DNA of 64,000 nucleotides. Source: Acidilobaceae archaeon (GTDB lineage: Archaea > Thermoproteota > Thermoprotei_A > Sulfolobales > Acidilobaceae). Shown piece after piece: positions 1 to 64,000 of the stretch; position 1 is the stretch's first letter; each line of letters opens with the position of its first letter. The notes beneath the pieces were generated by a model that was not told the origin of the DNA, ran no database searches, and saw only the letters and a program-made list of their open reading frames with translations. The stretch covers positions 62,001 to 126,000 of the forward strand of contig JALWPV010000011.1 of NCBI GenBank assembly GCA_027080775.1, in the 5' to 3' direction. The position numbers were made by a program, and so were the translations under genes.

Positions 1-1
1 C

Positions 2-460
2 TACGAGCCGGTCGAGCATAAGGTCGGCCTCCTCGAGGCCCTAGCCGAGGGAGGCGTGGGGGAGGTTGACGCGGTCGCTAACCTCTCCCTCGTGCTCTCC
101 GGCGAGTGGGGTAGGGTCGAGGAGGAGGTCTCCTCGCTGGCTGACGCCGCGAGGTCAGCCGGGGTCAAGTTGAAGCTCATCGTGGAGGCCCCAGTGCTAA
201 GCGACGAGCAGCTCGCCCGCCTAGCCTCCATAGCCAGAGGGGCCCGTGTCGACTACCTGAAGACCAGCACCGGCGTCATCTCCAAGGGGGGCGACCCCTA
301 CACGGTCGCCAGGCTCTACAGGGTCGCAGGAGGCGTGCCAGTCAAGGCTGCGGGTGGTATAAGGACCGGCTACGACGCCCTCATGGCCATAGCAGCTGGC
401 GCAGCCAGGATAGGGGCGTCGAGCTACAGGAGGATAGTCGAGACGCTGCCCGTGGGGTAA
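2..460 (+). CDS. deoC: Deoxyribose-phosphate aldolase, C-terminal part
   Basis: The reading frame is open from base 2, so the gene starts outside the window. DeoC cleaves 2-deoxyribose-5-phosphate to glyceraldehyde-3-phosphate and acetaldehyde, feeding deoxynucleoside carbon into central metabolism. The family hallmarks are visible: KLIVEAPVLSDEQL, then the Schiff-base lysine region VDYLKTSTG, then VKAAGGIRTGYDAL and a C-terminal IGAS phosphate-binding segment. About 152 residues are present, roughly the last two thirds of a normal 220-240-residue protein. It lies 28 bases upstream of the next gene on the same strand. Confidence 0.93.
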   Translation, partial: YEPVEHKVGLLEALAEGGVGEVDAVANLSLVLSGEWGRVEEEVSSLADAARSAGVKLKLIVEAPVLSDEQLARLASIARGARVDYLKTSTGVISKGGDPYTVARLYRVAGGVPVKAAGGIRTGYDALMAIAAGAARIGASSYRRIVETLPVG

Positions 461-488
461 GGGCTCTACACCCTGGGGGAGGGCCCCT

Positions 489-1952
489 GTGGGGTGCAAG
501 GATAGGATAGTACTCCTCACGAGCAGGGCTGCTGAGAGAATAGTTAGGCACTTCGCCTCGGAGTTCGACTGCGTCGAGGTCGAGGTACTACCTGTTAATG
601 TCGCATCATTCCTGAGCGCCGAGGCGCTTGAGGCCCTCATCGAGCGTGACCCAGGGCTCCTCGAGAGGCTTCGAGGGGCAAGCCTCGTGGTTGCCCCCGG
701 CCTTGTCAAGGGAGACCTCTCACGCCTCTCGGAGAGGCTGGGGGTTGAGGTTGTCAAGGGGACCCGCTCAGCCTCTGGCATCCCAGCGCTGCTTGAGCAC
801 ATAAAGTCCGGGGGGAGGCTCTCACCTAGGGAACCGGCTGATTACGTAATAGGCGGTAGGGCTAAGCTGAGGGCCGAGAGGACCCTGAGGCTAGGCCCCG
901 TGGAGGTACCCCTCAGGGGCCCCCCGCTCCTCGTGGCCTCGGAGGTGCCTCCGGGCCGGGAGGCCCGTGAGGCCGCCAGACTCGTTGGGGAGGGCGCAGA
1001 CATCATAGTGATTGGTGTCCTACCCAGCGATGACCCTAGCCGGGTCAAATCCTCTGTCGCGGAGGCTCTCGACGCCTCCTCGGGCAGGGCAGCTGTCCTA
1101 GCCGAGGCCCCCACACCAAACCATGCGAGGGCTGCCGTGGAGGCGGGGGCGCATGGAGTGGTTGCCTCTCCGGAGGTGGCTCTGGCGTCCTCCGAGCACC
1201 TAAGGGGGCTAGCCGCTGTTGTCGGCGAGCGGGACGTTGACAGCCTCTTCCTCGCGCTGGAGGCCCTCAAGTCGCGGGGTGTCAGTGTCATAGCTGACCC
1301 CGTGGTCGACGCCCCCCTGATAGGGTTCGCCTCGAGCCTGGAGAGGTACATCGAAGCCTCCGAGAGGCTCGATGCACCCCTGGTTTTCTCGGCGGCCAAC
1401 GCGTCCACGGAGGTTGAGGCCGACACCCACGGTATCCACGCCCTGCTGGCCGCCGTCGCCCTAGAGGTCGGGGCCAGCATCTACTACGTGGTCGAGGATA
1501 GGTACAAGGACGTCCACTCCACGGCGGAGGCCGCCGAGGCCGTCTCCCTGGCTGAGAGGGCCTATGAGGCCAGCCTCACCGAGAGGGGCCTCGCTAGTAG
1601 GCTACTCATACTAAAACAGGCCCAGCCACCCCCACCGCCTAGGCTACCCCCGGGTAGGAGAGTAAACAACGTGCCTCCGACACTGGACCCCGCGGGGTAC
1701 TTTATAGTTGACGTTGACCACTCACGCGGCGTCATCATTGTGGAATTCCGGGGCGCCCGGGGCACCCTGAGGCTCGAGGGTAGGAGCGCTAGAGACCTAG
1801 CTAGGGCCATGCTCCGCGAGGCCAGGGTCTCCCTGGAGCACGCGGCCTACCTGGGGTACGAGCTCTGCAAGGCCGAGCAGGCTCTTAGGCTCGGGCTTAC
1901 ATACATACAAGACGAGGACCTCCTCAGGCCCCCGTGGGTGGCGGATGCTTGA
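489..1952 (+). CDS. Dihydropteroate synthase-related protein
   Basis: 487 residues. The protein resembles the archaeal dihydropteroate synthase-related family (TIGR00284 type): an N-terminal archaea-specific part, then a TIM-barrel-like DHPS region with GEGADIIVIG and VSVIADPV segments, then a C-terminal domain. Methanogen relatives are discussed for pterin synthesis, but the substrate in Crenarchaea is not established, so the function is inferred only at family level. The GTG start at 489 has a purine-rich site (GGGGGAGGG, about 475-483) at good spacing. Its stop codon overlaps the probable TTG start of mevalonate kinase, which suggests translational coupling. A proline run near residue 380 separates the two halves. 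Confidence 0.8.
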   Translation: MGCKDRIVLLTSRAAERIVRHFASEFDCVEVEVLPVNVASFLSAEALEALIERDPGLLERLRGASLVVAPGLVKGDLSRLSERLGVEVVKGTRSASGIPALLEHIKSGGRLSPREPADYVIGGRAKLRAERTLRLGPVEVPLRGPPLLVASEVPPGREAREAARLVGEGADIIVIGVLPSDDPSRVKSSVAEALDASSGRAAVLAEAPTPNHARAAVEAGAHGVVASPEVALASSEHLRGLAAVVGERDVDSLFLALEALKSRGVSVIADPVVDAPLIGFASSLERYIEASERLDAPLVFSAANASTEVEADTHGIHALLAAVALEVGASIYYVVEDRYKDVHSTAEAAEAVSLAERAYEASLTERGLASRLLILKQAQPPPPPRLPPGRRVNNVPPTLDPAGYFIVDVDHSRGVIIVEFRGARGTLRLEGRSARDLARAMLREARVSLEHAAYLGYELCKAEQALRLGLTYIQDEDLLRPPWVADA

Positions 1953-2938
1953 GCCCGGAGCCAAGGCTCGCTGTGGCGTCAGCCCCCGGCAAGGTCATAC
2001 TGCTGGGGGAGCACTTCGTAGTGAGGGGTTCGAGGGCCCTAGTCGCCTCGATAAGCCTCCGGGTCCGCGTGGAGGTGGAGCGCAGGGGATCCTGGCCCTC
2101 CATAATAGAGAGCGAGGGGCTGGGGTCCCGGGCCCTCCTAAGGAGGAACCTAAGGCTCGAGGGGCCCGCCGAGTTCGAGCCATTCAAGGCTATACTCGGC
2201 CTCCTCCACTCCAGAGGCTGGAGCCTCGAGCCCTTCAGAGCGCGCATAACGGGCGGCCTACCAATAGGAGCTGGCCTGGGGTCGAGCGCTGCCGTTAGCG
2301 CGGCCTTCGCCCTAGCCTATACGGCCCTCCTGGGATCCCCCGCTCCTCCCAGGGACCTCCTAGAGCTGGCCCTCGAGGGCGAGCGCGTGGTCCACGAGAA
2401 CCCGAGCGGCGTCGACAGCGCCATCGCAGTCCACGGGGGCTTCCTGGTCTATAGGAGGGGGGAGGAGCCCAGGAGGGTGGACCTCAGGCTCCCCGAGGGG
2501 TCGGTGCTCGTGATAGCGGATAGCGGGATCCCCCGGAGGACTGGCGACATCGTGCTCCACGTTCTCGGGAGGGCTAGAGCCGCTGGGAGGGCGTCCGAGG
2601 CCCTCTATAGAGCCGCCGACATCCTCATAGACGAGGCACTCAACGCCCTCAGGGAGGGGGACGCCCGGAGGCTGGGAGCGCTCATGGACCTAGCCCACGG
2701 TATGCTGGCTGGCCTCGGAGCCTCGAGCCGGGTGCTAGACGGGCTGGTCCACGCCGCGAGGGAGGCTGGCGCCTACGGCGCAAAGCTCACGGGGGCGGGC
2801 TGGGGTGGCTCCATAATAGCGCTTGTCCCGGGCGACGCCGTCGAGAGGGTTAGGGCCGCGCTCCTCGGAGCCGGGGCCAGGTGGGCCGAGGCGGTCTCCC
2901 TGGGGGGCCCCGGCGCGGTGCTGGAGCGTAAAACTTAA
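1949..2938 (+). CDS. mvk: Mevalonate kinase
   Basis: This GHMP-family kinase phosphorylates mevalonate with ATP in the pathway that makes archaeal isoprenoid lipids. Visible motifs are the N-terminal APGKVILLGEHFVV, the phosphate-binding loop PIGAGLGSSAAVS, and the C-terminal LTGAGWGGSIIAL. With the TTG at 1949, which overlaps the preceding TGA as TTGA and follows GGTGGCGG, the product is 329 residues, normal for the family. A GTG at 1934 would add five residues. The other mevalonate genes of the window lie about 36 kb away (38,081-41,980), so the pathway is encoded in two places. Confidence 0.95.
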   Translation: MSPEPRLAVASAPGKVILLGEHFVVRGSRALVASISLRVRVEVERRGSWPSIIESEGLGSRALLRRNLRLEGPAEFEPFKAILGLLHSRGWSLEPFRARITGGLPIGAGLGSSAAVSAAFALAYTALLGSPAPPRDLLELALEGERVVHENPSGVDSAIAVHGGFLVYRRGEEPRRVDLRLPEGSVLVIADSGIPRRTGDIVLHVLGRARAAGRASEALYRAADILIDEALNALREGDARRLGALMDLAHGMLAGLGASSRVLDGLVHAAREAGAYGAKLTGAGWGGSIIALVPGDAVERVRAALLGAGARWAEAVSLGGPGAVLERKT

Positions 2939-2956
2939 AAACTCTCCTTGAGGGGG

Positions 2957-2965
2957 TTATAAGCG
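2957..2965 (+). promoter_or_regulatory. Candidate TATA box of tfb
   Basis: GTTATAAGC lies about 50 bases upstream of the TTG start of tfb, in the only gap between it and mevalonate kinase. A second AT-rich stretch, ACTTAAAAAC, overlaps the end of the kinase gene (about 2,932-2,941). Either could serve. The choice rests on spacing alone. Confidence 0.4.
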
Positions 2966-3013
2966 ATACGCCCCCCTTCAGGGGCTTTATCGTTTAAGTT
3001 GGAGGGTGGCATA

Positions 3014-4027
3014 TTGTCGGAGAAAAAGCCTCGGGGAGAATCCGAGGCCTGCCCCCCCGAGTACATAGTTTACGACCCCGAGAGGGGGGTCAGGGTCTGC
3101 ACGCTGAACGGCCAGATCATAGAGGACGTGGTTATCGATGAGAGGGTGGACTACAGGGCCTACGATGAGGAGGAGAGGAGGCGCCGCGCCCGCGTCGGGG
3201 GCCCCCTTTCGCCCGCGAAGCAGCACATGGGCGTGACGGTTGGCTACGCCATCCCGGCGACAGGCAAGCCCCGGGGGCTAAGCAGGACGAGGAGGCTAGA
3301 GGCCATCCGCAGGGCACTCGCGTACGGCACCACGCTAACCAGCGTCGAGAAGAATATTAACCAGGCCCTCAGGAAGCTGGACGACCTAGCCCAGGCCCTG
3401 GATGTGCCGCAGCACGTCAAGGAGGAGGCCGCGAGGATCTACAGGGAGGCGGCCCAGAAGGGGCTCACGAGGGGTAGGAGCATAGAGAGCGTCGTAGCCG
3501 CAGCCCTCTACGCTGCATGTAGGAGGCTCCAGATCGCCTGTAGCATACAGAGGATAGCAGAAACACTAGGCTTCAGGGAGGGCACGGACCCGAGGAGAGA
3601 GATAGCCAGATGCTACAGGCTACTCGTCAGGGACCTAGGGCTCAGCATACCCGTGATAAACCCCGAGAACTTCGTCAGCCAGATAACGAGCGAGCTGGGC
3701 CTCCCGGATAGCGTCGCTGCCGAGGCCGTTAAGATAGTCAGGCTAGCTAAGGAGGCGGGTATAACGGCGGGCAAGGATCCCAGCGGGGTAGCCGCCGCGG
3801 CCGTCTACATCGCGGCGATCAAGCAGGGCTTCAGGAAGACCCAGAAGGACGTCGCGAGCAAGGCTGGTGTCACGGAGGTTACTGTGAGGAATAGGTACAA
3901 GGAGATAGTCCAGTACATAAAGGACAAGCTCGGTATCGACATAGAGAAGATCGAGCAGCAGAGGCTGAAGCAGGCGAAACAGGAGAAACAGGCCAAGAGC
4001 AAGGCGAGGGCTAAGGCAAAGGGCTAG
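3014..4027 (+). CDS. tfb: Transcription initiation factor B (TFIIB homologue) with a degenerate zinc ribbon
   Basis: TFB bridges TBP-DNA and RNA polymerase at archaeal promoters. The two cyclin-like repeats are intact (about residues 100-310), including the second-repeat helix-turn-helix KTQKDVASKAGVTEVTVRNRY, and the B-reader region is present. The N-terminal zinc ribbon is not intact: it reads CPPE...CTLN, so only two of the four expected cysteines remain (about residues 13 and 29). A lysine-rich tail ends the protein. TTG at 3,014 is preferred because GGAGGGTGG precedes it, although a TTG at 2,999 is in frame. The stop overlaps the convergent AOR stop in a shared CTAG. Confidence 0.96.
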   Translation: MSEKKPRGESEACPPEYIVYDPERGVRVCTLNGQIIEDVVIDERVDYRAYDEEERRRRARVGGPLSPAKQHMGVTVGYAIPATGKPRGLSRTRRLEAIRRALAYGTTLTSVEKNINQALRKLDDLAQALDVPQHVKEEAARIYREAAQKGLTRGRSIESVVAAALYAACRRLQIACSIQRIAETLGFREGTDPRREIARCYRLLVRDLGLSIPVINPENFVSQITSELGLPDSVAAEAVKIVRLAKEAGITAGKDPSGVAAAAVYIAAIKQGFRKTQKDVASKAGVTEVTVRNRYKEIVQYIKDKLGIDIEKIEQQRLKQAKQEKQAKSKARAKAKG

Positions 4028-5856
4028 GGCCTGAGGCCCACTATCGAGTCCAGGGTCTCCACCGTGAAGTCTAGGCCCAGCCTCTCCAGGGTCGACCTCC
4101 TGGGCACCCCGCGCTCGTCCCAGCCCCTCTGCTCGTAGTAGGAGTCTAGGAGAGCCCTGAACGAGTCAAGGTCGAGCTTGCTGCCGGCCAGTGGGCCCTT
4201 GGTTAGGGGGTCCTTGAACCACCTGGCCGGGGGCATGTCTAGGCTCCTATCCCAGCCCCCCAGCTCCCTTATCCAGAGCGCCCGTATGAGCGCATAGATC
4301 CTGTCGGCCACCGCGTAGAGCTCGTCCCAGGTGTAGCGTATACCCGTCGCGTGGTAGAGTAGCTTGGGGTAGTAGTCCAGGTCTAGGCCCAGCTCCACCC
4401 AGGGCAGCCTACACGTGGTGAAGCTCTCGAAGAGCCCGCCCCTAATCCTCTGCAGCTCTATGACCTTGGCAGCCTTCTCCGGCCCGTAGGAGAATCTGTC
4501 GGTGGCCACCTCCCAGCTTATGACCCAGGCATCCTTGTGGTGGGCGCCTATTGGGCTCGTGGCGTAGGCAAGGGCCATGCCCGGGGCCGCGTGGCAGTCG
4601 TAGGCGCTGACCTCGAGGCCCTTGACCTGCATGGCGTACCTCATGGAGTCGCCCCCCAGCTTCTCGGCCGCCCTCCGCGTGCCCTCCGCTAGGAGGTTGC
4701 CTAGCTCCGTCTCCCTGAGGGCTATCTCCCTGGTCAGCTCCGCGAACCTGTCGAAGTCGCCCCACTCTATCCTCTCCTCTATCAGGCCCTGCTCGCTCGC
4801 CTCGGCAGCGAAGGCCAGCACTGAGCCGAGGCTTATGGTGTCCATGCCGTACTGGTCCGCCAGCCTATTCAGGACTCCCACCTTCGACAGGTCCCCCAGG
4901 CCTATGTTGCTGCCGAGCATCGCGACGTTCTCGTAGTCCAACTCGCTCAGCTCGCCCTCCGCGTCCCTTATCACGTTGCCGCAGGGCATGTTGCAGTTGG
5001 GGCAGCTCCTCTGTGTAACCTTGAGCTCCTCCATCCTGTAGCCGTCTATGCCCTTGTAGCCCTCGAACACGCCCTCCCTGAAATTGTAGGTGGGTAGCAC
5101 GCTGTTCTCCTGGGCCCAGTCAACGGTAGCCATGGTGCCCTGGCGTATCCAGAAGTTGTAGCCCTTCTTCCTCCTCACGTCCGCGTAGGCCTGGGCTCCG
5201 AGCTTCTTGAGTCCCTTCTCGTCGAAGAGGTTGAAGCCGCCTGTGCCTATTACCACGACTGCCTTCAGGTTCTTAGAGCCCATGACCGCCCCCATGCCGG
5301 GCCTGCCGCCGCTCCTACCCTCCTGGCTTATCACGGTTGCGAACCTCACCATCTTCTCCCCAGCGGGGCCTATCACGAGGATGCCCGCCTGCTTGCCGTA
5401 CTCGCTCCTAAGGGCCCTCTCGGCGCGCCACGTGTCGAGCCCCCAGAGGTGCTCGGCGTCGACGAAGTCGACCTTGCCATCCCTCACGACGAGGGTCGTG
5501 GGCTTCTCGGCCCTACCCTTGACCACGATGGCGTCTATGCCGGCCCTCCTCATGTGAACCGATGCGAGGCTCCCAATATTGCCGTCTCCATACCCCCCGG
5601 TTAGGGGGCTCTTGGCGGCTATCACCATCTTCCCGCTGCTGGGCAGGGGCAGGCCCGTCAGGGGCCCCACAGCGAACACGAGGAGGTTCTCGGGCCCCAG
5701 GGGATCGGCTCCCCGGGGCAGGTACTCCCACAGGATCCTCGCAGCCAGGCCCCTACCGCCTATGAACTTCTGGGCCCACTCACCGGGGTAGCCTACTAGC
5801 TTGTACTCGCCACGCGAGAGGTCTACCCATAGGATACTGCCATGCCACCCCTTCAA
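4024..5856 (-). CDS. aor: Aldehyde ferredoxin oxidoreductase family protein (tungstopterin enzyme)
   Basis: 610 residues from TTG at 5,856, the usual length for this family. These enzymes oxidise aldehydes, or in some members glyceraldehyde-3-phosphate, and reduce ferredoxin, using bis-tungstopterin and one 4Fe-4S cluster. The start WHGSILWVDLSRG, the pterin-site region GGRGLAARIL, the cysteines CPNCNMPC and a distal cysteine in FTTCRLPW are all visible. The substrate (AOR, FOR, GOR or WOR type) cannot be told from sequence alone. Reading upstream to 5,961 would add 35 arginine-rich residues lacking family features, so that start is rejected. It lies downstream of the small gene at 5,951-6,352, probably with its own promoter. 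Confidence 0.95.
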   Translation of the reverse strand: MKGWHGSILWVDLSRGEYKLVGYPGEWAQKFIGGRGLAARILWEYLPRGADPLGPENLLVFAVGPLTGLPLPSSGKMVIAAKSPLTGGYGDGNIGSLASVHMRRAGIDAIVVKGRAEKPTTLVVRDGKVDFVDAEHLWGLDTWRAERALRSEYGKQAGILVIGPAGEKMVRFATVISQEGRSGGRPGMGAVMGSKNLKAVVVIGTGGFNLFDEKGLKKLGAQAYADVRRKKGYNFWIRQGTMATVDWAQENSVLPTYNFREGVFEGYKGIDGYRMEELKVTQRSCPNCNMPCGNVIRDAEGELSELDYENVAMLGSNIGLGDLSKVGVLNRLADQYGMDTISLGSVLAFAAEASEQGLIEERIEWGDFDRFAELTREIALRETELGNLLAEGTRRAAEKLGGDSMRYAMQVKGLEVSAYDCHAAPGMALAYATSPIGAHHKDAWVISWEVATDRFSYGPEKAAKVIELQRIRGGLFESFTTCRLPWVELGLDLDYYPKLLYHATGIRYTWDELYAVADRIYALIRALWIRELGGWDRSLDMPPARWFKDPLTKGPLAGSKLDLDSFRALLDSYYEQRGWDERGVPRRSTLERLGLDFTVETLDSIVGLRP

Positions 5857-5909
5857 ACCCTGCCTGCACCCCCTACGTGTAGTACACCGCCTACACAACG
5901 GTTGCCGGG

Positions 5910-5917
5910 GGATTAAG
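5910..5917 (-). promoter_or_regulatory. Candidate TATA box of the AOR-family gene
   Basis: On the minus strand the sequence reads CTTAATCC within the 95-base gap upstream of the TTG at 5,856. The spacing would allow a leader of about 30 bases carrying the GGGGGTG ribosome site. Assigned by position and composition only. Confidence 0.35.
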
Positions 5918-5950
5918 TAGGATAGCCGGTGCCCCGGCTGGCGAGGCGGC

Positions 5951-6352
5951 CTAGCCAGCATCCTCCCCGCAGGCCTTAGCTATAGCTTCCACGAGGCCCC
6001 TGCAGGCCTCGAGCTTGACTCTAGCAGCCTGGGAGCCAGAGCGGGCCGCCGCCTCTAGGCCCTCGATCGCCCTGCATAGGGCCTCAGAGGGCTTGACCCC
6101 AGCCTTCTCGAGGACGCTGGGGTCCACCCTCCTCTCGATGGTCGTGATGTAGGGGAGGATGCCCGGGTGCCGGAGCTGCCGGAGCTTGAAGCCGTCGGGG
6201 TGTATGACCACTTCTACATCCCTGCCTATGACATAGGACACCTCGTGCTCGCCCGGCGGAGGCGCCAGGCACGCCACGAGATCCCAGCCAGTCTTGCCTG
6301 CGCATGGGCACCCGCTCAGGGCTCCCAGCCTCCTTATGACCAGCCCTTCCAC
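5951..6352 (-). CDS. Small protein of unknown function upstream of the AOR-family gene
   Basis: 133 residues from GTG at 6,352. I do not recognise the family. The N-terminal part contains CPCAGKTGWD and a CLAPPPGEHEV stretch. The rest is predicted alpha/beta with an alanine-rich C-terminal helix ending in cysteine-containing KACGEDAG. Four cysteines are spread over the chain (about residues 15, 17, 28 and 92) with more near the end, which could bind metal, but no known motif forms. It precedes the AOR-family gene on the same strand and is divergent from an HTH gene, so a role linked to the oxidoreductase is possible but is inference. The exact start is uncertain. Confidence 0.65.
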   Translation of the reverse strand: MEGLVIRRLGALSGCPCAGKTGWDLVACLAPPPGEHEVSYVIGRDVEVVIHPDGFKLRQLRHPGILPYITTIERRVDPSVLEKAGVKPSEALCRAIEGLEAAARSGSQAARVKLEACRGLVEAIAKACGEDAG

Positions 6353-6428
6353 CCTTTAATCCAGGGGGCTCCTCCACTCAATATGGCACTAACCCCGCAT
6401 AGGGCGCTGGAGACCCGGGGGCCGCCTG

Positions 6429-6818
6429 ATGGAGAAGCCGAAGTTCATCCACCTGCTAGGCAAGGATGCGAGGCTTAGGATCATAGAGGTGCTGGCCGCC
6501 ACTAGGTCGCATAAGGAGGTGGCTGAGCTACTCGGGGTCACACCGGCCGCTGTGACGAAGTACCTATCCAGGCGCACCCACCCAAGCGATAGGGTCCTGC
6601 TCAGGGCCATAGAGGCGGCGGCCCCCGAGGAGAAGAGGCGCATAGCCGAGATCGTAAGGGACGAGCTCCTCTCCGGCCTCAAGAGCTATATGGACTGGGC
6701 CATGGAGGAGGGGGTCTTCACCCGCGAGGACCTGCACCGCATGGAGGAGGTGGTATATGGGAGCGTGCTAGTCGCCGTCACCGCGGGTAGGAGGCTCCCA
6801 GGGAAGCCTCAGCTTTAG
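6429..6818 (+). CDS. Small helix-turn-helix DNA-binding protein
   Basis: 129 residues. Residues about 27-50 (SHKEVAELLGVTPAAVTKYLS) form a clear helix-turn-helix. The remainder is helical, with an acidic middle (EEKRRIAEIVRDEL) that may mediate dimerisation. It starts at ATG 6,429 after GGGGGCCGCC. It is divergent from the gene at 5,951-6,352 and thus placed to regulate that gene and the AOR-family gene; this is inferred from position. Its last 51 bases overlap the convergent gene at 6,768-7,187. Confidence 0.8.
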   Translation: MEKPKFIHLLGKDARLRIIEVLAATRSHKEVAELLGVTPAAVTKYLSRRTHPSDRVLLRAIEAAAPEEKRRIAEIVRDELLSGLKSYMDWAMEEGVFTREDLHRMEEVVYGSVLVAVTAGRRLPGKPQL

Positions 6819-7187
6819 GATCCTCCAGTACTCCCCCGCCTCGACTAGCCAACCCGCGAGGATACGGGCTATCCTCCTACGCGCCTCCCCCGGCTCGAGG
6901 CGCACTCCCAGCGCCTCGAGGACGGCCTCAGCGGCCACGTCGGGGTCCACCCTCTCCTCGAGGGCCGAGGCGAGCCTCTCAACCAGCTCTAGGGCCGAGC
7001 CGGTGCCGCCCTCAACGATTGACCTTAGGGACTCGAAGTCCTCCCGCCTCAGCGTGGAGGCCTCGATGAGATCCTCCCGGCCCCGCTGCCTCGCGAGCCT
7101 CCAGTAGGCGTATAGGGGCCTGTAGTCGCTCACTATTTTACCTGAGGCCCATGGAGGCCTCTCGGAGCCCGACAAGAGCCGGAGCAC
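6768..7187 (-). CDS. Protein of unknown function, divergent from HARP
   Basis: 139 residues if GTG at 7,187 is used. The frame stays open to GTG 7,289, but that would run into the 5' end of the HARP gene on the other strand. I do not recognise the family. The chain is mostly helical with many charged residues (YRPLYAYWRLARQRG, LRREDFESLRSIVEGG, then an arginine-rich region ending in WRILKLRLPWEPP). A shared AT-rich element at 7,216-7,223 could drive both this gene and HARP. The 3' end overlaps the convergent HTH gene by 51 bases. It may be a partner of HARP, but only its location suggests that. Confidence 0.6.
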   Translation of the reverse strand: MLRLLSGSERPPWASGKIVSDYRPLYAYWRLARQRGREDLIEASTLRREDFESLRSIVEGGTGSALELVERLASALEERVDPDVAAEAVLEALGVRLEPGEARRRIARILAGWLVEAGEYWRILKLRLPWEPPTRGDGD

Positions 7188-7215
7188 CCCCTGGAGGGTC
7201 TGGGCTGCATCGAGG

Positions 7216-7223
7216 AGTAATAG
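7216..7223. promoter_or_regulatory. Candidate bidirectional TATA element
   Basis: GTAATAGG is the only AT-rich stretch between the GTG at 7,187 (minus strand) and the TTG at 7,255 (plus strand). It sits about 30 bases from both starts, consistent with nearly leaderless transcripts in both directions. Confidence 0.35.
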
Positions 7224-7254
7224 GCCTCCAGCGGGCGGGCGAGGTGCCAGCCCC

Positions 7255-7887
7255 TTGGACGCGTACGTGCTCGACACAACGGCCGTCACGGAGGCCAGGC
7301 TCCGCAGGAAGCTTGGCGCTGAGAGCCTCGAGGCCGTTGTGCATAGGGTAGCCTCGCTGCTCCGGGAGGCCAGGCTCTCCCTCGGGGCTAGGTTCTACAT
7401 GACCCCCGCGACCTGGAACGAGCTCAGGAGGATGCTCCTCGGCAACGGGGTCAACCTGGACTCCGTCCAGGAGCTGGCGGCCTGGATAACGGTGAAGCCT
7501 CCCGACAAGCTGAGCGCCCGCCTGCCAGCCTCGGTCTTCAGCGAGTACGTGGCCGACGTCAGGAGGAGGCTCTACAGGGGACTCAGGGTGGCCGAGGCGG
7601 CCCTACGCAGAGCAGCCAGGGAGTGCCCCGGGGCCAGCGAGGAGTGCATAGGGAACCACATACGCGGCCTCAGGGACCGCTACCGAGAAGCCACCCGCAA
7701 GGGCCTCCTGGATAGCGTGGAGGACCTAGACACCGTCCTCCTAGCACTAGAGATACACGGCATACTAGTCTCAAGCGACGAGGGCATAAGGAGGCTCGCC
7801 GAGCAGCTGGGCATCATGATAATAGACCCCGAGGACTGGGTGGAAGCACTAGCAAGGATGATCCGGGCAACACACGAGAAGAAGTAA
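7255..7887 (+). CDS. HARP family protein (homologue of Aquifex RNase P; PIN-like nuclease)
   Basis: 210 residues. The whole chain matches the family once called 'RNA ligase partner' and now known as HARP, whose Aquifex member removes 5' leaders from pre-tRNA without an RNA subunit. The PIN-like metal site is present: VLDTTA with Asp7, EDLD with Glu156, Asp157 and Asp159, and SSDEG with Asp175. The family helix FSEYVADVRRRLYRGLRVAE is also clear. Archaeal homologues studied elsewhere are accessory to the RNA-based RNase P. It starts at TTG 7,255 after GAGGTG and lies 41 bases upstream of two tRNA genes on the same strand, which fits a tRNA-processing role. Confidence 0.92.
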   Translation: MDAYVLDTTAVTEARLRRKLGAESLEAVVHRVASLLREARLSLGARFYMTPATWNELRRMLLGNGVNLDSVQELAAWITVKPPDKLSARLPASVFSEYVADVRRRLYRGLRVAEAALRRAARECPGASEECIGNHIRGLRDRYREATRKGLLDSVEDLDTVLLALEIHGILVSSDEGIRRLAEQLGIMIIDPEDWVEALARMIRATHEKK

Positions 7888-7890
7888 CAA

Positions 7891-7899
7891 CAATAAACC
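7891..7899 (+). promoter_or_regulatory. TATA box of tRNA-Thr
   Basis: CAATAAACC lies about 30 bases before the tRNA-Thr 5' end. The same core CAATAAACCCC precedes tRNA-Asn at the same distance, which supports both calls. Confidence 0.6.
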
Positions 7900-7927
7900 C
7901 CAGCCACGCAACACGCAAGCCAGGGGA

Positions 7928-8040
7928 GCCGCCGTAGCTCAGCGGTAGAGCGCCGGCCTCGTATGGAGCCCCAGGGGCCAGCCCGAAGTCGCCCCCGGGA
8001 GAGCCGGTGGTCGCGGGTTCGAATCCCGCCGGCGGCTCCA
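7928..8040 (+). tRNA. tRNA-Thr (CGT) with a 38-base intron
   Basis: The acceptor stem GCCGCCG/CGGCGGC, the D arm GCTC/GAGC, the T arm with TTCGAAT and an encoded CCA are all present, with U73 as expected for archaeal tRNA-Thr. The anticodon stem CCGGC (7,953-7,957) pairs with GCCGG (8,003-8,007). The loop carries CGT at 7,960-7,962. The best fit places an intron at the standard 37/38 site, about 7,964-8,001. It is GC-rich and can form the usual bulge-helix-bulge. Confidence 0.93.
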
Positions 8041-8053
8041 CACCACCCCCAAG

Positions 8054-8062
8054 CAATAAACC
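8054..8062 (+). promoter_or_regulatory. TATA box of tRNA-Asn
   Basis: CAATAAACC lies about 30 bases upstream of the tRNA-Asn 5' end and duplicates the element before tRNA-Thr. The two tRNAs therefore appear to be transcribed separately. Confidence 0.6.
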
Positions 8063-8088
8063 CCCACCCACAGGCCCGAGAGAGGGGC

Positions 8089-8163
8089 GCCGGGGTAGCT
8101 CAGCGGTAGAGCGCCGGGCTGTTAACCCGGTGGTCGGGGGTTCGAATCCCCTCCCCGGCGCCA
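8089..8163 (+). tRNA. tRNA-Asn (GTT)
   Basis: Intronless. Acceptor GCCGGGG/CCCCGGC, G73 and encoded CCA. The anticodon stem CCGGG/CCCGG encloses CTGTTAA, giving anticodon GTT at 8,121-8,123. The T loop is TTCGAAT. Confidence 0.96.
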
Positions 8164-8197
8164 CAATTCCTTCCCTTAATTAGAGCCTTGCTAGGAG

Positions 8198-9220
8198 CTA
8201 TTGTTTGGCCAGCGCTGCCTTGGCTGCTTCTCTTAGTTCTATGACGTTTATTGTGGCCTCCACTAGGTCTCTACTGTAGGCTGCTATCCTCCTTATGCTG
8301 TCTAGTATGGCTGTTGCATCGGGTAAGTACGCCGTGGCTAGGATGCTCGCCCGCGCCTTCTCCTCGGCTGCCTTGAAGGTGTCGGTTAGCGTTATCGCCT
8401 TGTAGGCGCTGGCCCTGTCCATCTCGAGGAAGGCTCTCGCTGAGTGGTCGAATATCCCGCGTGCGCTCTCGTATAGTTCTACTAGGTCGTCGCTCACCAC
8501 TGCCTCCCTCCTGGTCTCCTTTAGTATTGAGGATATCATGACTGCGTGGTCCGCCACCCTCTCTATGCTCTTGGCTGCTATGACCTTGTAGAGTATCTCG
8601 GGTAACGATACCACTCCGGCGTCGCTCGGCGCTAGCTCGCCCTGTAGGAGCATGGAGAGCTGCCTCATTATGAGTAGGAAGAACTTGTCTACGACTGTGT
8701 CCCTCTCTATGATGCTCTCCAGGATCGCCTCATCGCCCCTCCGGAGTGCCTGGGAGAGGTTGGCTAGCATGGAGCGTGTCACGCCGACCATGCGCTCGAA
8801 CGCCTTGCCTATGCTTATCGTCGGCGGCCCCGCGAGCGTGTAGAGCACTATCCTCCCGTAATCCTCCTCGAGGACCTCCAGGCCTAGGGCCCTCTTCCTC
8901 GCCTCCTCCACCAGCGCGGCGACCACCCTGGGGTCGGCGTCCCTATACTCCACCTCTATCCTGTTATACCCCGCCAGGTAGGCCGCTAGAACCTCGGTCA
9001 CGAGGAGGTTCAGGGACTCCCCCGTGACCCTGATGACCCTGCCAGCCTCCCTCCTCGAGGCGTCGGCCTGGGGCCTGACTAGGAGGCTGCCATCGGGCAT
9101 CTTCTCTAGGAGGACCTCGGAGCCGGGCTTGAGGCCCCAAGCCAGGGCCCAGTCCTTCGGGAGCGAGACTATGAAGGTAGACCTACCCGTCACCTGGACC
9201 CTGCGCCTCTGGACGGCCAA
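8198..9220 (-). CDS. AbrB-PhoU fusion, predicted phosphate-responsive regulator
   Basis: 340 residues. Residues 1-50 form a SpoVT/AbrB swapped-hairpin DNA-binding domain (GRSTFIVSLPKDWALAWGL). From about residue 120 the chain is a two-repeat PhoU-like helical domain with metal-site-type residues (ERDTVVDKFFLLIMRQ, KSIERVADHAV). Classical PhoU proteins down-regulate Pst transport through PstB and a histidine kinase. Here the DNA-binding domain is fused on, so direct promoter control is plausible. It is the last gene of the pst operon, 41 bases after phoU. It starts at TTG 9,220 after GAGGGA. The domain calls are strong; the regulatory role is inferred. Confidence 0.9.
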   Translation of the reverse strand: MAVQRRRVQVTGRSTFIVSLPKDWALAWGLKPGSEVLLEKMPDGSLLVRPQADASRREAGRVIRVTGESLNLLVTEVLAAYLAGYNRIEVEYRDADPRVVAALVEEARKRALGLEVLEEDYGRIVLYTLAGPPTISIGKAFERMVGVTRSMLANLSQALRRGDEAILESIIERDTVVDKFFLLIMRQLSMLLQGELAPSDAGVVSLPEILYKVIAAKSIERVADHAVMISSILKETRREAVVSDDLVELYESARGIFDHSARAFLEMDRASAYKAITLTDTFKAAEEKARASILATAYLPDATAILDSIRRIAAYSRDLVEATINVIELREAAKAALAKQ

Positions 9221-9261
9221 GCTCCCTCGAGCCCCGTGGCCTCCGGGGGCTCTATTTAGCG

Positions 9262-9888
9262 CTATATAGTCACGCCGGCCTCTCCTATAGCTCTCAGTGT
9301 CTCCCTGGCAATGTATGTGGCGTGGTCGGCCACCCTCTCGAGCTGGCGTAGCACGACTGCCTCCAGCGCCTCGTCCCTCGGGACGCTCTCCCTAGACGCT
9401 ATCCTCTTCAGGCTATGCCTGTAGAGCTCGTCTACCCGCGAGTCCAGCTCCTCGAGGCCCCGGGCCAGCTCCGCCCTCCCGGTTGTGAAGGCCTTGAAGG
9501 CCCTCTCAACCATCTCGCGGGCCCTCCGCGTGGCCTCGAGGGAGGCCTCGCCTAGCCTCGTGTTGGGTGCGAGCTCTAGTGTCATCATTATCTCATTCGC
9601 GTACCTGGTTATCCTGAATAGGTCATAGGAGACCTTAATCATGGACTCGACGTAGAGGAGTATCCTCCCGAGGGGCTGCCATTTGGCTATGAAGAACAGG
9701 GCCTCACTGTATATCGTGTCCTTGAGGTGCTCGGCCAGCGCCGCTAGGGCAGTGAGGTCCCTGGCCCCCGAGGAGCCGGCGAGCGCCGCCTCGACGGCGT
9801 CCATCGCCTCGAGTGAGAGCTTGAAGAGCCTCTGGAGGTTGCCCCTCATGTGCTCGATGTCCTCCTCCCTCGATGTTACCTCCTCCAC
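9262..9888 (-). CDS. phoU: PhoU family phosphate transport regulator
   Basis: 208 residues, an all-helical PhoU protein with the two repeat signatures EELDSRVDELYRHSLKRIA and QLERVADHATYIARETL. It is expected to act on the PstSCAB transporter when phosphate is ample. Its GTG start shares a base with the TAG stop of pstB (TAGTG), so the two are likely translationally coupled. The operon thus holds both a stand-alone PhoU and an AbrB-linked PhoU. Confidence 0.9.
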   Translation of the reverse strand: MEEVTSREEDIEHMRGNLQRLFKLSLEAMDAVEAALAGSSGARDLTALAALAEHLKDTIYSEALFFIAKWQPLGRILLYVESMIKVSYDLFRITRYANEIMMTLELAPNTRLGEASLEATRRAREMVERAFKAFTTGRAELARGLEELDSRVDELYRHSLKRIASRESVPRDEALEAVVLRQLERVADHATYIARETLRAIGEAGVTI

Positions 9889-10649
9889 TACAGCTCGCCC
9901 CTGAAGAACTTCTCTGTTAGGGGGTTACGTGGGTTGAGGGCTACCTCCCTCGAGGGCCCCTGCTCCACCACCCTGCCCCCGTAGAGGAATACTATGTACT
10001 CTGAGACCCTAACGGCCTGGGAGGGCATGTGTGTCACGAACACGGCGGTGAGGCCCTCCTCCCTCACGAGGCCCCTGATGGCCTCCTCTATCTTCACAGC
10101 GTTGACGGGGTCCACATTCGCCGTGGGCTCGTCTAGTAGCAGGATCCTGGGCTTCAGGGCCAGGGCCCTGGCGAGGGATAGCCTCTGCCTCTGACCCCCG
10201 CTCAGCTTCATTGGCGAGGAGTCGAGGCGGTCCTTCACCTCGTCCCATAGCATGGCCTTCTCGAGGGCCCACCTCACTATCTCGTCTAGCTCCCTCTTGG
10301 TCCTCGCGAGGCCGTGGAGCCTCGGGCCTATCGCTACGTTATCGTATATGCTTAGGTGGGGGAAGGGGTTGGGCTCCTGGAAGACCATCGCCACGATCCT
10401 CCTGACCTCGTAGGGCTCCATCTCGTAGACGCTCCTACCGTAGACCCTGACGTCGCCCTCGACCCTGGCCTCCGGGTTGAGGTCGAGGAGCCTGTTTATG
10501 GCCCTCAGGAGGGTCGACTTACCGGTCCCACTAGGCCCCATCACAGCTGTTACCGCTGCCTCGGGGAACCTAACGGTGACCCCCCTCAGGATCTCCTTGC
10601 CCGAGAGCCACACGTGAAGGTCCCGTACCTCGAGTGCGTACGTGGCCAC
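9888..10649 (-). CDS. pstB: Phosphate ABC transporter ATP-binding protein
   Basis: 253 residues from GTG at 10,649, which overlaps the pstA stop as TAGTG. PstB powers phosphate import by PstA/PstC. Walker A GPSGTGKST, the Q-loop in MVFQEPNPFPH, signature LSGGQRQRLSLARAL, Walker B ILLLDEPTANVDP and the switch histidine in FVTHM are all present. The frame is open upstream to 10,817, but that arginine/proline-rich stretch lies inside pstA and does not match the family. Confidence 0.96.
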   Translation of the reverse strand: MATYALEVRDLHVWLSGKEILRGVTVRFPEAAVTAVMGPSGTGKSTLLRAINRLLDLNPEARVEGDVRVYGRSVYEMEPYEVRRIVAMVFQEPNPFPHLSIYDNVAIGPRLHGLARTKRELDEIVRWALEKAMLWDEVKDRLDSSPMKLSGGQRQRLSLARALALKPRILLLDEPTANVDPVNAVKIEEAIRGLVREEGLTAVFVTHMPSQAVRVSEYIVFLYGGRVVEQGPSREVALNPRNPLTEKFFRGEL

Positions 10650-11515
10650 TACATCCTCACCTCCCGGACGATCAGACGGGCTGCTACCATAACAGTCACG
10701 ACTATGAGCATTAGCACGAGGGCGGCGCCCCAGGCCAGCTCCCGGGCTGCCTGGTATGGCATCTGGATGAACTGGTATATCATGAGGGGCACGGCGCCCC
10801 CCTCCCTTAGGAGGCATAGGTGGTAGCCCTCGTAGGCGCCTCCTATTGTGAAGAGTAGAGGCGCCGTCTCCCCGGCGGCCCTGGCCAGGCCTATGAGCAG
10901 GCCAACCAGGATCCCCCTCCTAGCAGCTGGCGCTATGAGGGCGTAGACCGTAGTGGTCCTCGGGGCTCCCATGCTGTAGGCGGCCTCCCTGACACCCTCC
11001 GGCACCTGGCGGAGCGCCTCGCTCGCCTGCACGACAAGGTACGGTAGCACCACTATCGCGAGCGCCGCAGCGCCCGCGAGCATGTTGTACCTGCCGACTA
11101 GGTGGTCTACCAGGACCGCATACACTGTTAGACCCACGAGTATCGTGGGGAACTCAACGAGAGTAAGGGCTAGTAGAAGCGTCGCCCTACTAAGCCTTGA
11201 GCCCCTCAGCTCTGAGATCAGCACGGCGGCGGGCAGCGCTATCAGCGTGGCCCCGGCAGCCGTGAGGGCCGCCAGCTCCAGGGTGCCGAGGAGGGCGGGC
11301 CCTATGCCCCCGGGGTCGCTGGGGTCGAAGGGGTGAGGTGACTCCGTGAGGAACCTGCGGAGCCCTATCCTAGCTATGGCCTCGCCGCCCTTGAGCGCCA
11401 CGAGGTAGAGTATGTGCAGGAGAGGCGCCACAGCGAGGCCCGCTAGCGTGACTAGAACCGCCAGGCCAGCGTAGTTCCACATCTTCCTGGCCAGCATCCT
11501 CCTAGGCCCTCGCAA
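10649..11515 (-). CDS. pstA: Phosphate ABC transporter permease PstA
   Basis: 288 residues with about six membrane helices and the ABC permease EAA loop (VREAAYSMGAPRTTTVYALI) that contacts PstB. It forms the phosphate channel with PstC. The start is either TTG at 11,515, overlapping pstC by 14 bases, or ATG at 11,497, just after AGGAGG. The stop overlaps the pstB start. The family assignment is clear; the exact N-terminus is not. Confidence 0.93.
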   Translation of the reverse strand: MRGPRRMLARKMWNYAGLAVLVTLAGLAVAPLLHILYLVALKGGEAIARIGLRRFLTESPHPFDPSDPGGIGPALLGTLELAALTAAGATLIALPAAVLISELRGSRLSRATLLLALTLVEFPTILVGLTVYAVLVDHLVGRYNMLAGAAALAIVVLPYLVVQASEALRQVPEGVREAAYSMGAPRTTTVYALIAPAARRGILVGLLIGLARAAGETAPLLFTIGGAYEGYHLCLLREGGAVPLMIYQFIQMPYQAARELAWGAALVLMLIVVTVMVAARLIVREVRM

Positions 11516-12485
11516 TCCCCATCCCCTCCTCCCACTTCCTCATGTACCAGACGGCGGCTAGGTTCACGGCCAAGCCTATCGCGAAGATGACCAGGCCCCC
11601 GACGAAGAGGGCGCTCGTCATGTAGTGGTAGAACCCTGCGTTCCCGAACTGCGAGGCTATGAGGCTCGACACCGTCACGCCGGAGTCCGTCACCGAGGGC
11701 GTTATCGTGTAGCCGTTGCCCACAACCAGGCTCACGGCGACGGTCTCGCCTATGGCTCGGGCGAAGGCGAGGGCGAGGCCAGCTACGATGCTGGGCTTCA
11801 CCATGCCCAGCAGGATCCTTATGGCCTCGAATCTCGTGGCTCCTATGGCGTATGCCGCCTCCCTGATGCTGTAGGGTATCATAGAGTAGGACTCCCTTAT
11901 CACAGCGGCGGCGTAGGGGGTACTCATCACAGCTAGCAGGACCCCCGCAGTGGCTATCGTGTAGCCCGAGACGGGGTGCTTCGAGAAGAATGGGAGCCAC
12001 GAGAGGTGCCTGCTTAGCCAGGCCAGGACGGGGTACATATGGGGGGCGAGGTATGCCAGCCCCCAGAGCCCGTAGATTATCGTAGGCGTCGCCGCCATGA
12101 GGTCGGTTAGCATTGCGAGGGCGCCCCGGAGCCTGGGCGGCGTCAGCTCTTCGAGTACCACTGCCAGGGAGACGGCCAGGGGGGCCGCGAGTAGCACAGC
12201 TATAACGCTGGTGTAGAGGCTCCCGAATATCGCTGGCGCAAGGCCGTACCACTCCCTCGAGGGGGCTCCCTCGACTGCCTGCCAGGCGGAGTCTGTGAAC
12301 ACGTGCAGGCCTTCCCGCCTCAGGATAGGGATTGAGTAGGCCGTGAACACCGCTAGCATCGAGAGTATTACGAGTAATAACAGCAGCGACGCCGGTAGGT
12401 GTAGGAGCACGAACCTCTCGTCGTCCTTGCTCCTGAGCCCTCCGAGGCCTAGGATGCGCTGGAGCCTCCTATCCACCGGCCCCAC
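11502..12485 (-). CDS. pstC: Phosphate ABC transporter permease PstC
   Basis: 327 residues, or 324 if GTG at 12,476 (after GGGGTGGGG) is the true start. It has six predicted membrane segments, a large loop between the first two, and the EAA motif IREAAYAIGATRFEAIRILL. It pairs with PstA to form the inner-membrane channel. The gene overlaps pstS by up to 17 bases and pstA by 14, so the operon is tightly packed. Confidence 0.93.
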   Translation of the reverse strand: MGPVDRRLQRILGLGGLRSKDDERFVLLHLPASLLLLLVILSMLAVFTAYSIPILRREGLHVFTDSAWQAVEGAPSREWYGLAPAIFGSLYTSVIAVLLAAPLAVSLAVVLEELTPPRLRGALAMLTDLMAATPTIIYGLWGLAYLAPHMYPVLAWLSRHLSWLPFFSKHPVSGYTIATAGVLLAVMSTPYAAAVIRESYSMIPYSIREAAYAIGATRFEAIRILLGMVKPSIVAGLALAFARAIGETVAVSLVVGNGYTITPSVTDSGVTVSSLIASQFGNAGFYHYMTSALFVGGLVIFAIGLAVNLAAVWYMRKWEEGMGIARA

Positions 12486-13590
12486 CCCCGCACTCGATGA
12501 GCTTTGAAGCGTTGAGCGCTACCTCCCTGAGCTGGGGTGGGAGTGGCGCGTACCCCGTGGGCACGTGCTCCTGGCCGGGTCCTGCTATGTACTCTATGAA
12601 GCTCCGGAGCGCCTCGCACTTGGCCTTGTCGGGTTGGATGCGCCATAGGATCATGAATGTCTGCCCAACTATCGGGTAGGCCTTCGGGGTTGAGTTGGAG
12701 TAGATGGCTTCGTACACGTAGGTGGACCAGTCGCCCAGGGGTGAGGGGGCGGGCCTGCCGGTGTAGGCGGCCTCTACGGACTCCCTGGTGGGGGCGACGA
12801 ATGCCCCGTACGGGTTCTCGATGCGGGCTATAGGTAGCCCTCTGCTCAGGGCGTAGGACCACTCGATATAGCCTATGGAGTAGGGGGTGTGCTGTATGGC
12901 GTTGGCGACGCCCGGGTTACCCTGCTCGCCCAGCCCCCTGCCCGTGGCGTCGACTGGCCACGAGACGACCTTGCCCACCAGGCTCTCGGGCCAGAGGCCC
13001 CCACTGGCCTTGTAGAGGAACGTGGTGAATATCTGGGTCGTACCGCTGGCGTCGCTCCTGTGGACAGCTATGATGGGCTTATGGGGTAGCCTCGATGCGA
13101 CCGCTGGGTTCAACTCCTTTATGCGAGGATCGTCCCAGTACACTATCCTGCCTAGGTAGATGCCAGCTAGGATCCTCGCTGAGAGGTTCAGCTGGGCCGA
13201 GCCTATCTCCGGCACGTTGTAGGTCACAACGATGGCTCCGAGTATAACGGGGAACTGGAGGATCCTCCCCCGATAAGCCTGGAGGGCACTCCTCTTCAGG
13301 GGTGGATCGCTGCACGCGAAGTCCACCTTACCGCCCAGTATATCCTCTTGGCCCTTGCCACTACCGCCACCCACATAGTTGACACTCACGCCCGGGTGAC
13401 TTTCCTGGAAGCCCCTAATCCAGGCAACCATCGCTGGCTCGACGAATGTTGACCCGCTTCCGAAGAGGACTACACTCCTCTCCACCCTACAGGCGACGGC
13501 GCCAGCCGCTAGGGTGGCGAGTAAGACGAGGAGGGCGGCTGCGAGCCATCGCTGCATGCCTAGTAGCCTCTGCATTCCCGCGGCTCCCAC
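12469..13590 (-). CDS. pstS: Phosphate-binding protein PstS
   Basis: 373 residues. An N-terminal signal sequence or anchor (about residues 13-35, WLAAALLVLLATLAAGAVAC) precedes a periplasmic-binding fold. The phosphate-binding segments FGSGSTFVEPAM, GGGSGKGQEDIL and HRSDASGTTQIF match PstS. The protein should capture phosphate outside the cell and deliver it to PstCA. It is the first gene of the operon and follows a 166-base promoter region with an inverted repeat. Start options are GTG 13,590 and ATG 13,575. Confidence 0.94.
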   Translation of the reverse strand: MGAAGMQRLLGMQRWLAAALLVLLATLAAGAVACRVERSVVLFGSGSTFVEPAMVAWIRGFQESHPGVSVNYVGGGSGKGQEDILGGKVDFACSDPPLKRSALQAYRGRILQFPVILGAIVVTYNVPEIGSAQLNLSARILAGIYLGRIVYWDDPRIKELNPAVASRLPHKPIIAVHRSDASGTTQIFTTFLYKASGGLWPESLVGKVVSWPVDATGRGLGEQGNPGVANAIQHTPYSIGYIEWSYALSRGLPIARIENPYGAFVAPTRESVEAAYTGRPAPSPLGDWSTYVYEAIYSNSTPKAYPIVGQTFMILWRIQPDKAKCEALRSFIEYIAGPGQEHVPTGYAPLPPQLREVALNASKLIECGGGAGG

Positions 13591-13652
13591 GGGAAGGCCT
13601 AGTCCATGACTTCTAATGCATTCACAATAGAGGATATTGAGTCGTGCCTACG

Positions 13653-13680
13653 CTATATACCACTCTAGGGAGGTATATAG
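13653..13680 (-). promoter_or_regulatory. pst promoter with a perfect 9-base inverted repeat (candidate operator)
   Basis: CTATATACC (13,653-13,661) and GGTATATAG (13,672-13,680) are exact reverse complements separated by 10 bases. The half-sites include TATA-like sequence, and the repeat lies about 63-90 bases upstream of the pstS start. A dimer bound here would block TBP. The AbrB-PhoU protein of the same operon is the obvious candidate ligand, by inference. Confidence 0.6.
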
Positions 13681-13756
13681 TGAGCTATCCCGGGGGCCTC
13701 TGTAGAGTCCAGTATGCTTGTCGTCGGCTGAGTAGTGCTCGGGCTTGAGGATTTGG

Positions 13757-13868
13757 TGGTGGGCCCGCGGGGATTTGAACCCCGGACCACGGGGTCCCGA
13801 GTCGGGCGCTGGCCCCCTCCTCGGGGCCCGGCGTACCCCGCATCCTAGCCAGGCTAGACGACGGGCCC
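13757..13868 (-). tRNA. tRNA-Pro (CGG) with a 34-base intron
   Basis: Acceptor GGGCCCG/CGGGCCC, A73 and encoded CCA. The anticodon stem CGGGG (13,840-13,836) pairs with CCCCG (13,794-13,790), and the seven-base loop CTCGGGA gives anticodon CGG. The intron therefore sits before the anticodon, at 31/32 or 32/33 (about 13,802-13,835), not at the usual 37/38 site. A TATA-like GGTTAAAACC lies about 30 bases upstream. Confidence 0.9.
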
Positions 13869-13893
13869 CCTCGAGGCTGGGTTGGTTGTTGGG

Positions 13894-13903
13894 GGTTTTA
13901 ACC
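13894..13903 (-). promoter_or_regulatory. TATA box of tRNA-Pro
   Basis: GGTTAAAACC on the minus strand ends about 26 bases upstream of the tRNA 5' end, the standard archaeal spacing. Confidence 0.6.
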
Positions 13904-13906
13904 ATT

Positions 13907-13921
13907 CGCCATGACATGGCG
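13907..13921 (+). promoter_or_regulatory. 15-base palindrome upstream of a predicted regulator gene
   Basis: CGCCATG-A-CATGGCG has 7-base arms around a single base. It lies between the tRNA-Pro TATA box and a second TATA-like sequence (GCTTATAGG, near 13,948-13,956) that would serve the regulator gene at 13,994. Its position suits autoregulation by that HTH protein. This is inference. Confidence 0.5.
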
Positions 13922-13993
13922 CTTCACCGGGTCTTGGCTGGGCAAGCTTATAGGCTCTAATCGTCTATAGTCGAATGCGGGGGTCTCCAGGGT

Positions 13994-14746
13994 TTGGCTG
14001 AGCCTGCAGGATTAGGCTTCGCCGATGACTATGTAGTCTACTACATAGCCAGGAGAATGGCAGGCGACATAGTGTTATCCCATGACACCGGGTCTGCCCT
14101 GAGGAAGTGGAGGGAGTACTTCGGGGTAACGCAGAGCAGGCTGGCTAGGAGCATGGGAATATCGACTAGTGTCATAAGCGACTACGAGAAGGGCAGGAGG
14201 CTCCCGGGCGCGAGGTTTATTCAGAGGTTCGTTAGGACGCTCATAGAGATAGACCTTCAAGCTGGCGGCCACCGCATAAGGAGGCTTGCTAGGAGCATCG
14301 GCGCGCCTCCGGGGGCCGTTATTGATATGAGGGAGTTCGAGAGGCCGCTCAGCATAAGCGAGCTGGCGGAGGCGGTGAGGGGAACCATACTGGCGCCCGA
14401 GTTCCCCGTAGAGAGGCGGGTCTACGGCTACACCGTGGTGGACAGTATCAAGGCCATAATAAGCCTGTCGGGCGTCCAGTTCTACAGCCTCTTAGGCTCC
14501 ACTGTTGATAGGGCGATAGTCTTCACGGGGGTCCGCCTAGGCCGCAGCCCCCTCGTGGCCGTGAGGGTCTCACCAGTGAAGCCCAGCGTGGTAGTCATAC
14601 ACGGGCCTCGGGGCCACGTTGACCCCCTGGCCATAGAGCTGGCGAAGCTCGAGGGTGTACCCCTCATACTGAGCTTAGCTAGGAGTGTAGACGAGCTTGT
14701 GGCATCGCTACGCGCCGCTGCCCATGGAGCCGAGCCTGTCTCCTAG
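13994..14746 (+). CDS. Predicted transcriptional regulator with XRE-type HTH (COG1709-like)
   Basis: 250 residues from TTG at 13,994. Residues about 35-70 form an XRE-like helix-turn-helix (TQSRLARSMGISTSVISDYE). The C-terminal half (about 140-240) is an alpha/beta domain with ISLSGVQFYSLLGSTVDRAIVF, characteristic of an archaeal group of predicted regulators that pair HTH with a possible ligand-binding domain. The ligand is unknown. It is monocistronic, with a palindrome upstream, and converges on nac. Confidence 0.83.
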   Translation: MAEPAGLGFADDYVVYYIARRMAGDIVLSHDTGSALRKWREYFGVTQSRLARSMGISTSVISDYEKGRRLPGARFIQRFVRTLIEIDLQAGGHRIRRLARSIGAPPGAVIDMREFERPLSISELAEAVRGTILAPEFPVERRVYGYTVVDSIKAIISLSGVQFYSLLGSTVDRAIVFTGVRLGRSPLVAVRVSPVKPSVVVIHGPRGHVDPLAIELAKLEGVPLILSLARSVDELVASLRAAAHGAEPVS

Positions 14747-14753
14747 GGGCGGG

Positions 14754-15152
14754 CTACTGGCTGCCCCCCGAGGCGCCTTGGAGCTTGAGTATGGCCGCCG
14801 CTATGTCGCCACCTGTCTCCTCGAGGGCGCGCCTCGCCTCCTCCGGGCTCACGCCAGCTTGCTCCGCCACGAGGGCCACGTCCTCCTCGCTGATCTCGGG
14901 AGCCTCCCCAGCCTCGCTCTTAGTCTCGACGCGGACAGGCTCCCCAACCACGTATATCATGGGCGGCTGTCCCTTAGCCTTTATGAGGAGCACGGCCTGG
15001 GGCTCCTCGACAAGAAGGGCAGTACCATCATCTAACTCCAAGTGGACCTTGACGGCCCTTAGCTCCTCGACCTCAAGGCCCATGCGTCTCATGGCCCTCT
15101 TGAGGTCGCGGGGCCTGAAACTCATCACGGCAGCGCCACCGGTGCGAGCCAT
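14754..15152 (-). CDS. nac: Nascent polypeptide-associated complex protein (archaeal NAC)
   Basis: 132 residues. Archaeal NAC is a homodimer that binds nascent chains at the ribosome exit. The NAC beta-barrel domain (about residues 35-80: VKVHLELDDGTALLVEEP and the following strands) is followed by a C-terminal UBA domain (SEEDVALVAEQAGVSPEEAR). It starts at ATG 15,152, with a possible second ATG ten residues in. It ends 7 bases from the convergent regulator gene and is divergent from the small gene at 15,195. Confidence 0.94.
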   Translation of the reverse strand: MARTGGAAVMSFRPRDLKRAMRRMGLEVEELRAVKVHLELDDGTALLVEEPQAVLLIKAKGQPPMIYVVGEPVRVETKSEAGEAPEISEEDVALVAEQAGVSPEEARRALEETGGDIAAAILKLQGASGGSQ

Positions 15153-15194
15153 ATTACTCCAGCCCCTATTATAGTGGCCCTGGGGAGCGGGGCC

Positions 15195-15488
15195 ATGGAG
15201 GCTGCTCGGGAGCGGCTGGATGAGGCCGTAAGGAGGGCTATTGATAGGTATAACGCCTACAGGGCCCCCGAGGCTAGGGCTGAGTTAGTCTCACTTAGCG
15301 GTAGGAAGCTTGTCGTAAGGATAAGTGGCTCCTTCACTGAGACATGCGGTGTTAACGACTGGATCGAGGACCTGGTGTACACGCTCGAGGATGAGGGTGT
15401 GAAGGCTAGGATAGTTAAGATAATAGAGCCGGAGAACCCCCTCGACCTCGGCTGGGAGAGGACTGTGATCCTCGAGGTCGAGGCCTGA
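15195..15488 (+). CDS. Conserved-looking small protein of unknown function
   Basis: 97 residues from ATG at 15,195; GTG 15,174 is an alternative. I do not recognise the family. A basic N-terminal helix (RERLDEAVRRAIDRYN) is followed by strands and a TETCGVNDWIEDLVY segment. The composition suggests a compact alpha/beta cytosolic protein. Codon use matches its neighbours. It is divergent from nac across a short gap with a CCTATTATAG element, so the two may share a promoter region. Confidence 0.7.
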   Translation: MEAARERLDEAVRRAIDRYNAYRAPEARAELVSLSGRKLVVRISGSFTETCGVNDWIEDLVYTLEDEGVKARIVKIIEPENPLDLGWERTVILEVEA

Positions 15489-15621
15489 CGTGTGGGTAGG
15501 GCCTGCTGATGAGCTCGGCGTACCCGAGGCCCCTAGGGGCCTGTGAGGAGGGTCTTGAGTGCTGAGGCCCTACGCCCGCCTTGCCTAGACTGATTAACCC
15601 GCAGGCCCTGTTACCTACTGG

Positions 15622-15924
15622 ATGCCGAAGGTGACTGGAGTGGCCCGGAAGGGTAAGTCTGTCGAGGAGCTGATCCGCGAGTTGCTGGCCCGCAGGAACC
15701 CTCATGGCTACTATGTTATACCCGTCAAGCTAGACGGCGTGAACGAGGTGGCCTCCGGGGTTGAGGGGGTTGTAGTGGAGGAGATAGGCGACATAGCCCT
15801 CGTCATGGTTAGGAGCCGTAGGGAGGCTGAGCGCATAGCCCGTCAGGCCCTGGCTAAGGGCTTGCTGGCCCTTGAGGGCGAGGATGTAGAGGAGGCTGAG
15901 GAGAAGCTCTCAGGCGAGTTCTAG
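15622..15924 (+). CDS. Small protein of unknown function
   Basis: 100 residues starting at ATG 15,622. I do not recognise the family. A basic start (MPKVTGVARKGKS) precedes a helix (EELIRELLARRN), beta strands (GYYVIPVKLDG, GVVVEEIGDIALVMV) and a C-terminal acidic helix (EDVEEAEEKLSGEF). There are no cysteines and no membrane segment. The gene ends 5 bases from the convergent COG2401-type gene. The 133 bases upstream hold no clear feature. Confidence 0.68.
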   Translation: MPKVTGVARKGKSVEELIRELLARRNPHGYYVIPVKLDGVNEVASGVEGVVVEEIGDIALVMVRSRREAERIARQALAKGLLALEGEDVEEAEEKLSGEF

Positions 15925-15929
15925 CGGGG

Positions 15930-17921
15930 CTAGAGTGCCTCCTCCACGTTAGATACCTCAACGATCTTGCCGTAGCCTACCACCAATATTTTGCTCGGCT
16001 GCAGGGCCTCCACAACCTCTCGGCGGTGTGTGGCGGCTACCACGGTCATGCCATGCTCCCTCGCGATCCTAGCTATCCTGCCCGCGACCCACCTGGCGGT
16101 TGTGGGGTCTAGGTGGGCCATGAACTCGTCTATAACTAGGATGTTAGGCTTGCTGGCTAGGAGCGCAGCTATCTTCGCCCTCTCCCTTTGGCCCGTGCTC
16201 AGCTCCCAGAACCTGGCTCTGTAGAGGACTGCGTCGCTTATCCCGCTGATGCTGAGGACTTCTAGGGCCTCCTGGACGTTGCCGGTTATCCTGGTTATCT
16301 CCTCTAGGAGGCTTCCGCCCCCGAACTCCGGCTCTATCTCGCCCGGTATGAGCGCTGCCAGCCTTGGGTTAGGCGGGGCCTCTACCTCGCCGGAGTCAGG
16401 CCTGTACTCGGGCCTCGACGAGTACGCCTTGTCGAGGGCCCCTATCACGAGCCTGAGTAGGGTAGTCTTACCGGCGCCGCTGGCGCCCACGACCGCTACG
16501 ATATCGCCTGGCTCTATGGTTATGTTTGCCTCGTCTATGACCCTTCTCTCGACGACCCTGCGCTCAACCCCAAAGGCCCTGAGGGCCTCCGCCACCTCCG
16601 CTGGGAGGCCCTCGAGGCTCAACTCACTCGAGTAGCCCTTGCTCACATCCCTGAACCTTATAGGCGCGGAGAGGGGGGGCGCGGGCTTGTAGCGGGGCCT
16701 GTAGAGGATCCCCCCGTGCCTCGAGGCCACGGGGTCCTTGGCTAGGAACTCCTCGAGCCTCCTCCTGGCCTCCTCGCTGAGCGGGTACATGAGCACGGGG
16801 CGCCCGCTGGCGGTGTCCCAGACGTAGCGGAACCCAGCCCTCTCGAAGAAGGGGTTGTACCTGGCCATGGCCGCTATAGTCTCTACTATATGCTTCCTCC
16901 TCCTCATCTCTGGCACCCTCCTCCCCCGTATCCAGTCGAGCGCCGCCCTGACCGCGAGCACCCCTATTCCTCCCCCGCGGAAGTCCGGGTGGACAACGAC
17001 CCTGGCTATCCTAGCGGCGGCAGTGTTCGCCCTGGCGAGGGCCTCTTCGGCAATCCTGGAGCCGACTATGGCCCTGGCAAGCCTCCTCCCGTAGATCGGG
17101 GCTAGTTCCCGGTACATGCATAGTATCTTCCTCCTCTCCGGGGGCTTTATTGGCCAGAAGGTCGGGTGGAACCAGTCGGGGGGGAACACCTTCTCCCTGA
17201 TCAGCTTCTCGACCCTGAAGCCCCCATCGGGCGTGGGGATCCTCCTATGCATTAGGGGTATCGGAGTGTCGACCCTCACGTAGCCTATGATCCTCGGCTC
17301 ATAGGGCTTCCTCGTGAGCAGCTCTAGTACTAGGAACCTGCTGCTCGGCAGGCTCCCCCGGATCTCCTGTAGTATCATGCGGGCCCCGCACTTCGGGCAT
17401 TTCGGCCTCGTGTTGGCTTCTACTACTGTGCCGCAGCGGGGGCACTTCCAGATCGCTACTAGCTCCTCCTTGCTCGCGTAGTGGTACTGCTCGAGCCCGG
17501 CGACGGCCTCGTAGTCGGACTCGCTTGAGGCCTCCCTGGCCATCACTACTCCATGGTAGTATGGCTTCTTGACCTCGTAGAGCCTACACCAGGGCGGCCA
17601 GACAAGCACGGGGCCCTCGCTCGTGAGGCGCGTTAGCGTGTACTCGCCGGGCTCGAGTATCCTGAGGCCCCCGGCGAAGTCGTGGGGCTCTCCTGTGGAG
17701 GCGAGTACCACCTGCTCGCCCGGCCGGAGCCACTGGGCTATGGAGCCCGTCATGAGGAGGGCCACTCGCCCGATGCCCTCTGCCCTGACGAGTACGGAGC
17801 CGTACCAGCGGTACCCGGTCGAGGGCCTTATGACGCCCTCAACCCTAGCCTTTACCTCCAGCGAGGCCTCAGGCTGGGGACTGCAAGAGTCACCCGCCCC
17901 GGGCGTCACTGCCACCCTCAA
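15930..17921 (-). CDS. Zinc-ribbon/GNAT acetyltransferase/ABC-ATPase fusion (COG2401 type)
   Basis: 663 residues from TTG at 17,921, after AGGAGGCG. Three parts are visible: a zinc ribbon with Cys160, Cys163, Cys175 and Cys178; a GNAT-like acetyltransferase domain with the acetyl-CoA loop VHPDFRGGGIG (about 310-320) and a trailing NPFFERAGF; and a soluble ABC ATPase domain (Walker A GASGAGKTT at about 479-487, signature STGQRERAKIA, Walker B ILVIDEFMAHLDP). No membrane segment or permease neighbour exists, so this is not a transporter. The family has no assigned substrate that I know of. The single ATPase domain implies a dimer. A translation or RNA-linked role is a guess. Confidence 0.9.
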   Translation of the reverse strand: MRVAVTPGAGDSCSPQPEASLEVKARVEGVIRPSTGYRWYGSVLVRAEGIGRVALLMTGSIAQWLRPGEQVVLASTGEPHDFAGGLRILEPGEYTLTRLTSEGPVLVWPPWCRLYEVKKPYYHGVVMAREASSESDYEAVAGLEQYHYASKEELVAIWKCPRCGTVVEANTRPKCPKCGARMILQEIRGSLPSSRFLVLELLTRKPYEPRIIGYVRVDTPIPLMHRRIPTPDGGFRVEKLIREKVFPPDWFHPTFWPIKPPERRKILCMYRELAPIYGRRLARAIVGSRIAEEALARANTAAARIARVVVHPDFRGGGIGVLAVRAALDWIRGRRVPEMRRRKHIVETIAAMARYNPFFERAGFRYVWDTASGRPVLMYPLSEEARRRLEEFLAKDPVASRHGGILYRPRYKPAPPLSAPIRFRDVSKGYSSELSLEGLPAEVAEALRAFGVERRVVERRVIDEANITIEPGDIVAVVGASGAGKTTLLRLVIGALDKAYSSRPEYRPDSGEVEAPPNPRLAALIPGEIEPEFGGGSLLEEITRITGNVQEALEVLSISGISDAVLYRARFWELSTGQRERAKIAALLASKPNILVIDEFMAHLDPTTARWVAGRIARIAREHGMTVVAATHRREVVEALQPSKILVVGYGKIVEVSNVEEAL

Positions 17922-17995
17922 GCGCCTCCTGCCACGCCGGACTATGCGGGCCCAGTTAATAACCCGGGGAGCAGTGGGAGCCCGGTGGCCCGGTA

Positions 17996-18910
17996 TTGGC
18001 TGGTAGAATCCCCCGGTTCCTTGATGGCCTCGTAGCAGCGATGGTGACGCCCTACGAGTCCCGCGGGGGCCCCATAGACTACGGCGCCGCGGCCCAGCTG
18101 GCCTCCTGGCTAGTCGATGGTGGAGTAGATGCCGTGCTAGTAGGCGGCTCCACCGGCGAGCTCTCGCTAATAGGGCCCCAGGAGGAGGCTAGGCTTGTTG
18201 CAAAAGTGGCCGAGGCTGTCGGCGGCAGGGCTAGCGTTCTAGCTGGGGTGCCTCCTGCGCCCCTGGAGGTAGCCATTGATTGGGGGAGGCTTGTGGTGGA
18301 TTCAGGGGCCGAGGCAGTCCTCGTGCCTCCCCCACACTACCTCGAGGCCTCCCCCGAGGGCCTCGTTGAATACTATACGAGCCTAGCCGCTAGGCTCGAG
18401 GTGCCTCTCATACTCTATCATGTACCGCTACATGCGGGCTCCACCGTGCCCGCTGAGGCAGCCGCTAGGATAGCGGGGGAGAGCAGCAACGTGGTCGCCG
18501 TGAAGGCTACTACCCGGGATCCCACGTATGTAGCGGATGTCCTGAGGGAGAGCGGGGGAAGGCTAAGGGTCCTCGCTGGCCTCGATGAGGCCGTCCTACT
18601 AGCACTCGCCTATGGGGCTTCAGGCGCAGTAGTCGGGCTAGCCAACGTGGTACCAGCGACCTTCAGGAGACTCCTAGGGGCCTGGGTCCACGGCCAGTAC
18701 TCCCAGGCACTCGAGGCACAGGCTGAGGTGGAGCGCGTGCTGTGGGCCATTAGGGCTGGGGCCTCCTATCAGGGGGCAATAAAGGCGGCCCTCTCCATGA
18801 TGGGGCTGCCGGTTAAGCCTCATGTGAGGCCCCCACTACCTCCCGAGACCGATGAGACCCTCAAGGCGCTGAGGGAGAGGCTCAGGCTAGCTGGCCTACT
18901 AGAAGGGTAA
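17996..18910 (+). CDS. DapA/2-keto-3-deoxygluconate aldolase family protein
   Basis: 304 residues, a TIM-barrel class I aldolase. The conserved features are GGSTGELSLI (substrate carboxylate site), YHVPLHAGSTVP with the catalytic tyrosine, and the Schiff-base lysine in VVAVKATTRD. The family includes dihydrodipicolinate synthase and the Entner-Doudoroff KDG aldolase of Crenarchaea. The loop residues do not decide between them, and no lysine-pathway or sugar-acid genes adjoin. It starts at TTG 17,996 and is monocistronic. Confidence 0.88.
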   Translation: MAGRIPRFLDGLVAAMVTPYESRGGPIDYGAAAQLASWLVDGGVDAVLVGGSTGELSLIGPQEEARLVAKVAEAVGGRASVLAGVPPAPLEVAIDWGRLVVDSGAEAVLVPPPHYLEASPEGLVEYYTSLAARLEVPLILYHVPLHAGSTVPAEAAARIAGESSNVVAVKATTRDPTYVADVLRESGGRLRVLAGLDEAVLLALAYGASGAVVGLANVVPATFRRLLGAWVHGQYSQALEAQAEVERVLWAIRAGASYQGAIKAALSMMGLPVKPHVRPPLPPETDETLKALRERLRLAGLLEG

Positions 18911-18943
18911 GAGGGGTAGGCGCGGGCGCGGAGGGATCGGGGC

Positions 18944-20167
18944 TCAGCCTCCAACCTTCTCCTTTATGAGGAGGCCCAGCCTCCTGATGCCCTCCCTTAT
19001 CTGCTCCTTCGTTGGGTAGCTGAAGTTCAGCCTCATAGTGTTCTCGCCGCCGCCCTCTGCGAAGAAGCTCGCCCCCGGCACGTATGCTACGCCCCTCTCT
19101 ATGGCTTCGGGTAGCATTGCCTTGGTGTCGAGGCCCTCCGGCAGGTAGGCGAATATGAAGAGCCCTCCAACGGGGCGCGTCCACCTGCACGAGTTCGGGA
19201 AGTACTCCTCGAGTGATTCAAGCATTACGTCGCGCTTCTCCTTGTAGATGGTCCTAGCCTTCTCGACGGTCTTGTCGACTAGGCCCTTCCTCATCGCCTC
19301 GGCCGCTATGAACTGGGATAGTGTGGAGCTGTGCAGGTCCACGCTCTGCTTGGCCAGCTCGAGGGCTGTCACCACCCAGCTCTCGGCTAGGGCCCACCCT
19401 ATCCTGAGGCCCGGCGATAGTATCTTGCTCAGGGTACCGAGGTATATGACTCTGCCGCTCTTATCCAGGGTCTTGAGCGGCTCTGCCTCGACGGGCTCGA
19501 ACGTGAAGAAGCTGTAGGGGTCGTCCTCCACTACGAGGAGATCATACTCCTCGGCTAGCTCGAGGAGGTGCTTCCTCCTCTCGAGGCTCATCGTGACACC
19601 GCTGGGGTTCTGACTCGTTGGGATAGTGTAGATCAGCTTGAGCCTGCGCCCCTCCCTTCTAGCCTCCTTTATACGCTCCTCGAGGACATCAGTCCTCATG
19701 CCCTCGTCGTCGAGGGGCGCCGACTTGAAGTAGGCTCCATAGTGCCTGAAGGCGTTAAGCGCAGCGAGATACGTTGGCGCCTCGACGAAGACCACGTCCC
19801 CGGGATCAACGAATACCTTCGCGATCAGGTATAACGCTTCCTGGCTGCCTGTCGTAACTATGACGTCATCACCACTATTCACGGTGACGCCGTGGCTCGA
19901 GAGGAACTCCTTGAGGACCCTGCGGAACTCCGTAACACCCAGGGTTGGTGAGTACTGGAGGGCCTGGTTGCCCCTCTCAATTATGACCCGTCTAGCAATC
20001 TCCGCGAGCTCCTCCCGCGGGAACGTTTGGGGGTCCGGTAGCCCTCCAGCGAGGCTTATTATGTCCCGGCCCTCGGTCAGCTTGAGTAGCTCCCTTATCT
20101 CGGAGGCCCTCATGCTCCTCGCTCGCTCGGCTAGGAACCTCCTTGACCTCTCACCGCCTACCGACAA
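18944..20167 (-). CDS. PLP-dependent aminotransferase, class I fold (LysN/2-aminoadipate-like)
   Basis: 407 residues. The order of segments SLAGGLPDPQTFP, QYSPTLGV, YTIPTSQNPSG, VEDDPYSFF and the PLP lysine in YLGTLSKILSPGLRIGW matches the multi-substrate aminotransferases used for 2-aminoadipate, branched-chain and aromatic amino acids in thermophilic archaea. The conserved C-terminal arginine lies in NTMRLNFSYP. The exact substrate is not determined. A TATA-like TCTAAAAATA (20,201-20,210) lies about 35 bases upstream, implying a very short leader. Confidence 0.92.
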   Translation of the reverse strand: MSVGGERSRRFLAERARSMRASEIRELLKLTEGRDIISLAGGLPDPQTFPREELAEIARRVIIERGNQALQYSPTLGVTEFRRVLKEFLSSHGVTVNSGDDVIVTTGSQEALYLIAKVFVDPGDVVFVEAPTYLAALNAFRHYGAYFKSAPLDDEGMRTDVLEERIKEARREGRRLKLIYTIPTSQNPSGVTMSLERRKHLLELAEEYDLLVVEDDPYSFFTFEPVEAEPLKTLDKSGRVIYLGTLSKILSPGLRIGWALAESWVVTALELAKQSVDLHSSTLSQFIAAEAMRKGLVDKTVEKARTIYKEKRDVMLESLEEYFPNSCRWTRPVGGLFIFAYLPEGLDTKAMLPEAIERGVAYVPGASFFAEGGGENTMRLNFSYPTKEQIREGIRRLGLLIKEKVGG

Positions 20168-20200
20168 GCCTTAGCCCCGGCTCGGCTGGTGGGTGGGAGG

Positions 20201-20210
20201 TATTTTTAGA
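20201..20210 (-). promoter_or_regulatory. TATA box of the aminotransferase gene
   Basis: TCTAAAAATA on the minus strand is preceded by more A/T sequence and lies about 35 bases upstream of the start codon. The same AT-rich stretch could also mark the end of the gap-pgk transcript. Confidence 0.5.
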
Positions 20211-20261
20211 TTGAATTATAGCTAAAGTCACGGGTTCTCCCATATTATTTACTGCTCATGC

Positions 20262-21290
20262 TCACCATAGAGGCTGGCCCACTCCTAGGCTCTCGTCCGT
20301 GAGCGCTATGGTCTCCTTCGCCGTCTGCGCCAGGCCCCCGAGGGCCCTGAGGGCGTCTATGTTCTCCGGTATCACGATGGACTCCTGGTGGACTGCCTGG
20401 AAGAGTATCACTTCGTTGCCCCTAGCTGTCACGGATTCCTCGAATACGACTAGCTCGGGTATATCGGATCTCTTCCTCAGCTCCCTGGCTGCCTCCATCA
20501 GCTCGGCCGTACTCTTTATCCCCGTCTCCTCGCTGCTGACCACCATGATCCTGGGAGCCTCCTCCAGCGCGGCTATCACGTCCCTCCTCGTGACGGGGCT
20601 GGAGAGGCGGAGCGTCACGTTATGGACATGCATGAGGGTCGTAGGCACTACAACAGCCGCTGTTACTATGTCAAGTTTTGGCAGCACCGTCCGCACGTCC
20701 TCGCCGTGGTGGCTCGGTAGCTTGGGCGGGTTCAGTACTATAGCGTTTATCGGGCCCCTCTTGATCTCCTTGGGGTCAGCTGCTCTCCTAATTATCACCG
20801 CACGCGCCGCGCTAACCCCGAAGGCCTTGTCGAGTGTGCATATCAGCCTGAGTAGGCCTGTGGTGTTGCAGGAGACCACCCTCACGCTCCTCTTGCCTAG
20901 TGCCTCCTCGTAGTTGCAGAGGGTGCTGAAGCTCACATCCGCGACGTCAGGCTTCTCCCCGCCCTGGAAGATCTGCTTGACGCCGTGCTTCTCGTATAGG
21001 GGCTTGTACTTAGCCCCGGTGCCGCCTGGCGTCGCGTCCACTATGACGTCTATAGAGTCTAGGAGGTCCTCTATCGTGCCCCTCACGTGGATCCCACGCT
21101 GCTCGAAGGCCTCGGCCTCCCTCTCGCTTGGCGTGTATATTGGTATACCCGCGCGGCGTGCTTGGAGGGCGGCGTAGTCTGGAGTCCTCTTAACAACGCC
21201 TACGAGGTCCATGTCATCCTGCAGCTGGATGGCGTATGCAACCCTTTTACCTATGGTCCCGAACCCGTTAACGCCCACCCTCAGGACCAC
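20262..21290 (-). CDS. gap: Glyceraldehyde-3-phosphate dehydrogenase, phosphorylating, archaeal type
   Basis: 342 residues from GTG at 21,290, chosen because AGGGTGG precedes it and the product then begins directly before the Rossmann motif VGVNGFGTIGKRVA. The enzyme interconverts glyceraldehyde-3-phosphate and 1,3-bisphosphoglycerate with NAD(P). The catalytic cysteine lies in VSCNTTGLLR. It overlaps the 3' end of pgk by 23 bases; an ATG at 21,320 would extend the overlap to 53. Together with pgk it forms a two-gene gluconeogenic unit. Confidence 0.96.
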   Translation of the reverse strand: MVLRVGVNGFGTIGKRVAYAIQLQDDMDLVGVVKRTPDYAALQARRAGIPIYTPSEREAEAFEQRGIHVRGTIEDLLDSIDVIVDATPGGTGAKYKPLYEKHGVKQIFQGGEKPDVADVSFSTLCNYEEALGKRSVRVVSCNTTGLLRLICTLDKAFGVSAARAVIIRRAADPKEIKRGPINAIVLNPPKLPSHHGEDVRTVLPKLDIVTAAVVVPTTLMHVHNVTLRLSSPVTRRDVIAALEEAPRIMVVSSEETGIKSTAELMEAARELRKRSDIPELVVFEESVTARGNEVILFQAVHQESIVIPENIDALRALGGLAQTAKETIALTDESLGVGQPLW

Positions 21291-22524
21291 GGCTACCACC
21301 CTGGCCCGGGTGACGGGCATGGATTAAAAGGCTCTTGGCGAGGGCCTCGAGGCCGGGCATCGGTCTGCCGGAGAGCATGTAGACTAGCGCGCCACCCGCC
21401 GTGCTTATGTGGCCCACCCGCGACCTTAGTTCGGCTGGGAGCTCGGAGATTATCACGTTGAAGTGGCCCCCGCCGAATAGGGTGAAGGCCCCCGAGGAGA
21501 GTGCCGCCTCGACTAACCTTCTGGTGCCCTCCCTGAACCTCGGATCCTCGACGACTCCGGCGGGTCCCTTCATGACTACGAGTCGGGCCTTGGATAGTAT
21601 GCTTGAGTACTTCTCCACCGTCTCGGGCCCTATATCCTTGGGGGTACCCTCTATCCTGGTGGCCGGCACGACCTCCACCGAGCCCCTCCTCTCGACCTTG
21701 AAGTCCTCGGGGACCAGGATCCTGTCTGTGTGCGAGAGGAGGCCTCGCGCCCTCTCCAGGAGGACGTGCCCGCCCTTGCTCACGAGCGCCTTCTTGGCCT
21801 CGCCCACGTCTACCCCCTTGGCCTCGAGGAAAAGGAGTGCCGTGAGCCCTGTCGTGAGTATCCAGTCGGCGCCCCCGGTCTTTACTAGGTTCTCGATTAC
21901 TGAGAGCATATCTTTAAGCTTCGAGCCTCCAAGCACATATACCTTCGGCCTCTCCGGTGAGTCAATGACCCTTGATAGGGCTCGTAGCTCGGCCTCCATG
22001 AGCCTCCCAGCGGCGCTGGGTAGCTTCAGGGGGAAGCCGACTATGCTGGCCTGGCTTCTGTGGGAGGCAGCGAATGCATCGTTGACGTAGCAGTCGAAGA
22101 GGGGGTGCAGCCTTGAGACCATTATGCCCCTCGCGTGTACCTCGGCTGGGGCCTCTATGTAGTCCTCCGAGACTATACGTGTGTTGTCTAGCATGAGAAT
22201 CCTGCCCGGCTTGAGGCCCCGGATGCGCCTGAGAGCCTCGGGTCCTATCACGTCGTCGACGTACTCAACATTCAAACCCAGGAGCCTCGAGAGTACCTCG
22301 GCATGCCTCTGGAGGTGCGTGAAGTCGGGCTCTCCAGGCCTGCCCTGGTGGCTCATGATTACCACGGCAGACTGAGCCGCGAGCTCCCGCAGCGTCGCCA
22401 GGTGGGCCTTAAAGCGCGTCACATCAAGTATCTCCCCGGAGGCGGGGTCTATGGGGCTGTTGACGTCTATCCTAACCAGCACCTTCCGGCAGGGGGGTAG
22501 GTCCTCCAGGGTGGGTATGGTCAT
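21268..22524 (-). CDS. pgk: Phosphoglycerate kinase
   Basis: 418 residues from ATG at 22,524; a TTG at 22,545 with GGTGAGG upstream is also possible. It transfers phosphate between 1,3-bisphosphoglycerate and ADP. Conserved parts are VLVRIDVNSP, SHQGRPGEPDF (substrate-binding arginine region), the hinge-domain segment YVLGGSKLKD, and FGGGH near the nucleotide site with TAGGALV at the end. It is the first gene of the pgk-gap unit. Confidence 0.96.
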   Translation of the reverse strand: MTIPTLEDLPPCRKVLVRIDVNSPIDPASGEILDVTRFKAHLATLRELAAQSAVVIMSHQGRPGEPDFTHLQRHAEVLSRLLGLNVEYVDDVIGPEALRRIRGLKPGRILMLDNTRIVSEDYIEAPAEVHARGIMVSRLHPLFDCYVNDAFAASHRSQASIVGFPLKLPSAAGRLMEAELRALSRVIDSPERPKVYVLGGSKLKDMLSVIENLVKTGGADWILTTGLTALLFLEAKGVDVGEAKKALVSKGGHVLLERARGLLSHTDRILVPEDFKVERRGSVEVVPATRIEGTPKDIGPETVEKYSSILSKARLVVMKGPAGVVEDPRFREGTRRLVEAALSSGAFTLFGGGHFNVIISELPAELRSRVGHISTAGGALVYMLSGRPMPGLEALAKSLLIHARHPGQGGSRGPEGGR

Positions 22525-22620
22525 TCCCCTGACTGTTAACGGCAAGGCCTCACCCGCGTCGGGTGTGTCCCTCCTCTATTAAAGGCCTCCACAATCAAAC
22601 GTCGCCCAAGGGGCCCCAGC

Positions 22621-23295
22621 GTGGGTAGGATAAGGATCAAGTGGTGCGGCCACTCGTACCTTATAGTCGAGCCTGAGGGAGGCCCGGTAATAGCTTTGGA
22701 TCCACATGACGGGGGCAGCATAGGCCTGCCCGAGTGCAGGGTCGAAGCCGACTATACCCTAGTCACCCACCCCCACTACGACCATAACGCCATTGAGATG
22801 AGTGGAGGCAAGGCTATAGTAAAGAAGCATGGATCCTTCAGGCTGGGAGAGGTTAGAGTCGAGGGATACAAGTTCTACCACGACAGGGCCTCGGGTAGGC
22901 TGAGGGGCGACACCGCCGCCTACATAATAGACCTCGGCGGGCTCCGCATAGCGCATCTAGGCGATATAGGCCACGTGCCTCCCCCAGGAGCCCTGAAGCC
23001 CTTCAGCGGCGTGGACATCCTAGCCCTGCCGGTCGGAGGCGTCTACACCATAGACGCCATCGAGGCCAAGGCAATAGTCGAGATAACCTCGCCGAAACTC
23101 GTGATACCGCTCCACTTCTGGGTGCCGGGCTCGCTCCTACCCTTAGACCCCCTCAATAGATTCCTAGATATCTCGAAGACCCGGAGGCTAAGGCTCGAGG
23201 ATGGAGTCCTCGAGGTGGAGCCGCCCCTAGCGCAGGGGCGGGCCACTGTTGTAGTCTTCGAGAAGACGGCTACTGGCGCGAGAGCCCTCCTCTAG
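22621..23295 (+). CDS. Metallo-beta-lactamase-fold hydrolase (UPF0173-like)
   Basis: 224 residues from GTG at 22,621. The metal-binding HPHYDHN matches HxHxDH, and further ligands lie in HLGDIGH and IPLHFW. The short size and the start KWCGHSYLIVE are typical of the minimal MBL-fold group that includes UPF0173. The substrate is unknown. A second member of the same superfamily is encoded at 51,430-52,137. The gene is divergent from pgk and ends 23 bases before tRNA-Ser. Confidence 0.88.
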   Translation: MGRIRIKWCGHSYLIVEPEGGPVIALDPHDGGSIGLPECRVEADYTLVTHPHYDHNAIEMSGGKAIVKKHGSFRLGEVRVEGYKFYHDRASGRLRGDTAAYIIDLGGLRIAHLGDIGHVPPPGALKPFSGVDILALPVGGVYTIDAIEAKAIVEITSPKLVIPLHFWVPGSLLPLDPLNRFLDISKTRRLRLEDGVLEVEPPLAQGRATVVVFEKTATGARALL

Positions 23296-23318
23296 GCGCC
23301 GGAGAACCAGGGGAGTCG

Positions 23319-23407
23319 TGGCGCCGGGGGCGGGATTCGAACCCGCGCCCCCCTTGCGGGGGAACGGGTCTCCAGCCCGTCCCCTTGGGCCGCTCGGGCA
23401 CCCCGGC
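23319..23407 (-). tRNA. tRNA-Ser (GGA)
   Basis: Class II tRNA with a long variable arm (CCCCCGCAAGGGGGG). Acceptor GCCGGGG/CCCCGGC, G73 and encoded CCA. The anticodon stem ACGGG/CCCGT encloses CTGGAGA, giving anticodon GGA. No intron is seen. A TATA-like GGCTTAAACT lies about 31-40 bases upstream (23,438-23,447). Confidence 0.95.
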
Positions 23408-23437
23408 GCCCCTACCAGCGAGGATCGGGCATGCGGG

Positions 23438-23447
23438 AGTTTAAGCC
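23438..23447 (-). promoter_or_regulatory. TATA box of tRNA-Ser
   Basis: GGCTTAAACT on the minus strand lies at a suitable distance from the tRNA-Ser 5' end and just outside the end of rps10. Confidence 0.5.
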
Positions 23448-23448
23448 G

Positions 23449-23820
23449 TTAGCCCCTCCTCCGACTCCTCCCTGAGGCCCTTGAGGGCCTGCCCGTCGTG
23501 GTGGCTGGCAGCTGCTTTATCTCAATATAGACGTTCTCTGGGACCCTTATCCTCATGAGCCTCCTAAGCACGCGCTCGTCGGCGTCGAGGTCTATGAGCC
23601 TCTTGTGTATCCTGAGCTCCCAGTGTTCCCAGTACTTCGAGCCCTCGCCGTGGGGGAGCCTGAAGATTGGCACCTCGAGCCTCCTCGTGGGCAGGGGCAC
23701 GGGCCCCTTCATCCTAACGCCCGTCTTCTCAGCTATCTCCTTGATCTGGCGTACAACTTCCTCCAGGCTCTCGACGCTGGTGCTCCTCAGCCATATCCTG
23801 AGCCTGAACAAGGTCCCCAC
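23449..23820 (-). CDS. rps10: 30S ribosomal protein S10 (uS10)
   Basis: 123 residues from GTG at 23,820; TTG at 23,811 is also possible. S10 binds the 30S head. The body ([49 protein letters not shown]) is a full match. A basic extension of about 18 residues ([14 protein letters not shown]) follows the usual end and may contact rRNA. The frame is open to 23,892, but that part lies across the promoter. A TATA box at 23,851-23,858 suggests transcription separate from EF-1alpha. Confidence 0.95.
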
Positions 23821-23850
23821 GCACCCTAGGGGGTGGGCGACTGTTTGAGG

Positions 23851-23858
23851 GTATAAAG
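23851..23858 (-). promoter_or_regulatory. TATA box of rps10
   Basis: CCTTTATACC on the minus strand (core 23,851-23,858) lies about 31-38 bases upstream of the GTG start of rps10, in the 105-base gap after the EF-1alpha gene. Confidence 0.55.
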
Positions 23859-23925
23859 GCATGCGCCCAGCGGGGAGGACTGGATCCCGCAATTAGAGAT
23901 TAGTAGGGGGCTCGGGGGAGGATCC

Positions 23926-25239
23926 TTACTTGGTCCTTATCTCCACCTTGGCTGGCTTGACGTCGGTGACTATGCCGATGCCTATGGTCCTGTTCATGTC
24001 TCTCATGGCGAAGCGGCCTAGCTGCGGGAACTCGTTGAACTTCTCGATGACCATCGGCTTTATTGGCTTGAACCTCACTATCGCGACGTCGCCGGGCTTC
24101 AGGAAGCTGGGCTTCTCCTCTATCACCTTGCCGGTCCTGGGGTCTAGCTTGGCGAGTATCTCCACGAGCCTGGCGCTAACGCTGGCGGTGTGGGCGTGTA
24201 TCACAGGCGTGTAGCCGGGGGCTATGGCGCTTGGGTGCCAGATAACGAATATCCTGGCGGTGAACTCCTCCGCCACGGTGGGCGGGTTGTCTAGGTGCCC
24301 GGCTACGTCGCCCCTCTTTATCTCCTTGGCGCTTATGCCTCTCACGCTGAAGCCTATGTTGTCGCCGGGCTCGGCCTTCTGGAGGTCCTGGTAGTGCATC
24401 TGTATGCTCCTGACCTCGCCCACGAGGCCTGGGGGCATGAATACTACTCTGTCGCCCACCTTGAGCACGCCTGTCTCAACCCTGCCTACGGGCACTGTGC
24501 CAGCTCCGGGTATGGAGTAGACGTGCTGTATGGGTATCCTGAGTGGCTTGTCCACGGGCTTCTTGGGTGGCTGGAGCTGGTCGAGGGCCTCGACTAGCGT
24601 GGGGCCGTTGTACCAGGGCATGTTGGGGCTCCTCTCTATCAGGTTGTCGCCCAGCCAGGCGCTGACGGGTATGAAGGGTATCTTGTCGACCTGATAGCCC
24701 AGCCCCTTCATGAACTTCTTTAGCACGCTGACTACCTCGTTGTACCTCTTCTCGCTCCACGGGGGCTCGGTGGCGTCCATCTTGTTCACGGCCACCACTA
24801 TCTGGTCGATGCCCATGGTCTTGGCTAGGAGTAGGTGCTCCCTGGTCTGGCCCTCGGGGCTCATGCCGGCCTCGAACTCTCCCTTCCTAGCCGAGACAAC
24901 TAGGATGGCGGCGTCGGCCTGGCTCGCACCCGTTATCATGTTCTTGACGAAGTCCCTGTGGCCTGGAGCGTCTATTACTGTGAAGACGTACTTCTTGGTC
25001 TCGAACTTCATGAACGTTAGGTCGATCGTTATGCCCCTGTCCCTCTCCTCCTTCATCCTGTCGAGTATCCAGGCGAACTTGAAGCTGCCCTTACCCTTAG
25101 CCTCAGCCATCTGCTCGAGTTCCTTGAGCTTCTTCTCGTCTATTAGTCCGAGCCTGTAGAGCAGGTGGCCTACGAGGGTGCTCTTACCGTGGTCCACGTG
25201 GCCTATGACCACTATGTTCAGGTGGGGCTTCTCAGGCAT
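23926..25239 (-). CDS. tuf: Translation elongation factor 1-alpha
   Basis: 437 residues. This GTPase delivers aminoacyl-tRNA to the ribosome. G motifs GHVDHGKST, the switch region DRGITIDLTF, DAPGHRDFVKN and NKMD are intact, and domains 2 and 3 follow in order (VYSIPGAGTVPVGRVETG, HTASVSARLVEI). The ATG at 25,239 is preceded by GGAGGTGG. A strong TATA box (25,284-25,294) shows the gene has its own promoter within the str region. Confidence 0.98.
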   Translation of the reverse strand: MPEKPHLNIVVIGHVDHGKSTLVGHLLYRLGLIDEKKLKELEQMAEAKGKGSFKFAWILDRMKEERDRGITIDLTFMKFETKKYVFTVIDAPGHRDFVKNMITGASQADAAILVVSARKGEFEAGMSPEGQTREHLLLAKTMGIDQIVVAVNKMDATEPPWSEKRYNEVVSVLKKFMKGLGYQVDKIPFIPVSAWLGDNLIERSPNMPWYNGPTLVEALDQLQPPKKPVDKPLRIPIQHVYSIPGAGTVPVGRVETGVLKVGDRVVFMPPGLVGEVRSIQMHYQDLQKAEPGDNIGFSVRGISAKEIKRGDVAGHLDNPPTVAEEFTARIFVIWHPSAIAPGYTPVIHAHTASVSARLVEILAKLDPRTGKVIEEKPSFLKPGDVAIVRFKPIKPMVIEKFNEFPQLGRFAMRDMNRTIGIGIVTDVKPAKVEIRTK

Positions 25240-25283
25240 GCAATGCCACCTCCGTCAACCGTTCAGGCTTAGGCGGGTGGGAG

Positions 25284-25294
25284 GGTTTATAAGC
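25284..25294 (-). promoter_or_regulatory. TATA box of the EF-1alpha gene
   Basis: GCTTATAAACC on the minus strand lies 45-55 bases upstream of the start codon, predicting a leader of about 20 bases that carries the GGAGGTGG ribosome site. Confidence 0.65.
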
Positions 25295-25330
25295 CTGAAG
25301 GAGAGGCGACCCACGAGAGTGGGAGGAGGG

Positions 25331-25957
25331 CTACCTCGAGCTGAGGGCTATCCTCTCTATCTCCTCCTTCTGCCTTATAGCGTAGCTCTGGGGGTCCCCG
25401 CGGGCGGCCCATATTATCTCGTCTGCTAGGCACTCCTCTATTGGCTTGGGGTTGTTGAAGGCGCAGAGCCTCGCGCCCTCTGTTATGAATTTCAGCGCGA
25501 GGTCGACCCTCCTCTGGGGCGCTACGTCCACAGAGACCCTGTATGTTATGCCTCCATACATTATTCTAGTAGTCTCCTCCCTAGGCGCGGCGTTCTCTAT
25601 AGCCCTCACGAGGACCTGTATGGGGTTCTCACCCGTCCTATAGAATATGAGGTCGAAGGCTGTCTTCACGATGTTGTATGCTAGGTGCTTCTTACCACCG
25701 TTGCGGCCGGGCCTCATGAGCTTGTTCATGAGCCTCTCGACTATAGGGACTTGGCTCTTACCGAACCTCCTGTGCTCGTGCCTGCCGCCCGTGTGGGGCA
25801 GCCAGACCGGTGTGAGGCATATGTACCTCTTCAAACTGGGATCCCTGACCTCAACGCCCACCCAGCTCCACTTGCCGAAGAGCCTTATTGCATCGGCCTT
25901 TACCTCGACTAGCTCCGGGACTTCTAGGGCCTCAGCATCGCTACCCTTACCAGCCAG
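25331..25957 (-). CDS. rps7: 30S ribosomal protein S7 (uS7), apparent CTG start
   Basis: 208 residues if translation begins at CTG 25,957-25,955. S7 organises the 30S head and contacts tRNA in the E site. The core is clear: [46 protein letters not shown]. The first standard start codon (GTG 25,861) would remove the conserved [22 protein letters not shown] region's first half. Between the upstream TAG (25,975-25,973) and that GTG there is no ATG, GTG or TTG. The CTG has AGGGTGG just upstream and gives a normal family length. An ATA at 25,888 is a weaker option. Confidence 0.9.
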
Positions 25958-25993
25958 AGCCCGCCACCCTGACTAGCGGCTGTCGGCTCCAGG

Positions 25994-26003
25994 GCTTTAA
26001 TAG
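25994..26003. promoter_or_regulatory. TATA element between rps7 and the BFN-family gene
   Basis: The plus strand reads GCTTTAATAG and the minus strand CTATTAAAGC. On the minus strand it lies about 37-46 bases upstream of the rps7 CTG, allowing a leader of about 13 bases that still contains AGGGTGG. On the plus strand it could serve the gene starting near 26,076. Confidence 0.5.
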
Positions 26004-26075
26004 CATAGTGTGGAGGAGGGCTCCACGCATAAGGGCTCCCGACTCCCGGTAGAGGGGCGGCGTGGTGCGGTGGGT

Positions 26076-26549
26076 TTGGAGGGCCTACGGAGAGCCAAGG
26101 ACGTCACCGTGTTCCTGGGGATAGCGGGCGAGGGCTCCTCGCGCTACGTCGTAGTCGGCATGCAGCTGCTACTGGATGATGGGAGGACGTTCACCATGGT
26201 CAACATACCAGTGGAGGTTGCCCTAGCTGTTAGGGCCCTCAGGGGGGAGGGGGAGTACCCGGAGAGGAAGAGCCTCTTCGACCTATTGGCGAACTACGAG
26301 TCGTTCAAGGAGGAGATAGCGCGCACCCTAAGGAAGGTCGTCATAGACGAGCTGGATCCCCAGACCGGCCTCTACACTGCGACGGCCGAGTTCGAGGACG
26401 AGGGAATGGTGTCGAGGGTCAAGATGATTCCAAGCCACGCCGTGTTCCTAGCCATGCTCGTTGGGGCCCCCATCTACGTGAGGGAGGATTTCGTGGATGA
26501 GTTCGACATACTAGAGTTCGAGGGCGGAGAGGGAGGAGAGGAGGACTAG
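26076..26549 (+). CDS. BFN-domain (DUF151, bifunctional nuclease family) protein
   Basis: 157 residues from TTG at 26,076, or 159 from GTG at 26,070; the frame is open to 26,010. The BFN fold is recognisable: MQLLLDDGRTFTMVNIPVEV, KVVIDELDPQTGLYTATAEF, then IPSHAVFLAMLVGAPIYVRE, which matches the family's SDAxxLAxxxxxPIYV segment. Members from bacteria and plants have been reported to have nuclease activity, but the archaeal role is unknown. The C-terminus is very acidic (EFEGGEGGEED). It sits on the plus strand between rps12 and rps7, which are normally adjacent, so it splits the str operon. Confidence 0.85.
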   Translation: MEGLRRAKDVTVFLGIAGEGSSRYVVVGMQLLLDDGRTFTMVNIPVEVALAVRALRGEGEYPERKSLFDLLANYESFKEEIARTLRKVVIDELDPQTGLYTATAEFEDEGMVSRVKMIPSHAVFLAMLVGAPIYVREDFVDEFDILEFEGGEGGEED

Positions 26550-26582
26550 CCCTGCCCCGGAGGGCTCCGGTACCTCCTAGGG

Positions 26583-27026
26583 TTACCTGCGTGGCTTCTG
26601 CCTCTTGCCGAGCCAGAGTGCCTTTAATGACACCCCGTTTACCATGACTACCCTGTAGCGGACTCCCGGTATGTCGCCCATGGAGCGGCCCCTGGGGCCT
26701 CCTATACCCTCTATAATGACCTCGTCGTGCTCGTCTATGAGTAGTATACCTCCATCCCTCGGGACGAAGGCTGTGACAACCTTCTTGTTCTTGACTAGCT
26801 GGACCCTCACGCACTTCCTGAGCGCGCTGTTCGGCTGCCTGGCCTCTACCCCAACCTTCTCCAAGACTATACCCCTAGCCATGGGTGCACCCTCTAGGGG
26901 GTCGTACTTGCGCTTGAGGCCGAGCATCCTTACCTTGAACTCCCTCTGGCTCCAGCGGAACTTGAGCCTCTTCCTCCTAAGCTTCCTAGCCGCGAATAGG
27001 CCGCTCGGAGCCTTCTTGCCCGTCAA
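26583..27026 (-). CDS. rps12: 30S ribosomal protein S12 (uS12)
   Basis: 147 residues from TTG at 27,026 after GGGGAG. S12 lies at the decoding centre. The conserved loop [16 protein letters not shown] and the stretch [17 protein letters not shown] are present, and the chain ends [13 protein letters not shown]. It is followed on the opposite strand by the BFN gene, whose stop is 33 bases away, so the transcript must end here or run antisense through that gene. A TATA-like CTATAAGCCC (27,062-27,071) lies upstream. Confidence 0.97.
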
Positions 27027-27061
27027 CTCCCCTCTGGCACCCCCGCATCACAGCCGGGGTG

Positions 27062-27071
27062 GGGCTTATAG
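27062..27071 (-). promoter_or_regulatory. Candidate TATA box of rps12
   Basis: CTATAAGCCC on the minus strand lies 36-45 bases upstream of the rps12 TTG, just outside the end of nusA. It may give a second start site within the long RNA polymerase transcript. Confidence 0.45.
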
Positions 27072-27079
27072 GGATAGCG

Positions 27080-27514
27080 CTAGCGTACCTGTAGGCTGAC
27101 CACGTTGAAAAGCTCCCTTAAGACCAGCCGTGCGCGCTTGACGTTCCTGCCCTCCCTGCCTATCGCCCGGCCCTTGTCTTCCTCCGCGACCCTCACGGTG
27201 ACATACTTACCGTTGCCTCTCTCCCTCACTGTTATGCCTAGTATGCGAGCGTTGGGGAATAGGCTCTTAATCATCTCCTCTAAATCCTCGTAGTACGGCA
27301 CCACCTCTACGTCCTTGCGGAAAAGCTTCCTGAGTATGTCGAGGTTCCTGCCACGCCTCCCGACTACCCTGCCGATATCGGAGGGCTTCACGACGAAAAT
27401 GAGCCTGTTACCCTCCCTGTCTATGATGCACCTGTAGGCGGTTGCACCCGTTAGGTCGGTGAACATTGAAAGGTACCGCAGCTCCTCGAAGGTGATCCTG
27501 CCAGGCTCGCTCAC
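27080..27514 (-). CDS. nusA: Archaeal NusA (two KH domains)
   Basis: 144 residues if GTG at 27,514 starts translation; GTG 27,517 and 27,532 are alternatives. It consists of two KH domains with the GxxG loops in IGRVVGRRGRNLDIL and GRAIGREGRNVKRA. It lacks the S1 domain of bacterial NusA, as expected for archaea. It probably acts in transcription elongation or termination, but this is less well defined than in bacteria. It lies between rpl30e and rps12 in the RNA polymerase operon, the usual archaeal order. Confidence 0.95.
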   Translation of the reverse strand: MSEPGRITFEELRYLSMFTDLTGATAYRCIIDREGNRLIFVVKPSDIGRVVGRRGRNLDILRKLFRKDVEVVPYYEDLEEMIKSLFPNARILGITVRERGNGKYVTVRVAEEDKGRAIGREGRNVKRARLVLRELFNVVSLQVR

Positions 27515-27539
27515 CACCAGACCCCCTGCCACGTCAGCG

Positions 27540-31748
<4,209 letters not shown>

Positions 31749-31759
31749 CCCCCATGCCC

Positions 31760-34700
31760 CTAGCTGGACTTGGATTCACGCTCCCCGGGGGCCCCGCCGT
31801 CGTTCGAGCCGTTAGTGCCACCGCCATTTGCCGAGGCCCCCGCGGCGGCGAGCTTCCTCCTGAGCATAGCCGTGAATGGGGCTCCGACTATCTTATTTGC
31901 AATATTGATCTTATCTGCGACCTTTATCTCCGGCTTGACGGCCATACTCATTATCTCCTGGAGTAGTAGCTTGAACGCATATGGGACCACAACCGGCACC
32001 ACGTCAGCGCCCGGCCCGTGTATGGGGCACTCATAGACGCCCTTGTTCCTGTTGTACCACGCTATGTGGCCGCACTCACGGCAAACGTACATCACGTAGG
32101 CATCGCTGTTATCGAGCATCCTGTCGCGTATGAGCATCGCCGCTCCATGGCCTATAAGGGCGTCGCGCTCCATCTCGCCGAACCTCAGCCCGCCCCTGCG
32201 GGCCCTGCCCTCCGTGGGCTGTCTAGTGAGTAGCTGCACCTTGCCCGTGGCGCGTGCGTGTATCTTGTCGGCGACCATGTGGTACAGCCTCTGGTAGAAG
32301 ACTATCCCTATCGTTATCGGCTTCTCAATCATCTCGCCAGTCCTGCCGTCATACATTACCTCCCTAGCGTGTGGATGGTAGCCGTGCTTGAGTAGCCTAA
32401 GCTTTATGCCGTCAATCGACTCCTTGTAGAATGGCGTCCCGTCTATGAACCTCGCCTCGACCGCGCCTAGCTTGCCTGCTATCATCTCTATCAGCTGGCC
32501 TACCGTCATTCTAGACGGTATTGCGTGTGGGTTGAGGATTACGTCGGGGATTATCCCCTCCTCCGTGTATGGCAGGTCGTACCTCTGGAAGATCATCCCT
32601 ATGACCCCCTTCTGCCCGTGGCGGCTGGCGAACTTGTCTCCTATCTCCGGTATGCGGAGGTCCCTCACCCTGACCTTCACGAGCTTGTGCTTCTCTATGG
32701 TCTGCGTGATTATGACTGCATCCACGACACCATTCTCTCCGTGGCGGAGCTGGACGCTGGTGTCCCTCCTGCGAAGCAGTGCGCTCGTAATAACCCTCTC
32801 CTCGCTCATGAACCTAGGTGGGCTCTGCCTACCTATTAGTACGTCACCGCTCTTGACCTCCACCTCGGGCTCGACTATACCGTCGGGTGCAAGTTTCTGG
32901 TAGTACTCGTCACCCTTATGGTCCTCGAGCGAGGGGCTGGGCACGAGTATCTTATCTGTGAGCCCTCCGGGGTAGGCGTTCTCTTGGGCCGTGTAGACCC
33001 TGAAGAAGGTGGCCCTGCCCACGCCCATATCTATCGAGTACTTATTGAATATCAGTGCATCCTCTATGTTGTAGCCGCTGAAAGCCATCAAGGCGAGGAC
33101 CAGGTTCTGGCCGGCGGGCCTAGCGTTGTAGCCCATTAGTTCGAGAGCGCGGGTCTGGACTATCGGCTTCTGCGGGTAGTGGAGTAGGTAGGAGTGGCTG
33201 TCCATGCGGTAGTGGAAGTTTAGCGCGTAGAGGCCCAGAGCCTGCTTTGCCATGGCGCTCTGGTAGGTGTTCCTGGGGCTCTGGTTGTGCTCGAGGTATG
33301 GTATAACGCTGGCTGCGACACCGAGTATAGCCGGGTTCCACAGCTCTAGGTGGGTATGCTCGGGCGTCACGTCCTCCGGGAACTCGGCTATGTACGCGTT
33401 CTCCTCCTCGTCGGGGTCGAGGAACTCTATTACGCCCTCCTTCACGAGGTCCCAGAACTCCATCTCGCCCCTCTTAATCTTCTCGACGTGCTCCCGCGTC
33501 AGCTTGGGGACCCCGTTCTCCACGACTATAACCGGCCTCATCAGCCTGCCTCCATCTGTGTTAATATAGACCTCGTTGATGTACTCATCCATTATGTGAG
33601 CCACACTAACCTCGTGGTGTAGCCTACCGCTCCTACGCAGTTCTCGGAGCCTCCTTGCTAGCTCCTCGCCGTCGGGGTGGTAGCCTATGGGCCTCCCATT
33701 TAGGAACACCTTGGCGCCGCTGACCATTACCTCAGGTACCTCACCCTTCTCCACAGTCTCCCTTATCAGGTCCTCGAGCCTCTGGACGCCCAGCTCGTCG
33801 TAGAGGATCCGCTCCACCTCCTCCTCGGGCACGCCAACGCTTATGTAGGCGTATAGGGCGAGGTTCTTGACCAACCCACAATTCACGCCCTCAGGGGTCT
33901 CGAAGGGGCAGAGCCTGCCCCAGTGGGTCCCGTGGAGGTCCCTGGCCTCGAAGTGGGCCTGGCCCCTGCTGAGAGGCGATACTACCCTGCGGAGGTGGCT
34001 CAGTAGGCTTATCCAGTTGGTCCTGTCTAGCTGCTGACTTATACCGGTCCTATCGCCTCCCCAGTTACCAGTCGCTATGGCACCGCGTAGCTTATCGGTG
34101 ATTATGTTCTGCTTAACGAGGTACTTCAGGAACCTGATTGGCTGGTCCCTGACAATCATCTCCTCCAGCTTCTCCGATATAGCCGTTCTCAGGCTTATCG
34201 CGGCCTGCCTCACTAGCTCGGCTATCAGGTCACCGGCGAGTCTGAGCCTCTTGTTGGATAGGTGGTCCTTGTCGTCCTCACCCCTCTTGCCGAGGTATAG
34301 CTGGAGGACCCTGTTAGCCATCTCGGCCAGGAAGTACGCCTTCTTCTTCCTGTCCTCGGGCCTCTTGCCGAGGTGGGGCAGGAAGTTATTATCTATGAAT
34401 TCTAGCGCCCTCTCTATCCTTATCTCCCTCGGCTGTCCGGGGCTCGCTATCCTGTTACCCAGGTACTCCAGGGCGTCCTCGCGGGTGCGTATGACCGAGG
34501 CAACCTTCTCTATAGACGGCATAAGCTCCCTCTGCACGTCGGGGTCTGTTGAGACGGCGTTAACGATCTCTATATCCTTCTCGAGGCCAAGCGCCATCAT
34601 GAAAACATAGAATGGAATCCTCGCGTTGAGCCTTGAGACGCTTACCTCGAGGCTCCCGTCGCTCATCCTGTCTACTATTACCTGCCTCCTCTCACCCATA

Positions 34701-35401
34701 TAGGAGGACACTATCTTCGCCGTATGCGTTATCTTCGCAGTGCCAGCCTTCGCCACAGTCGTTATTATCCTGTTAACGGCCAAGTCCTCCTGTGCCACTA
34801 TAACCTTCTCGCTCCCGTTGATTATGAAGTAGCCTCCGGGGTCATAGGGGTCCTCCCCTATAGCCATCAGCTCCTCGGGGCTCATCTTGGAGAGGGGGTC
34901 TATATGGGACTTAACCATCACTGGTATATCGCCTAGCTTTACCCTCTCACGCCTCCGGAGGACACCGTTCTCGTAGAGCGCCATATCCGCCATGAGTGGG
35001 GCCATGTATGTTACATTCCTAATCCTGGCCTCCATGGGGGTTAGCTTCGTTATCTTGCCGTCGGCCTCTCTTACCTGAGGCTCACCTATCTCGATGTTCT
35101 CGATAACTACCTTAATGTCGGGTATACGGCCTAGGAGACCCTTCTCTATCTGCCTCCTCAGCTTCCTGCCCGCTGGCGTGATCTCCGATATCTCCTTGAA
35201 TATCATTGGGAGCACGTTCTCCACGAAGTAGTTATATGAATCGAGGTGCTGCCTCGCCAGACCCTGACGCCTGATATAGTCGCTGAACACTACCCAGAGA
35301 TCATCCGGTGTCAAGGTGTTCGGGCTGCGAGGAGTGCCTTCCTCCCTATTCGTCCTCGAGTTATCACTACTCTTACTCGACAAGCCTATCCAACCCCTCA
35401 C
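31760..35401 (-). CDS. rpoB: DNA-directed RNA polymerase subunit B (unsplit)
   Basis: 1,213 residues in one chain, unlike the split B'/B'' of many euryarchaea. Typical regions are present: [36 protein letters not shown], the hybrid-binding [15 protein letters not shown], and a zinc site CRECGH...CPIHG near the end. A glycine/asparagine/serine-rich tail of about 25 residues follows. The GTG start overlaps the rpoH stop (GTGA). The first 35 residues are serine/asparagine-rich and low in complexity, so the true start might be slightly internal. Confidence 0.98.
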
Positions 35402-35655
35402 TGGGGCACAACAATCCTATAGAATATAGCCTCCCCCGCCGTGGGGGAGCGACGCCTGATCTCGATTATATCGCCGGGCTTCGCCTTAAGCAGACGGGCA
35501 ACTGGGTCATTAACGCTTATCTGGGGCAACTGCCAGGGCTTCACGCCCAGCCTCCGCAGGACCTCAGCGGCCTCCTCGAGGCTCAGCAGCCTATGCTCCG
35601 GGACCAGCTCGTGCTGCAGGATCTTCCTACTAACCTTACCAGGCCTCTTAGGCAA
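35398..35655 (-). CDS. rpoH: DNA-directed RNA polymerase subunit H (Rpb5-like)
   Basis: 85 residues from TTG at 35,655. Subunit H corresponds to the C-terminal domain of eukaryotic Rpb5. The conserved sequence ILQHELVPEHRLLS, ISVNDPVARLLKAKPGDIIEI and FYRIVV is complete. The frame is open to 35,919, but that part spans the tRNA-Lys gene and is not protein. A TATA box (35,705-35,712) marks the head of the RNA polymerase operon. Confidence 0.96.
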   Translation of the reverse strand: MPKRPGKVSRKILQHELVPEHRLLSLEEAAEVLRRLGVKPWQLPQISVNDPVARLLKAKPGDIIEIRRRSPTAGEAIFYRIVVPQ

Positions 35656-35704
35656 ACCGACCCCCCGCCCCCAGGCTAGCAGTAGAGGAGCGGCCCCACC
35701 AGGG

Positions 35705-35712
35705 GTTATATA
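35705..35712 (-). promoter_or_regulatory. TATA box of the rpoH-rpoB-rpoA operon
   Basis: The minus strand reads CTATATAACCCC, a near-consensus archaeal TATA element, about 50-57 bases upstream of the rpoH start. It probably drives the whole rpoH to rps12 transcript. Confidence 0.65.
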
Positions 35713-35770
35713 GCGATAGAGCAGTCCCACCCCCCAGCCCGAGGCGCCTCCAGCGGGCTCCACGGGGCTA

Positions 35771-35779
35771 CGCTTATGA
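35771..35779 (+). promoter_or_regulatory. Candidate TATA box of tRNA-Lys
   Basis: CGCTTATGA lies 30-38 bases before the tRNA-Lys 5' end. It is the only AT-rich element at that spacing. Confidence 0.45.
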
Positions 35780-35808
35780 GCCCCACCGTGGATTCGGGAG
35801 GAGTGGCT

Positions 35809-35916
35809 GGGCCCGTAGCTCAGCTGGTAGAGCGGCGGGCTTTTAACCCGTAGGCCGAGTCGGCGGCCTGGCCGAGCGGGCGGAAGTCCCGGGTTCAAAT
35901 CCCGGCGGGCCCGCCA
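35809..35916 (+). tRNA. tRNA-Lys (TTT) with an intron in the variable region
   Basis: Acceptor GGGCCCG/CGGGCCC, D arm GCTC/GAGC, G73 and encoded CCA. The anticodon arm is uninterrupted: GCGGG, loop CTTTTAA (anticodon TTT), CCCGT. The T arm CCGGG-TTCAAAT-CCCGG is standard. Between the anticodon stem and the T arm there are 37 bases (35,852-35,888) instead of 5, so an intron of about 32 bases lies in the variable region, probably near 45/46. The extra sequence is GC-rich and self-complementary. Confidence 0.9.
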
Positions 35917-35963
35917 CACAAGGCCCCCAGGGCTCCTATGCGGCTAGGCTAGGTGGAAGGGAG

Positions 35964-36731
35964 TTGGCTAATAGGAGGCTCGTGGATGTAGATGCTGATG
36001 TATCCATTGTAGATGGCTTACCCGTATTGGCTATCAATAGGCTCCAGGCCCTGATTATCGCCGATGTGCATCTCGGCTACGAGTCGGCGCTAGCGGCGAC
36101 TGGAGTCTTCTTGCCGAGGATCCAGTTGCGCAGTGCCCTGCGCCACCTCTCTGAGGCCCTCGAGTCTGTGCCGTGGAGGGCCAGGCTCATCATAGACGGT
36201 GATCTTAAACACACGTTTGAGAAGCTCACGAGGCAGGAGAGGGTTGAAATAGCGCGGCTTGGGAGGTGGCTCTCGACGGACAGTAGGGTAAAGGAGGTTA
36301 TTGTAATCAGGGGCAATCACGACACCTTCGTGGCTCCCTTGCTGAGAGACCTGGGCGTGGAGCTTGTCGAGGGCTGCCTCGAGCTGGGTGGTGGGTTAGT
36401 TGCTGCCCACGGGCATCAGATTGTGGACTGTGACTTCGACACCCTAATCATAGGCCACGAGCATCCCTCCCTACAGGTTGACGTGGGCGGCGCGCGGGTG
36501 AAACTCCCCGTGCTCCTCGACGTACCAATACCCGGCTCTGAGGCGAGAGTGTTGGTCCTACCAGCCTTCGGCGCCTACCAGACGGGCCACGCCGTATCCC
36601 TCGACGGGGAGGCCTACCTGTCACCAATCATCCGGGAGCGAGGCAGCGTAGGCGATGCTGAGGTGTGGGTCGTCGACAGGGAGGCGGGCACTATGAGGTT
36701 GGGCCCCCTCAAGTACGTGTTACCAGTGTAG
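35964..36731 (+). CDS. ICC-like metallophosphoesterase (COG1407 type)
   Basis: 255 residues. The calcineurin-like metal motifs appear in order: ALIIADVHLGYE, LIIDGDLKHTF, VIRGNHD, AAHGHQI and IIGHEHPS. This archaeal group has no settled substrate; candidates are phosphodiesters or nucleotides. The GDLKH variant of the second motif is usual for this group. It starts at TTG 35,964 after GGAAGGGAG, 47 bases downstream of tRNA-Lys, and converges on tbp. Confidence 0.9.
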   Translation: MANRRLVDVDADVSIVDGLPVLAINRLQALIIADVHLGYESALAATGVFLPRIQLRSALRHLSEALESVPWRARLIIDGDLKHTFEKLTRQERVEIARLGRWLSTDSRVKEVIVIRGNHDTFVAPLLRDLGVELVEGCLELGGGLVAAHGHQIVDCDFDTLIIGHEHPSLQVDVGGARVKLPVLLDVPIPGSEARVLVLPAFGAYQTGHAVSLDGEAYLSPIIRERGSVGDAEVWVVDREAGTMRLGPLKYVLPV

Positions 36732-36810
36732 GCTCAGCGCTCAGCCTTGCTCCCCATCCCCGATGGAGAGGGGTCAGTATTCCCAGCCATGCATCATCGC
36801 CCCCTCACGC

Positions 36811-37419
36811 CTAGTACTGGGGGCGCGTGCACCCGTTCTCCTTTAGGATCCTGTATATGCGCTCCACGGCCTCGTATACCTCGTTCTCCCTCTTAGCCCC
36901 AGTTATTACCATCTTACCGCTGCTGAATATCAAGAGCACCACGCGGGGCTTATCCATCCTGTAGATGAGGCCTGGAAACTGATCAGGCTCATACATGCTT
37001 CCAGGCAGGACGAACGCTGCCTTCTCGAGGTCTATGTTAACGTGTAGGTTAGCTGAGGCGACGATGTTCTGTATCTGTATCTTCGGCCTGCCCCTAATCT
37101 CTATCCCGTGCTCCTGGAGGCTCTTAAGTATCCTTTTGACAGCGTAGACTAACTCGTTAATGCTCTTAGTGCCTGTGACAACCATCTTACCTGACTTGAA
37201 TATGAGAGCTGTAACACGGGGGTTCTTCATCCTGTATATGAGGCCTGGAAACTGGTCTGGGTTATACTCGACGTCTATCACCCTAGCCTCGATGAGGTTA
37301 AGGTCGAGTCCGTGGTCCAGTATCACCGTGGCAACTATGTTCTCAATGTTAGCCTCTGGCTTAGGCTCCCTGGCCCCCTCCTTCTCGGCGGAGGCTTCCG
37401 TTGTCTCCTGGCCGCTCAT
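36811..37419 (-). CDS. tbp: TATA-box-binding protein
   Basis: 202 residues from ATG at 37,419; GTG 37,428 would add three. TBP binds promoter TATA boxes and recruits TFB. The two pseudo-symmetric repeats are evident, each with [10 protein letters not shown] and an SGKMV(V/I)TG motif. The N-terminal 25 residues are hydrophilic and glutamate-rich ([17 protein letters not shown]), while the acidic C-terminal tail found in some archaeal TBPs is absent. Its own TATA box lies at 37,454-37,465. Confidence 0.98.
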
Positions 37420-37453
37420 ACGCTGCACCGATGCCTTAAAAGGGAGTGTCAGA

Positions 37454-37465
37454 CTATTTAAAGGC
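37454..37465 (-). promoter_or_regulatory. TATA box of tbp
   Basis: GCCTTTAAATAG on the minus strand lies about 35-46 bases upstream of the tbp ATG. This allows a leader of roughly 10-15 bases. Because the product binds this class of element, direct autoregulation is possible. Confidence 0.6.
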
Positions 37466-37553
37466 TCTAAAAAGCCCCAGGCCCCCGGGGATGAAGAAGC
37501 GGGCAGCCTTGGAGGACCCCTTGTGACTGCCCTAGTCTCACGCGGACCCCGCG

Positions 37554-38084
37554 TTAAAGGCCCAGCTTCTCGCGAAGCTTAGCTAGGAGCAACAGGGTCT
37601 TGGCGTCGCGTATCTCGCCTCTCTCAGCCATTGCAAGGGCCTCTCCCACATCGAGCTTCATTGCCTCTATGACCTCGCCCTCCTCGGGCGACGGCTCGCC
37701 CTCCAGGGGGTCCCAGACTATGTAGAAGTGCATGTACTCCGTCGAGTATCCCGGGGTTAGGTAGGCCTCGCCAACCTTCTCAAGGCGGCCGGGTCTCAGG
37801 CCCGTCTCCTCTCTTAGCTCGCGTATAGCCGCCTCCTCGGGTGTCTCCCCCTCCTCAAGGGTCCCGGCGGGGGCCTCGATTATCCACTGGCCTATAGCGG
37901 GCCTATACTGCCTGAGGAGCACTACCTGCGTCCCACCTAAGACTGGGAGCACGGCTACCGTGTTGGGTATGACGACCCTTAGTATAACCCTCGGCCTCCT
38001 CCCGGGTAGCTCGGCCTTCCCGACCTCTACCCTGAACCTCTTATATGAGAGTGATGCCTCGAGGCCCTCTAGCGGGTCAGTCAC
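37554..38084 (-). CDS. Nudix hydrolase, ADP-ribose pyrophosphatase-like
   Basis: 176 residues. A complete Nudix box is present ([20 protein letters not shown] followed by TG), with the arginine-containing [19 protein letters not shown] segment and a downstream [14 protein letters not shown] loop typical of ADP-ribose pyrophosphatases. These cleave ADP-ribose to AMP and ribose-5-phosphate. It overlaps the hmgA stop by 4 bases and is the last gene of the mevalonate block. No functional link to that pathway is known. Confidence 0.9.
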
Positions 38085-39349
38085 CTCCCCCGCCCCCGAG
38101 CCAGGGTCTCATGAGCGCGGGCTAAGTGGCCCGCGGCAAGCGCTGCCAGCAGGTTCACCTCCCCGGCGAGCACCGAGGCCGCCACTATCTCCGCGAACTT
38201 CAGGGCATTGACGCCGGGGGGATCGCCTCCCCCCGCCACGCCCATTATCGAGAGAGCCTCGCGCTGGGTCGGGAGCCACGTGCCTCCCCCGACTGTCCCC
38301 ACTTCTAGGCTTGGTAGCGTGACGCTCACGTAGAGGTCCCCGCCCCGGGGCTCGGTCCAGGTGTAGCCCATGCTGCTCTCGACGACCTGGGCTACGTCCT
38401 GACCCGTGGCTATGAATATGGCCGCTATTATGTTCGCGAAGTGCGCGTTGAAGCCCAGATTACCCGCCACGGCCCCGCCTAGGAGGTTCTTCGATAGGTT
38501 GACATAGTGTATGGCCTCAGCCGAAGCCTTTAGGACGCCCTCTATCACGTCCCTCTTTAGTAGAGCCTCGGCTACAACGTACTTGCCGCGGCCTAGCAGC
38601 TTGTTTAGGTGGCTAGCCTTCTTATCAACGCACAGGTTACCGCTTAAGGCCACACACTCCATGGAGCCATCGTATGACGCCTCTATCTCCCTGCACACCT
38701 CATCGCTGGCTATCGTAGCCATGTTCATGCCCATAGCGTCTCCCGTCTTGTACACGAGCCTGAGCCAGACAAGGTTCCCCACAATGAAGGGCTGTATCTC
38801 CACGAGCCTCCCATGCCTAGTCTTGCGTGATGCCGCCTCGCGTAGCCTCTCCTCGTTCTCCCTAACCCACTCGACGAGCCTGACCGCGTCCTCGACGCTG
38901 GGCGTCCTTATTAGGGGGGCACGGGCCATGCCATCCTTCACTACCCTAACCCTGGCCCCGCCCGATAGAGTGACTGCCTTCATACCCCTGTTTATGCTAG
39001 CCACCAGGGCCCCCTCGGTTGTCGCTAGCGGCACGTAGAAGTCGCCACGGGCATACTCCCCCTCGACGCGCAGTGGGCCAGCGACTGCTAGTGGCACCTG
39101 GACGGCGCCTATGGGGTTCTCTATGTTGCGCCCCACGATCTCCTCGAAGTCCAGTATCGTAGATGCCACAGCTGAGAGGCTCACGCCAAGCTTCCTCTCG
39201 AGGTAGAGCCTCCTCACCAGGGCTGCCAGGTTCGAGTTGCCAAGCTCCCTGTCGAGCCGTGAGAGGCTGATCTCACCGCGCTCCAGCCTGGCTAGGGCCT
39301 CCTCTAGTAGCTTGGAATGCTCCTCCCCGCTAGCCTCCACGCGACCCAC
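38081..39349 (-). CDS. hmgA: Hydroxymethylglutaryl-CoA reductase (NADPH)
   Basis: 422 residues. This enzyme reduces HMG-CoA to mevalonate, the committed step for archaeal lipids. ENPIGAVQVPLAVAGPL, the catalytic DAMGMNM and the C-terminal GTVGGGTWLPTQ are intact, and the sequence is of class I type without a membrane anchor. The start is GTG 39,349 or GTG 39,340. It overlaps the DUF35 gene by about 20 bases, so the block is translationally coupled. Confidence 0.97.
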   Translation of the reverse strand: MGRVEASGEEHSKLLEEALARLERGEISLSRLDRELGNSNLAALVRRLYLERKLGVSLSAVASTILDFEEIVGRNIENPIGAVQVPLAVAGPLRVEGEYARGDFYVPLATTEGALVASINRGMKAVTLSGGARVRVVKDGMARAPLIRTPSVEDAVRLVEWVRENEERLREAASRKTRHGRLVEIQPFIVGNLVWLRLVYKTGDAMGMNMATIASDEVCREIEASYDGSMECVALSGNLCVDKKASHLNKLLGRGKYVVAEALLKRDVIEGVLKASAEAIHYVNLSKNLLGGAVAGNLGFNAHFANIIAAIFIATGQDVAQVVESSMGYTWTEPRGGDLYVSVTLPSLEVGTVGGGTWLPTQREALSIMGVAGGGDPPGVNALKFAEIVAASVLAGEVNLLAALAAGHLARAHETLARGRGR

Positions 39350-39752
39350 CCTTTAGCTTCGGCCTGAACATTACTCCGTACCGTATTATGCCAGCCTCCC
39401 GGTCGCTGCGGATCCTCCTGAGGACGGCCTCGACCTCCATGCCGGTCCTCAGCTCGGAGGGGTCGGCGTCCGTGATCTCGGCTACAACCCTGACTCTGCC
39501 CAGGCGGACGAGGCCCAGGAGTACCGGGGCCTTGTGGCGTGACCCTTCGGGCACGGCGTATACCACGCTATAGGACTCTAGGACCCCCTCGCTCGGTAAC
39601 GTAACCCTCTCGAGGTCCCTGGAGCCGCAGTAGGGGCATGCTGGCATTGGGGGGTAGTGGATCCTGCCGCAGGTCTTGCAGCGGGCGGCCTCGAGCCTAT
39701 AGAGGGGCCCCTTAACTCTCCACGTCTCGGGTACACTCAGGTCCATCGACAC
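39330..39752 (-). CDS. DUF35/OB-fold zinc-ribbon protein, partner of thiolase and HMG-CoA synthase
   Basis: 140 residues. A zinc ribbon CKTCGR...CPYCGS (about residues 25-42) is followed by an OB fold (GVLESYSVVYAVPEGSRHKAPVLLGLV). In archaea this family bridges acetoacetyl-CoA thiolase and HMG-CoA synthase in one complex, allowing acetoacetyl-CoA to pass between active sites. Here it lies directly downstream of both, with 1 base between it and the thiolase gene. The structural role is known for a methanogen complex and inferred here. Confidence 0.9.
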   Translation of the reverse strand: MSMDLSVPETWRVKGPLYRLEAARCKTCGRIHYPPMPACPYCGSRDLERVTLPSEGVLESYSVVYAVPEGSRHKAPVLLGLVRLGRVRVVAEITDADPSELRTGMEVEAVLRRIRSDREAGIIRYGVMFRPKLKGGSRGG

Positions 39753-39753
39753 G

Positions 39754-40914
39754 CTAGGCCACCCCCTCCACTAGTACTAGGTGCGCGGAGGAGCCATCGC
39801 CACTGGCCATGACTGCTAGGCCCCTCCGCGCGCCGTCAACCCTCAGGCCGGGGTACTCCCCTGAAAGCTGCAGGGCGAGCTCGCCAACCATGTAGACCCC
39901 AGTCGCCCCCACAGGGTGCCCGCGGGCCTTGAGGCCCCCAGAGGGGTTGACTACGGGGCCGTCGCCTCCAAGGGTGAACCTGCCCTCCATAGCGTCAACA
40001 GCCGCTCTCCCGGGCTTCGAGAGCCCGAGGGACTCGGCCAGTATCACCCCTATGCTCGTGAATGTATCGCCGAGCTCTATAACATCAACGTTCGCAGGCG
40101 CTATACCGGTGACCTCCCGGAGCCTGGCTGCCACCTCGCCCACCGACTCGGGGGCGAGCGGGTCCTCGTTCATGGTGAACGATGGGTACCCAGCCGCTGA
40201 GGTTGCGAGGACCACCTTGGCCCTGGCGTCACCGTGGGGCTCCGACTCGAGGACAAGGGCAGCCGCTCCATCACCTAGGGGGAACGAGTCGAGCAGCGTC
40301 AGGGGCTCTGCCACCTTAAGCGCCCTGGGCACCGCTGCCGGGTCTATTGCGAAGGGGAGCATCGCGTATGGGTTGTGCTTCGCGTGGCTATGATCCATGG
40401 CTGGCCAGTAGGATAGCGTGTCCCTGCCGACACCATACCTCTCCATGTAGAGCCTGGCTAGGAGGCCCGCGACGCCCGCATGCCCGATATCGTAGAGGGC
40501 CTGTACCTCAGCCTCGTAGAGCCTCTGGAGATCCCTGTATACACGAGAGCTCACGTAGTCCGTGAGCTTATCAACGCCTACAACAAGCACCCTTTCCGCG
40601 GAGCCGGCCCTTATGAGAGAGCAGGCAGCCTCGACGGCCGCTAGTCCCGAGGCATCGCCTGCCTCCATGGCGAGAGTCTGAGCACCCTTCAGTCCCAGGG
40701 CCCCGGCTAGGTGGCCTGCCAGGTCGAACTGGCCGGCCTCTCTGTAGCTGAGTGTTGACGCTACAACGACGGCGTCGACCTTATCGATTCGCGCCGAGTC
40801 GAGCGCCTCGAAGGCGGCTCGGGCCGCTAGCTCTCTAAGGCTGAGGTCGAAGTGCCTCCCAACCTTGGTTAGGCCCACACCAGTTATGTAGACCTCCACC
40901 ACGACCACCCCCAC
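39754..40914 (-). CDS. Thiolase family protein, acetyl-CoA acetyltransferase
   Basis: 386 residues. It should condense two acetyl-CoA to acetoacetyl-CoA. The catalytic cysteine region lies in GLAAVEAACSLIRAGSAERV, the histidine in NPSGGLKARGHPVGATG, and the motif NVDVIELGDTFTSIG matches archaeal thiolases. The gene is 1 base from both neighbours. A GTG at 40,899 (VEVYITGVG) may be the true start, as it follows GGGGGTGG. The C-terminal cysteine typical of bacterial thiolases is replaced (ASGDGSSAHLVLV), which is common in this archaeal group. Confidence 0.93.
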   Translation of the reverse strand: MGVVVVEVYITGVGLTKVGRHFDLSLRELAARAAFEALDSARIDKVDAVVVASTLSYREAGQFDLAGHLAGALGLKGAQTLAMEAGDASGLAAVEAACSLIRAGSAERVLVVGVDKLTDYVSSRVYRDLQRLYEAEVQALYDIGHAGVAGLLARLYMERYGVGRDTLSYWPAMDHSHAKHNPYAMLPFAIDPAAVPRALKVAEPLTLLDSFPLGDGAAALVLESEPHGDARAKVVLATSAAGYPSFTMNEDPLAPESVGEVAARLREVTGIAPANVDVIELGDTFTSIGVILAESLGLSKPGRAAVDAMEGRFTLGGDGPVVNPSGGLKARGHPVGATGVYMVGELALQLSGEYPGLRVDGARRGLAVMASGDGSSAHLVLVEGVA

Positions 40915-40915
40915 G

Positions 40916-41980
40916 TCATTTTATCACATTGAGTATGCCGCGGAACTTCGCGTATGTAGCGTAGTCTATCTCCTTCCTCCTCTCGAGGTAGTCATCGAAG
41001 AGTGGGGCCAGTCCCCTCCTCTCCTCGATGGCGTCCGTCACTACTATGCTGTAAGCATCGGAGCCCGCCCCGCTACCGAACGGTGCTACGAGGATCCTGT
41101 CACCCGGCTTGGCTATGTCGAGTACTCTGGCTAGGCCTAGGAGGGCGCTCGCGTTGTATGTGTTACCTATAACTGGCGTGACGAGGCCGGGTAGCACCTT
41201 CTCCTTGGGGATTCCTAGTCTCCTCGCTATCCGTAGTGGGAACTTCCCGTTGGGCTGGTGGAATACCGCGTAGTCGAAGTCTGAGGGCTTGAGGCCCAGC
41301 TCGGCTAGGAGGCCCTTAACAGCATTCTCAATATGGTGGAAGTACGCTGGCTCGCCGGTGAAGCCCTCGCCATGCAGCGGGTAGGGCTGGTGGGCCCTCC
41401 TCCAGAAGTCCGGCGTGTCGGTGACGTAGGTGTAGCTACCCTCGAAGTGCGCGACGGCGCCCTCGCGTGGCCCGATAATGTAGGCCACGGCGCCGCTCGA
41501 GGCCGTGAACTCGAGCACGTCGCCTGGGTTGGCCTGTGCTGTGTCGCTCCCCACAACGAGGCCATACTCTATGAGCCCCGAGGCTACCATGCCTATGAGG
41601 GCCCTAAGCCCCTCACTGGCCGCCCTGCAGGCGAACTCCAAGTCGCTAGCCATGGTGGCAGGCGTTATGCCTAGGGCCTCCGCTATGATCGTTGCGCTAG
41701 GCTTGACAGCGTATGGCTTGGATTCGGTGCCGAAGAAGACCGCTCCCACCCGCGAGGCCTCTATGGAGGCCCTCCTCAAGGCGTTCCTAGCAGCCTCATA
41801 ACCCATCGTCACCGAGTCCTCGTCGGGCCCAGCCACGGCTTTCTCCTTCATGCCAAGCCCCGAGGCCTGCTCGGGGGCCCAGCCCCACACCCTCGCGATC
41901 TCGCTCATGGGAAGCCTGTAGCGGGGCACGTACACGCCCCAGCCGTGTATACCCGTCTTCTCCTCAGGCCTGCCCTCCAA
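40916..41980 (-). CDS. Hydroxymethylglutaryl-CoA synthase
   Basis: 354 residues from TTG at 41,980. It joins acetyl-CoA and acetoacetyl-CoA to HMG-Co[15 protein letters not shown] opens the chain. The catalytic cysteine lies in [17 protein letters not shown], the histidine in [17 protein letters not shown], and the C-terminal half has [15 protein letters not shown]. It is the first gene of the synthase-thiolase-DUF35-reductase block, divergent from the penicillin-acylase-like gene over a 127-base region with AT-rich elements (42,024-42,035). Confidence 0.96.
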
Positions 41981-42107
41981 TCAGGACGCGCCCCCAGGCC
42001 TGCAGGGGCTGGGGTGAGTCCCACTAAAAAACTTAGACAGCCAGTATACCGCCGTTAGACTATGGTCGAATCAGTCCTTATTATCTAAGACTACTCGAGG
42101 CCCCCGG

Positions 42108-44687
42108 GTGGGGGTCACATTATTGGTATACCCGCGGAGGCTCGCATCATTCATTGAGGCGCTTATAGTGATCGGGGCCTTCACGCTGGCAATAGTCCCT
42201 CTCCCACTAGGGCCAGCTTACCTCTCTCTCATAGACCCGGCGCACGGCATAGGGGCCTCGGCTAAGGCCTCTGAGCTACTCACCACCAGGGTCATAGCGC
42301 CTGGGGTGCCGGGGTCAGCGCTCGTCGCCTGGGATAAGTACGGGATCCCCCACATCTACGCCACCACGGATGAGGCTGGCTTCTACGCCCTAGGCTGGGT
42401 GGAGGCGGGGCTCAGGCTATTCCAAATGGACCTCCTACGCAGAATCCCCGAGGGCAGGCTAGCCGGGCTTATCGGGCCGCAGGCCCTGCCCAGCGATCGA
42501 ATAGTCATAAAGCTGGGCGTGCCGGATGCCGTGAAGAAGCAGGCCCTCGCCTCCCTAAGGGATCCGGCCCTTAGAGAGATGAACGAGCTCGTGAGGTATT
42601 TTATCCTAGGCATCAACGACTACATAAACTACGTGAACAGCCACGACATGGTGCCCCTCGAATACCGCCTCCTCGGCCAGAAGCCCTCCACGTGGAATTA
42701 CACGGACGTCTTCGCGGTATCCAAGCTACCAGCACTACTCTACTCCTTCAGCGAGTCAGACCTGGTCCTGGAGAAGCTAGTCCAGAAGTGGGGCCCCGGC
42801 CTGCTGTTGCACCTAGGTATAGGCCATGCGTGGCCCCCCTATACGGCGTACTGCAACGAGTCGAAGCGCTGGAGCCCCGGACCCACGCCCCTGTCGCCGC
42901 CCATGTATAACCCCTCTAGGGCGCCTGGAGTAGGCAGGGCTCTAGAGAACCTCGAGCCCCTAGAGGAGTGGCTCCGGATAGTCACGGGTGGGGAGCCCGC
43001 TAGCTCGGCCTTCGTCGTAAACCCGGCATTTACTACGGACCACGGGACCCTCCTAGTTGACGACCTACACGACTCGCTGACAGCTCCCCCCCTCTGGCTT
43101 ATAGTGCAGCTAGTGACCCCATCCTTCCACGTAGCTGGCCTGGTCTTACCGGGGACACCCTTCGTCTTCGTTGGGAGGAACCTCTTCGTAGCGTGGGGAT
43201 TCACCTCATCAATGGCGGACCAGATTGACTTCTACTACTTCAAGTGGAACTCGAGGGGGGAGTACCTCTTCAACGGCACATGGCACAAGCCCGTGGAGAG
43301 GAAGGTGCAGGTAAAGGTGTGGAACCCCCTGAAGAGGAGATACACAGTAGTCATCGTGAATGTGACGGACACACTCGTAGGCCCACTCATCGGCTATGGC
43401 AACGAGTCGTACGCCGTCAAGTGGACTTTCTACTATAGCAGCAACGAGCTGGCGTTCCTCTGGAGGCTCAACATGGCCAGGGACTACAAGGACGCCCTCA
43501 GAGCGCAGCTAACGCTGGGGACCCCCCTGCTTAACCTCTTCGTGGCTGATACTGGGGGTCACATCGCCTGGAGCCCCGTAGGCTACCTGCCGCTCCGCGC
43601 TAACCTACCACTCATAGAGTATCACGGGCTCGAGGCTGTTAACACTGGGTTCCTACCTTTCAACGCTAGCGCGGGCCAGGGCCTCTGGGTAGGCATTATC
43701 CCGAAGACGAGCCTACGAGTAGTGGTAGACCCCAGGAGGCCGTTCCTCGCTAACGCTAATAACGCGCCCTTCCTGGGCAACTGCACCATACCCTCAGGCA
43801 GGATAATCTATGGGTACGAGTATAGCAGTGGTTATAGGGCTAAGAGGCTCTTCGAACTGGTGAAATCCTACATAGCCAGACCACTCGGCATAAATGTTAG
43901 TGGGGCTGAGGCCATACTTAACGACACCGTGGACCTGGGGCTCCTAGAGTACACCAGGCTGCTGGTGGGCCTCGCCTCGGCTGTGCCAGCAAAGCTCACA
44001 CCCCTAGAGGCGAAGGTAATATCGAGTCTCATGACGTGGAGGGGGGACACGAGCTTGAATTCTACCATGTCAACGATAGCACTCGCGTGGACCAGCCTCT
44101 ACACCAAGGAGCTGTGGAGCCACCTTCTAGGAGGCAACTACAGCGGAGCCCTAGAGGGTGCCAGGCTCAGGTGGACCATAACGCTCCTAAAGGCCTACTC
44201 CAATGGCGATGAGTGGGTGTACGATTACCTCAACAAGGGCTACCCGGAGGAGCTGGCGGTCTCAACGCTCTCTGATGCAATCCAAATACTAGAGGAGTTC
44301 TACGGTAGCAAGAACGTGTCTAGCTGGAGGTACGGCCGCTTCCACTACTACCAACCGAGGAGCCCCCTAGGCTGGCTCTTGCCTGGCCTGAACCTAGAGC
44401 GGGTCAGCGCTCCAGGCGGCCCGGATAGCGTGCTCCTCGCGAGGCCCTCAGAGGTAGACGCTACCCGGGGAGCGCCCGTGGGCGTAGCCTCTGTGGCACG
44501 GGTGATATGCGACCTGGGAAGCTCGAAGATGCTAGTCTCCATACCGGGAGGCGAGAGCGGCAGCCCCTTCAGCCCCCACTACTCCGACCTCTACCGCATT
44601 TGGGCCCGAGGAGGCTACGTGTCGATAGACCTGACCGCCAAGCCGCCGAGCAGTGGTGCGAGGCTCGTGATAAACGCGTGGGGGTGA
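42108..44687 (+). CDS. Penicillin-acylase family Ntn hydrolase, membrane-anchored or exported
   Basis: 859 residues, or 854 from TTG 42,123, which has GGGTGGGGG upstream. An N-terminal hydrophobic helix (about residues 15-38) suggests export. YGIPHIYATTDEAGFYALGWVEAGLRLFQMDLL is the alpha-chain signature, split here by its length, and VTGGEPA-SSAFVVNP gives the predicted autocleavage site with Ser299 as the N-terminal nucleophile. FVGRNLFVAWGFTSSMADQ and NANNAPFLGN also match. The usual serine-asparagine pair at the nucleophile is serine-serine here. The natural substrate is likely an N-acyl or amide compound and is unknown. Confidence 0.9.
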   Translation: MGVTLLVYPRRLASFIEALIVIGAFTLAIVPLPLGPAYLSLIDPAHGIGASAKASELLTTRVIAPGVPGSALVAWDKYGIPHIYATTDEAGFYALGWVEAGLRLFQMDLLRRIPEGRLAGLIGPQALPSDRIVIKLGVPDAVKKQALASLRDPALREMNELVRYFILGINDYINYVNSHDMVPLEYRLLGQKPSTWNYTDVFAVSKLPALLYSFSESDLVLEKLVQKWGPGLLLHLGIGHAWPPYTAYCNESKRWSPGPTPLSPPMYNPSRAPGVGRALENLEPLEEWLRIVTGGEPASSAFVVNPAFTTDHGTLLVDDLHDSLTAPPLWLIVQLVTPSFHVAGLVLPGTPFVFVGRNLFVAWGFTSSMADQIDFYYFKWNSRGEYLFNGTWHKPVERKVQVKVWNPLKRRYTVVIVNVTDTLVGPLIGYGNESYAVKWTFYYSSNELAFLWRLNMARDYKDALRAQLTLGTPLLNLFVADTGGHIAWSPVGYLPLRANLPLIEYHGLEAVNTGFLPFNASAGQGLWVGIIPKTSLRVVVDPRRPFLANANNAPFLGNCTIPSGRIIYGYEYSSGYRAKRLFELVKSYIARPLGINVSGAEAILNDTVDLGLLEYTRLLVGLASAVPAKLTPLEAKVISSLMTWRGDTSLNSTMSTIALAWTSLYTKELWSHLLGGNYSGALEGARLRWTITLLKAYSNGDEWVYDYLNKGYPEELAVSTLSDAIQILEEFYGSKNVSSWRYGRFHYYQPRSPLGWLLPGLNLERVSAPGGPDSVLLARPSEVDATRGAPVGVASVARVICDLGSSKMLVSIPGGESGSPFSPHYSDLYRIWARGGYVSIDLTAKPPSSGARLVINAWG

Positions 44688-44691
44688 GCCG

Positions 44692-45075
44692 GTGGTGACG
44701 CGGAGGAGGGGCCTCTCGAGGGAGGCGCTCTTCGCCGGGGCGTACATTATATCTTACGCCTCCTACGCCGCCCTACTTGCTGTAGCACCCAATCCCTGGA
44801 ACCTCTACGCCGCCGCCCTCGCCGCGGGGCTCGCGGGCGCCCTGGCCTCGGGTCCCCTCTGGGGCGCGCTGGCCTCGGGCCTGGGCGGCCTCTCGGGGCA
44901 CTTGACCCTGCTGGCCGCCAGCCCCGTGGGGGGCTTCGTGGCGGGGCTCGCTAGAGTGGTGGGGTGGACCCCCGTGGCGGTGGGCTTCCTCTATAGCCTC
45001 CTCGTGCCAGCGGGGGTGGCCGTGGTTGCCTGGCATGGAGCGCGTGGACTGCGGGCCTGGAGGCGTGGTGGTTAA
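44692..45075 (+). CDS. Small alanine/glycine-rich membrane protein
   Basis: 127 residues with about four hydrophobic segments (AYIISYASYAALLAVA, LYAAALAAGLAGALASG, GHLTLLAASPVGGFVAGL, VAVGFLYSLLVPAGVAVVAW) and arginine-rich ends, so it is an integral membrane protein. I do not recognise a family. It starts 4 bases after the stop of the acylase gene and overlaps the UMP kinase gene by about 41 bases. That argues for one transcript, although the functions seem unrelated. Confidence 0.65.
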   Translation: MVTRRRGLSREALFAGAYIISYASYAALLAVAPNPWNLYAAALAAGLAGALASGPLWGALASGLGGLSGHLTLLAASPVGGFVAGLARVVGWTPVAVGFLYSLLVPAGVAVVAWHGARGLRAWRRGG

Positions 45076-45742
45076 GGTCAGTGGGTCCCTGGTCTATCCT
45101 CCGAGCAGCGAGTACCTAGGCGCCCTGCGGGATGCCGCGGGGCTCCTCGTGGAGAGGTGCGGGAGGCTCGGCCTCGTGGTGGGCGGGGGCCCGCTGGCCC
45201 GCGAGGCTATAGAGGCCCTGAAGCCACTCGGCCTTGGGCTCTCGGTGCTCGACATCGCTGGAATCAGAGCCTCGCGCTTCAACGCCTTCCTAGTAGCGGC
45301 ATCGCTCCACCCACTTGCTCCGCTGAGGGTCCCGGAGAGTGTCGAGGAGGCCCTGGATCTGTTGTCTGGGTGGAGGGCTGTGGTAATGGGGGGCCTCCAG
45401 CCGGGGCAGAGCACTAACGCCGTAGCCGCCTCGCTCGCGGAGGCAATGGGGGCCAGCGTCCTGGTTAACCTGTTGAAGGGTATAGACGGGGTCTATTACC
45501 CCGCACCGGGCGTGCCTGGCTCGCGGAGGCTTGAGAGGGCCTCCTACTCCGACCTAAGGAGGGTTATCGAGGACCTCAGCCAGACGCCGGGGGGCTACGC
45601 CTTATTCGACGCCGTGGCGTTGAACATAGTCGAGAGGAGCGAAATCAAAATAATCTTTATGGATGGAGGGGACCCTAGGAGGATCCCAGAGGCCCTAGAC
45701 GGCGCCGGAGCCTTCACCCTCGTAGGGCCCGGCCGGGGCTAG
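45035..45742 (+). CDS. pyrH: UMP kinase (archaeal type)
   Basis: 235 residues from ATG at 45,035. The amino-acid-kinase fold is seen in VVVKVSGSLVYP, LGLVVGGGPLAREA, GGLQPGQSTNAVAASLAEA and LLKGIDGVYYPAP. It phosphorylates UMP with ATP in pyrimidine nucleotide synthesis. The lysine usual in the KxSG motif is present. The start lies inside the preceding membrane protein gene, and its length fits the archaeal UMP kinases (about 225-235 residues). Confidence 0.9.
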   Translation: MERVDCGPGGVVVKVSGSLVYPPSSEYLGALRDAAGLLVERCGRLGLVVGGGPLAREAIEALKPLGLGLSVLDIAGIRASRFNAFLVAASLHPLAPLRVPESVEEALDLLSGWRAVVMGGLQPGQSTNAVAASLAEAMGASVLVNLLKGIDGVYYPAPGVPGSRRLERASYSDLRRVIEDLSQTPGGYALFDAVALNIVERSEIKIIFMDGGDPRRIPEALDGAGAFTLVGPGRG

Positions 45743-45752
45743 CTGTGGCGCC

Positions 45753-46325
45753 TCACACTAGCCCCCTCTCGCGGAGCAGCTGCACGTAGAGCCTGAAGCC
45801 CTCGTGTATAGTAGTAGTGTGCCTCGTTGTCACTATGTTTGAGTCCCTCTCAGCGGGGCTCCCCGTGTAGGTGGCACCAGCATTCACTAGATCGTCGGCT
45901 ATGCCGGGGTGCCCCGTAACCCTCCTCCCCCGGATTACCCCGGCACTCGCTAGGAGCAGCGGTCCGTGGCATATCGCCATCACGGGGGTTCCCTTAGAAG
46001 CCAGTCTCCTGACCAGCTCTACCGCCTCCCGGCTTAGCCTCGCTCGCTCGGGCCCCCTGCCGCCCGGTATGACTAGGGCGTCCCACTCCATGCCCAGTGC
46101 CTCCCGGAATTCTATGTCGACGGTGAACTCTATCCCCCTCTTCCCCCGGATCCTCCTCGGCGCGGGGACAGGCTCTCCCCGGGGGCTCAGGGTGAGGTAC
46201 TCGCTCGTCTTCCTCGAGGCCGCCAGGTACGTCTCGAAGCCCAGCTCTTTCATCCTGTATATAGAGTAGTACAACTCGAGGTCGTCAACATCGTCCTCAG
46301 CCACTATAACGGCCCTTGGGCTCAA
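45753..46325 (-). CDS. DJ-1/PfpI family protein
   Basis: 190 residues. The nucleophile elbow AICHGPLLLASAG with its cysteine and adjacent histidine, and LVIPGGRGPERARL, place it in the PfpI group, annotated as intracellular proteases or deglycases. Which activity applies cannot be decided from sequence. It is separated by 4 bases from the upstream Nudix gene on the same strand and by 10 bases from the convergent pyrH. Confidence 0.9.
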   Translation of the reverse strand: MSPRAVIVAEDDVDDLELYYSIYRMKELGFETYLAASRKTSEYLTLSPRGEPVPAPRRIRGKRGIEFTVDIEFREALGMEWDALVIPGGRGPERARLSREAVELVRRLASKGTPVMAICHGPLLLASAGVIRGRRVTGHPGIADDLVNAGATYTGSPAERDSNIVTTRHTTTIHEGFRLYVQLLRERGLV

Positions 46326-46329
46326 GGCC

Positions 46330-46881
46330 CTAGCACCTCCCCAGCTTCACGAGGCGCGCCAGGGAGGAGTATAGCCAGCGCAGGATTCTTAGTGTTAAAC
46401 CCCACACAACTAGTTCCCTCTCAAGTTCCACACCCACAACCTCGAAGCCCCTCGGGTGCAAGAGCCTAGCGGGCCTAACACCCGCGACGGCCTCCAGCGG
46501 CGTCCAGAACACTGCGTCGACCTCGCTAGAGTTAGGTCTAACACAGAGGGGGCCCCGCGTGACTGCTACGACGGGCCTAACAATGACGGAGCCCCTCGAG
46601 GTGGCGTGTAGGGGGCCAAGGCAGAGGACTCTTACGTAGGCTGGGTTAACCCAGGCCTCCTCCCAGGCCTCGCGCAACGCGGCCGCGATAGAGTCCTCCC
46701 CAGGCCGTATATGCCCCCCGGGCAGTGCGACGTCGCAAGCCCAGGGAGAATCCTGGGAGCAGCTCTTACGCTCCAGGAGCACATGCCCCTCGGGAGAGAG
46801 GAGTACTAGGACAGCAGCCTCCTCCAGCCCCAAGGCCGCCACACCCCGCTGGCGCGGCGCCCAGTCCATGCGGGCCTTCAC
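46330..46881 (-). CDS. Nudix hydrolase, CoA pyrophosphatase-like, with an altered Nudix box
   Basis: 183 residues; ATG 46,881 or 46,869 may start it. The Nudix box reads GGHIRPGEDSIAAALREAWE followed by EAWV. The catalytic REXXEE residues are kept, but the glycine expected after EE-x is tryptophan. The preceding SPWACDVALPGG fits the CoA-diphosphatase branch. The C-terminus has a hydrophobic helix (LTLRILRWLYSSLARL). It forms a two-gene unit with the PfpI gene. Confidence 0.82.
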   Translation of the reverse strand: MKARMDWAPRQRGVAALGLEEAAVLVLLSPEGHVLLERKSCSQDSPWACDVALPGGHIRPGEDSIAAALREAWEEAWVNPAYVRVLCLGPLHATSRGSVIVRPVVAVTRGPLCVRPNSSEVDAVFWTPLEAVAGVRPARLLHPRGFEVVGVELERELVVWGLTLRILRWLYSSLARLVKLGRC

Positions 46882-46968
46882 GTCATCCCGCGGCTAGCCT
46901 GTGGTCTGCATTCAACCCGGGTTCCCTCTTCATCGGGCGCCGCGCCCGCCCCCCCGACTCCACGGGCA

Positions 46969-46979
46969 AAGCTTTATTC
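46969..46979 (+). promoter_or_regulatory. TATA box of tRNA-Trp
   Basis: AAGCTTTATTC lies about 31-41 bases upstream of the tRNA-Trp 5' end, within an otherwise GC-rich gap. Confidence 0.5.
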
Positions 46980-47009
46980 GCCCCCTGGCCCTCCAAGCAC
47001 TACACGGCT

Positions 47010-47115
47010 GGGCCCGTAGCTCAGCCAGGCAGAGCGGCGGGCTCCAGAGCCGGGGGGATAGGCCTACCTCGGAGAGACCCGTAGGTCGGGGGTTCGAGTC
47101 CCCCCGGGCCCACCA
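47010..47115 (+). tRNA. tRNA-Trp (CCA) with a 29-base intron
   Basis: Acceptor GGGCCCG/CGGGCCC, A73 and encoded CCA. The anticodon stem GCGGG/CCCGT (47,037-47,041 and 47,078-47,082) encloses CTCCAG, then an intron at the canonical 37/38 site (about 47,048-47,076), then A38. In many archaea the tRNA-Trp intron contains a C/D guide RNA; at 29 bases this one is too short for that. Confidence 0.93.
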
Positions 47116-47221
47116 CATAGGCTACACGGGCTCCTCTCGCTTAGTGAAAGCTTCTATTAACTCCCCTAGAGCCGTGGGGCTTTGGGGGGCGGGCTTGGCT
47201 AGGGGCCCCTTCATAGAGAAT

Positions 47222-47575
47222 ATGATAGAGTTCATTGACGGCAACACCCTAGTGGTTAACGGGATAGGGAGACCGAAGCGCATCCAGCTACCCCAGGAAG
47301 TCGTTGAGTGGGTGAAGAGCAGTGTCTACGCGAGGATAGTACTGAAGGAGCTCGCGACACACTACAAGTTCCGCTCCAGGCTCACGCACCCCGGAGCACT
47401 TAGGAGCCTCCTACTCCTCCTCTACTCCAGAGCCCAGGGCGTGGCCCCCTATAGGGTCGCCAGGCGTTATGGCGTGTCGCCCGAGCAGCTCTACAGGCTA
47501 GAGAGGGGGCTGAAGAAGGACGGGCTCTACGACTACGTCATGAACGTCCTCTCACTCGATGGACAGGAGAGATGA
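47222..47575 (+). CDS. Small HTH-like protein of unknown function
   Basis: 117 residues from ATG at 47,222. The open frame continues upstream through the tRNA-Trp gene, but that part is not protein. An N-terminal AbrB-like or mixed beta region (MIEFIDGNTLVVNGIG, RPKRIQLPQEVVEWV) precedes helices and a possible helix-turn-helix (YRVARRYGVSPEQLYRLERG, about residues 80-100). I do not recognise the family. It overlaps the region before ttuA, suggesting cotranscription with that tRNA thiolase gene. Confidence 0.7.
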   Translation: MIEFIDGNTLVVNGIGRPKRIQLPQEVVEWVKSSVYARIVLKELATHYKFRSRLTHPGALRSLLLLLYSRAQGVAPYRVARRYGVSPEQLYRLERGLKKDGLYDYVMNVLSLDGQER

Positions 47576-47582
47576 GCGGCCC

Positions 47583-48671
47583 ATGAGCATCTCAAGGGCC
47601 CCAGGGGGCGCCGCTCTCTGTGATTCGTGTCACTCGAGGCCAGCAATACTCTACCAGCCCCACACCGGTAGGCGCTTGTGCCGGGAGTGCTTCCTCGACG
47701 ACATACGTAGGCGCGTTGAGGACGAGCTAAGTAGATGGCGCATGGTGAGGCCGGGGGACACGCTCCTCCTAGCCCTCAGCGGGGGCAAAGATAGTTTTGT
47801 GTTGCTCGACATCCTCACAATGATATACAAGCCCTCCCGAATGCTCGCTTTATCCATAGTTGAGGGAATACCAGGCTACAATAGGCACGAGGATATAGAG
47901 AAAATGAAGGCCTATGCTAGGGAAAGGGGTGTAGACCTCATAGTCACAAGCATAAGGGAGTACACAGGCCTGTACCTTAGCGAGATAGTGTCCTCGGCTT
48001 GGAAGAGGGGCCTAAAGATATCGCCGTGCACCTACTGCGGGATCCTGCGGAGGAGAATAATAAACTACTACGCCCGCGTCTACGGTGCTACCAAGACCGT
48101 AACTGCCCATAACCTCGACGATGAGGCTCAGACAGCGCTCATAAACATCCTGAGGGGCGATGTCGTCGGGCTCCTCAGGCAGCACCCCCTCGCCCCGCCG
48201 GCAAGCCCCAGGCTCGTGCCCCGCATAAAGCCCCTCAGGAAGATATACGAGTGGGAAACCGTGACCTACGCCTTCCTCAAGGGCTTCCGCTTCCAAGAGA
48301 CCGAATGCATGTACATACGCTACCGCCCCACGCTCCGGGCGAGGATAAGGGAGGCCCTCTACGCACTCGAGGCCAAGGCCCCGGGGAGCCTGCTACACCT
48401 CATGGAAACCCTTGACGAGCTCCTCGCGGGGCCGGCCTCCAAGCTCAGCGTCGAGGAGCTACCCCCATGCAGGCGCTGCGGAGAACCCACGAGCCCCAGC
48501 CGGGATCTATGCAAGCTATGCGAGATCCTAGAGGCTGCTGGAATAAGCAGACCCCTCTACTCCCTCCCCTGGGCCTCGAGGAGGGGTTCCAACCTTATTA
48601 GGGGAGGCCGCGGGGCCGAGTGGGAGGGTGGCCGCGATGGCGAGGGCCTCGAGGCTCCCAGAGGGCGTTGA
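47583..48671 (+). CDS. ttuA: tRNA 2-thiolation protein TtuA/Ncs6 family
   Basis: 362 residues from ATG at 47,583; ATG 47,559 is also in frame. These PP-loop ATPases adenylate and thiolate U34 or U54 of tRNAs, the latter important for thermostability. Features: an N-terminal zinc pair CDSCHSRP/CRECF, the PP-loop LALSGGKDS, a central cysteine pair CTYCG, the AHNLDDEAQT motif and a C-terminal zinc pair CRRCGEPT/CKLCE. The last 43 residues beyond LYSLPW are basic and unusual and overlap the start of rpl13e. Confidence 0.94.
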   Translation: MSISRAPGGAALCDSCHSRPAILYQPHTGRRLCRECFLDDIRRRVEDELSRWRMVRPGDTLLLALSGGKDSFVLLDILTMIYKPSRMLALSIVEGIPGYNRHEDIEKMKAYARERGVDLIVTSIREYTGLYLSEIVSSAWKRGLKISPCTYCGILRRRIINYYARVYGATKTVTAHNLDDEAQTALINILRGDVVGLLRQHPLAPPASPRLVPRIKPLRKIYEWETVTYAFLKGFRFQETECMYIRYRPTLRARIREALYALEAKAPGSLLHLMETLDELLAGPASKLSVEELPPCRRCGEPTSPSRDLCKLCEILEAAGISRPLYSLPWASRRGSNLIRGGRGAEWEGGRDGEGLEAPRGR

Positions 48672-48912
48672 GCCTCCCGTGGCGATGGTTAAGAAGCCTA
48701 GGCTACGCAAGCTAGGCCCCATAGATCCGGGCCTCAGGCCCGGGCGTGGCTTCAGTAGGGGGGAGCTCAAGGCCGTGGGGCTAACTCCCAAGCAGGCGAT
48801 GAAGCTCGGGCTCTACGTCGATAAGAGGAGGAAGACCGTCCACCCCTGGAATGTGGAGGCCCTCAAGAGGTTCCTCGAGGCTCTACGTTCTACGAGCCAG
48901 GCCGAGGCTTGA
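48637..48912 (+). CDS. rpl13e: 50S ribosomal protein L13e (eL13)
   Basis: 91 residues from ATG at 48,637; GTG 48,628 is an alternative. RLRKLGPIDPGLRPGRGFSR, ELKAVGLTPKQAMKLGLYVD and KRRKTVHPWNVEALKRFL are characteristic of archaeal L13e, found mainly in Crenarchaea. The gene begins inside the 3' end of ttuA. Its last 30 bases overlap the convergent small membrane protein gene. Confidence 0.95.
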   Translation: MARASRLPEGVEPPVAMVKKPRLRKLGPIDPGLRPGRGFSRGELKAVGLTPKQAMKLGLYVDKRRKTVHPWNVEALKRFLEALRSTSQAEA

Positions 48913-49212
48913 GCTTGAGAAGAACCCTCTCTTCTTAGCGCGCTCCTCCCCCTGGGGCGTGACAGCGTATATCCCCACTATCCTGCCTCCCTCGCATTCA
49001 TCAGTCGCTGCACCGACGTAGTCGCCCTCCCTGAAATCCCTCTTAATCACGTCTGACCCACAGCGGATTTCCGTGTATATCCTCTCCTGCGTCTCCTCGG
49101 TAAGCTTCATCACATCGCGTGCCTGCTTTATGGTCAGGTAGATAACTGCCCCCAGGCTGAGCAGTATTAGGAGAGACTGGAGCCACGCGGGCATTGAGCC
49201 CTCCATAGCCAC
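48883..49212 (-). CDS. Single-pass membrane protein of unknown function
   Basis: 109 residues. One membrane helix near the N-terminus (WLQSLLILLSLGAVIYLTI) is followed by a soluble tail with two cysteines (EIRCGSDVIKRDFREGDYVGAATDECEGGRIVGIYAV), perhaps a small beta barrel. I do not recognise a named family. It lies 16 bases downstream of the DUF1512 gene, which also encodes an N-terminal membrane helix, so the two may form a membrane-bound pair. Confidence 0.75.
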   Translation of the reverse strand: MAMEGSMPAWLQSLLILLSLGAVIYLTIKQARDVMKLTEETQERIYTEIRCGSDVIKRDFREGDYVGAATDECEGGRIVGIYAVTPQGEERAKKRGFFSSSSLGLARRT

Positions 49213-49228
49213 CCGGGGTCCCCCAGGT

Positions 49229-50356
49229 CTACTGGGCTATCCCTGCGGTATTACCCACTCCTACTAGTATGACCGTATCGCCGGGTCTCGTCTCCTGGAG
49301 TATGATGGTCTTCGCCCTCTCGACAGCCTTGTCTATAGCCTTGTATATCTTCTCGTTCATAGCTGTTATCGCCTCCTCCTCGGACATCTTTATCGCGAGT
49401 GCCCTCAGCGGTATATCATACTCCGCAGCTATCCTCTCGAAGCGTATCTTCTCGGGGCCAGGGTCGCCTATAGCGGCCCCTACACCCTCCGCTATGGAAC
49501 CGGTCTCTTCCCCCTCTAGCTTGAGGGCCGCGTCAACGGTTAGGAGTAAGGCTGGTTTGACCCCCTTACCCACGAGGTCGCGTACGATTCTCTCTGTAGC
49601 CCTCCCAGGCCTCCCGACGCTCGAGGCTGGCCCCTTGGCCTTGACTATTATTAGCCTCCTACCCTCTAGGTCAACTTCCGATGCCACAGTTTCATCGTCA
49701 ACCTCCCTCCACTCGGCGCCCTCACCCGCTAGACGCACCGCTACCAGGGGGCCTGCCCCGTCGCCTATAGGTACCCCCTTCAGGAAGTGCTCCTGGGCCT
49801 TCCATAGCGTGCGGGCCTGCTGAAGTATCATTGGCATTACCAGCTGGAGCTGCATTATTAGTATCCAGTTCTTCGTCTTCTCACCATACATTAAGAGGTG
49901 CCTCACAATCTTGTAGATGTAGTTGAGGGCCGATGCGACCTCCACGGCTACCTCGGCGCGGCTCCTCGTGACATCGTCCGCCTCGCTCATAGCCTGCTTG
50001 AAGAAGTCCTTGAAGCGGAGCCTCCTCACATTGAATAGGTGATCCATCCTCTTGATGATATCAGTCGGCTCGACGGAGACGGGCTCTATGAGGAAGAAGT
50101 CTATGGTCCTCTCGAGGAGCCTATCTACATCCCTACCCTTATTCTTCGCTATGTACTCCCTAGCCCTCTTGCGCGCGCCAGTCGCGAGCCACTCTATAAC
50201 CCCGAGCTTCGACTTTATGTCGCCCTTCCACACATAGACCTGCAGCCTCTGGTTGGCCCCGACAAATAGGAGTATGAAGATCACGAGGAATATGAGCTGG
50301 CTGATAGCCGAGATCCAATCGGCCAGGCTGCTCCCCATCAGCGCTGCTGGCTGCAC
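49229..50356 (-). CDS. DUF1512 family membrane-anchored protein
   Basis: 375 residues. An N-terminal membrane helix (ISQLIFLVIFILLFVGA) precedes a large soluble region with helices (LNYIYKIVRHLLMYGEKTKN) and a C-terminal alpha/beta domain (KPALLLTVDAALKLEGEETG, then ending DTVILVGVGNTAGI). The protein matches the archaeal DUF1512 family, which has no known activity to my knowledge. It lies between MetAP (45 bases upstream) and the small membrane protein (16 bases downstream), probably one operon. Confidence 0.85.
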   Translation of the reverse strand: MQPAALMGSSLADWISAISQLIFLVIFILLFVGANQRLQVYVWKGDIKSKLGVIEWLATGARKRAREYIAKNKGRDVDRLLERTIDFFLIEPVSVEPTDIIKRMDHLFNVRRLRFKDFFKQAMSEADDVTRSRAEVAVEVASALNYIYKIVRHLLMYGEKTKNWILIMQLQLVMPMILQQARTLWKAQEHFLKGVPIGDGAGPLVAVRLAGEGAEWREVDDETVASEVDLEGRRLIIVKAKGPASSVGRPGRATERIVRDLVGKGVKPALLLTVDAALKLEGEETGSIAEGVGAAIGDPGPEKIRFERIAAEYDIPLRALAIKMSEEEAITAMNEKIYKAIDKAVERAKTIILQETRPGDTVILVGVGNTAGIAQ

Positions 50357-50401
50357 ACCCGACCCTCCAGTGGGGCTACTCTTGCCGGAGGCTTTTTGCC
50401 C

Positions 50402-51361
50402 TTAACCCTTCCGGGGCTCTATCTCCTCGCCCCCGCGTGTAGTAACGATTATCTTATCCTTGAGCATTAGGTACGTGTTCTCGAACTGCGCAACGAGGCC
50501 TCTACCAGCCTCGACGAGGACGGGGTATGACTCAAGCAGCCCCTTGAGTACTAGGCCGCGGATCGCCATGAGCACCTCCTCGTCCGATGCGAGGCCGCGG
50601 AGCCAGCGTGGCGTGAAGGGTAGTGTCTTGTACTCCCTCTCTATATATGTTAGAACCCTCTCCTCGAGCTGGCCCAGTGCAGTGCGACCCTTCCTGCCCC
50701 TATAGGAGTATATCATCGTCTTCGAGGACTCGACCACGTGACCCCTCCCGTTGGTTGCGAATGGCTCTATAGCGAAGAGTTTCGGCGGCCGGAGCCTTAG
50801 AACAATCATCGCCCTCTCTGGGTAGTTGGGTATGCTCACCCCGGCGTGGACTAGGTACCTCCCGATCGTGTGCCCGTAGAGGTTGCGTATCGGCTTAAAC
50901 CCGTGCCTCTTCATGGTCGAGTATATGACGCGGCCGATCTCGTAGAGGCTTATCCCAGGCCTAAGCACGTGCTCAACAGCCTCTAGGGCGGCCCTGGACG
51001 CCTCGAGCAGCCTCGCGTGGCTCCCGGATAAGTCGACTGTCGCCGCGGTGTCCGCTATATAGCCATCGATGTGGACCCCGACGTCGACCTTGACAACGGC
51101 GCCCTCCGGTATCACAGCGTCCTCGCCGATGCTGGGGGTGTAGTGGGCTGCCACCTCGTTTATCGAGATGTTGCAGGGGAATGCAGGGCGCCCCCCATGC
51201 TCGACTATGTACTTCTCCACCTCCCCGCAGACCTCGCTGGCCCTGCGGCCGGCCTCCACGATTCGGGCACCGTAGTCGCGGGCCTCAGCCGCTATCTGGC
51301 CAGCCTCGAGGAGCTTCCTGATCTCATCCTCTCCATACTCCTCGCGCACGCCCCACACCAT
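50402..51361 (-). CDS. map: Methionine aminopeptidase, type II
   Basis: 319 residues, of which the start MVWGVREEYGED is somewhat variable. It removes the initiator methionine from nascent proteins. The metal and substrate residues are in place: the histidine of EVAAHYTP, aspartates in VKVDVGVHIDGYIADTAATVD's core, the histidine in YGHTIGRYLVHAG, and glutamates in AIEPFATNG and the C-terminal region. The type II insertion between these motifs is present. It begins at ATG 51,361, divergent from the MBL-fold gene. Confidence 0.95.
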   Translation of the reverse strand: MVWGVREEYGEDEIRKLLEAGQIAAEARDYGARIVEAGRRASEVCGEVEKYIVEHGGRPAFPCNISINEVAAHYTPSIGEDAVIPEGAVVKVDVGVHIDGYIADTAATVDLSGSHARLLEASRAALEAVEHVLRPGISLYEIGRVIYSTMKRHGFKPIRNLYGHTIGRYLVHAGVSIPNYPERAMIVLRLRPPKLFAIEPFATNGRGHVVESSKTMIYSYRGRKGRTALGQLEERVLTYIEREYKTLPFTPRWLRGLASDEEVLMAIRGLVLKGLLESYPVLVEAGRGLVAQFENTYLMLKDKIIVTTRGGEEIEPRKG

Positions 51362-51429
51362 GCTAGCGGCGCGGGGTGGAAGCTTAAGAGGGGCCTCCCA
51401 TACGTGCCTACGGGGAGCGGGTGGGGGTC

Positions 51430-52137
51430 ATGGCCAGGATAAGGTATCTGGGCCACTCGGCCTTCGAGATAACGATCAAGAACTCGGATGGCGTGGACAA
51501 GAAGGTACTAGTGGACCCATTTATAACAGGCAACCCCCAGGCGCCCGTCAAGGTAAGCGACCTGACAGGCGTTGACCTAGTGGTTCTAACCCACGGGCAC
51601 GGCGATCACCTAGGCGATGCCATAACGATACTTAAGCAGAACCCCAAGGCCAAGGTGGTAGCTATATTCGAGCTGGCCAACTATGTGGCCTCGCAGCTGG
51701 GCGACTCGGAGCGGGCGATCGGGGGCAACATGGGCGGCCCCATGCTGGTGGACGGCCTAAAGATAGCCCTGACACCCGCCATGCACAGCAGCCCATACGG
51801 GAGCCCCACGGGGGTAGTCATAATCTCAGACTATGAGAAGGTGAGTATATACCACGCGGGCGACACTGGAATATTTGCGACGATGCAGCTAATAGGGGAG
51901 ATCTACAAGCCCACTGTAGCCCTCCTGCCGATAGGTGGCCACTTCACAATGGACCCCGTGGAGGCCGCCAAGGCTGTGGAGCTGATAAAGCCGAAGTACG
52001 CCATACCAATGCACTACGGCACGTTCCCCGTCCTCTACGGTACCCCTGAGGAGTTCAAGAGGCTCGTGGAGGAGAAGGGGCTCCCTACTAAGGTAGTCAT
52101 ACTGAAGCCCGGAGAAGAGTTCGAGGTAACGGGCTAG
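51430..52137 (+). CDS. UPF0173-like metallo-beta-lactamase-fold hydrolase
   Basis: 235 residues from ATG at 51,430. RIRYLGHSAFEI opens the chain, THGHGDHLGDA gives HxHxDH, and further ligands lie in MHSSPYG, YHAGDTG and IPMHYGTFPVL. This matches the UPF0173 group of metal-dependent hydrolases, widespread in archaea, with no defined substrate. The second MBL-fold gene of the window (22,621) is more divergent and shorter. It lies 63 bases upstream of the ABCE1 gene. Confidence 0.92.
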   Translation: MARIRYLGHSAFEITIKNSDGVDKKVLVDPFITGNPQAPVKVSDLTGVDLVVLTHGHGDHLGDAITILKQNPKAKVVAIFELANYVASQLGDSERAIGGNMGGPMLVDGLKIALTPAMHSSPYGSPTGVVIISDYEKVSIYHAGDTGIFATMQLIGEIYKPTVALLPIGGHFTMDPVEAAKAVELIKPKYAIPMHYGTFPVLYGTPEEFKRLVEEKGLPTKVVILKPGEEFEVTG

Positions 52138-52200
52138 CCCCCTCTTATAGCCCTCCATTTTTACTCCCCGGAGAGCCGCTTCTCCCTCAGGGTCCGGATC

Positions 52201-54015
52201 ATGGCTAGGATAGCGGTAGTAGACTATGACGTGTGCAAGCCGCGTAAATGCAGCCACGAGTGCATACGAGTCTGCCCCGTGAACAAGACGGGGCGCGGCA
52301 CGGCCATAGAGGCTAGCGACGAACTCGGCGGGAAGCCCGTGATCTACGAGGACGCCTGCATAGGATGCGGTCTCTGCGTCAAGGCCTGTCCCTTCAAGGC
52401 GATATACATAGTCAACCTGCCCGAGGAACTCGAGGAGGACGCTGTGCACCGCTACGGCCCTAACTCCTTCAAGCTCTACAGGCTCCCCATACCCAAGGAC
52501 GGGCAGGTCGTGGGCCTCATAGGCAGAAATGGAACCGGTAAAACCACGGCCTTGAGGATACTGGCGGGCGAGATCAAGCCCAACCTAGGCCGCTACGACG
52601 ATCCACCCGATTGGGACGAGATCATAAGGCGGTTCAGGGGCAGCGAGCTGCAGACTTACTTCCAGAGGCTTGCCTCGAAGGAGTTGAGGGTAGCACATAA
52701 GGTGCAGTACATAGACCTCATACCACGCCATGTCAAGGGTGCTGTGGGCGACCTCCTCAGGAGGGCCGACGAGAGGGGGGTGCACAGGGAGCTAGCCCAG
52801 GAGCTTGGCTTGGACGCCGTGTGGGACCGCGACGTGAGGAAGCTCAGCGGGGGGGAGCTTCAGAAGCTAGTCGTGGCTGCCGTGCTGAGCAAGGAGGCAG
52901 ACGTCTACATATTCGACGAGCCCAGCAGCTACCTGGACGTCGCTGAGAGGATCAAGGTGGCGAGGCTCATAAGGAGGGAGGTGAAGGGGGGAAAGTATTA
53001 TATAGTTGCGGAGCACGACCTAGCTATGCTTGACTACCTAAGCGATACTGTCTCGATAATCTACGGTGAGCCCGGCGTCTATGGGATAGTCTCGAGGCCC
53101 TACGGCGTTAGGGCAGGTATAAACCACTTCCTCGAGGGCTACCTGCCCGCTGAGAATACTAGGATAAGGAAGGAGCCCATACGCTTCAGGATCCCCCCAG
53201 CCCCCGGCCAGGCGGAGAAGGGCGATGCACAGAGGAGGAAGTACATAGAGTGGGGCGCCCTCAGAGTCAGCCTCGACGGCTTCACGCTGGAGGCGGAGTC
53301 AGGGGAGGTGTGGAGCGGGGAAGTCATAGGCATAGTGGGCCCCAACGGCATAGGGAAGACCACGTTCATACGCGTGCTAGCTGGCAGGATAGAGCCCAGC
53401 GAGGGGTGGGTGGCTAGGCTGGGCGAGTACGAGGTAAGCTATAAGCCCCAGAGGATATCACCCGAGGTGTTTCCTGAAGGCGCCACCGTGGAGGAGCTGC
53501 TGAGGAGGGCAAACCCCACGAGCGTCGTCCCCGGCTCCTGGATATACATAGAGCTAGTCAAGAAGCTCAGGCTAGACAGGCTCTTCGACCGCGAGGCCCG
53601 CAGCCTCAGCGGCGGGGAGATGCAGAAACTAGCCATAGCGATAGTCCTGGCGCGGGAGGCTGACATTTACCTCCTCGACGAGCCCAGCGCATACCTGGAC
53701 GTCGAGGAGAGGCTAAGCGTGGCGAAGATCATAAGGAGACTCACCGAGACCAGGCAGGCCGCAGCGTTCGTGGTGGAGCACGACATTGTGATACAGGACT
53801 TCATAAGCGATAAACTGATAGTGATCCTGGGAGAGCCCGGGAGGCACGGGAGGGCCTCGAGGCCCCTCAACCTTAGGGAGGGTATGAACATGTTCCTCAA
53901 GCACCTCGGGATAACATTCAGGAGGGACCCACAGACGTATAGGCCCCGGGTCAACAAGGAGGGCAGCTACCTCGATAGGATGCAGAAGGCATCCGGGCAG
54001 TACTACTACGTGTAA
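52201..54015 (+). CDS. rli1: Ribosome recycling ATPase ABCE1/Rli1
   Basis: 604 residues. ABCE1 splits terminated ribosomes into subunits. Two 4Fe-4S clusters are encoded at the N-terminus (cysteines in KCSHECIRVCP and CIGCGLCVKACP). Two ABC domains follow: Walker A GRNGTGKTT with signature LSGGELQK, and GPNGIGKTT with LSGGEMQK. Both Walker B motifs end in DEPS-YLDV, and the hinge regions lie between. The length is typical. It begins at ATG 52,201, with CTTATAGCC near 52,145 as a possible TATA box. Confidence 0.97.
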   Translation: MARIAVVDYDVCKPRKCSHECIRVCPVNKTGRGTAIEASDELGGKPVIYEDACIGCGLCVKACPFKAIYIVNLPEELEEDAVHRYGPNSFKLYRLPIPKDGQVVGLIGRNGTGKTTALRILAGEIKPNLGRYDDPPDWDEIIRRFRGSELQTYFQRLASKELRVAHKVQYIDLIPRHVKGAVGDLLRRADERGVHRELAQELGLDAVWDRDVRKLSGGELQKLVVAAVLSKEADVYIFDEPSSYLDVAERIKVARLIRREVKGGKYYIVAEHDLAMLDYLSDTVSIIYGEPGVYGIVSRPYGVRAGINHFLEGYLPAENTRIRKEPIRFRIPPAPGQAEKGDAQRRKYIEWGALRVSLDGFTLEAESGEVWSGEVIGIVGPNGIGKTTFIRVLAGRIEPSEGWVARLGEYEVSYKPQRISPEVFPEGATVEELLRRANPTSVVPGSWIYIELVKKLRLDRLFDREARSLSGGEMQKLAIAIVLAREADIYLLDEPSAYLDVEERLSVAKIIRRLTETRQAAAFVVEHDIVIQDFISDKLIVILGEPGRHGRASRPLNLREGMNMFLKHLGITFRRDPQTYRPRVNKEGSYLDRMQKASGQYYYV

Positions 54016-54032
54016 CCCAGCAGATAGGAAGG

Positions 54033-54120
54033 TGGTGCGGGGGGTGGGATTTGAACCCACGCAGGCCTACGCCATCGGGTCCTCAGCCCGACCCCTTTGG
54101 CCAGGCTCGGGCACCCCCGC
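54033..54120 (-). tRNA. tRNA-Leu (GAG)
   Basis: Class II tRNA with a long variable arm. Acceptor GCGGGGG/CCCCCGC, A73 and encoded CCA. The anticodon stem TCGGG/CCCGA encloses CTGAGGA, giving anticodon GAG. No intron is apparent. A TATA-like GCTTTAAAGAC lies about 27-37 bases upstream. Confidence 0.95.
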
Positions 54121-54146
54121 GCCGTGGCTAGGAAACCGGTTAGCGG

Positions 54147-54157
54147 GTCTTTAAAGC
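54147..54157 (-). promoter_or_regulatory. TATA box of tRNA-Leu
   Basis: GCTTTAAAGAC on the minus strand lies at the expected distance upstream of the tRNA-Leu 5' end. Confidence 0.55.
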
Positions 54158-54184
54158 ATTAGGGGCGTCCTCTTAACAGTCGTG

Positions 54185-54871
54185 CTACTCGTACTCTTCC
54201 TCGGCCTCCTCCTTCGAGGCCTCGATCAGTGCCCTCAGCTCCCTCACAACCCTCTCGGCCTCCCTGCGCTCCGTGTTCTCGGCGTCCCTCATGATATCAG
54301 TTATGTTTGACTCGATGTAATCCCTCAGGTCGCCCTCGTACGATATCTTCTTCCTCCTCAGTATGAGCGGCGTCGGCTCCACTACGGCCCCCCTTATGAG
54401 GGCCTCCCCGTTCAGGGGGGTGACTGCTAGCGCCCCCACTACTCGGTCGCGGTGCCTGAGCTCGTAGATTATGTCTCCGGTCTCGGTTTCCCCTAGCTCC
54501 CCCACTTCGAATTCTATGGCCGAGGACACTATCTCCTCTGCCTTCTCCGTGATGGTGGAGACCGCCTTGTCTACCTCCTCCTGGGGGATCCTCCTCCAAG
54601 CCTCTATCTTTAGCGTGTCTAGCTTCCACTCTATGGAGCCGTTAACTACGTCGTAGTCAACGCTTATCCTAACCACATCGCCCTTATCGATTCCCAGCTT
54701 GTAGACTAGTATCTCGAAGAGGAGCCTGTTCAGCTCCCCCGCAGCCCTCGCGACCTCCTTGGAGTCAAGCTCTCCCCTCTTGATGTTGTCCTTTAGCTGC
54801 GCAAATAGGACCCTCCTAACCTTATCAGCGTAGGCTCCAGCTATGACTAGGCCGCTCTTGAGGGTAGGCAT
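54185..54871 (-). CDS. Conserved crenarchaeal protein, probably DUF2258
   Basis: 228 residues. It opens with MPTLKSGLVIAGAYADKVRR and contains an even mix of strands and helices, ending in a long acidic coiled-coil-like helix (REAERVVRELRALIEASKEE). I believe it matches the DUF2258 family, found in Crenarchaea, but the label is from memory. No catalytic motif is visible. It is divergent from sir2, and the gap contains only AT-rich promoter-like sequence. Confidence 0.75.
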   Translation of the reverse strand: MPTLKSGLVIAGAYADKVRRVLFAQLKDNIKRGELDSKEVARAAGELNRLLFEILVYKLGIDKGDVVRISVDYDVVNGSIEWKLDTLKIEAWRRIPQEEVDKAVSTITEKAEEIVSSAIEFEVGELGETETGDIIYELRHRDRVVGALAVTPLNGEALIRGAVVEPTPLILRRKKISYEGDLRDYIESNITDIMRDAENTERREAERVVRELRALIEASKEEAEEEYE

Positions 54872-54953
54872 TATCTACACCCCCACCCACACGTTACAAA
54901 TGGATGCTTGAGATTAATATCTCTACCCTCATCGTCTCCCTCAGGGCGGGGCC

Positions 54954-55709
54954 GTGGAGGATCCCGCAGTCAAGGTCGCAAGGCTCCTGGAGAACTCGAG
55001 CTACGCCATAGTCTTCACAGGGGCCGGTGTGTCGGCTGACAGCGGTATCCCCACGTTCCGCGGGCCAGACGGTCTCTGGCGCAGGTATAGGCCTGAGGAG
55101 CTCGCTAGCCCCTGGGGCTTCGAGAGGAACCCCAGGCTGGTGTGGGAGTGGTACGCGTGGCGCATGCGCATCATAGCCTCCGCTAGGCCTAATGCTGCAC
55201 ATTACGCTATTGCCGCTCTGGAGAGGAGGGGGCTGGTGAGGGCTGTCATAACCCAGAACGTTGACGGCCTCCACCAGCGCGCCGGGAGCAAGAACGTAAT
55301 AGAACTACACGGCAACATCTGGAGGGCCCGTTGTACCCGTTGCGGCTACAGGTGGATCCTCGAGTCGCCACCCAGCGACGACGAGCTGCCGCTGCGGTGC
55401 CCTAGGTGTGGGTCGCTGGCGAGGCCCGACGTAGTGTGGTTTGGGGAGCCCTTGCCCGAGGCCGCCCTGAGGAGGGCCTTCGAGGAGGCTGGGAAGGCGG
55501 ACCTCGTCATAGTGGTGGGCACTAGCGGCGTCGTCGAGCCAGCCGGGTCTATACCAGTCCACGCTAAGGAGAGGGGTGCGAGGCTCGTCAACGTTAACCC
55601 TGAACCCAATAGGTACACGGGTATGGCCGATGTCAACGTGGAGGAGAGGGCGGCACCCTTCTTTGAGAGGCTCGCCCGCGTGCTGGGCCTCGAGCTGCCT
55701 AGGGAGTAG
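54954..55709 (+). CDS. NAD-dependent protein deacylase, Sir2 family
   Basis: 251 residues. Sirtuins remove acyl groups from lysines using NAD; in Crenarchaea one target is the chromatin protein Alba. GAGVSADSGIPTFRGPDGLW, TQNVDGLHQRAG with the catalytic histidine in IELHG, a zinc site CTRCGY/CPRCGS and VVGTSGVVEPAG are complete. It starts at GTG 54,954. The 3' end overlaps the convergent taw1 gene by 11 bases. Confidence 0.96.
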   Translation: MEDPAVKVARLLENSSYAIVFTGAGVSADSGIPTFRGPDGLWRRYRPEELASPWGFERNPRLVWEWYAWRMRIIASARPNAAHYAIAALERRGLVRAVITQNVDGLHQRAGSKNVIELHGNIWRARCTRCGYRWILESPPSDDELPLRCPRCGSLARPDVVWFGEPLPEAALRRAFEEAGKADLVIVVGTSGVVEPAGSIPVHAKERGARLVNVNPEPNRYTGMADVNVEERAAPFFERLARVLGLELPRE

Positions 55710-56772
55710 TATCCGGCGATGTGTCCTCGTACTCTCCGGGGGCCTCCTCCTCCCTGCCCCTCCAGCCCCAGGGGCACCCCTTGCCGTGTCTAATCGGCTT
55801 CTCCAGGTGGCTCAGCAGCACTATCCTGCTGGGCCTGCTCTCGCTTCTTATCGGGTACCCGGTCAGCTCTGATATCCTACGGGCGAGGCGCACGACCTCC
55901 TCGTGGGATGGCATGTTGTCCCTGGTGAGCCTCTCACGCGAGGCTCCGACGTACATGTACGCCTTAACCTCTATGTATGTAGGCTGGGCTATCCTCACGA
56001 GCTTAGCTAGGCCTTTTACCGCCTCCTCACTGTCGTTGAAGCCCTTCACGTGGGTTATCCTGAGCACGGTGGGGCTGGAGAAGCTTGGCAGCATCTCGAG
56101 GGTCTCCAGGGTCAGCTCCCAGGCCCTCGGCACCAGGGGTCTAGTGAAGTAGTTGTAGGACTTCTTATCCCACGCCTCTATGCTGATGTAGAGCTGGCTC
56201 GGCTCCTCCTCTAGATTAGCTAACACGTCGGGCCTGACGCCCCTCGTCACTAGGAAGGTGGTCATGCCGCGCCTGTGTATCTCCCTTATGAGCTCGCCGA
56301 GGTAGGGGTATAGGGTGGGCTCGCCGGTCAGGCTTATCGCTACGTGCTTCGGCTCCATGGCCTCTTCGAGGAGCTTCTTCGGCACCCTCGGATGGCCCTT
56401 GTAGCCGCTTATTATCCTGCGGTACTCCTCTATTATCCCATCCACTATCTCCCGGGGATCGTCGGCGAAGGGCATCTTGGTCTCATCCCACTCGACGCCA
56501 ACGTCCTGGGGTCTGATTCTCCAGCAGTGGAGGCAGGCGTTCCAGCACCAGAAGGCGGTGGGGCTCATCTGTATGCACCTATGACTCTCTATACCGTAGA
56601 ACTTGCACTTGTAGCAGAACCTCTGCTGCGTTAGCGCTGCGTGGTTCCAGTAGCACTTCTTCACCACGGTGTGCCTACCGACGAAGTGGTACTTCTGCTT
56701 GATCATGCGCTCGTAGAGCGGCCTATACTTCTCCGGCACTCCCCCAAGCCTCAGCCCCACTGCCCTAGCCAT
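55699..56772 (-). CDS. taw1: tRNA 4-demethylwyosine synthase (radical SAM)
   Basis: 357 residues from ATG at 56,772 after GGTAGGTGA. Taw1 uses pyruvate to build the tricyclic wyosine ring on G37 of tRNA-Phe. The radical SAM motif is CWNACLHC; an additional cluster is provided by cysteines further upstream (CYKCKFYGIESHRC). SLTGEPTLYP and IEVKAYMYVGASRERLT are typical. The C-terminal 15 residues are acidic. Its stop overlaps sir2. Confidence 0.95.
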   Translation of the reverse strand: MARAVGLRLGGVPEKYRPLYERMIKQKYHFVGRHTVVKKCYWNHAALTQQRFCYKCKFYGIESHRCIQMSPTAFWCWNACLHCWRIRPQDVGVEWDETKMPFADDPREIVDGIIEEYRRIISGYKGHPRVPKKLLEEAMEPKHVAISLTGEPTLYPYLGELIREIHRRGMTTFLVTRGVRPDVLANLEEEPSQLYISIEAWDKKSYNYFTRPLVPRAWELTLETLEMLPSFSSPTVLRITHVKGFNDSEEAVKGLAKLVRIAQPTYIEVKAYMYVGASRERLTRDNMPSHEEVVRLARRISELTGYPIRSESRPSRIVLLSHLEKPIRHGKGCPWGWRGREEEAPGEYEDTSPDTTP

Positions 56773-56797
56773 TGAAGTCACCTACCCCCGGGAAAGG

Positions 56798-57817
56798 CTA
56801 GCCTCGGCTACCTATACTATCGCTCCGCGGAGCGTATAAGCCTCTCTCCGCGAGGTAGTTGTAGGCCGAGTACGCGGCCACTGCACCCATAGCGGCCGCC
56901 GTTACTATCTGTCTAAAGCCTATCCACACGTCGGTGCAGTCGCCAGCCGCGAAGACCCCGGGTATGTTAGTCCTCATCCAGTGGTCGACCTTGATGTAGC
57001 CTCTCTCGTCGACCTCTAGGCCGAGGCTCTTGAACCACTCGGCCGGGGGTTCGAAGCCTATCTCTATGAAGACCCCGTCCACCTTGATCTCGCGCTTCGC
57101 GCCCGTAACCTTGTTTCTCACTACCACGCTTGTCACGTGGGTGCCATCACCCTTTATCTCGTCCACTACGCTGTCCAGAACAAACTCGATGTTGTCCTTG
57201 CTCCTAGCCGCCTCGACGTACCAGGGCTTCGCCCTGAACTGCCTCCTTCTATGAACGAGGTAGACCCTCTTCACGTAGCCCGAGAGCACGAGGGCGCCCT
57301 CGAAGGCGGAGTCGCCGCCTCCCACTACCACAACACTATCCTTACCATCGAAGAACGGAGCATCGCAGACGCTGCAATAGCTTACCCCGCGGCCCGTATA
57401 CTCCCTCTCCCCAGGGACCCCGAGCTTCCTCCTCCTCGAGCCCACGGCCATTATTATGGTCTTAGCGTATACCTCGAGGGAAGGCCTCCCAGTGATCCTG
57501 AACCATACATCGTCGACTCTCTCGAACTTCTCGACGTGCACCCTCTCGTATATAGGGACCCCGAAGTACCGCTCTGCGTGCCCCCTAAAGCTCGCTATCA
57601 GCTTCGAGGCCCTGACCTTCCCCATCCCAGGATAGTCATCCACGTAGTCCGTGTCGTTGAGCTGTCCACCCACGTTCTCCGTGAACACGCCGGTCTTAAG
57701 GAGGAACCTGACAGCGTAGATCGCAGCTGATAGACCCGCGGGCCCACCGCCTATTATCGCTACGTCGAAGCGCTCGCCCCTCCTCGGCCTCCTCAAGCGC
57801 CCTAATCTAAGCGCCAC
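56798..57817 (-). CDS. trxB: Thioredoxin reductase-like flavoprotein
   Basis: 339 residues. FAD binding (AIIGGGPAGLSAAIYA), the redox pair CSVC in YCSVCDAPFFDG, a second Rossmann motif VVVGGGDSAFEGAL and the downstream HRRRQFRAK, whose arginines favour NADPH, are all present. GVFAAGDCTD closes the FAD domain. It should keep a thioredoxin or glutaredoxin-like protein reduced; no such partner gene adjoins. It lies 17-26 bases upstream of taw1 on the same strand. Confidence 0.95.
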   Translation of the reverse strand: MALRLGRLRRPRRGERFDVAIIGGGPAGLSAAIYAVRFLLKTGVFTENVGGQLNDTDYVDDYPGMGKVRASKLIASFRGHAERYFGVPIYERVHVEKFERVDDVWFRITGRPSLEVYAKTIIMAVGSRRRKLGVPGEREYTGRGVSYCSVCDAPFFDGKDSVVVVGGGDSAFEGALVLSGYVKRVYLVHRRRQFRAKPWYVEAARSKDNIEFVLDSVVDEIKGDGTHVTSVVVRNKVTGAKREIKVDGVFIEIGFEPPAEWFKSLGLEVDERGYIKVDHWMRTNIPGVFAAGDCTDVWIGFRQIVTAAAMGAVAAYSAYNYLAERGLYAPRSDSIGSRG

Positions 57818-57940
57818 AGAGGACCCCTAGACCAAGCTCTCAGGGGGTCAGAACTTAAAGGCGTCACCATAGGGCCCTCCCCGGGCCTCGGCGAGTACAG
57901 CCCTCCTCATCCCCTCTAGCCCGTGGGTGCGGGCTGGCTA

Positions 57941-58243
57941 CTACTCGCTTTCTCCGCGCCCCCGGAGAGTGCACCTACGCTTCCGGCCAGCCATGTAGGC
58001 ATCCACTAGCCGCTCCAGGAAGACGCTGGGCTCCACGGATTTGACCGTTATCTCCCCATCACTCTTCTCAAGTGAGAGCGCGCCTATCCTCGAGAGCCTC
58101 TTAATGATCCTCCTAGCCGTCCTCTTCGTGACACAGAGGTCGACGCGCAGGATATCAATCGCCTCGCCGAGGCTCAGCTCCCCACCCCTCCTCGCGAGGG
58201 CGACTAGCGCGGCCCACTCCCTCTTACGGGGAAACCTCGGCAT
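57941..58243 (-). CDS. Small winged-helix-like DNA-binding protein
   Basis: 100 residues from ATG at 58,243. A helical N-terminal part (KREWAALVALARRGGELSLG) leads to a helix-turn-helix (VTKRTARRIIKRLSRIGAL) and a short wing-like segment (SDGEITVKSV). The tail is basic with one cysteine. I cannot assign a family beyond winged-helix. A CTTTAGATAC element near 58,283-58,294 may be its promoter. The 180 bases between it and the next gene contain no other feature I can support. Confidence 0.72.
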   Translation of the reverse strand: MPRFPRKREWAALVALARRGGELSLGEAIDILRVDLCVTKRTARRIIKRLSRIGALSLEKSDGEITVKSVEPSVFLERLVDAYMAGRKRRCTLRGRGESE

Positions 58244-58435
58244 CCCACAACGCACCCGGAGGGGCTCCCTGGAGGCCCCTCCCCAAGTATCTAAAGGCCA
58301 GCTGCGCCAGGCTATACTCGCTGGCCCTAGCCTGGAGATGCAAGCCCTTAACCATAGACGAGCCTGGTTGTTGTGGGGCTGTGAGCATAGCTACCCTATG
58401 CCGAGGGCCTCGGGGGCCTCGTGAGGAGCACCGAC

Positions 58436-59002
58436 CTAAGGCGAGCCCCCTCTACGGCATCGGGGGAGTAGCGCGGCCATGAAGCGTAGCCTCTCCTCCA
58501 GGGGACCCCCCAGTGCGTGCACCACGTAGCGGTCCCCGAGCCAGCCCAGGAGGGGGCGGCCAGCGAGCTCAGCCTTCACAGCCTCGCGCGTGAGGGGCTC
58601 GGGCGCTAGTAGGGCTTCGGATTCTACCCCATTCACTATGAGCGCGGCGGGGTCCCTGTAGTCTATCGCAATAGCCACCCCCACAGCCTTGACGGGTTGC
58701 CCCTCAGGCGTTGCCACGCTGCTCAACCCGCTTGCAATACAGCCGTCAACCCACTCCCTCCGCTTGAGCCTATACGCCCTCAGGGAGGGCCAGCCTGGAG
58801 GCTCCTCGAATATGAGGGATCCCACACCTACACTCATAAGCCGCGGCCCCATGGGCCCCTCTACGACCACTATCGAGGGCGCCACCACAAGAACCGCCGA
58901 GGACTCAACAGCCTCCTTCGCTAGGGCCTCCAGCTCCGTGCCTCGAAGCTTTAGGATATCGGAGACCTCGTAGACCAGCGAGCCCGGGCCCACGGCAGGC
59001 AT
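58436..59002 (-). CDS. Protein of unknown function
   Basis: 188 residues from ATG at 59,002; a start at 59,020 is also possible. I do not recognise the family. It appears to be an alpha/beta protein: SLVYEVSDILKLRGTELEAL, then hydrophobic strands (SAVLVVAPSIVVVEGP, VKAVGVAIAIDY) and a C-terminal LLGWLGDRYVVHALGG segment. There is no clear metal or nucleotide motif. Codon use agrees with the neighbours, which supports a real gene. It is divergent from sucC. Confidence 0.68.
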   Translation of the reverse strand: MPAVGPGSLVYEVSDILKLRGTELEALAKEAVESSAVLVVAPSIVVVEGPMGPRLMSVGVGSLIFEEPPGWPSLRAYRLKRREWVDGCIASGLSSVATPEGQPVKAVGVAIAIDYRDPAALIVNGVESEALLAPEPLTREAVKAELAGRPLLGWLGDRYVVHALGGPLEERLRFMAALLPRCRRGGSP

Positions 59003-59100
59003 ACAGAGAACCCCCGGCAAGAGGCGGCGACTCTCGAGGCCTCAAAACGCTAGTGGCATTCAGCGCTCTACCGGGGGATGAGGAGCCGTGTAAGGTATGA

Positions 59101-59127
59101 CGCCCCTCCCCGGCGGGGAGGGGGCGG
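59101..59127. other. Strong GC hairpin in the gap before sucC
   Basis: CGCCCCTCCCC, a GGC loop, then GGGGAGGGGGCG form an 11-base-pair stem with one extra G. It lies in the 237-base gap between the unknown gene and sucC, about 60 bases upstream of the sucC TATA box. No T-run follows, so it does not look like a simple terminator. It could be an RNA structure or a chance GC palindrome. Confidence 0.35.
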
Positions 59128-59187
59128 CTGAAGAGTAACCAGGCGCCTGACCCCCATATACGCGGCCGCCTGGGCTGGTGTAGAGTG

Positions 59188-59210
59188 TGGAATCAATTCC
59201 AGTATTTAAC
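59188..59210 (+). promoter_or_regulatory. sucCD promoter with an adjoining palindrome
   Basis: TGGAAT-CA-ATTCCA (59,188-59,201) directly abuts AGTATTTAAC (59,201-59,210), a good TATA box about 39-48 bases upstream of the preferred sucC start. The palindrome occupies the BRE position, where a bound protein would block TFB. Confidence 0.5.
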
Positions 59211-59248
59211 CCGGAAATGAGTGCCACCTCACTAGCGAGGTGCAGCCC

Positions 59249-60385
59249 TTGAAGCTCTTTGAGTTCGAGGCCAAGGAGATACTGAAGAAGTACGGCGTCG
59301 AGGTGCCCCCAAGTGTGCTGATAAAGAAAGGCGAGGACCCGCTTGCCAAGATTAAGGAGGCAGGGCTGGAGCCGCCAGTCGTTGTGAAGAGCCAAGTACT
59401 CGTTGCTGGCAGGGGCAAGGCCGGGGGCGTGAAGCTTGCTAAGACCCTCGAGGAGGCTGTAGAACTCGTAAACAAGCTCTTCGAGACGCCTATTAAGGGC
59501 CTGAAGCCCTCCTATATACTAGTTGAGAAGGCTATCGAGCACGAGGCCGAGCTCTACACCGCCATAATCATTGACAGGAGTGAGAGGAAGCCCGTGGTCC
59601 TGGCCTCCAAGTATGGGGGCATGGATATAGAGGAGATAGCCAGGGAGAAGCCGGAGAGCATCATCAGGCTCCACATCGACCCCGACGTGGGGCTAAGGGG
59701 CTATCACGCCAGGATAATAGGTAAGAAGATAGGCCTAAGCGGTAAGGCCCTATCCTCATACTCGAAGTTCCTCATGGCCCTATACAGGGCATTCATGGAC
59801 TATGACGCCGACCTCGCTGAGAGCAACCCGCTGGCCCTCGTAGGCGACAAGGTCATACCGCTCGACGCCAGGATAATCGTAGATGACAACGCCCTCTACA
59901 AGCACCCAGAGCTTGGCGAGAGGAAGCTTGAAGAGACGGGCGAGTACACGGAGTGGGAAATCAAGGCCAGGAAAATGGGCCTCGCATTCGTCGAACTCGA
60001 CGGTGACGTCGGCATAATAGGCAACGGCGCCGGGCTAACGATGACAACGATGGACCTCGTATACGAGTACGGCGGTAAGCCCGCTAACTTCCTCGACATC
60101 GGGGGCGGCGCAAGCGCTGAGCTAGTGAAGACCGCCGTCGGCTTCCTCTTCGAGTTCCCGAAGGCCAAGAAGATATTCATGAACATATTCGGCGGCATAA
60201 CTAGGTGCGACGAGGTGGCCAGGGGAGTCATAAAGGCTATCGAGGAGCTGGGCGGCATGAAGAAGCCCCTTGTCATCAGGCTCTCGGGCACGAATGAAGA
60301 GGAGGGCAGGAGGATCCTCCGCGAGGCCGGCATAGAGGCCTTCACGGACCCCATCGAGGCCGTGAAGAAGGTTGTGAGCCTCTAG
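59249..60385 (+). CDS. sucC: Succinyl-CoA synthetase (ADP-forming) beta subunit
   Basis: 378 residues from TTG at 59,249, after GAGGTG; GTG 59,240 is an alternative. With SucD it interconverts succinyl-CoA and succinate with ATP formation. The ATP-grasp domain shows VVKSQVLVAGRGKAGGVKLA and ESNPLALVGDKVIPLDARI; the C-terminal phosphate-binding domain has IFMNIFGGITRCDEVARGV. The length is normal. sucD follows after 13 bases. Confidence 0.96.
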   Translation: MKLFEFEAKEILKKYGVEVPPSVLIKKGEDPLAKIKEAGLEPPVVVKSQVLVAGRGKAGGVKLAKTLEEAVELVNKLFETPIKGLKPSYILVEKAIEHEAELYTAIIIDRSERKPVVLASKYGGMDIEEIAREKPESIIRLHIDPDVGLRGYHARIIGKKIGLSGKALSSYSKFLMALYRAFMDYDADLAESNPLALVGDKVIPLDARIIVDDNALYKHPELGERKLEETGEYTEWEIKARKMGLAFVELDGDVGIIGNGAGLTMTTMDLVYEYGGKPANFLDIGGGASAELVKTAVGFLFEFPKAKKIFMNIFGGITRCDEVARGVIKAIEELGGMKKPLVIRLSGTNEEEGRRILREAGIEAFTDPIEAVKKVVSL

Positions 60386-60398
60386 GGGGTGAGTCGGG

Positions 60399-61280
60399 AT
60401 GGTAGTATTGGTTGATGAGAACACGAGGGTTATTGTCCAGGGTATAACCGGTCGTGAGGGCAGCTTCCACACGAAGCTAATGCTCGAGTATGGCACTAAG
60501 ATTGTTGCCGGAGTAACGCCGGGTAAGGGCGGCGCCGTAGTCCACGGCGTACCGGTATATGATACCATGGAAGAAGCCGTAGCCGAGCACCCCGAGGCTA
60601 ATACTAGCATAGTCTTCGTTCCAGCCAGGTTCGCCGCCGACGCCGTCTACGAGGCCATCGACGCCGGCATGAAGGTCGTCGTAGTCATAACGGAGCACAT
60701 ACCTGTACATGAGACCCTGGAGTTCGTGAACTACGCCAAGAGGAAGGGCACAGTAATCATAGGCCCCAACTGCCCCGGCATAATATCGCCTGGCAAGACG
60801 AAGATAGGCATAATGCCCGGTCACGTCTTCACGCCGGGCCCCGTGGGGATAGTCTCGAGGAGCGGAACCCTCACCTACGAGATAGCCTATGCTCTGACGA
60901 GGGCGGGTCTAGGCCAGACAACGGCGATAGGTATAGGAGGCGACCCAGTGGTGGGCCTAACCTTCACTGAGGCCATGGAGCTCTTCGAGAAGGACCCAGA
61001 CACGAAGGCCCTGGTGCTGATAGGCGAGATCGGCGGCGACATGGAGGAGAGGGCTGCGATGATGGTGAAGGAGGGCCGCTTCACGAAGCCCGTCGTAGCC
61101 TTCGTAGCCGGCAGAACCGCCCCGCCGGGCAAGAGGATGGGCCACGCTGGCGCGATAATAATGATGGGCACGGGCACCTACGAGGGTAAGGTGAAGGCGC
61201 TGGAGGAGGCCGGCATAAGGGTTGCGAGGACGCCCATGGATATACCAAAGCTGGTGAAAGAGGCCCTCGGGGAGAAATAA
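60399..61280 (+). CDS. sucD: Succinyl-CoA synthetase (ADP-forming) alpha subunit
   Basis: 293 residues from ATG at 60,399, after GGGGTGAG. The CoA-binding domain begins [19 protein letters not shown], followed by [20 protein letters not shown]; the phosphohistidine lies in [15 protein letters not shown]. It completes the sucCD unit. An AT-rich stretch follows immediately and probably ends the transcript. Confidence 0.97.
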
Positions 61281-61284
61281 ATTA

Positions 61285-61312
61285 CTTTCTAAATAAATTT
61301 TTATTCTACTCT
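61285..61312. terminator. AT-rich intergenic terminator region
   Basis: The sequence after the sucD stop is rich in A and T, including AAATTTTTATTC. T-runs occur on both strands, as expected for termination of the convergent sucCD and fbp transcripts. It is by far the most AT-rich stretch in this part of the window. Confidence 0.5.
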
Positions 61313-62482
61313 TCAGTCGTGCTCGGTCCCCGATAGTTCTTCGCTCTTCCTTATGACGGGCTTGTAGCCTAGCTCGGCCTTGACGAAGCGGTCCTTGAGC
61401 CTCTCTAGCACCTGCGGGAGCGTGGTGTACTCCATCTCCTCGGGGCCTAGGCGGTGCGGCATGAAGGGGCCGTGGCGCCTCATGTAGTCCGCTATGAACT
61501 GGGCCAGCCTCCTCGCCTCGTCGAACGCTGGGTCGTCGAAGAGGTCCGCCGGACCTATTAGATTACCGTTGTGCACCTGGAAGCCTAGAGCCACTATCCT
61601 CGGGGGGCCATCGAAGCGCGTGCACTTGGCGTCCTTCAGGCCAACCGGCATCAGGGGGCCGTGGTGGCTGCCCCTCATCCAGCCCGCCACGAGGTGGGGG
61701 AAGCTGAAGGGCTCCAGCACCTCGCCGACCGCGGGGAACCCGCTCTGCGCCCTCACGATGGCCACTGGGTCGTCCTTGCCGACGTACTTGCCTGCTATCA
61801 GGTTCAGCCTCTCACTGCTAACCACGGCGGCGATCTCGTTATCCTTCTTCCTGTAGACTCTTTTGATGACGTACCTCCCAGGCGTGCCTATCAGGGCTAG
61901 GAGGTCATAGAGTTCCTCGGGGGCGGCTAGTCTCACCATCTTGCCCTCGAATACATCTAGTACCTCGAACACGAAGCCGTCATGCATACGCGGATCTATC
62001 ACCAGTCCAGCAGTGTTGAAGGGGTCGGCGAATATCTTGTAGAGGGGTAGGTTGAAGGCCCCCGGCTCCGTCTTATCGGCCATGAAGACCACTATCGGCT
62101 CGGCAGGCCTCTCGACGAACTCCATCTCAGCCACGCCGGGCCCGAGCCCCCTCACGTTACCACTGAAGGCGTCGCTGAGTAGGTCCTGGCCAGCGGCGTA
62201 GAGGCCCAGCTCCTTGGCGACCTTCGTCGCCTCCTTGAATGCCTCCCAGGCAAGGCCGTGTATGTCGGGGCTGTCGACGCCCTTGTAGTGAGTCATTATC
62301 AACTGGAGGTCATCGCCGACGTGTGTCACGTAGAAGTCCTTGATGACGCCCTTCTTCTTAGCCTCAGCTAGGACCCTCGAGGCCGCCAGTATCGTGTCTG
62401 GGTGAACCTTGTGGTGGCCAGCCAGGCTCCCGATGTCAGCCTTTATGACGCTAACCGTAACCTTCTTCCTCTCCTCTGACAA
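61313..62482 (-). CDS. fbp: Bifunctional fructose-1,6-bisphosphate aldolase/phosphatase
   Basis: 389 residues from TTG at 62,482, preceded by GGAGGTG. This archaeal enzyme forms fructose-1,6-bisphosphate and hydrolyses it to fructose-6-phosphate, making gluconeogenesis one-way. Family blocks VSVIKADIGSLAGHHKVHPD, THVGDDLQLIMTH, YAAGQDLLSDAFSGNVRGLG, FMADKTEPGAFNLPLYKIFAD and MRRHGPFMPHRL (split across the chain) are all present. The frame is open to 62,665, but the added 61 residues do not resemble the family and span the promoter. Together with gap and pgk it gives most of upper gluconeogenesis. Confidence 0.97.
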   Translation of the reverse strand: MSEERKKVTVSVIKADIGSLAGHHKVHPDTILAASRVLAEAKKKGVIKDFYVTHVGDDLQLIMTHYKGVDSPDIHGLAWEAFKEATKVAKELGLYAAGQDLLSDAFSGNVRGLGPGVAEMEFVERPAEPIVVFMADKTEPGAFNLPLYKIFADPFNTAGLVIDPRMHDGFVFEVLDVFEGKMVRLAAPEELYDLLALIGTPGRYVIKRVYRKKDNEIAAVVSSERLNLIAGKYVGKDDPVAIVRAQSGFPAVGEVLEPFSFPHLVAGWMRGSHHGPLMPVGLKDAKCTRFDGPPRIVALGFQVHNGNLIGPADLFDDPAFDEARRLAQFIADYMRRHGPFMPHRLGPEEMEYTTLPQVLERLKDRFVKAELGYKPVIRKSEELSGTEHD

Positions 62483-62530
62483 GGGGGTCACCACCTCCGC
62501 TGTGCTCCCGGTGTGGTTGACGCTCACGCA

Positions 62531-62539
62531 CTTATAATC
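62531..62539 (-). promoter_or_regulatory. TATA box of fbp
   Basis: GATTATAAG on the minus strand lies about 49-57 bases upstream of the preferred TTG. It predicts a leader of about 20-25 bases with the GGAGGTG site, and it supports the shorter start. Confidence 0.55.
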
Positions 62540-62694
62540 ATTGTTCCAGGGGAGAGCTGAAATAAGCCCGCTAGGGGGATCAACGCGTATGGTGGGCCGC
62601 TGACGCCCCCCGGGCGCGGGGGAGTGTGAGGCTGGCCCCTCCCGGCCTTCACTAAAGAACCCCACTGCTCCTACCGGGTGGGGGCGGTGCAGCC

Positions 62695-63801
62695 TTGAGT
62701 GGGAGCGGCTTCTCCGTTAGGATGATCACACTCCACGCTGGCCGCGTGAAGTGGTGGGAGAGGCTAGAGGAGGTCGAGGACGCGGCGTACGCGCTACTAG
62801 AAGCCGTGGACACGGCCGCGGGGGAGGGGTACCCTAGACCCGACTCTGTCAGGCTCACCTTACCGCCCGCCCCCAGTCTTGGAGTTACCGCTGACCTAGC
62901 GGATGAACTCGGAGAGAGCGCTGAGCAGGCCGGTGTGCTGGTTAATGCCGGCTACTACCCCAGCTCGATGGGTGATCTGGAGTCCCTTGTGAGGAGTACG
63001 GTCGTTGAGGGCGTCTACATCAGCCTTATCCTAGATAAGGCGTCCTGGGGGCAGGCCAACCGTATAGCCAGGGCGGCCAACCTCGTGGCCGAGGAGGACC
63101 CGGTCGCCGCCACTCGCTTTGGGGTTAACACGCTTGGCACGCCGGTCGAGACTCCCTTCTTCCCGCTGAGCGCCTCCACGGGGCGATCCCTGGTTAGTGT
63201 GGGCTTCACGTACCCCAGCTACCTCTTGTCGGCGTATCTAGAGGGGGGCCTCCCGGCTGTGGAGGATGCCATAGCCCGGGCGGGCTCCCTAGGCGAGGGA
63301 CTCGCTGAGCGGGTAGCGAGCCTCGTCGGCGCCGAAGCCTGGGGTGTGGACCTGAGCATAGCCCCCTGGATGGCCGACTCTAGCTTAGCGTTGGTCGAGG
63401 CCATCTCCGGCACAAGGCTGCCCGAGCCCGGCGTAGCGCTTGGGATATCACTTGCGAACAAGGCCATAGCCAGGGCCTCCGAGAGGTTGAGTAGGACGCT
63501 TGGCTTCAACGAGGTTCAGCTGCCCGTGGCTGAGGACGCTAAGCTAAAGGCCAGGGTAAGCGAGGGCGACACTAGAGCCAGGGATCTCGCCAGGCTCGCG
63601 GGAGCATGCCTGGCCGGGCTCGACATGGTTGTCGTACCATACGATGAGCAGGGAGTCGCTGGCCTTATCTTGGAGGTGGCCTCCTATGCCCTAACTAAGG
63701 GCAGGCCACTCGGGGTCAGGGTCATACCGCTAGAGGGCGTCGAGGCCGGCGATAAGGTCTCTCTAGGCAGGTTCGGGGAAACGCCCGTCATCGACATCTA
63801 G
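62695..63801 (+). CDS. DUF711/UPF0210-like protein
   Basis: 368 residues from TTG at 62,695 after a GGTGGGGGCGGTG stretch. EAWGVDLSIAPWMADSSLALVE and VQLPVAEDAKLKARV, with an RFGVNTLGTPVETPFFPLSA segment, resemble the DUF711 (UPF0210) family, which has no established function that I know of. It is shorter than the bacterial members (about 450 residues), so the match is partial. The next gene begins 13 bases downstream, so they may be cotranscribed. Confidence 0.72.
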   Translation: MSGSGFSVRMITLHAGRVKWWERLEEVEDAAYALLEAVDTAAGEGYPRPDSVRLTLPPAPSLGVTADLADELGESAEQAGVLVNAGYYPSSMGDLESLVRSTVVEGVYISLILDKASWGQANRIARAANLVAEEDPVAATRFGVNTLGTPVETPFFPLSASTGRSLVSVGFTYPSYLLSAYLEGGLPAVEDAIARAGSLGEGLAERVASLVGAEAWGVDLSIAPWMADSSLALVEAISGTRLPEPGVALGISLANKAIARASERLSRTLGFNEVQLPVAEDAKLKARVSEGDTRARDLARLAGACLAGLDMVVVPYDEQGVAGLILEVASYALTKGRPLGVRVIPLEGVEAGDKVSLGRFGETPVIDI

Positions 63802-63814
63802 GGCATGGGGGCCG

Positions 63815-64000
63815 GTGAATACAGGGATGAAGCCAGGAGCCCTAGGCTCGCCGGGTGTGGCGCTTCTATCCCGCGGTCCCCTAGCCCGCGGGTGTGAGCT
63901 ATGCTTCCCGGGGCTTAAGGCAGTCGTATTCGTGACCGGCCTCTGCGATGACGGTTGCTACTACTGCCCCGTCAACAGGGAGAGGCTGGGCAGGGACGTG
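63815..64000 (+). CDS. Radical SAM protein, N-terminal fragment
   Basis: The frame runs off the window end, leaving 62 residues from GTG 63,815, or 58 from ATG 63,827. After LARGCELCFPGLKAVVF, which contains a CxxC pair, the radical SAM cluster motif CDDGCYYC is complete. The upstream CELC pair and the YYCP context resemble archaeal radical SAM proteins of unassigned function. The substrate cannot be judged from this part. Confidence 0.85.
   Translation, partial: MNTGMKPGALGSPGVALLSRGPLARGCELCFPGLKAVVFVTGLCDDGCYYCPVNRERLGRDV

Follow-up and report, generated by a model that had tools for sequence, protein, structure and literature searches.

Fusions of an AbrB DNA-binding domain to PhoU form a widespread and known archaeal family, already annotated as phosphate uptake regulators, and a haloarchaeal pho-box is also on record. 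Pho-boxes at the pst promoters of H. salinarum are described in a later paper as necessary for up-regulation (Furtwangler 2010, cited in PMC6560208), and a related haloarchaeal AbrB-PhoU protein ("phosphate uptake regulator PhoU"; PhoU2/HVO_2374 of Haloferax) adjoins pst, phn or phosphatase genes. The Thermococcus kodakarensis SpoVT/AbrB-PhoU protein TK2245, which combines AbrB and PhoU as does the protein described here, is placed among chromosome-associated proteins, with no target or function given in the accessible portion of that report (PMC7325993). Sso7c4 of Sulfolobus is likewise an AbrB-type archaeal DNA-binding dimer, crystallised with a CCTATATAGG oligonucleotide (PMC5222340), but lacks a PhoU domain and is treated as a chromosomal protein. 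The pst genes of M. mazei are induced by starvation, with a box not mentioned (PMC6864096). In bacteria, the PhoR-PhoB regulon with PstSCAB-PhoU shares with the present locus the same importer, a stand-alone PhoU and a repeated operator before pst. For archaea without PhoR-PhoB, the switching of phosphate uptake has been described largely in the haloarchaea.

The locus presented here lies within a 64,000-nt stretch (the window) of an Acidilobaceae archaeon (GCA_027080775.1, contig JALWPV010000011.1, forward strand 62,001-126,000), whose genome is 1.78 Mb and 99.9% complete, the DNA being 61% G+C. Pfam and NCBIfam support all gene assignments of a minus-strand operon with the order pstSCAB-phoU-(AbrB-PhoU) (Table 1), confirming the complete PstSCAB importer, stand-alone PhoU and AbrB-PhoU fusion recognised in a preliminary description of this DNA, with the four Pst subunits and PhoU in a single operon. 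Neither PstB nor PstA reaches its equivalog cut-off, yet each matches the right family best. In the long pstB reading frame the NF010860/TIGR00972 match starts at residue 59-62, with the GTG at 10649 fitting the family start and the extension of the frame to 10817 being an over-extension. The called start of pstS is the GTG at 13590, with an ATG at ~13573 likelier and an ATG at ~13554 also possible.

Table 1. Coordinates of the pst operon genes and of the Pho-like boxes in the window.
Feature	Position	Strand	Evidence
pstS, phosphate-binding protein	12469..13590	-	TIGR00975 316 bits, PF12849
pstC, permease	11502..12485	-	TIGR02138 259.5 bits, above cut-off
pstA, permease	10649..11515	-	TIGR00974 192.8 bits, just under cut-off 193.45
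pstB, ATPase	9888..10649	-	best matches NF010860/TIGR00972
phoU, stand-alone PhoU, 208 aa	9262..9888	-	PF01895 62.9 bits; TIGR02135 residues 9-198
abrB-phoU, AbrB-PhoU fusion, 340 aa	8198..9220	-	PF04014 47.8 bits (cut-off 24.7), PF01895 59.6 bits
proximal Pho-like box at pstS, GTATATAG on - strand	13653..13660	.	TATATAG invariant in 4 closest pst promoters
distal Pho-like box at pstS, CTATATAC on - strand	13673..13680	.	20 bp from proximal box
perfect box CTATATAG	9262..9269	.	overlaps phoU 3' end, 41 bp before abrB-phoU start
second box before abrB-phoU, CTAAATAG	9252..9259	.	10 bp from CTATATAG at 9262..9269

The AbrB-PhoU protein comprises an AbrB/MazE-like DNA-binding domain (residues 8-50), an unnamed alpha/beta domain (residues 60-128) and a complete six-helix PhoU (residues 137-339), with the AF2 model (pLDDT 89.7) matching PhoU structures in the PDB (1t72, E 8.5e-5; also 4q25 and 2i0m). 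An IF3-C/Alba/SepF-like topology was considered for the middle domain and dropped, no fold being claimed because the best E is only 7e-3. The gene is the last of the pst operon, and linkage to phosphate-uptake genes is shared by many relatives, with abrB-phoU adjoining or diverging from pst in many genera. The N-terminal domain, PhoU fold and gene linkage place the protein among the archaeal AbrB-PhoU phosphate uptake regulators, so that "self-contained", as the regulon was called in the preliminary description, is only partly apt for a locus whose regulator belongs to a widespread and already annotated family.

The absence of a histidine kinase and response regulator, noted previously for the window, holds for the whole 99.9%-complete genome, where searches for HisKA and Response_reg gave 0 matches each, with the same searches positive in 12 of 14 reference genomes used as controls. 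The genome thus has no bacterial-type PhoR-PhoB pair of kinase and response regulator. In contrast to the bacterial system, PhoU itself carries the DNA-binding domain as a fusion, and the operator would be an 8-bp palindrome; compared with the haloarchaeal AbrB-PhoU proteins, the present one comes from a crenarchaeal lineage and from a genome lacking HisKA and response regulators.

The perfect 9-base inverted repeat with a 10-base gap previously described in the pstS promoter is present at 13653-13680 (CTATATACC-N10-GGTATATAG). Even with up to three mismatches allowed, the window contains no second match (0.03 expected), and the general form STATATA-N11..15-TATATAS occurs once in the whole genome. 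Taken alone the repeat is weak evidence, the window holding eight perfect inverted repeats with arms of at least 9 bp; it becomes meaningful because its arms are AT-rich in 61% G+C DNA, and through the comparative data. The repeat can be divided into two 8-bp palindromic boxes, CTATATAC and GTATATAG, with the consensus CTATATAG, and a further pair, CTATATAG-CG-CTAAATAG (9252-9269), lies directly before abrB-phoU and is absent from the preliminary description. At pstS of the sister species the distal arm is mismatched (CTATATGC) and the spacer is 1 nt shorter, giving a spacing of 19 bp, and pst promoters of less closely related species retain the proximal TATATAG alone. The 9-bp repeat was rejected as a conserved unit because of these differences in the sister species and because other genera carry single 8-bp boxes. 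The recognised unit is probably the 8-bp palindrome CTATATAG, arrayed in phase with the helix, rather than a single 9-bp inverted repeat.

This division also bears on the alternative of an RNA hairpin, formed in a leader or terminating the upstream tRNA, in place of a protein site. A tRNA-like gene does have its 3' end near the repeat, but it is each 8-bp palindrome that is conserved rather than a two-arm stem, the spacing changes in 10-bp steps, and many promoters carry one box. No Rfam family matches at 13653-13680, an RNA element there was discarded, and we consider the chance of a hairpin close to negligible.

When the 256 palindromic 8-mers were ranked for the regions preceding pstS and abrB-phoU in 48 genomes of the family, CTATATAG came first (36 occurrences against 0.69 expected). 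It is found in 29 of 54 target upstreams compared with 7 of 472 others (p 2e-26). Some related or divergent promoters entered the box counts of this analysis more than once. It also ranks first before abrB-phoU in Nitrososphaeria-like (12 against 0.35 expected), Methanosarcina-type (5 against 0.04) and other archaea (9 against 0.17), with TATATA the top 6-mer in haloarchaea (12 against 0.4). Among named archaea the box occurs in 32 of 79 abrB-phoU upstreams and 20 of 588 controls, many of the 20 being pstS or DUF47 promoters. It is further found before DUF47 genes, before PHO84-like MFS transporters in two genera of one family, and before abrB-phoU genes unlinked to pst. Recurrence at the promoters of phosphate importers and their regulator therefore exceeds background, with the perfect box absent from about half of target promoters. 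The search for the same repeat upstream of related pst genes, proposed in the preliminary description, thus yields an 8-bp box that recurs across archaea and not a conserved 9-bp repeat.

The spacing of multiple boxes follows multiples of ~10.3 bp (Rayleigh p ~1e-7; 0 of 5000 permutations), with boxes found as phased pairs and triples, many promoters having one box, and ATAG repeated 9-10 bp downstream in 15 of 56 cases. The second box of a tandem is usually degenerate, and the exact tandem CTATATAGN{1,11}CTATATAG had no match in eight genomes of Methanosarcina, Nitrososphaerales and others. A 10-bp tandem gave five matches in 119 Halobacteriota genomes, four of them at pstS or abrB-phoU promoters; a wider Thermoproteota search placed only 4 of the 21 loci inspected at pst or abrB-phoU, with many matches within genes and most away from phosphate genes.

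The similarity of the TATATA core to a TATA element raises the question of whether CTATATAG is a basal promoter element and the repeat two adjacent TATA-like sequences, more so as the proximal box of the window could occupy the TATA position relative to a conserved CTCTATT block. We find this improbable: the box occurs in just 1.5-5% of other promoters at the same loci, TATATATA and TTTATAAA lack comparable enrichment, boxes stand two or three together in phase, and TATA-like elements distinct from the box are present in Haloferax, Nitrososphaeria and Methanosarcina. A TATA box and nothing more was rejected on the promoter controls and the phasing. Reading of the boxes by another protein is similarly hard to credit. 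The product of 13994-14746, divergent from pstS, is an HTH_3 protein whose position near pstS is retained in two congeners (L081 and L082); however, tblastn did not find it beside pst in the other box-carrying genera of the family, many of which have AbrB-PhoU near or divergent from pst, and abrB-phoU genes that are unlinked have the box upstream as well.

From the observed gene content, the lack of HisKA and response-regulator proteins, and the conservation, phasing and promoter specificity of the box, we infer, with a probability of roughly 0.8, that AbrB-PhoU belongs to a widespread archaeal family of one-component, DNA-binding Pho regulators and reads phased CTATATAG boxes. The AbrB dimer would recognise the palindrome through its TATATA core, with at least two boxes on the same helix face, 10 or 20 bp apart, probably bound cooperatively. 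We propose that AbrB-PhoU acts on the pst operon via the boxes at 13653-13680 and regulates itself via those at 9252-9269, with the PhoU part the likely sensor of phosphate or transporter state, through PstB, stand-alone PhoU or a bound metal. The one-component switch put forward in the preliminary description is supported as to its regulator, by the fusion, the missing two-component proteins and the box at pstS and abrB-phoU promoters across archaea; what it acts on is better described as arrays of 8-bp boxes.

The same description had the fusion block TBP binding, which would make it a repressor of pstS under plentiful phosphate. As a general rule this is unsupported, box and TATA being differently placed in different lineages. 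The box lies ~80 bp upstream of a separate TATA box, TTATAAA, at Haloferax pstS, and in Nitrososphaeria a TATA-like element follows the box after ~25 bp. The H. salinarum pho-boxes, which may be the same as (S)TATATA(S), are reported to be needed for up-regulation (PMC6560208). In the window, the proximal box may nevertheless lie on or next to the TATA region, and the Methanosarcina abrB-phoU box, the sole such case, lies ~18 bp downstream of TTTATATAT, the position of a start-site repressor. We regard TBP blocking at pstS as somewhat doubtful. With the box upstream of TATA at importer promoters, we consider activation on starvation likelier than repression, the odds that AbrB-PhoU activates pst being about even. 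Repression would be likelier for a box lying over the start site, the arrangement at abrB-phoU of Methanosarcina.

Within the open literature searched, an archaea-wide CTATATAG box appears undescribed. Its recurrence suggests a possible means of controlling phosphate uptake in archaea without bacterial-type phosphate sensors, and it is likely that 10-bp-phased arrays of CTATATAG read by AbrB-PhoU are an ancient operator of much of the Archaea, controlling Pst, DUF47-linked and PHO84-like importers and the regulator itself, as a counterpart of the PhoB box without a two-component system. The lineages taken in are Thermoproteota (including Nitrososphaeria-like archaea and Bathyarchaeia), Halobacteriota and Thermoplasmata-like archaea. 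Such an operator would allow the Pho regulon to be predicted from genomes alone and would make PhoU a link from sensor to DNA rather than a kinase accessory, with a conserved regulator and a short, testable operator offering a single handle on ammonia-oxidising archaea, methanogens, haloarchaea and hyperthermophiles.

Within the genome of the window itself, CTATATAG occurs at 30 sites, mostly within genes, and a larger regulon, searched for by sequence pattern only, was set aside, with abrB-phoU the sole convincing target; the other candidates, among them a site preceding a zinc dehydrogenase, are few and weak. The AbrB recognition segment (R6, Q9, G12, P21, W24) is nearly invariant among orthologues. 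Co-variation of this loop with the box shows a trend in the expected direction over few independent cases, with two orthologues of diverged recognition segment lacking the box and perfect boxes found for 0 of 8 loop-altered paralogues compared with 33 of 66. L267 and L280 run counter to the trend, retaining the box with altered AbrB loops.

The preliminary description had reported a perfect 9-base inverted repeat with a 10-base gap in the pstS promoter, and the repeat is present there, one of eight perfect repeats with arms of at least 9 bp in the window. It is AT-rich within 61% G+C DNA, lies in promoter position and has a two-arm form that occurs nowhere else in this genome, and judged alone it exceeds chance only modestly. 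Upstream of pst genes in relatives, where a search for the repeat had been proposed, what recurred was a shorter palindrome, CTATATAG, often doubled ~10 bp apart; the proximal TATATAG is invariant in the four closest pstS promoters, and the distal arm is common only to the sister species, with a spacing of 19 bp compared with 20 bp here. The arrays in the window are spaced pairs of this type of box: the inverted repeat amounts to one such pair, at pstS, and another, before abrB-phoU, had been overlooked.

The relatives nearest to the window that bear names are Acidilobaceae, Thermodiscus and Aeropyrum MAGs, which places it in that crenarchaeal group. PstS homologues occur in 26 of the 48 family genomes. 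In the 250 bp upstream of pstS and abrB-phoU, CTATATAG is far ahead among the 256 palindromic 8-mers (36 vs 0.69 expected), and it is found in 29/54 of these regions compared with 7/472 other upstream regions (p ~2e-26, a value inflated by the partial double-counting of divergent gene pairs and related species, which leaves the rank unaffected). Three of the seven control regions lie on loci fetched for carrying the motif and one precedes a pstS read with a longer N-terminus, and therefore the true background is lower. Before named abrB-phoU loci the box ranks first in every archaeal group taken singly, with 12 vs 0.35 expected in Nitrososphaeria-like, 5 vs 0.04 in Methanosarcina-type and 9 vs 0.17 in the remaining archaea, none sharing genomes with the first family set, and 10 vs 0.37 in crenarchaea, which overlap it. 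Across these loci 32/79 abrB-phoU upstream regions carry the box compared with 20/588 for other genes, many of the 20 being pstS or DUF47/PhoU_div genes, i.e. phosphate uptake. On haloarchaeal plasmids, where genes annotated as "phosphate uptake regulator PhoU" adjoin pst, phn and phosphatase genes, TATATA is the leading palindromic 6-mer (12 vs 0.4), Natronomonas pharaonis pstS carries GTATATAG-AT-GTATATAG, and of the only five STATATAS-NN-STATATAS sites in 119 Halobacteriota genomes, four fall in the promoters of pstS or abrB-phoU. For haloarchaea, PhoU-type regulators and pho-boxes are already on record; CTATATAG as an archaeal Pho box was not found in the open literature, a search outside which the original H. 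salinarum paper lay.

Box-to-box distances group at 9–10, 18–22, 29–31, 38–43 and 51–52 bp, a period of ~10.3 bp (Rayleigh p ~1e-7; 0/5000 random sets equally strong), and in 15/56 cases a perfect box is followed 9–10 bp further on by a second ATAG, which is rare at other offsets. One locus (L247) carries three boxes in exact 10-bp steps; to neither side does an ORF of at least 80 aa begin in the next 250 bp, and the array possibly serves a small gene or RNA.

Features of the phosphate regulon and neighbouring elements. Plain coordinates are window positions; L, loci compared; G000, the window's own genome (C, contig).
Feature	Position	Strand	Form or remark
pstS, pstC, pstA, pstB, phoU, AbrB-PhoU fusion	13590 to 8198	minus	tight single run
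pstS inverted repeat	13653-13680		CTATATACC-N10-GGTATATAG
pstS box pair	within 13653-13680		CTATATAC-N12-GTATATAG, 20 bp apart
abrB-phoU box pair	ahead of abrB-phoU		CTATATAG-CG-CTAAATAG, 10 bp apart
AbrB-PhoU model domains	residues 8-50; 60-128		AbrB; alpha/beta; full six-helix PhoU (predicted structure, pLDDT 89.7)
AbrB-PhoU middle domain	8837-9043		residues ~60-128
Three further AbrB-type proteins, related to AbrB-PhoU	G000:C27:12113, C44:10768, C28:48079 (L108-L110)		regulators; different recognition loop, RLGxSSL; no perfect Pho box
Triple box	L247:1501-1528		three CTATATAG
Tandem box, MFS transporters	L263:1501-1518, L265:1501-1518		
Tandem box, PIG-L/GT2 pair	L068:5791-5808, L069:5960-5977		CTATATAG-NN-CTATATAG
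Box between divergent genes	L203:11158, L206:10793, L211:11184		Nitrososphaeria-type; perfect
Box pair, zinc alcohol-dehydrogenase-type gene	G000:C32:72261 (L218:1562)		CTATATAC-CCC-CTATATAG
Palindrome	14029-14048		CTATGTAG-TCTA-CTACATAG
Probable tRNA with intron	13758-13868	minus	GGGCCCG...CGGGCCCACCA
tRNA	7928-8037	plus	110 bases

Domain searches back all six operon genes, as originally described, with GTG 10649 the pstB start that fits its family (the ORF call to 10817 is too long). The reported lack of a histidine kinase and response regulator also holds and reaches past the window, with no HisKA or Response_reg match in the whole 1.78-Mb, 99.9%-complete genome. The AbrB-PhoU fusion is an already known, annotated family. 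Its proposed role as a one-component regulator acting through the repeat is retained with the 8-bp box, used in phased arrays, as the unit and the fusion as a candidate binder, a case built on genetic linkage, a near-invariant recognition segment and co-variation. The segment, R-x-x-Q-x-x-G-x-S of the AbrB domain, is almost invariant across archaea; two independent orthologues with an altered segment have no box even at one mismatch, compared with at least one box in 56/64 of the others, and altered-loop paralogues, including three in the window's genome, have perfect boxes in 0/8 cases compared with 33/66. Two loci (L267, L280) are exceptions, and the co-variation is therefore supporting, not decisive.

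In the AbrB-PhoU model the second half of the PhoU fold is invisible to Pfam, and the PDB matches are PhoU structures. Acidic residues and an ER-x-x-D motif are invariant (E220, R221, D224, D318, E321), presumably resembling the PhoU metal-binding pattern. The middle domain has no Pfam match; its beta-alpha-beta-alpha-beta-beta order is like that of the IF3-C, Alba and SepF folds, with weak scores.

The fusion had been proposed to block TBP binding. With TATA elements assigned by eye, the box lies far upstream of TTATAAA at Haloferax pstS and slightly upstream of a TATA-like element in Nitrososphaeria, whereas before Methanosarcina abrB-phoU it stands downstream of TTTATATAT, where it would overlie the start site as a repressor's site might. 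According to PMC6560208, which cites the H. salinarum study, pho-boxes are essential for up-regulation. Together, these positions and that report make activation at pst under starvation somewhat likelier than a TBP block, the odds of activation being about even; in some lineages abrB-phoU may in addition be autorepressed.

The tandem box also precedes PHO84-like MFS transporters in two genera that belong to a single family within the window's order; against NCBIfam these proteins score best to TIGR00887, a phosphate:H+ symporter family, though under its cut-off, and both genomes encode AbrB-PhoU. A conserved PIG-L deacetylase/GT2 pair, preceded by the tandem box in two congeners, may be an additional regulon member. 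In the window's genome a further box pair stands ahead of a zinc alcohol-dehydrogenase-type gene. In three Nitrososphaeria-type loci a box lies between divergent genes, the gene pair in L203 being a histidine-phosphatase-family and a thymidylate-kinase-family gene.

The HTH gene divergent from pstS retains this place in close relatives only, and a palindrome lies just within its start. The pstS–HTH gene interval holds a probable tRNA, missed by ARAGORN and under the Rfam threshold, that is conserved in two other loci (L006, L031). A further tRNA, at 7928-8037, is matched by Rfam and was not called by ARAGORN, apparently owing to an insert.
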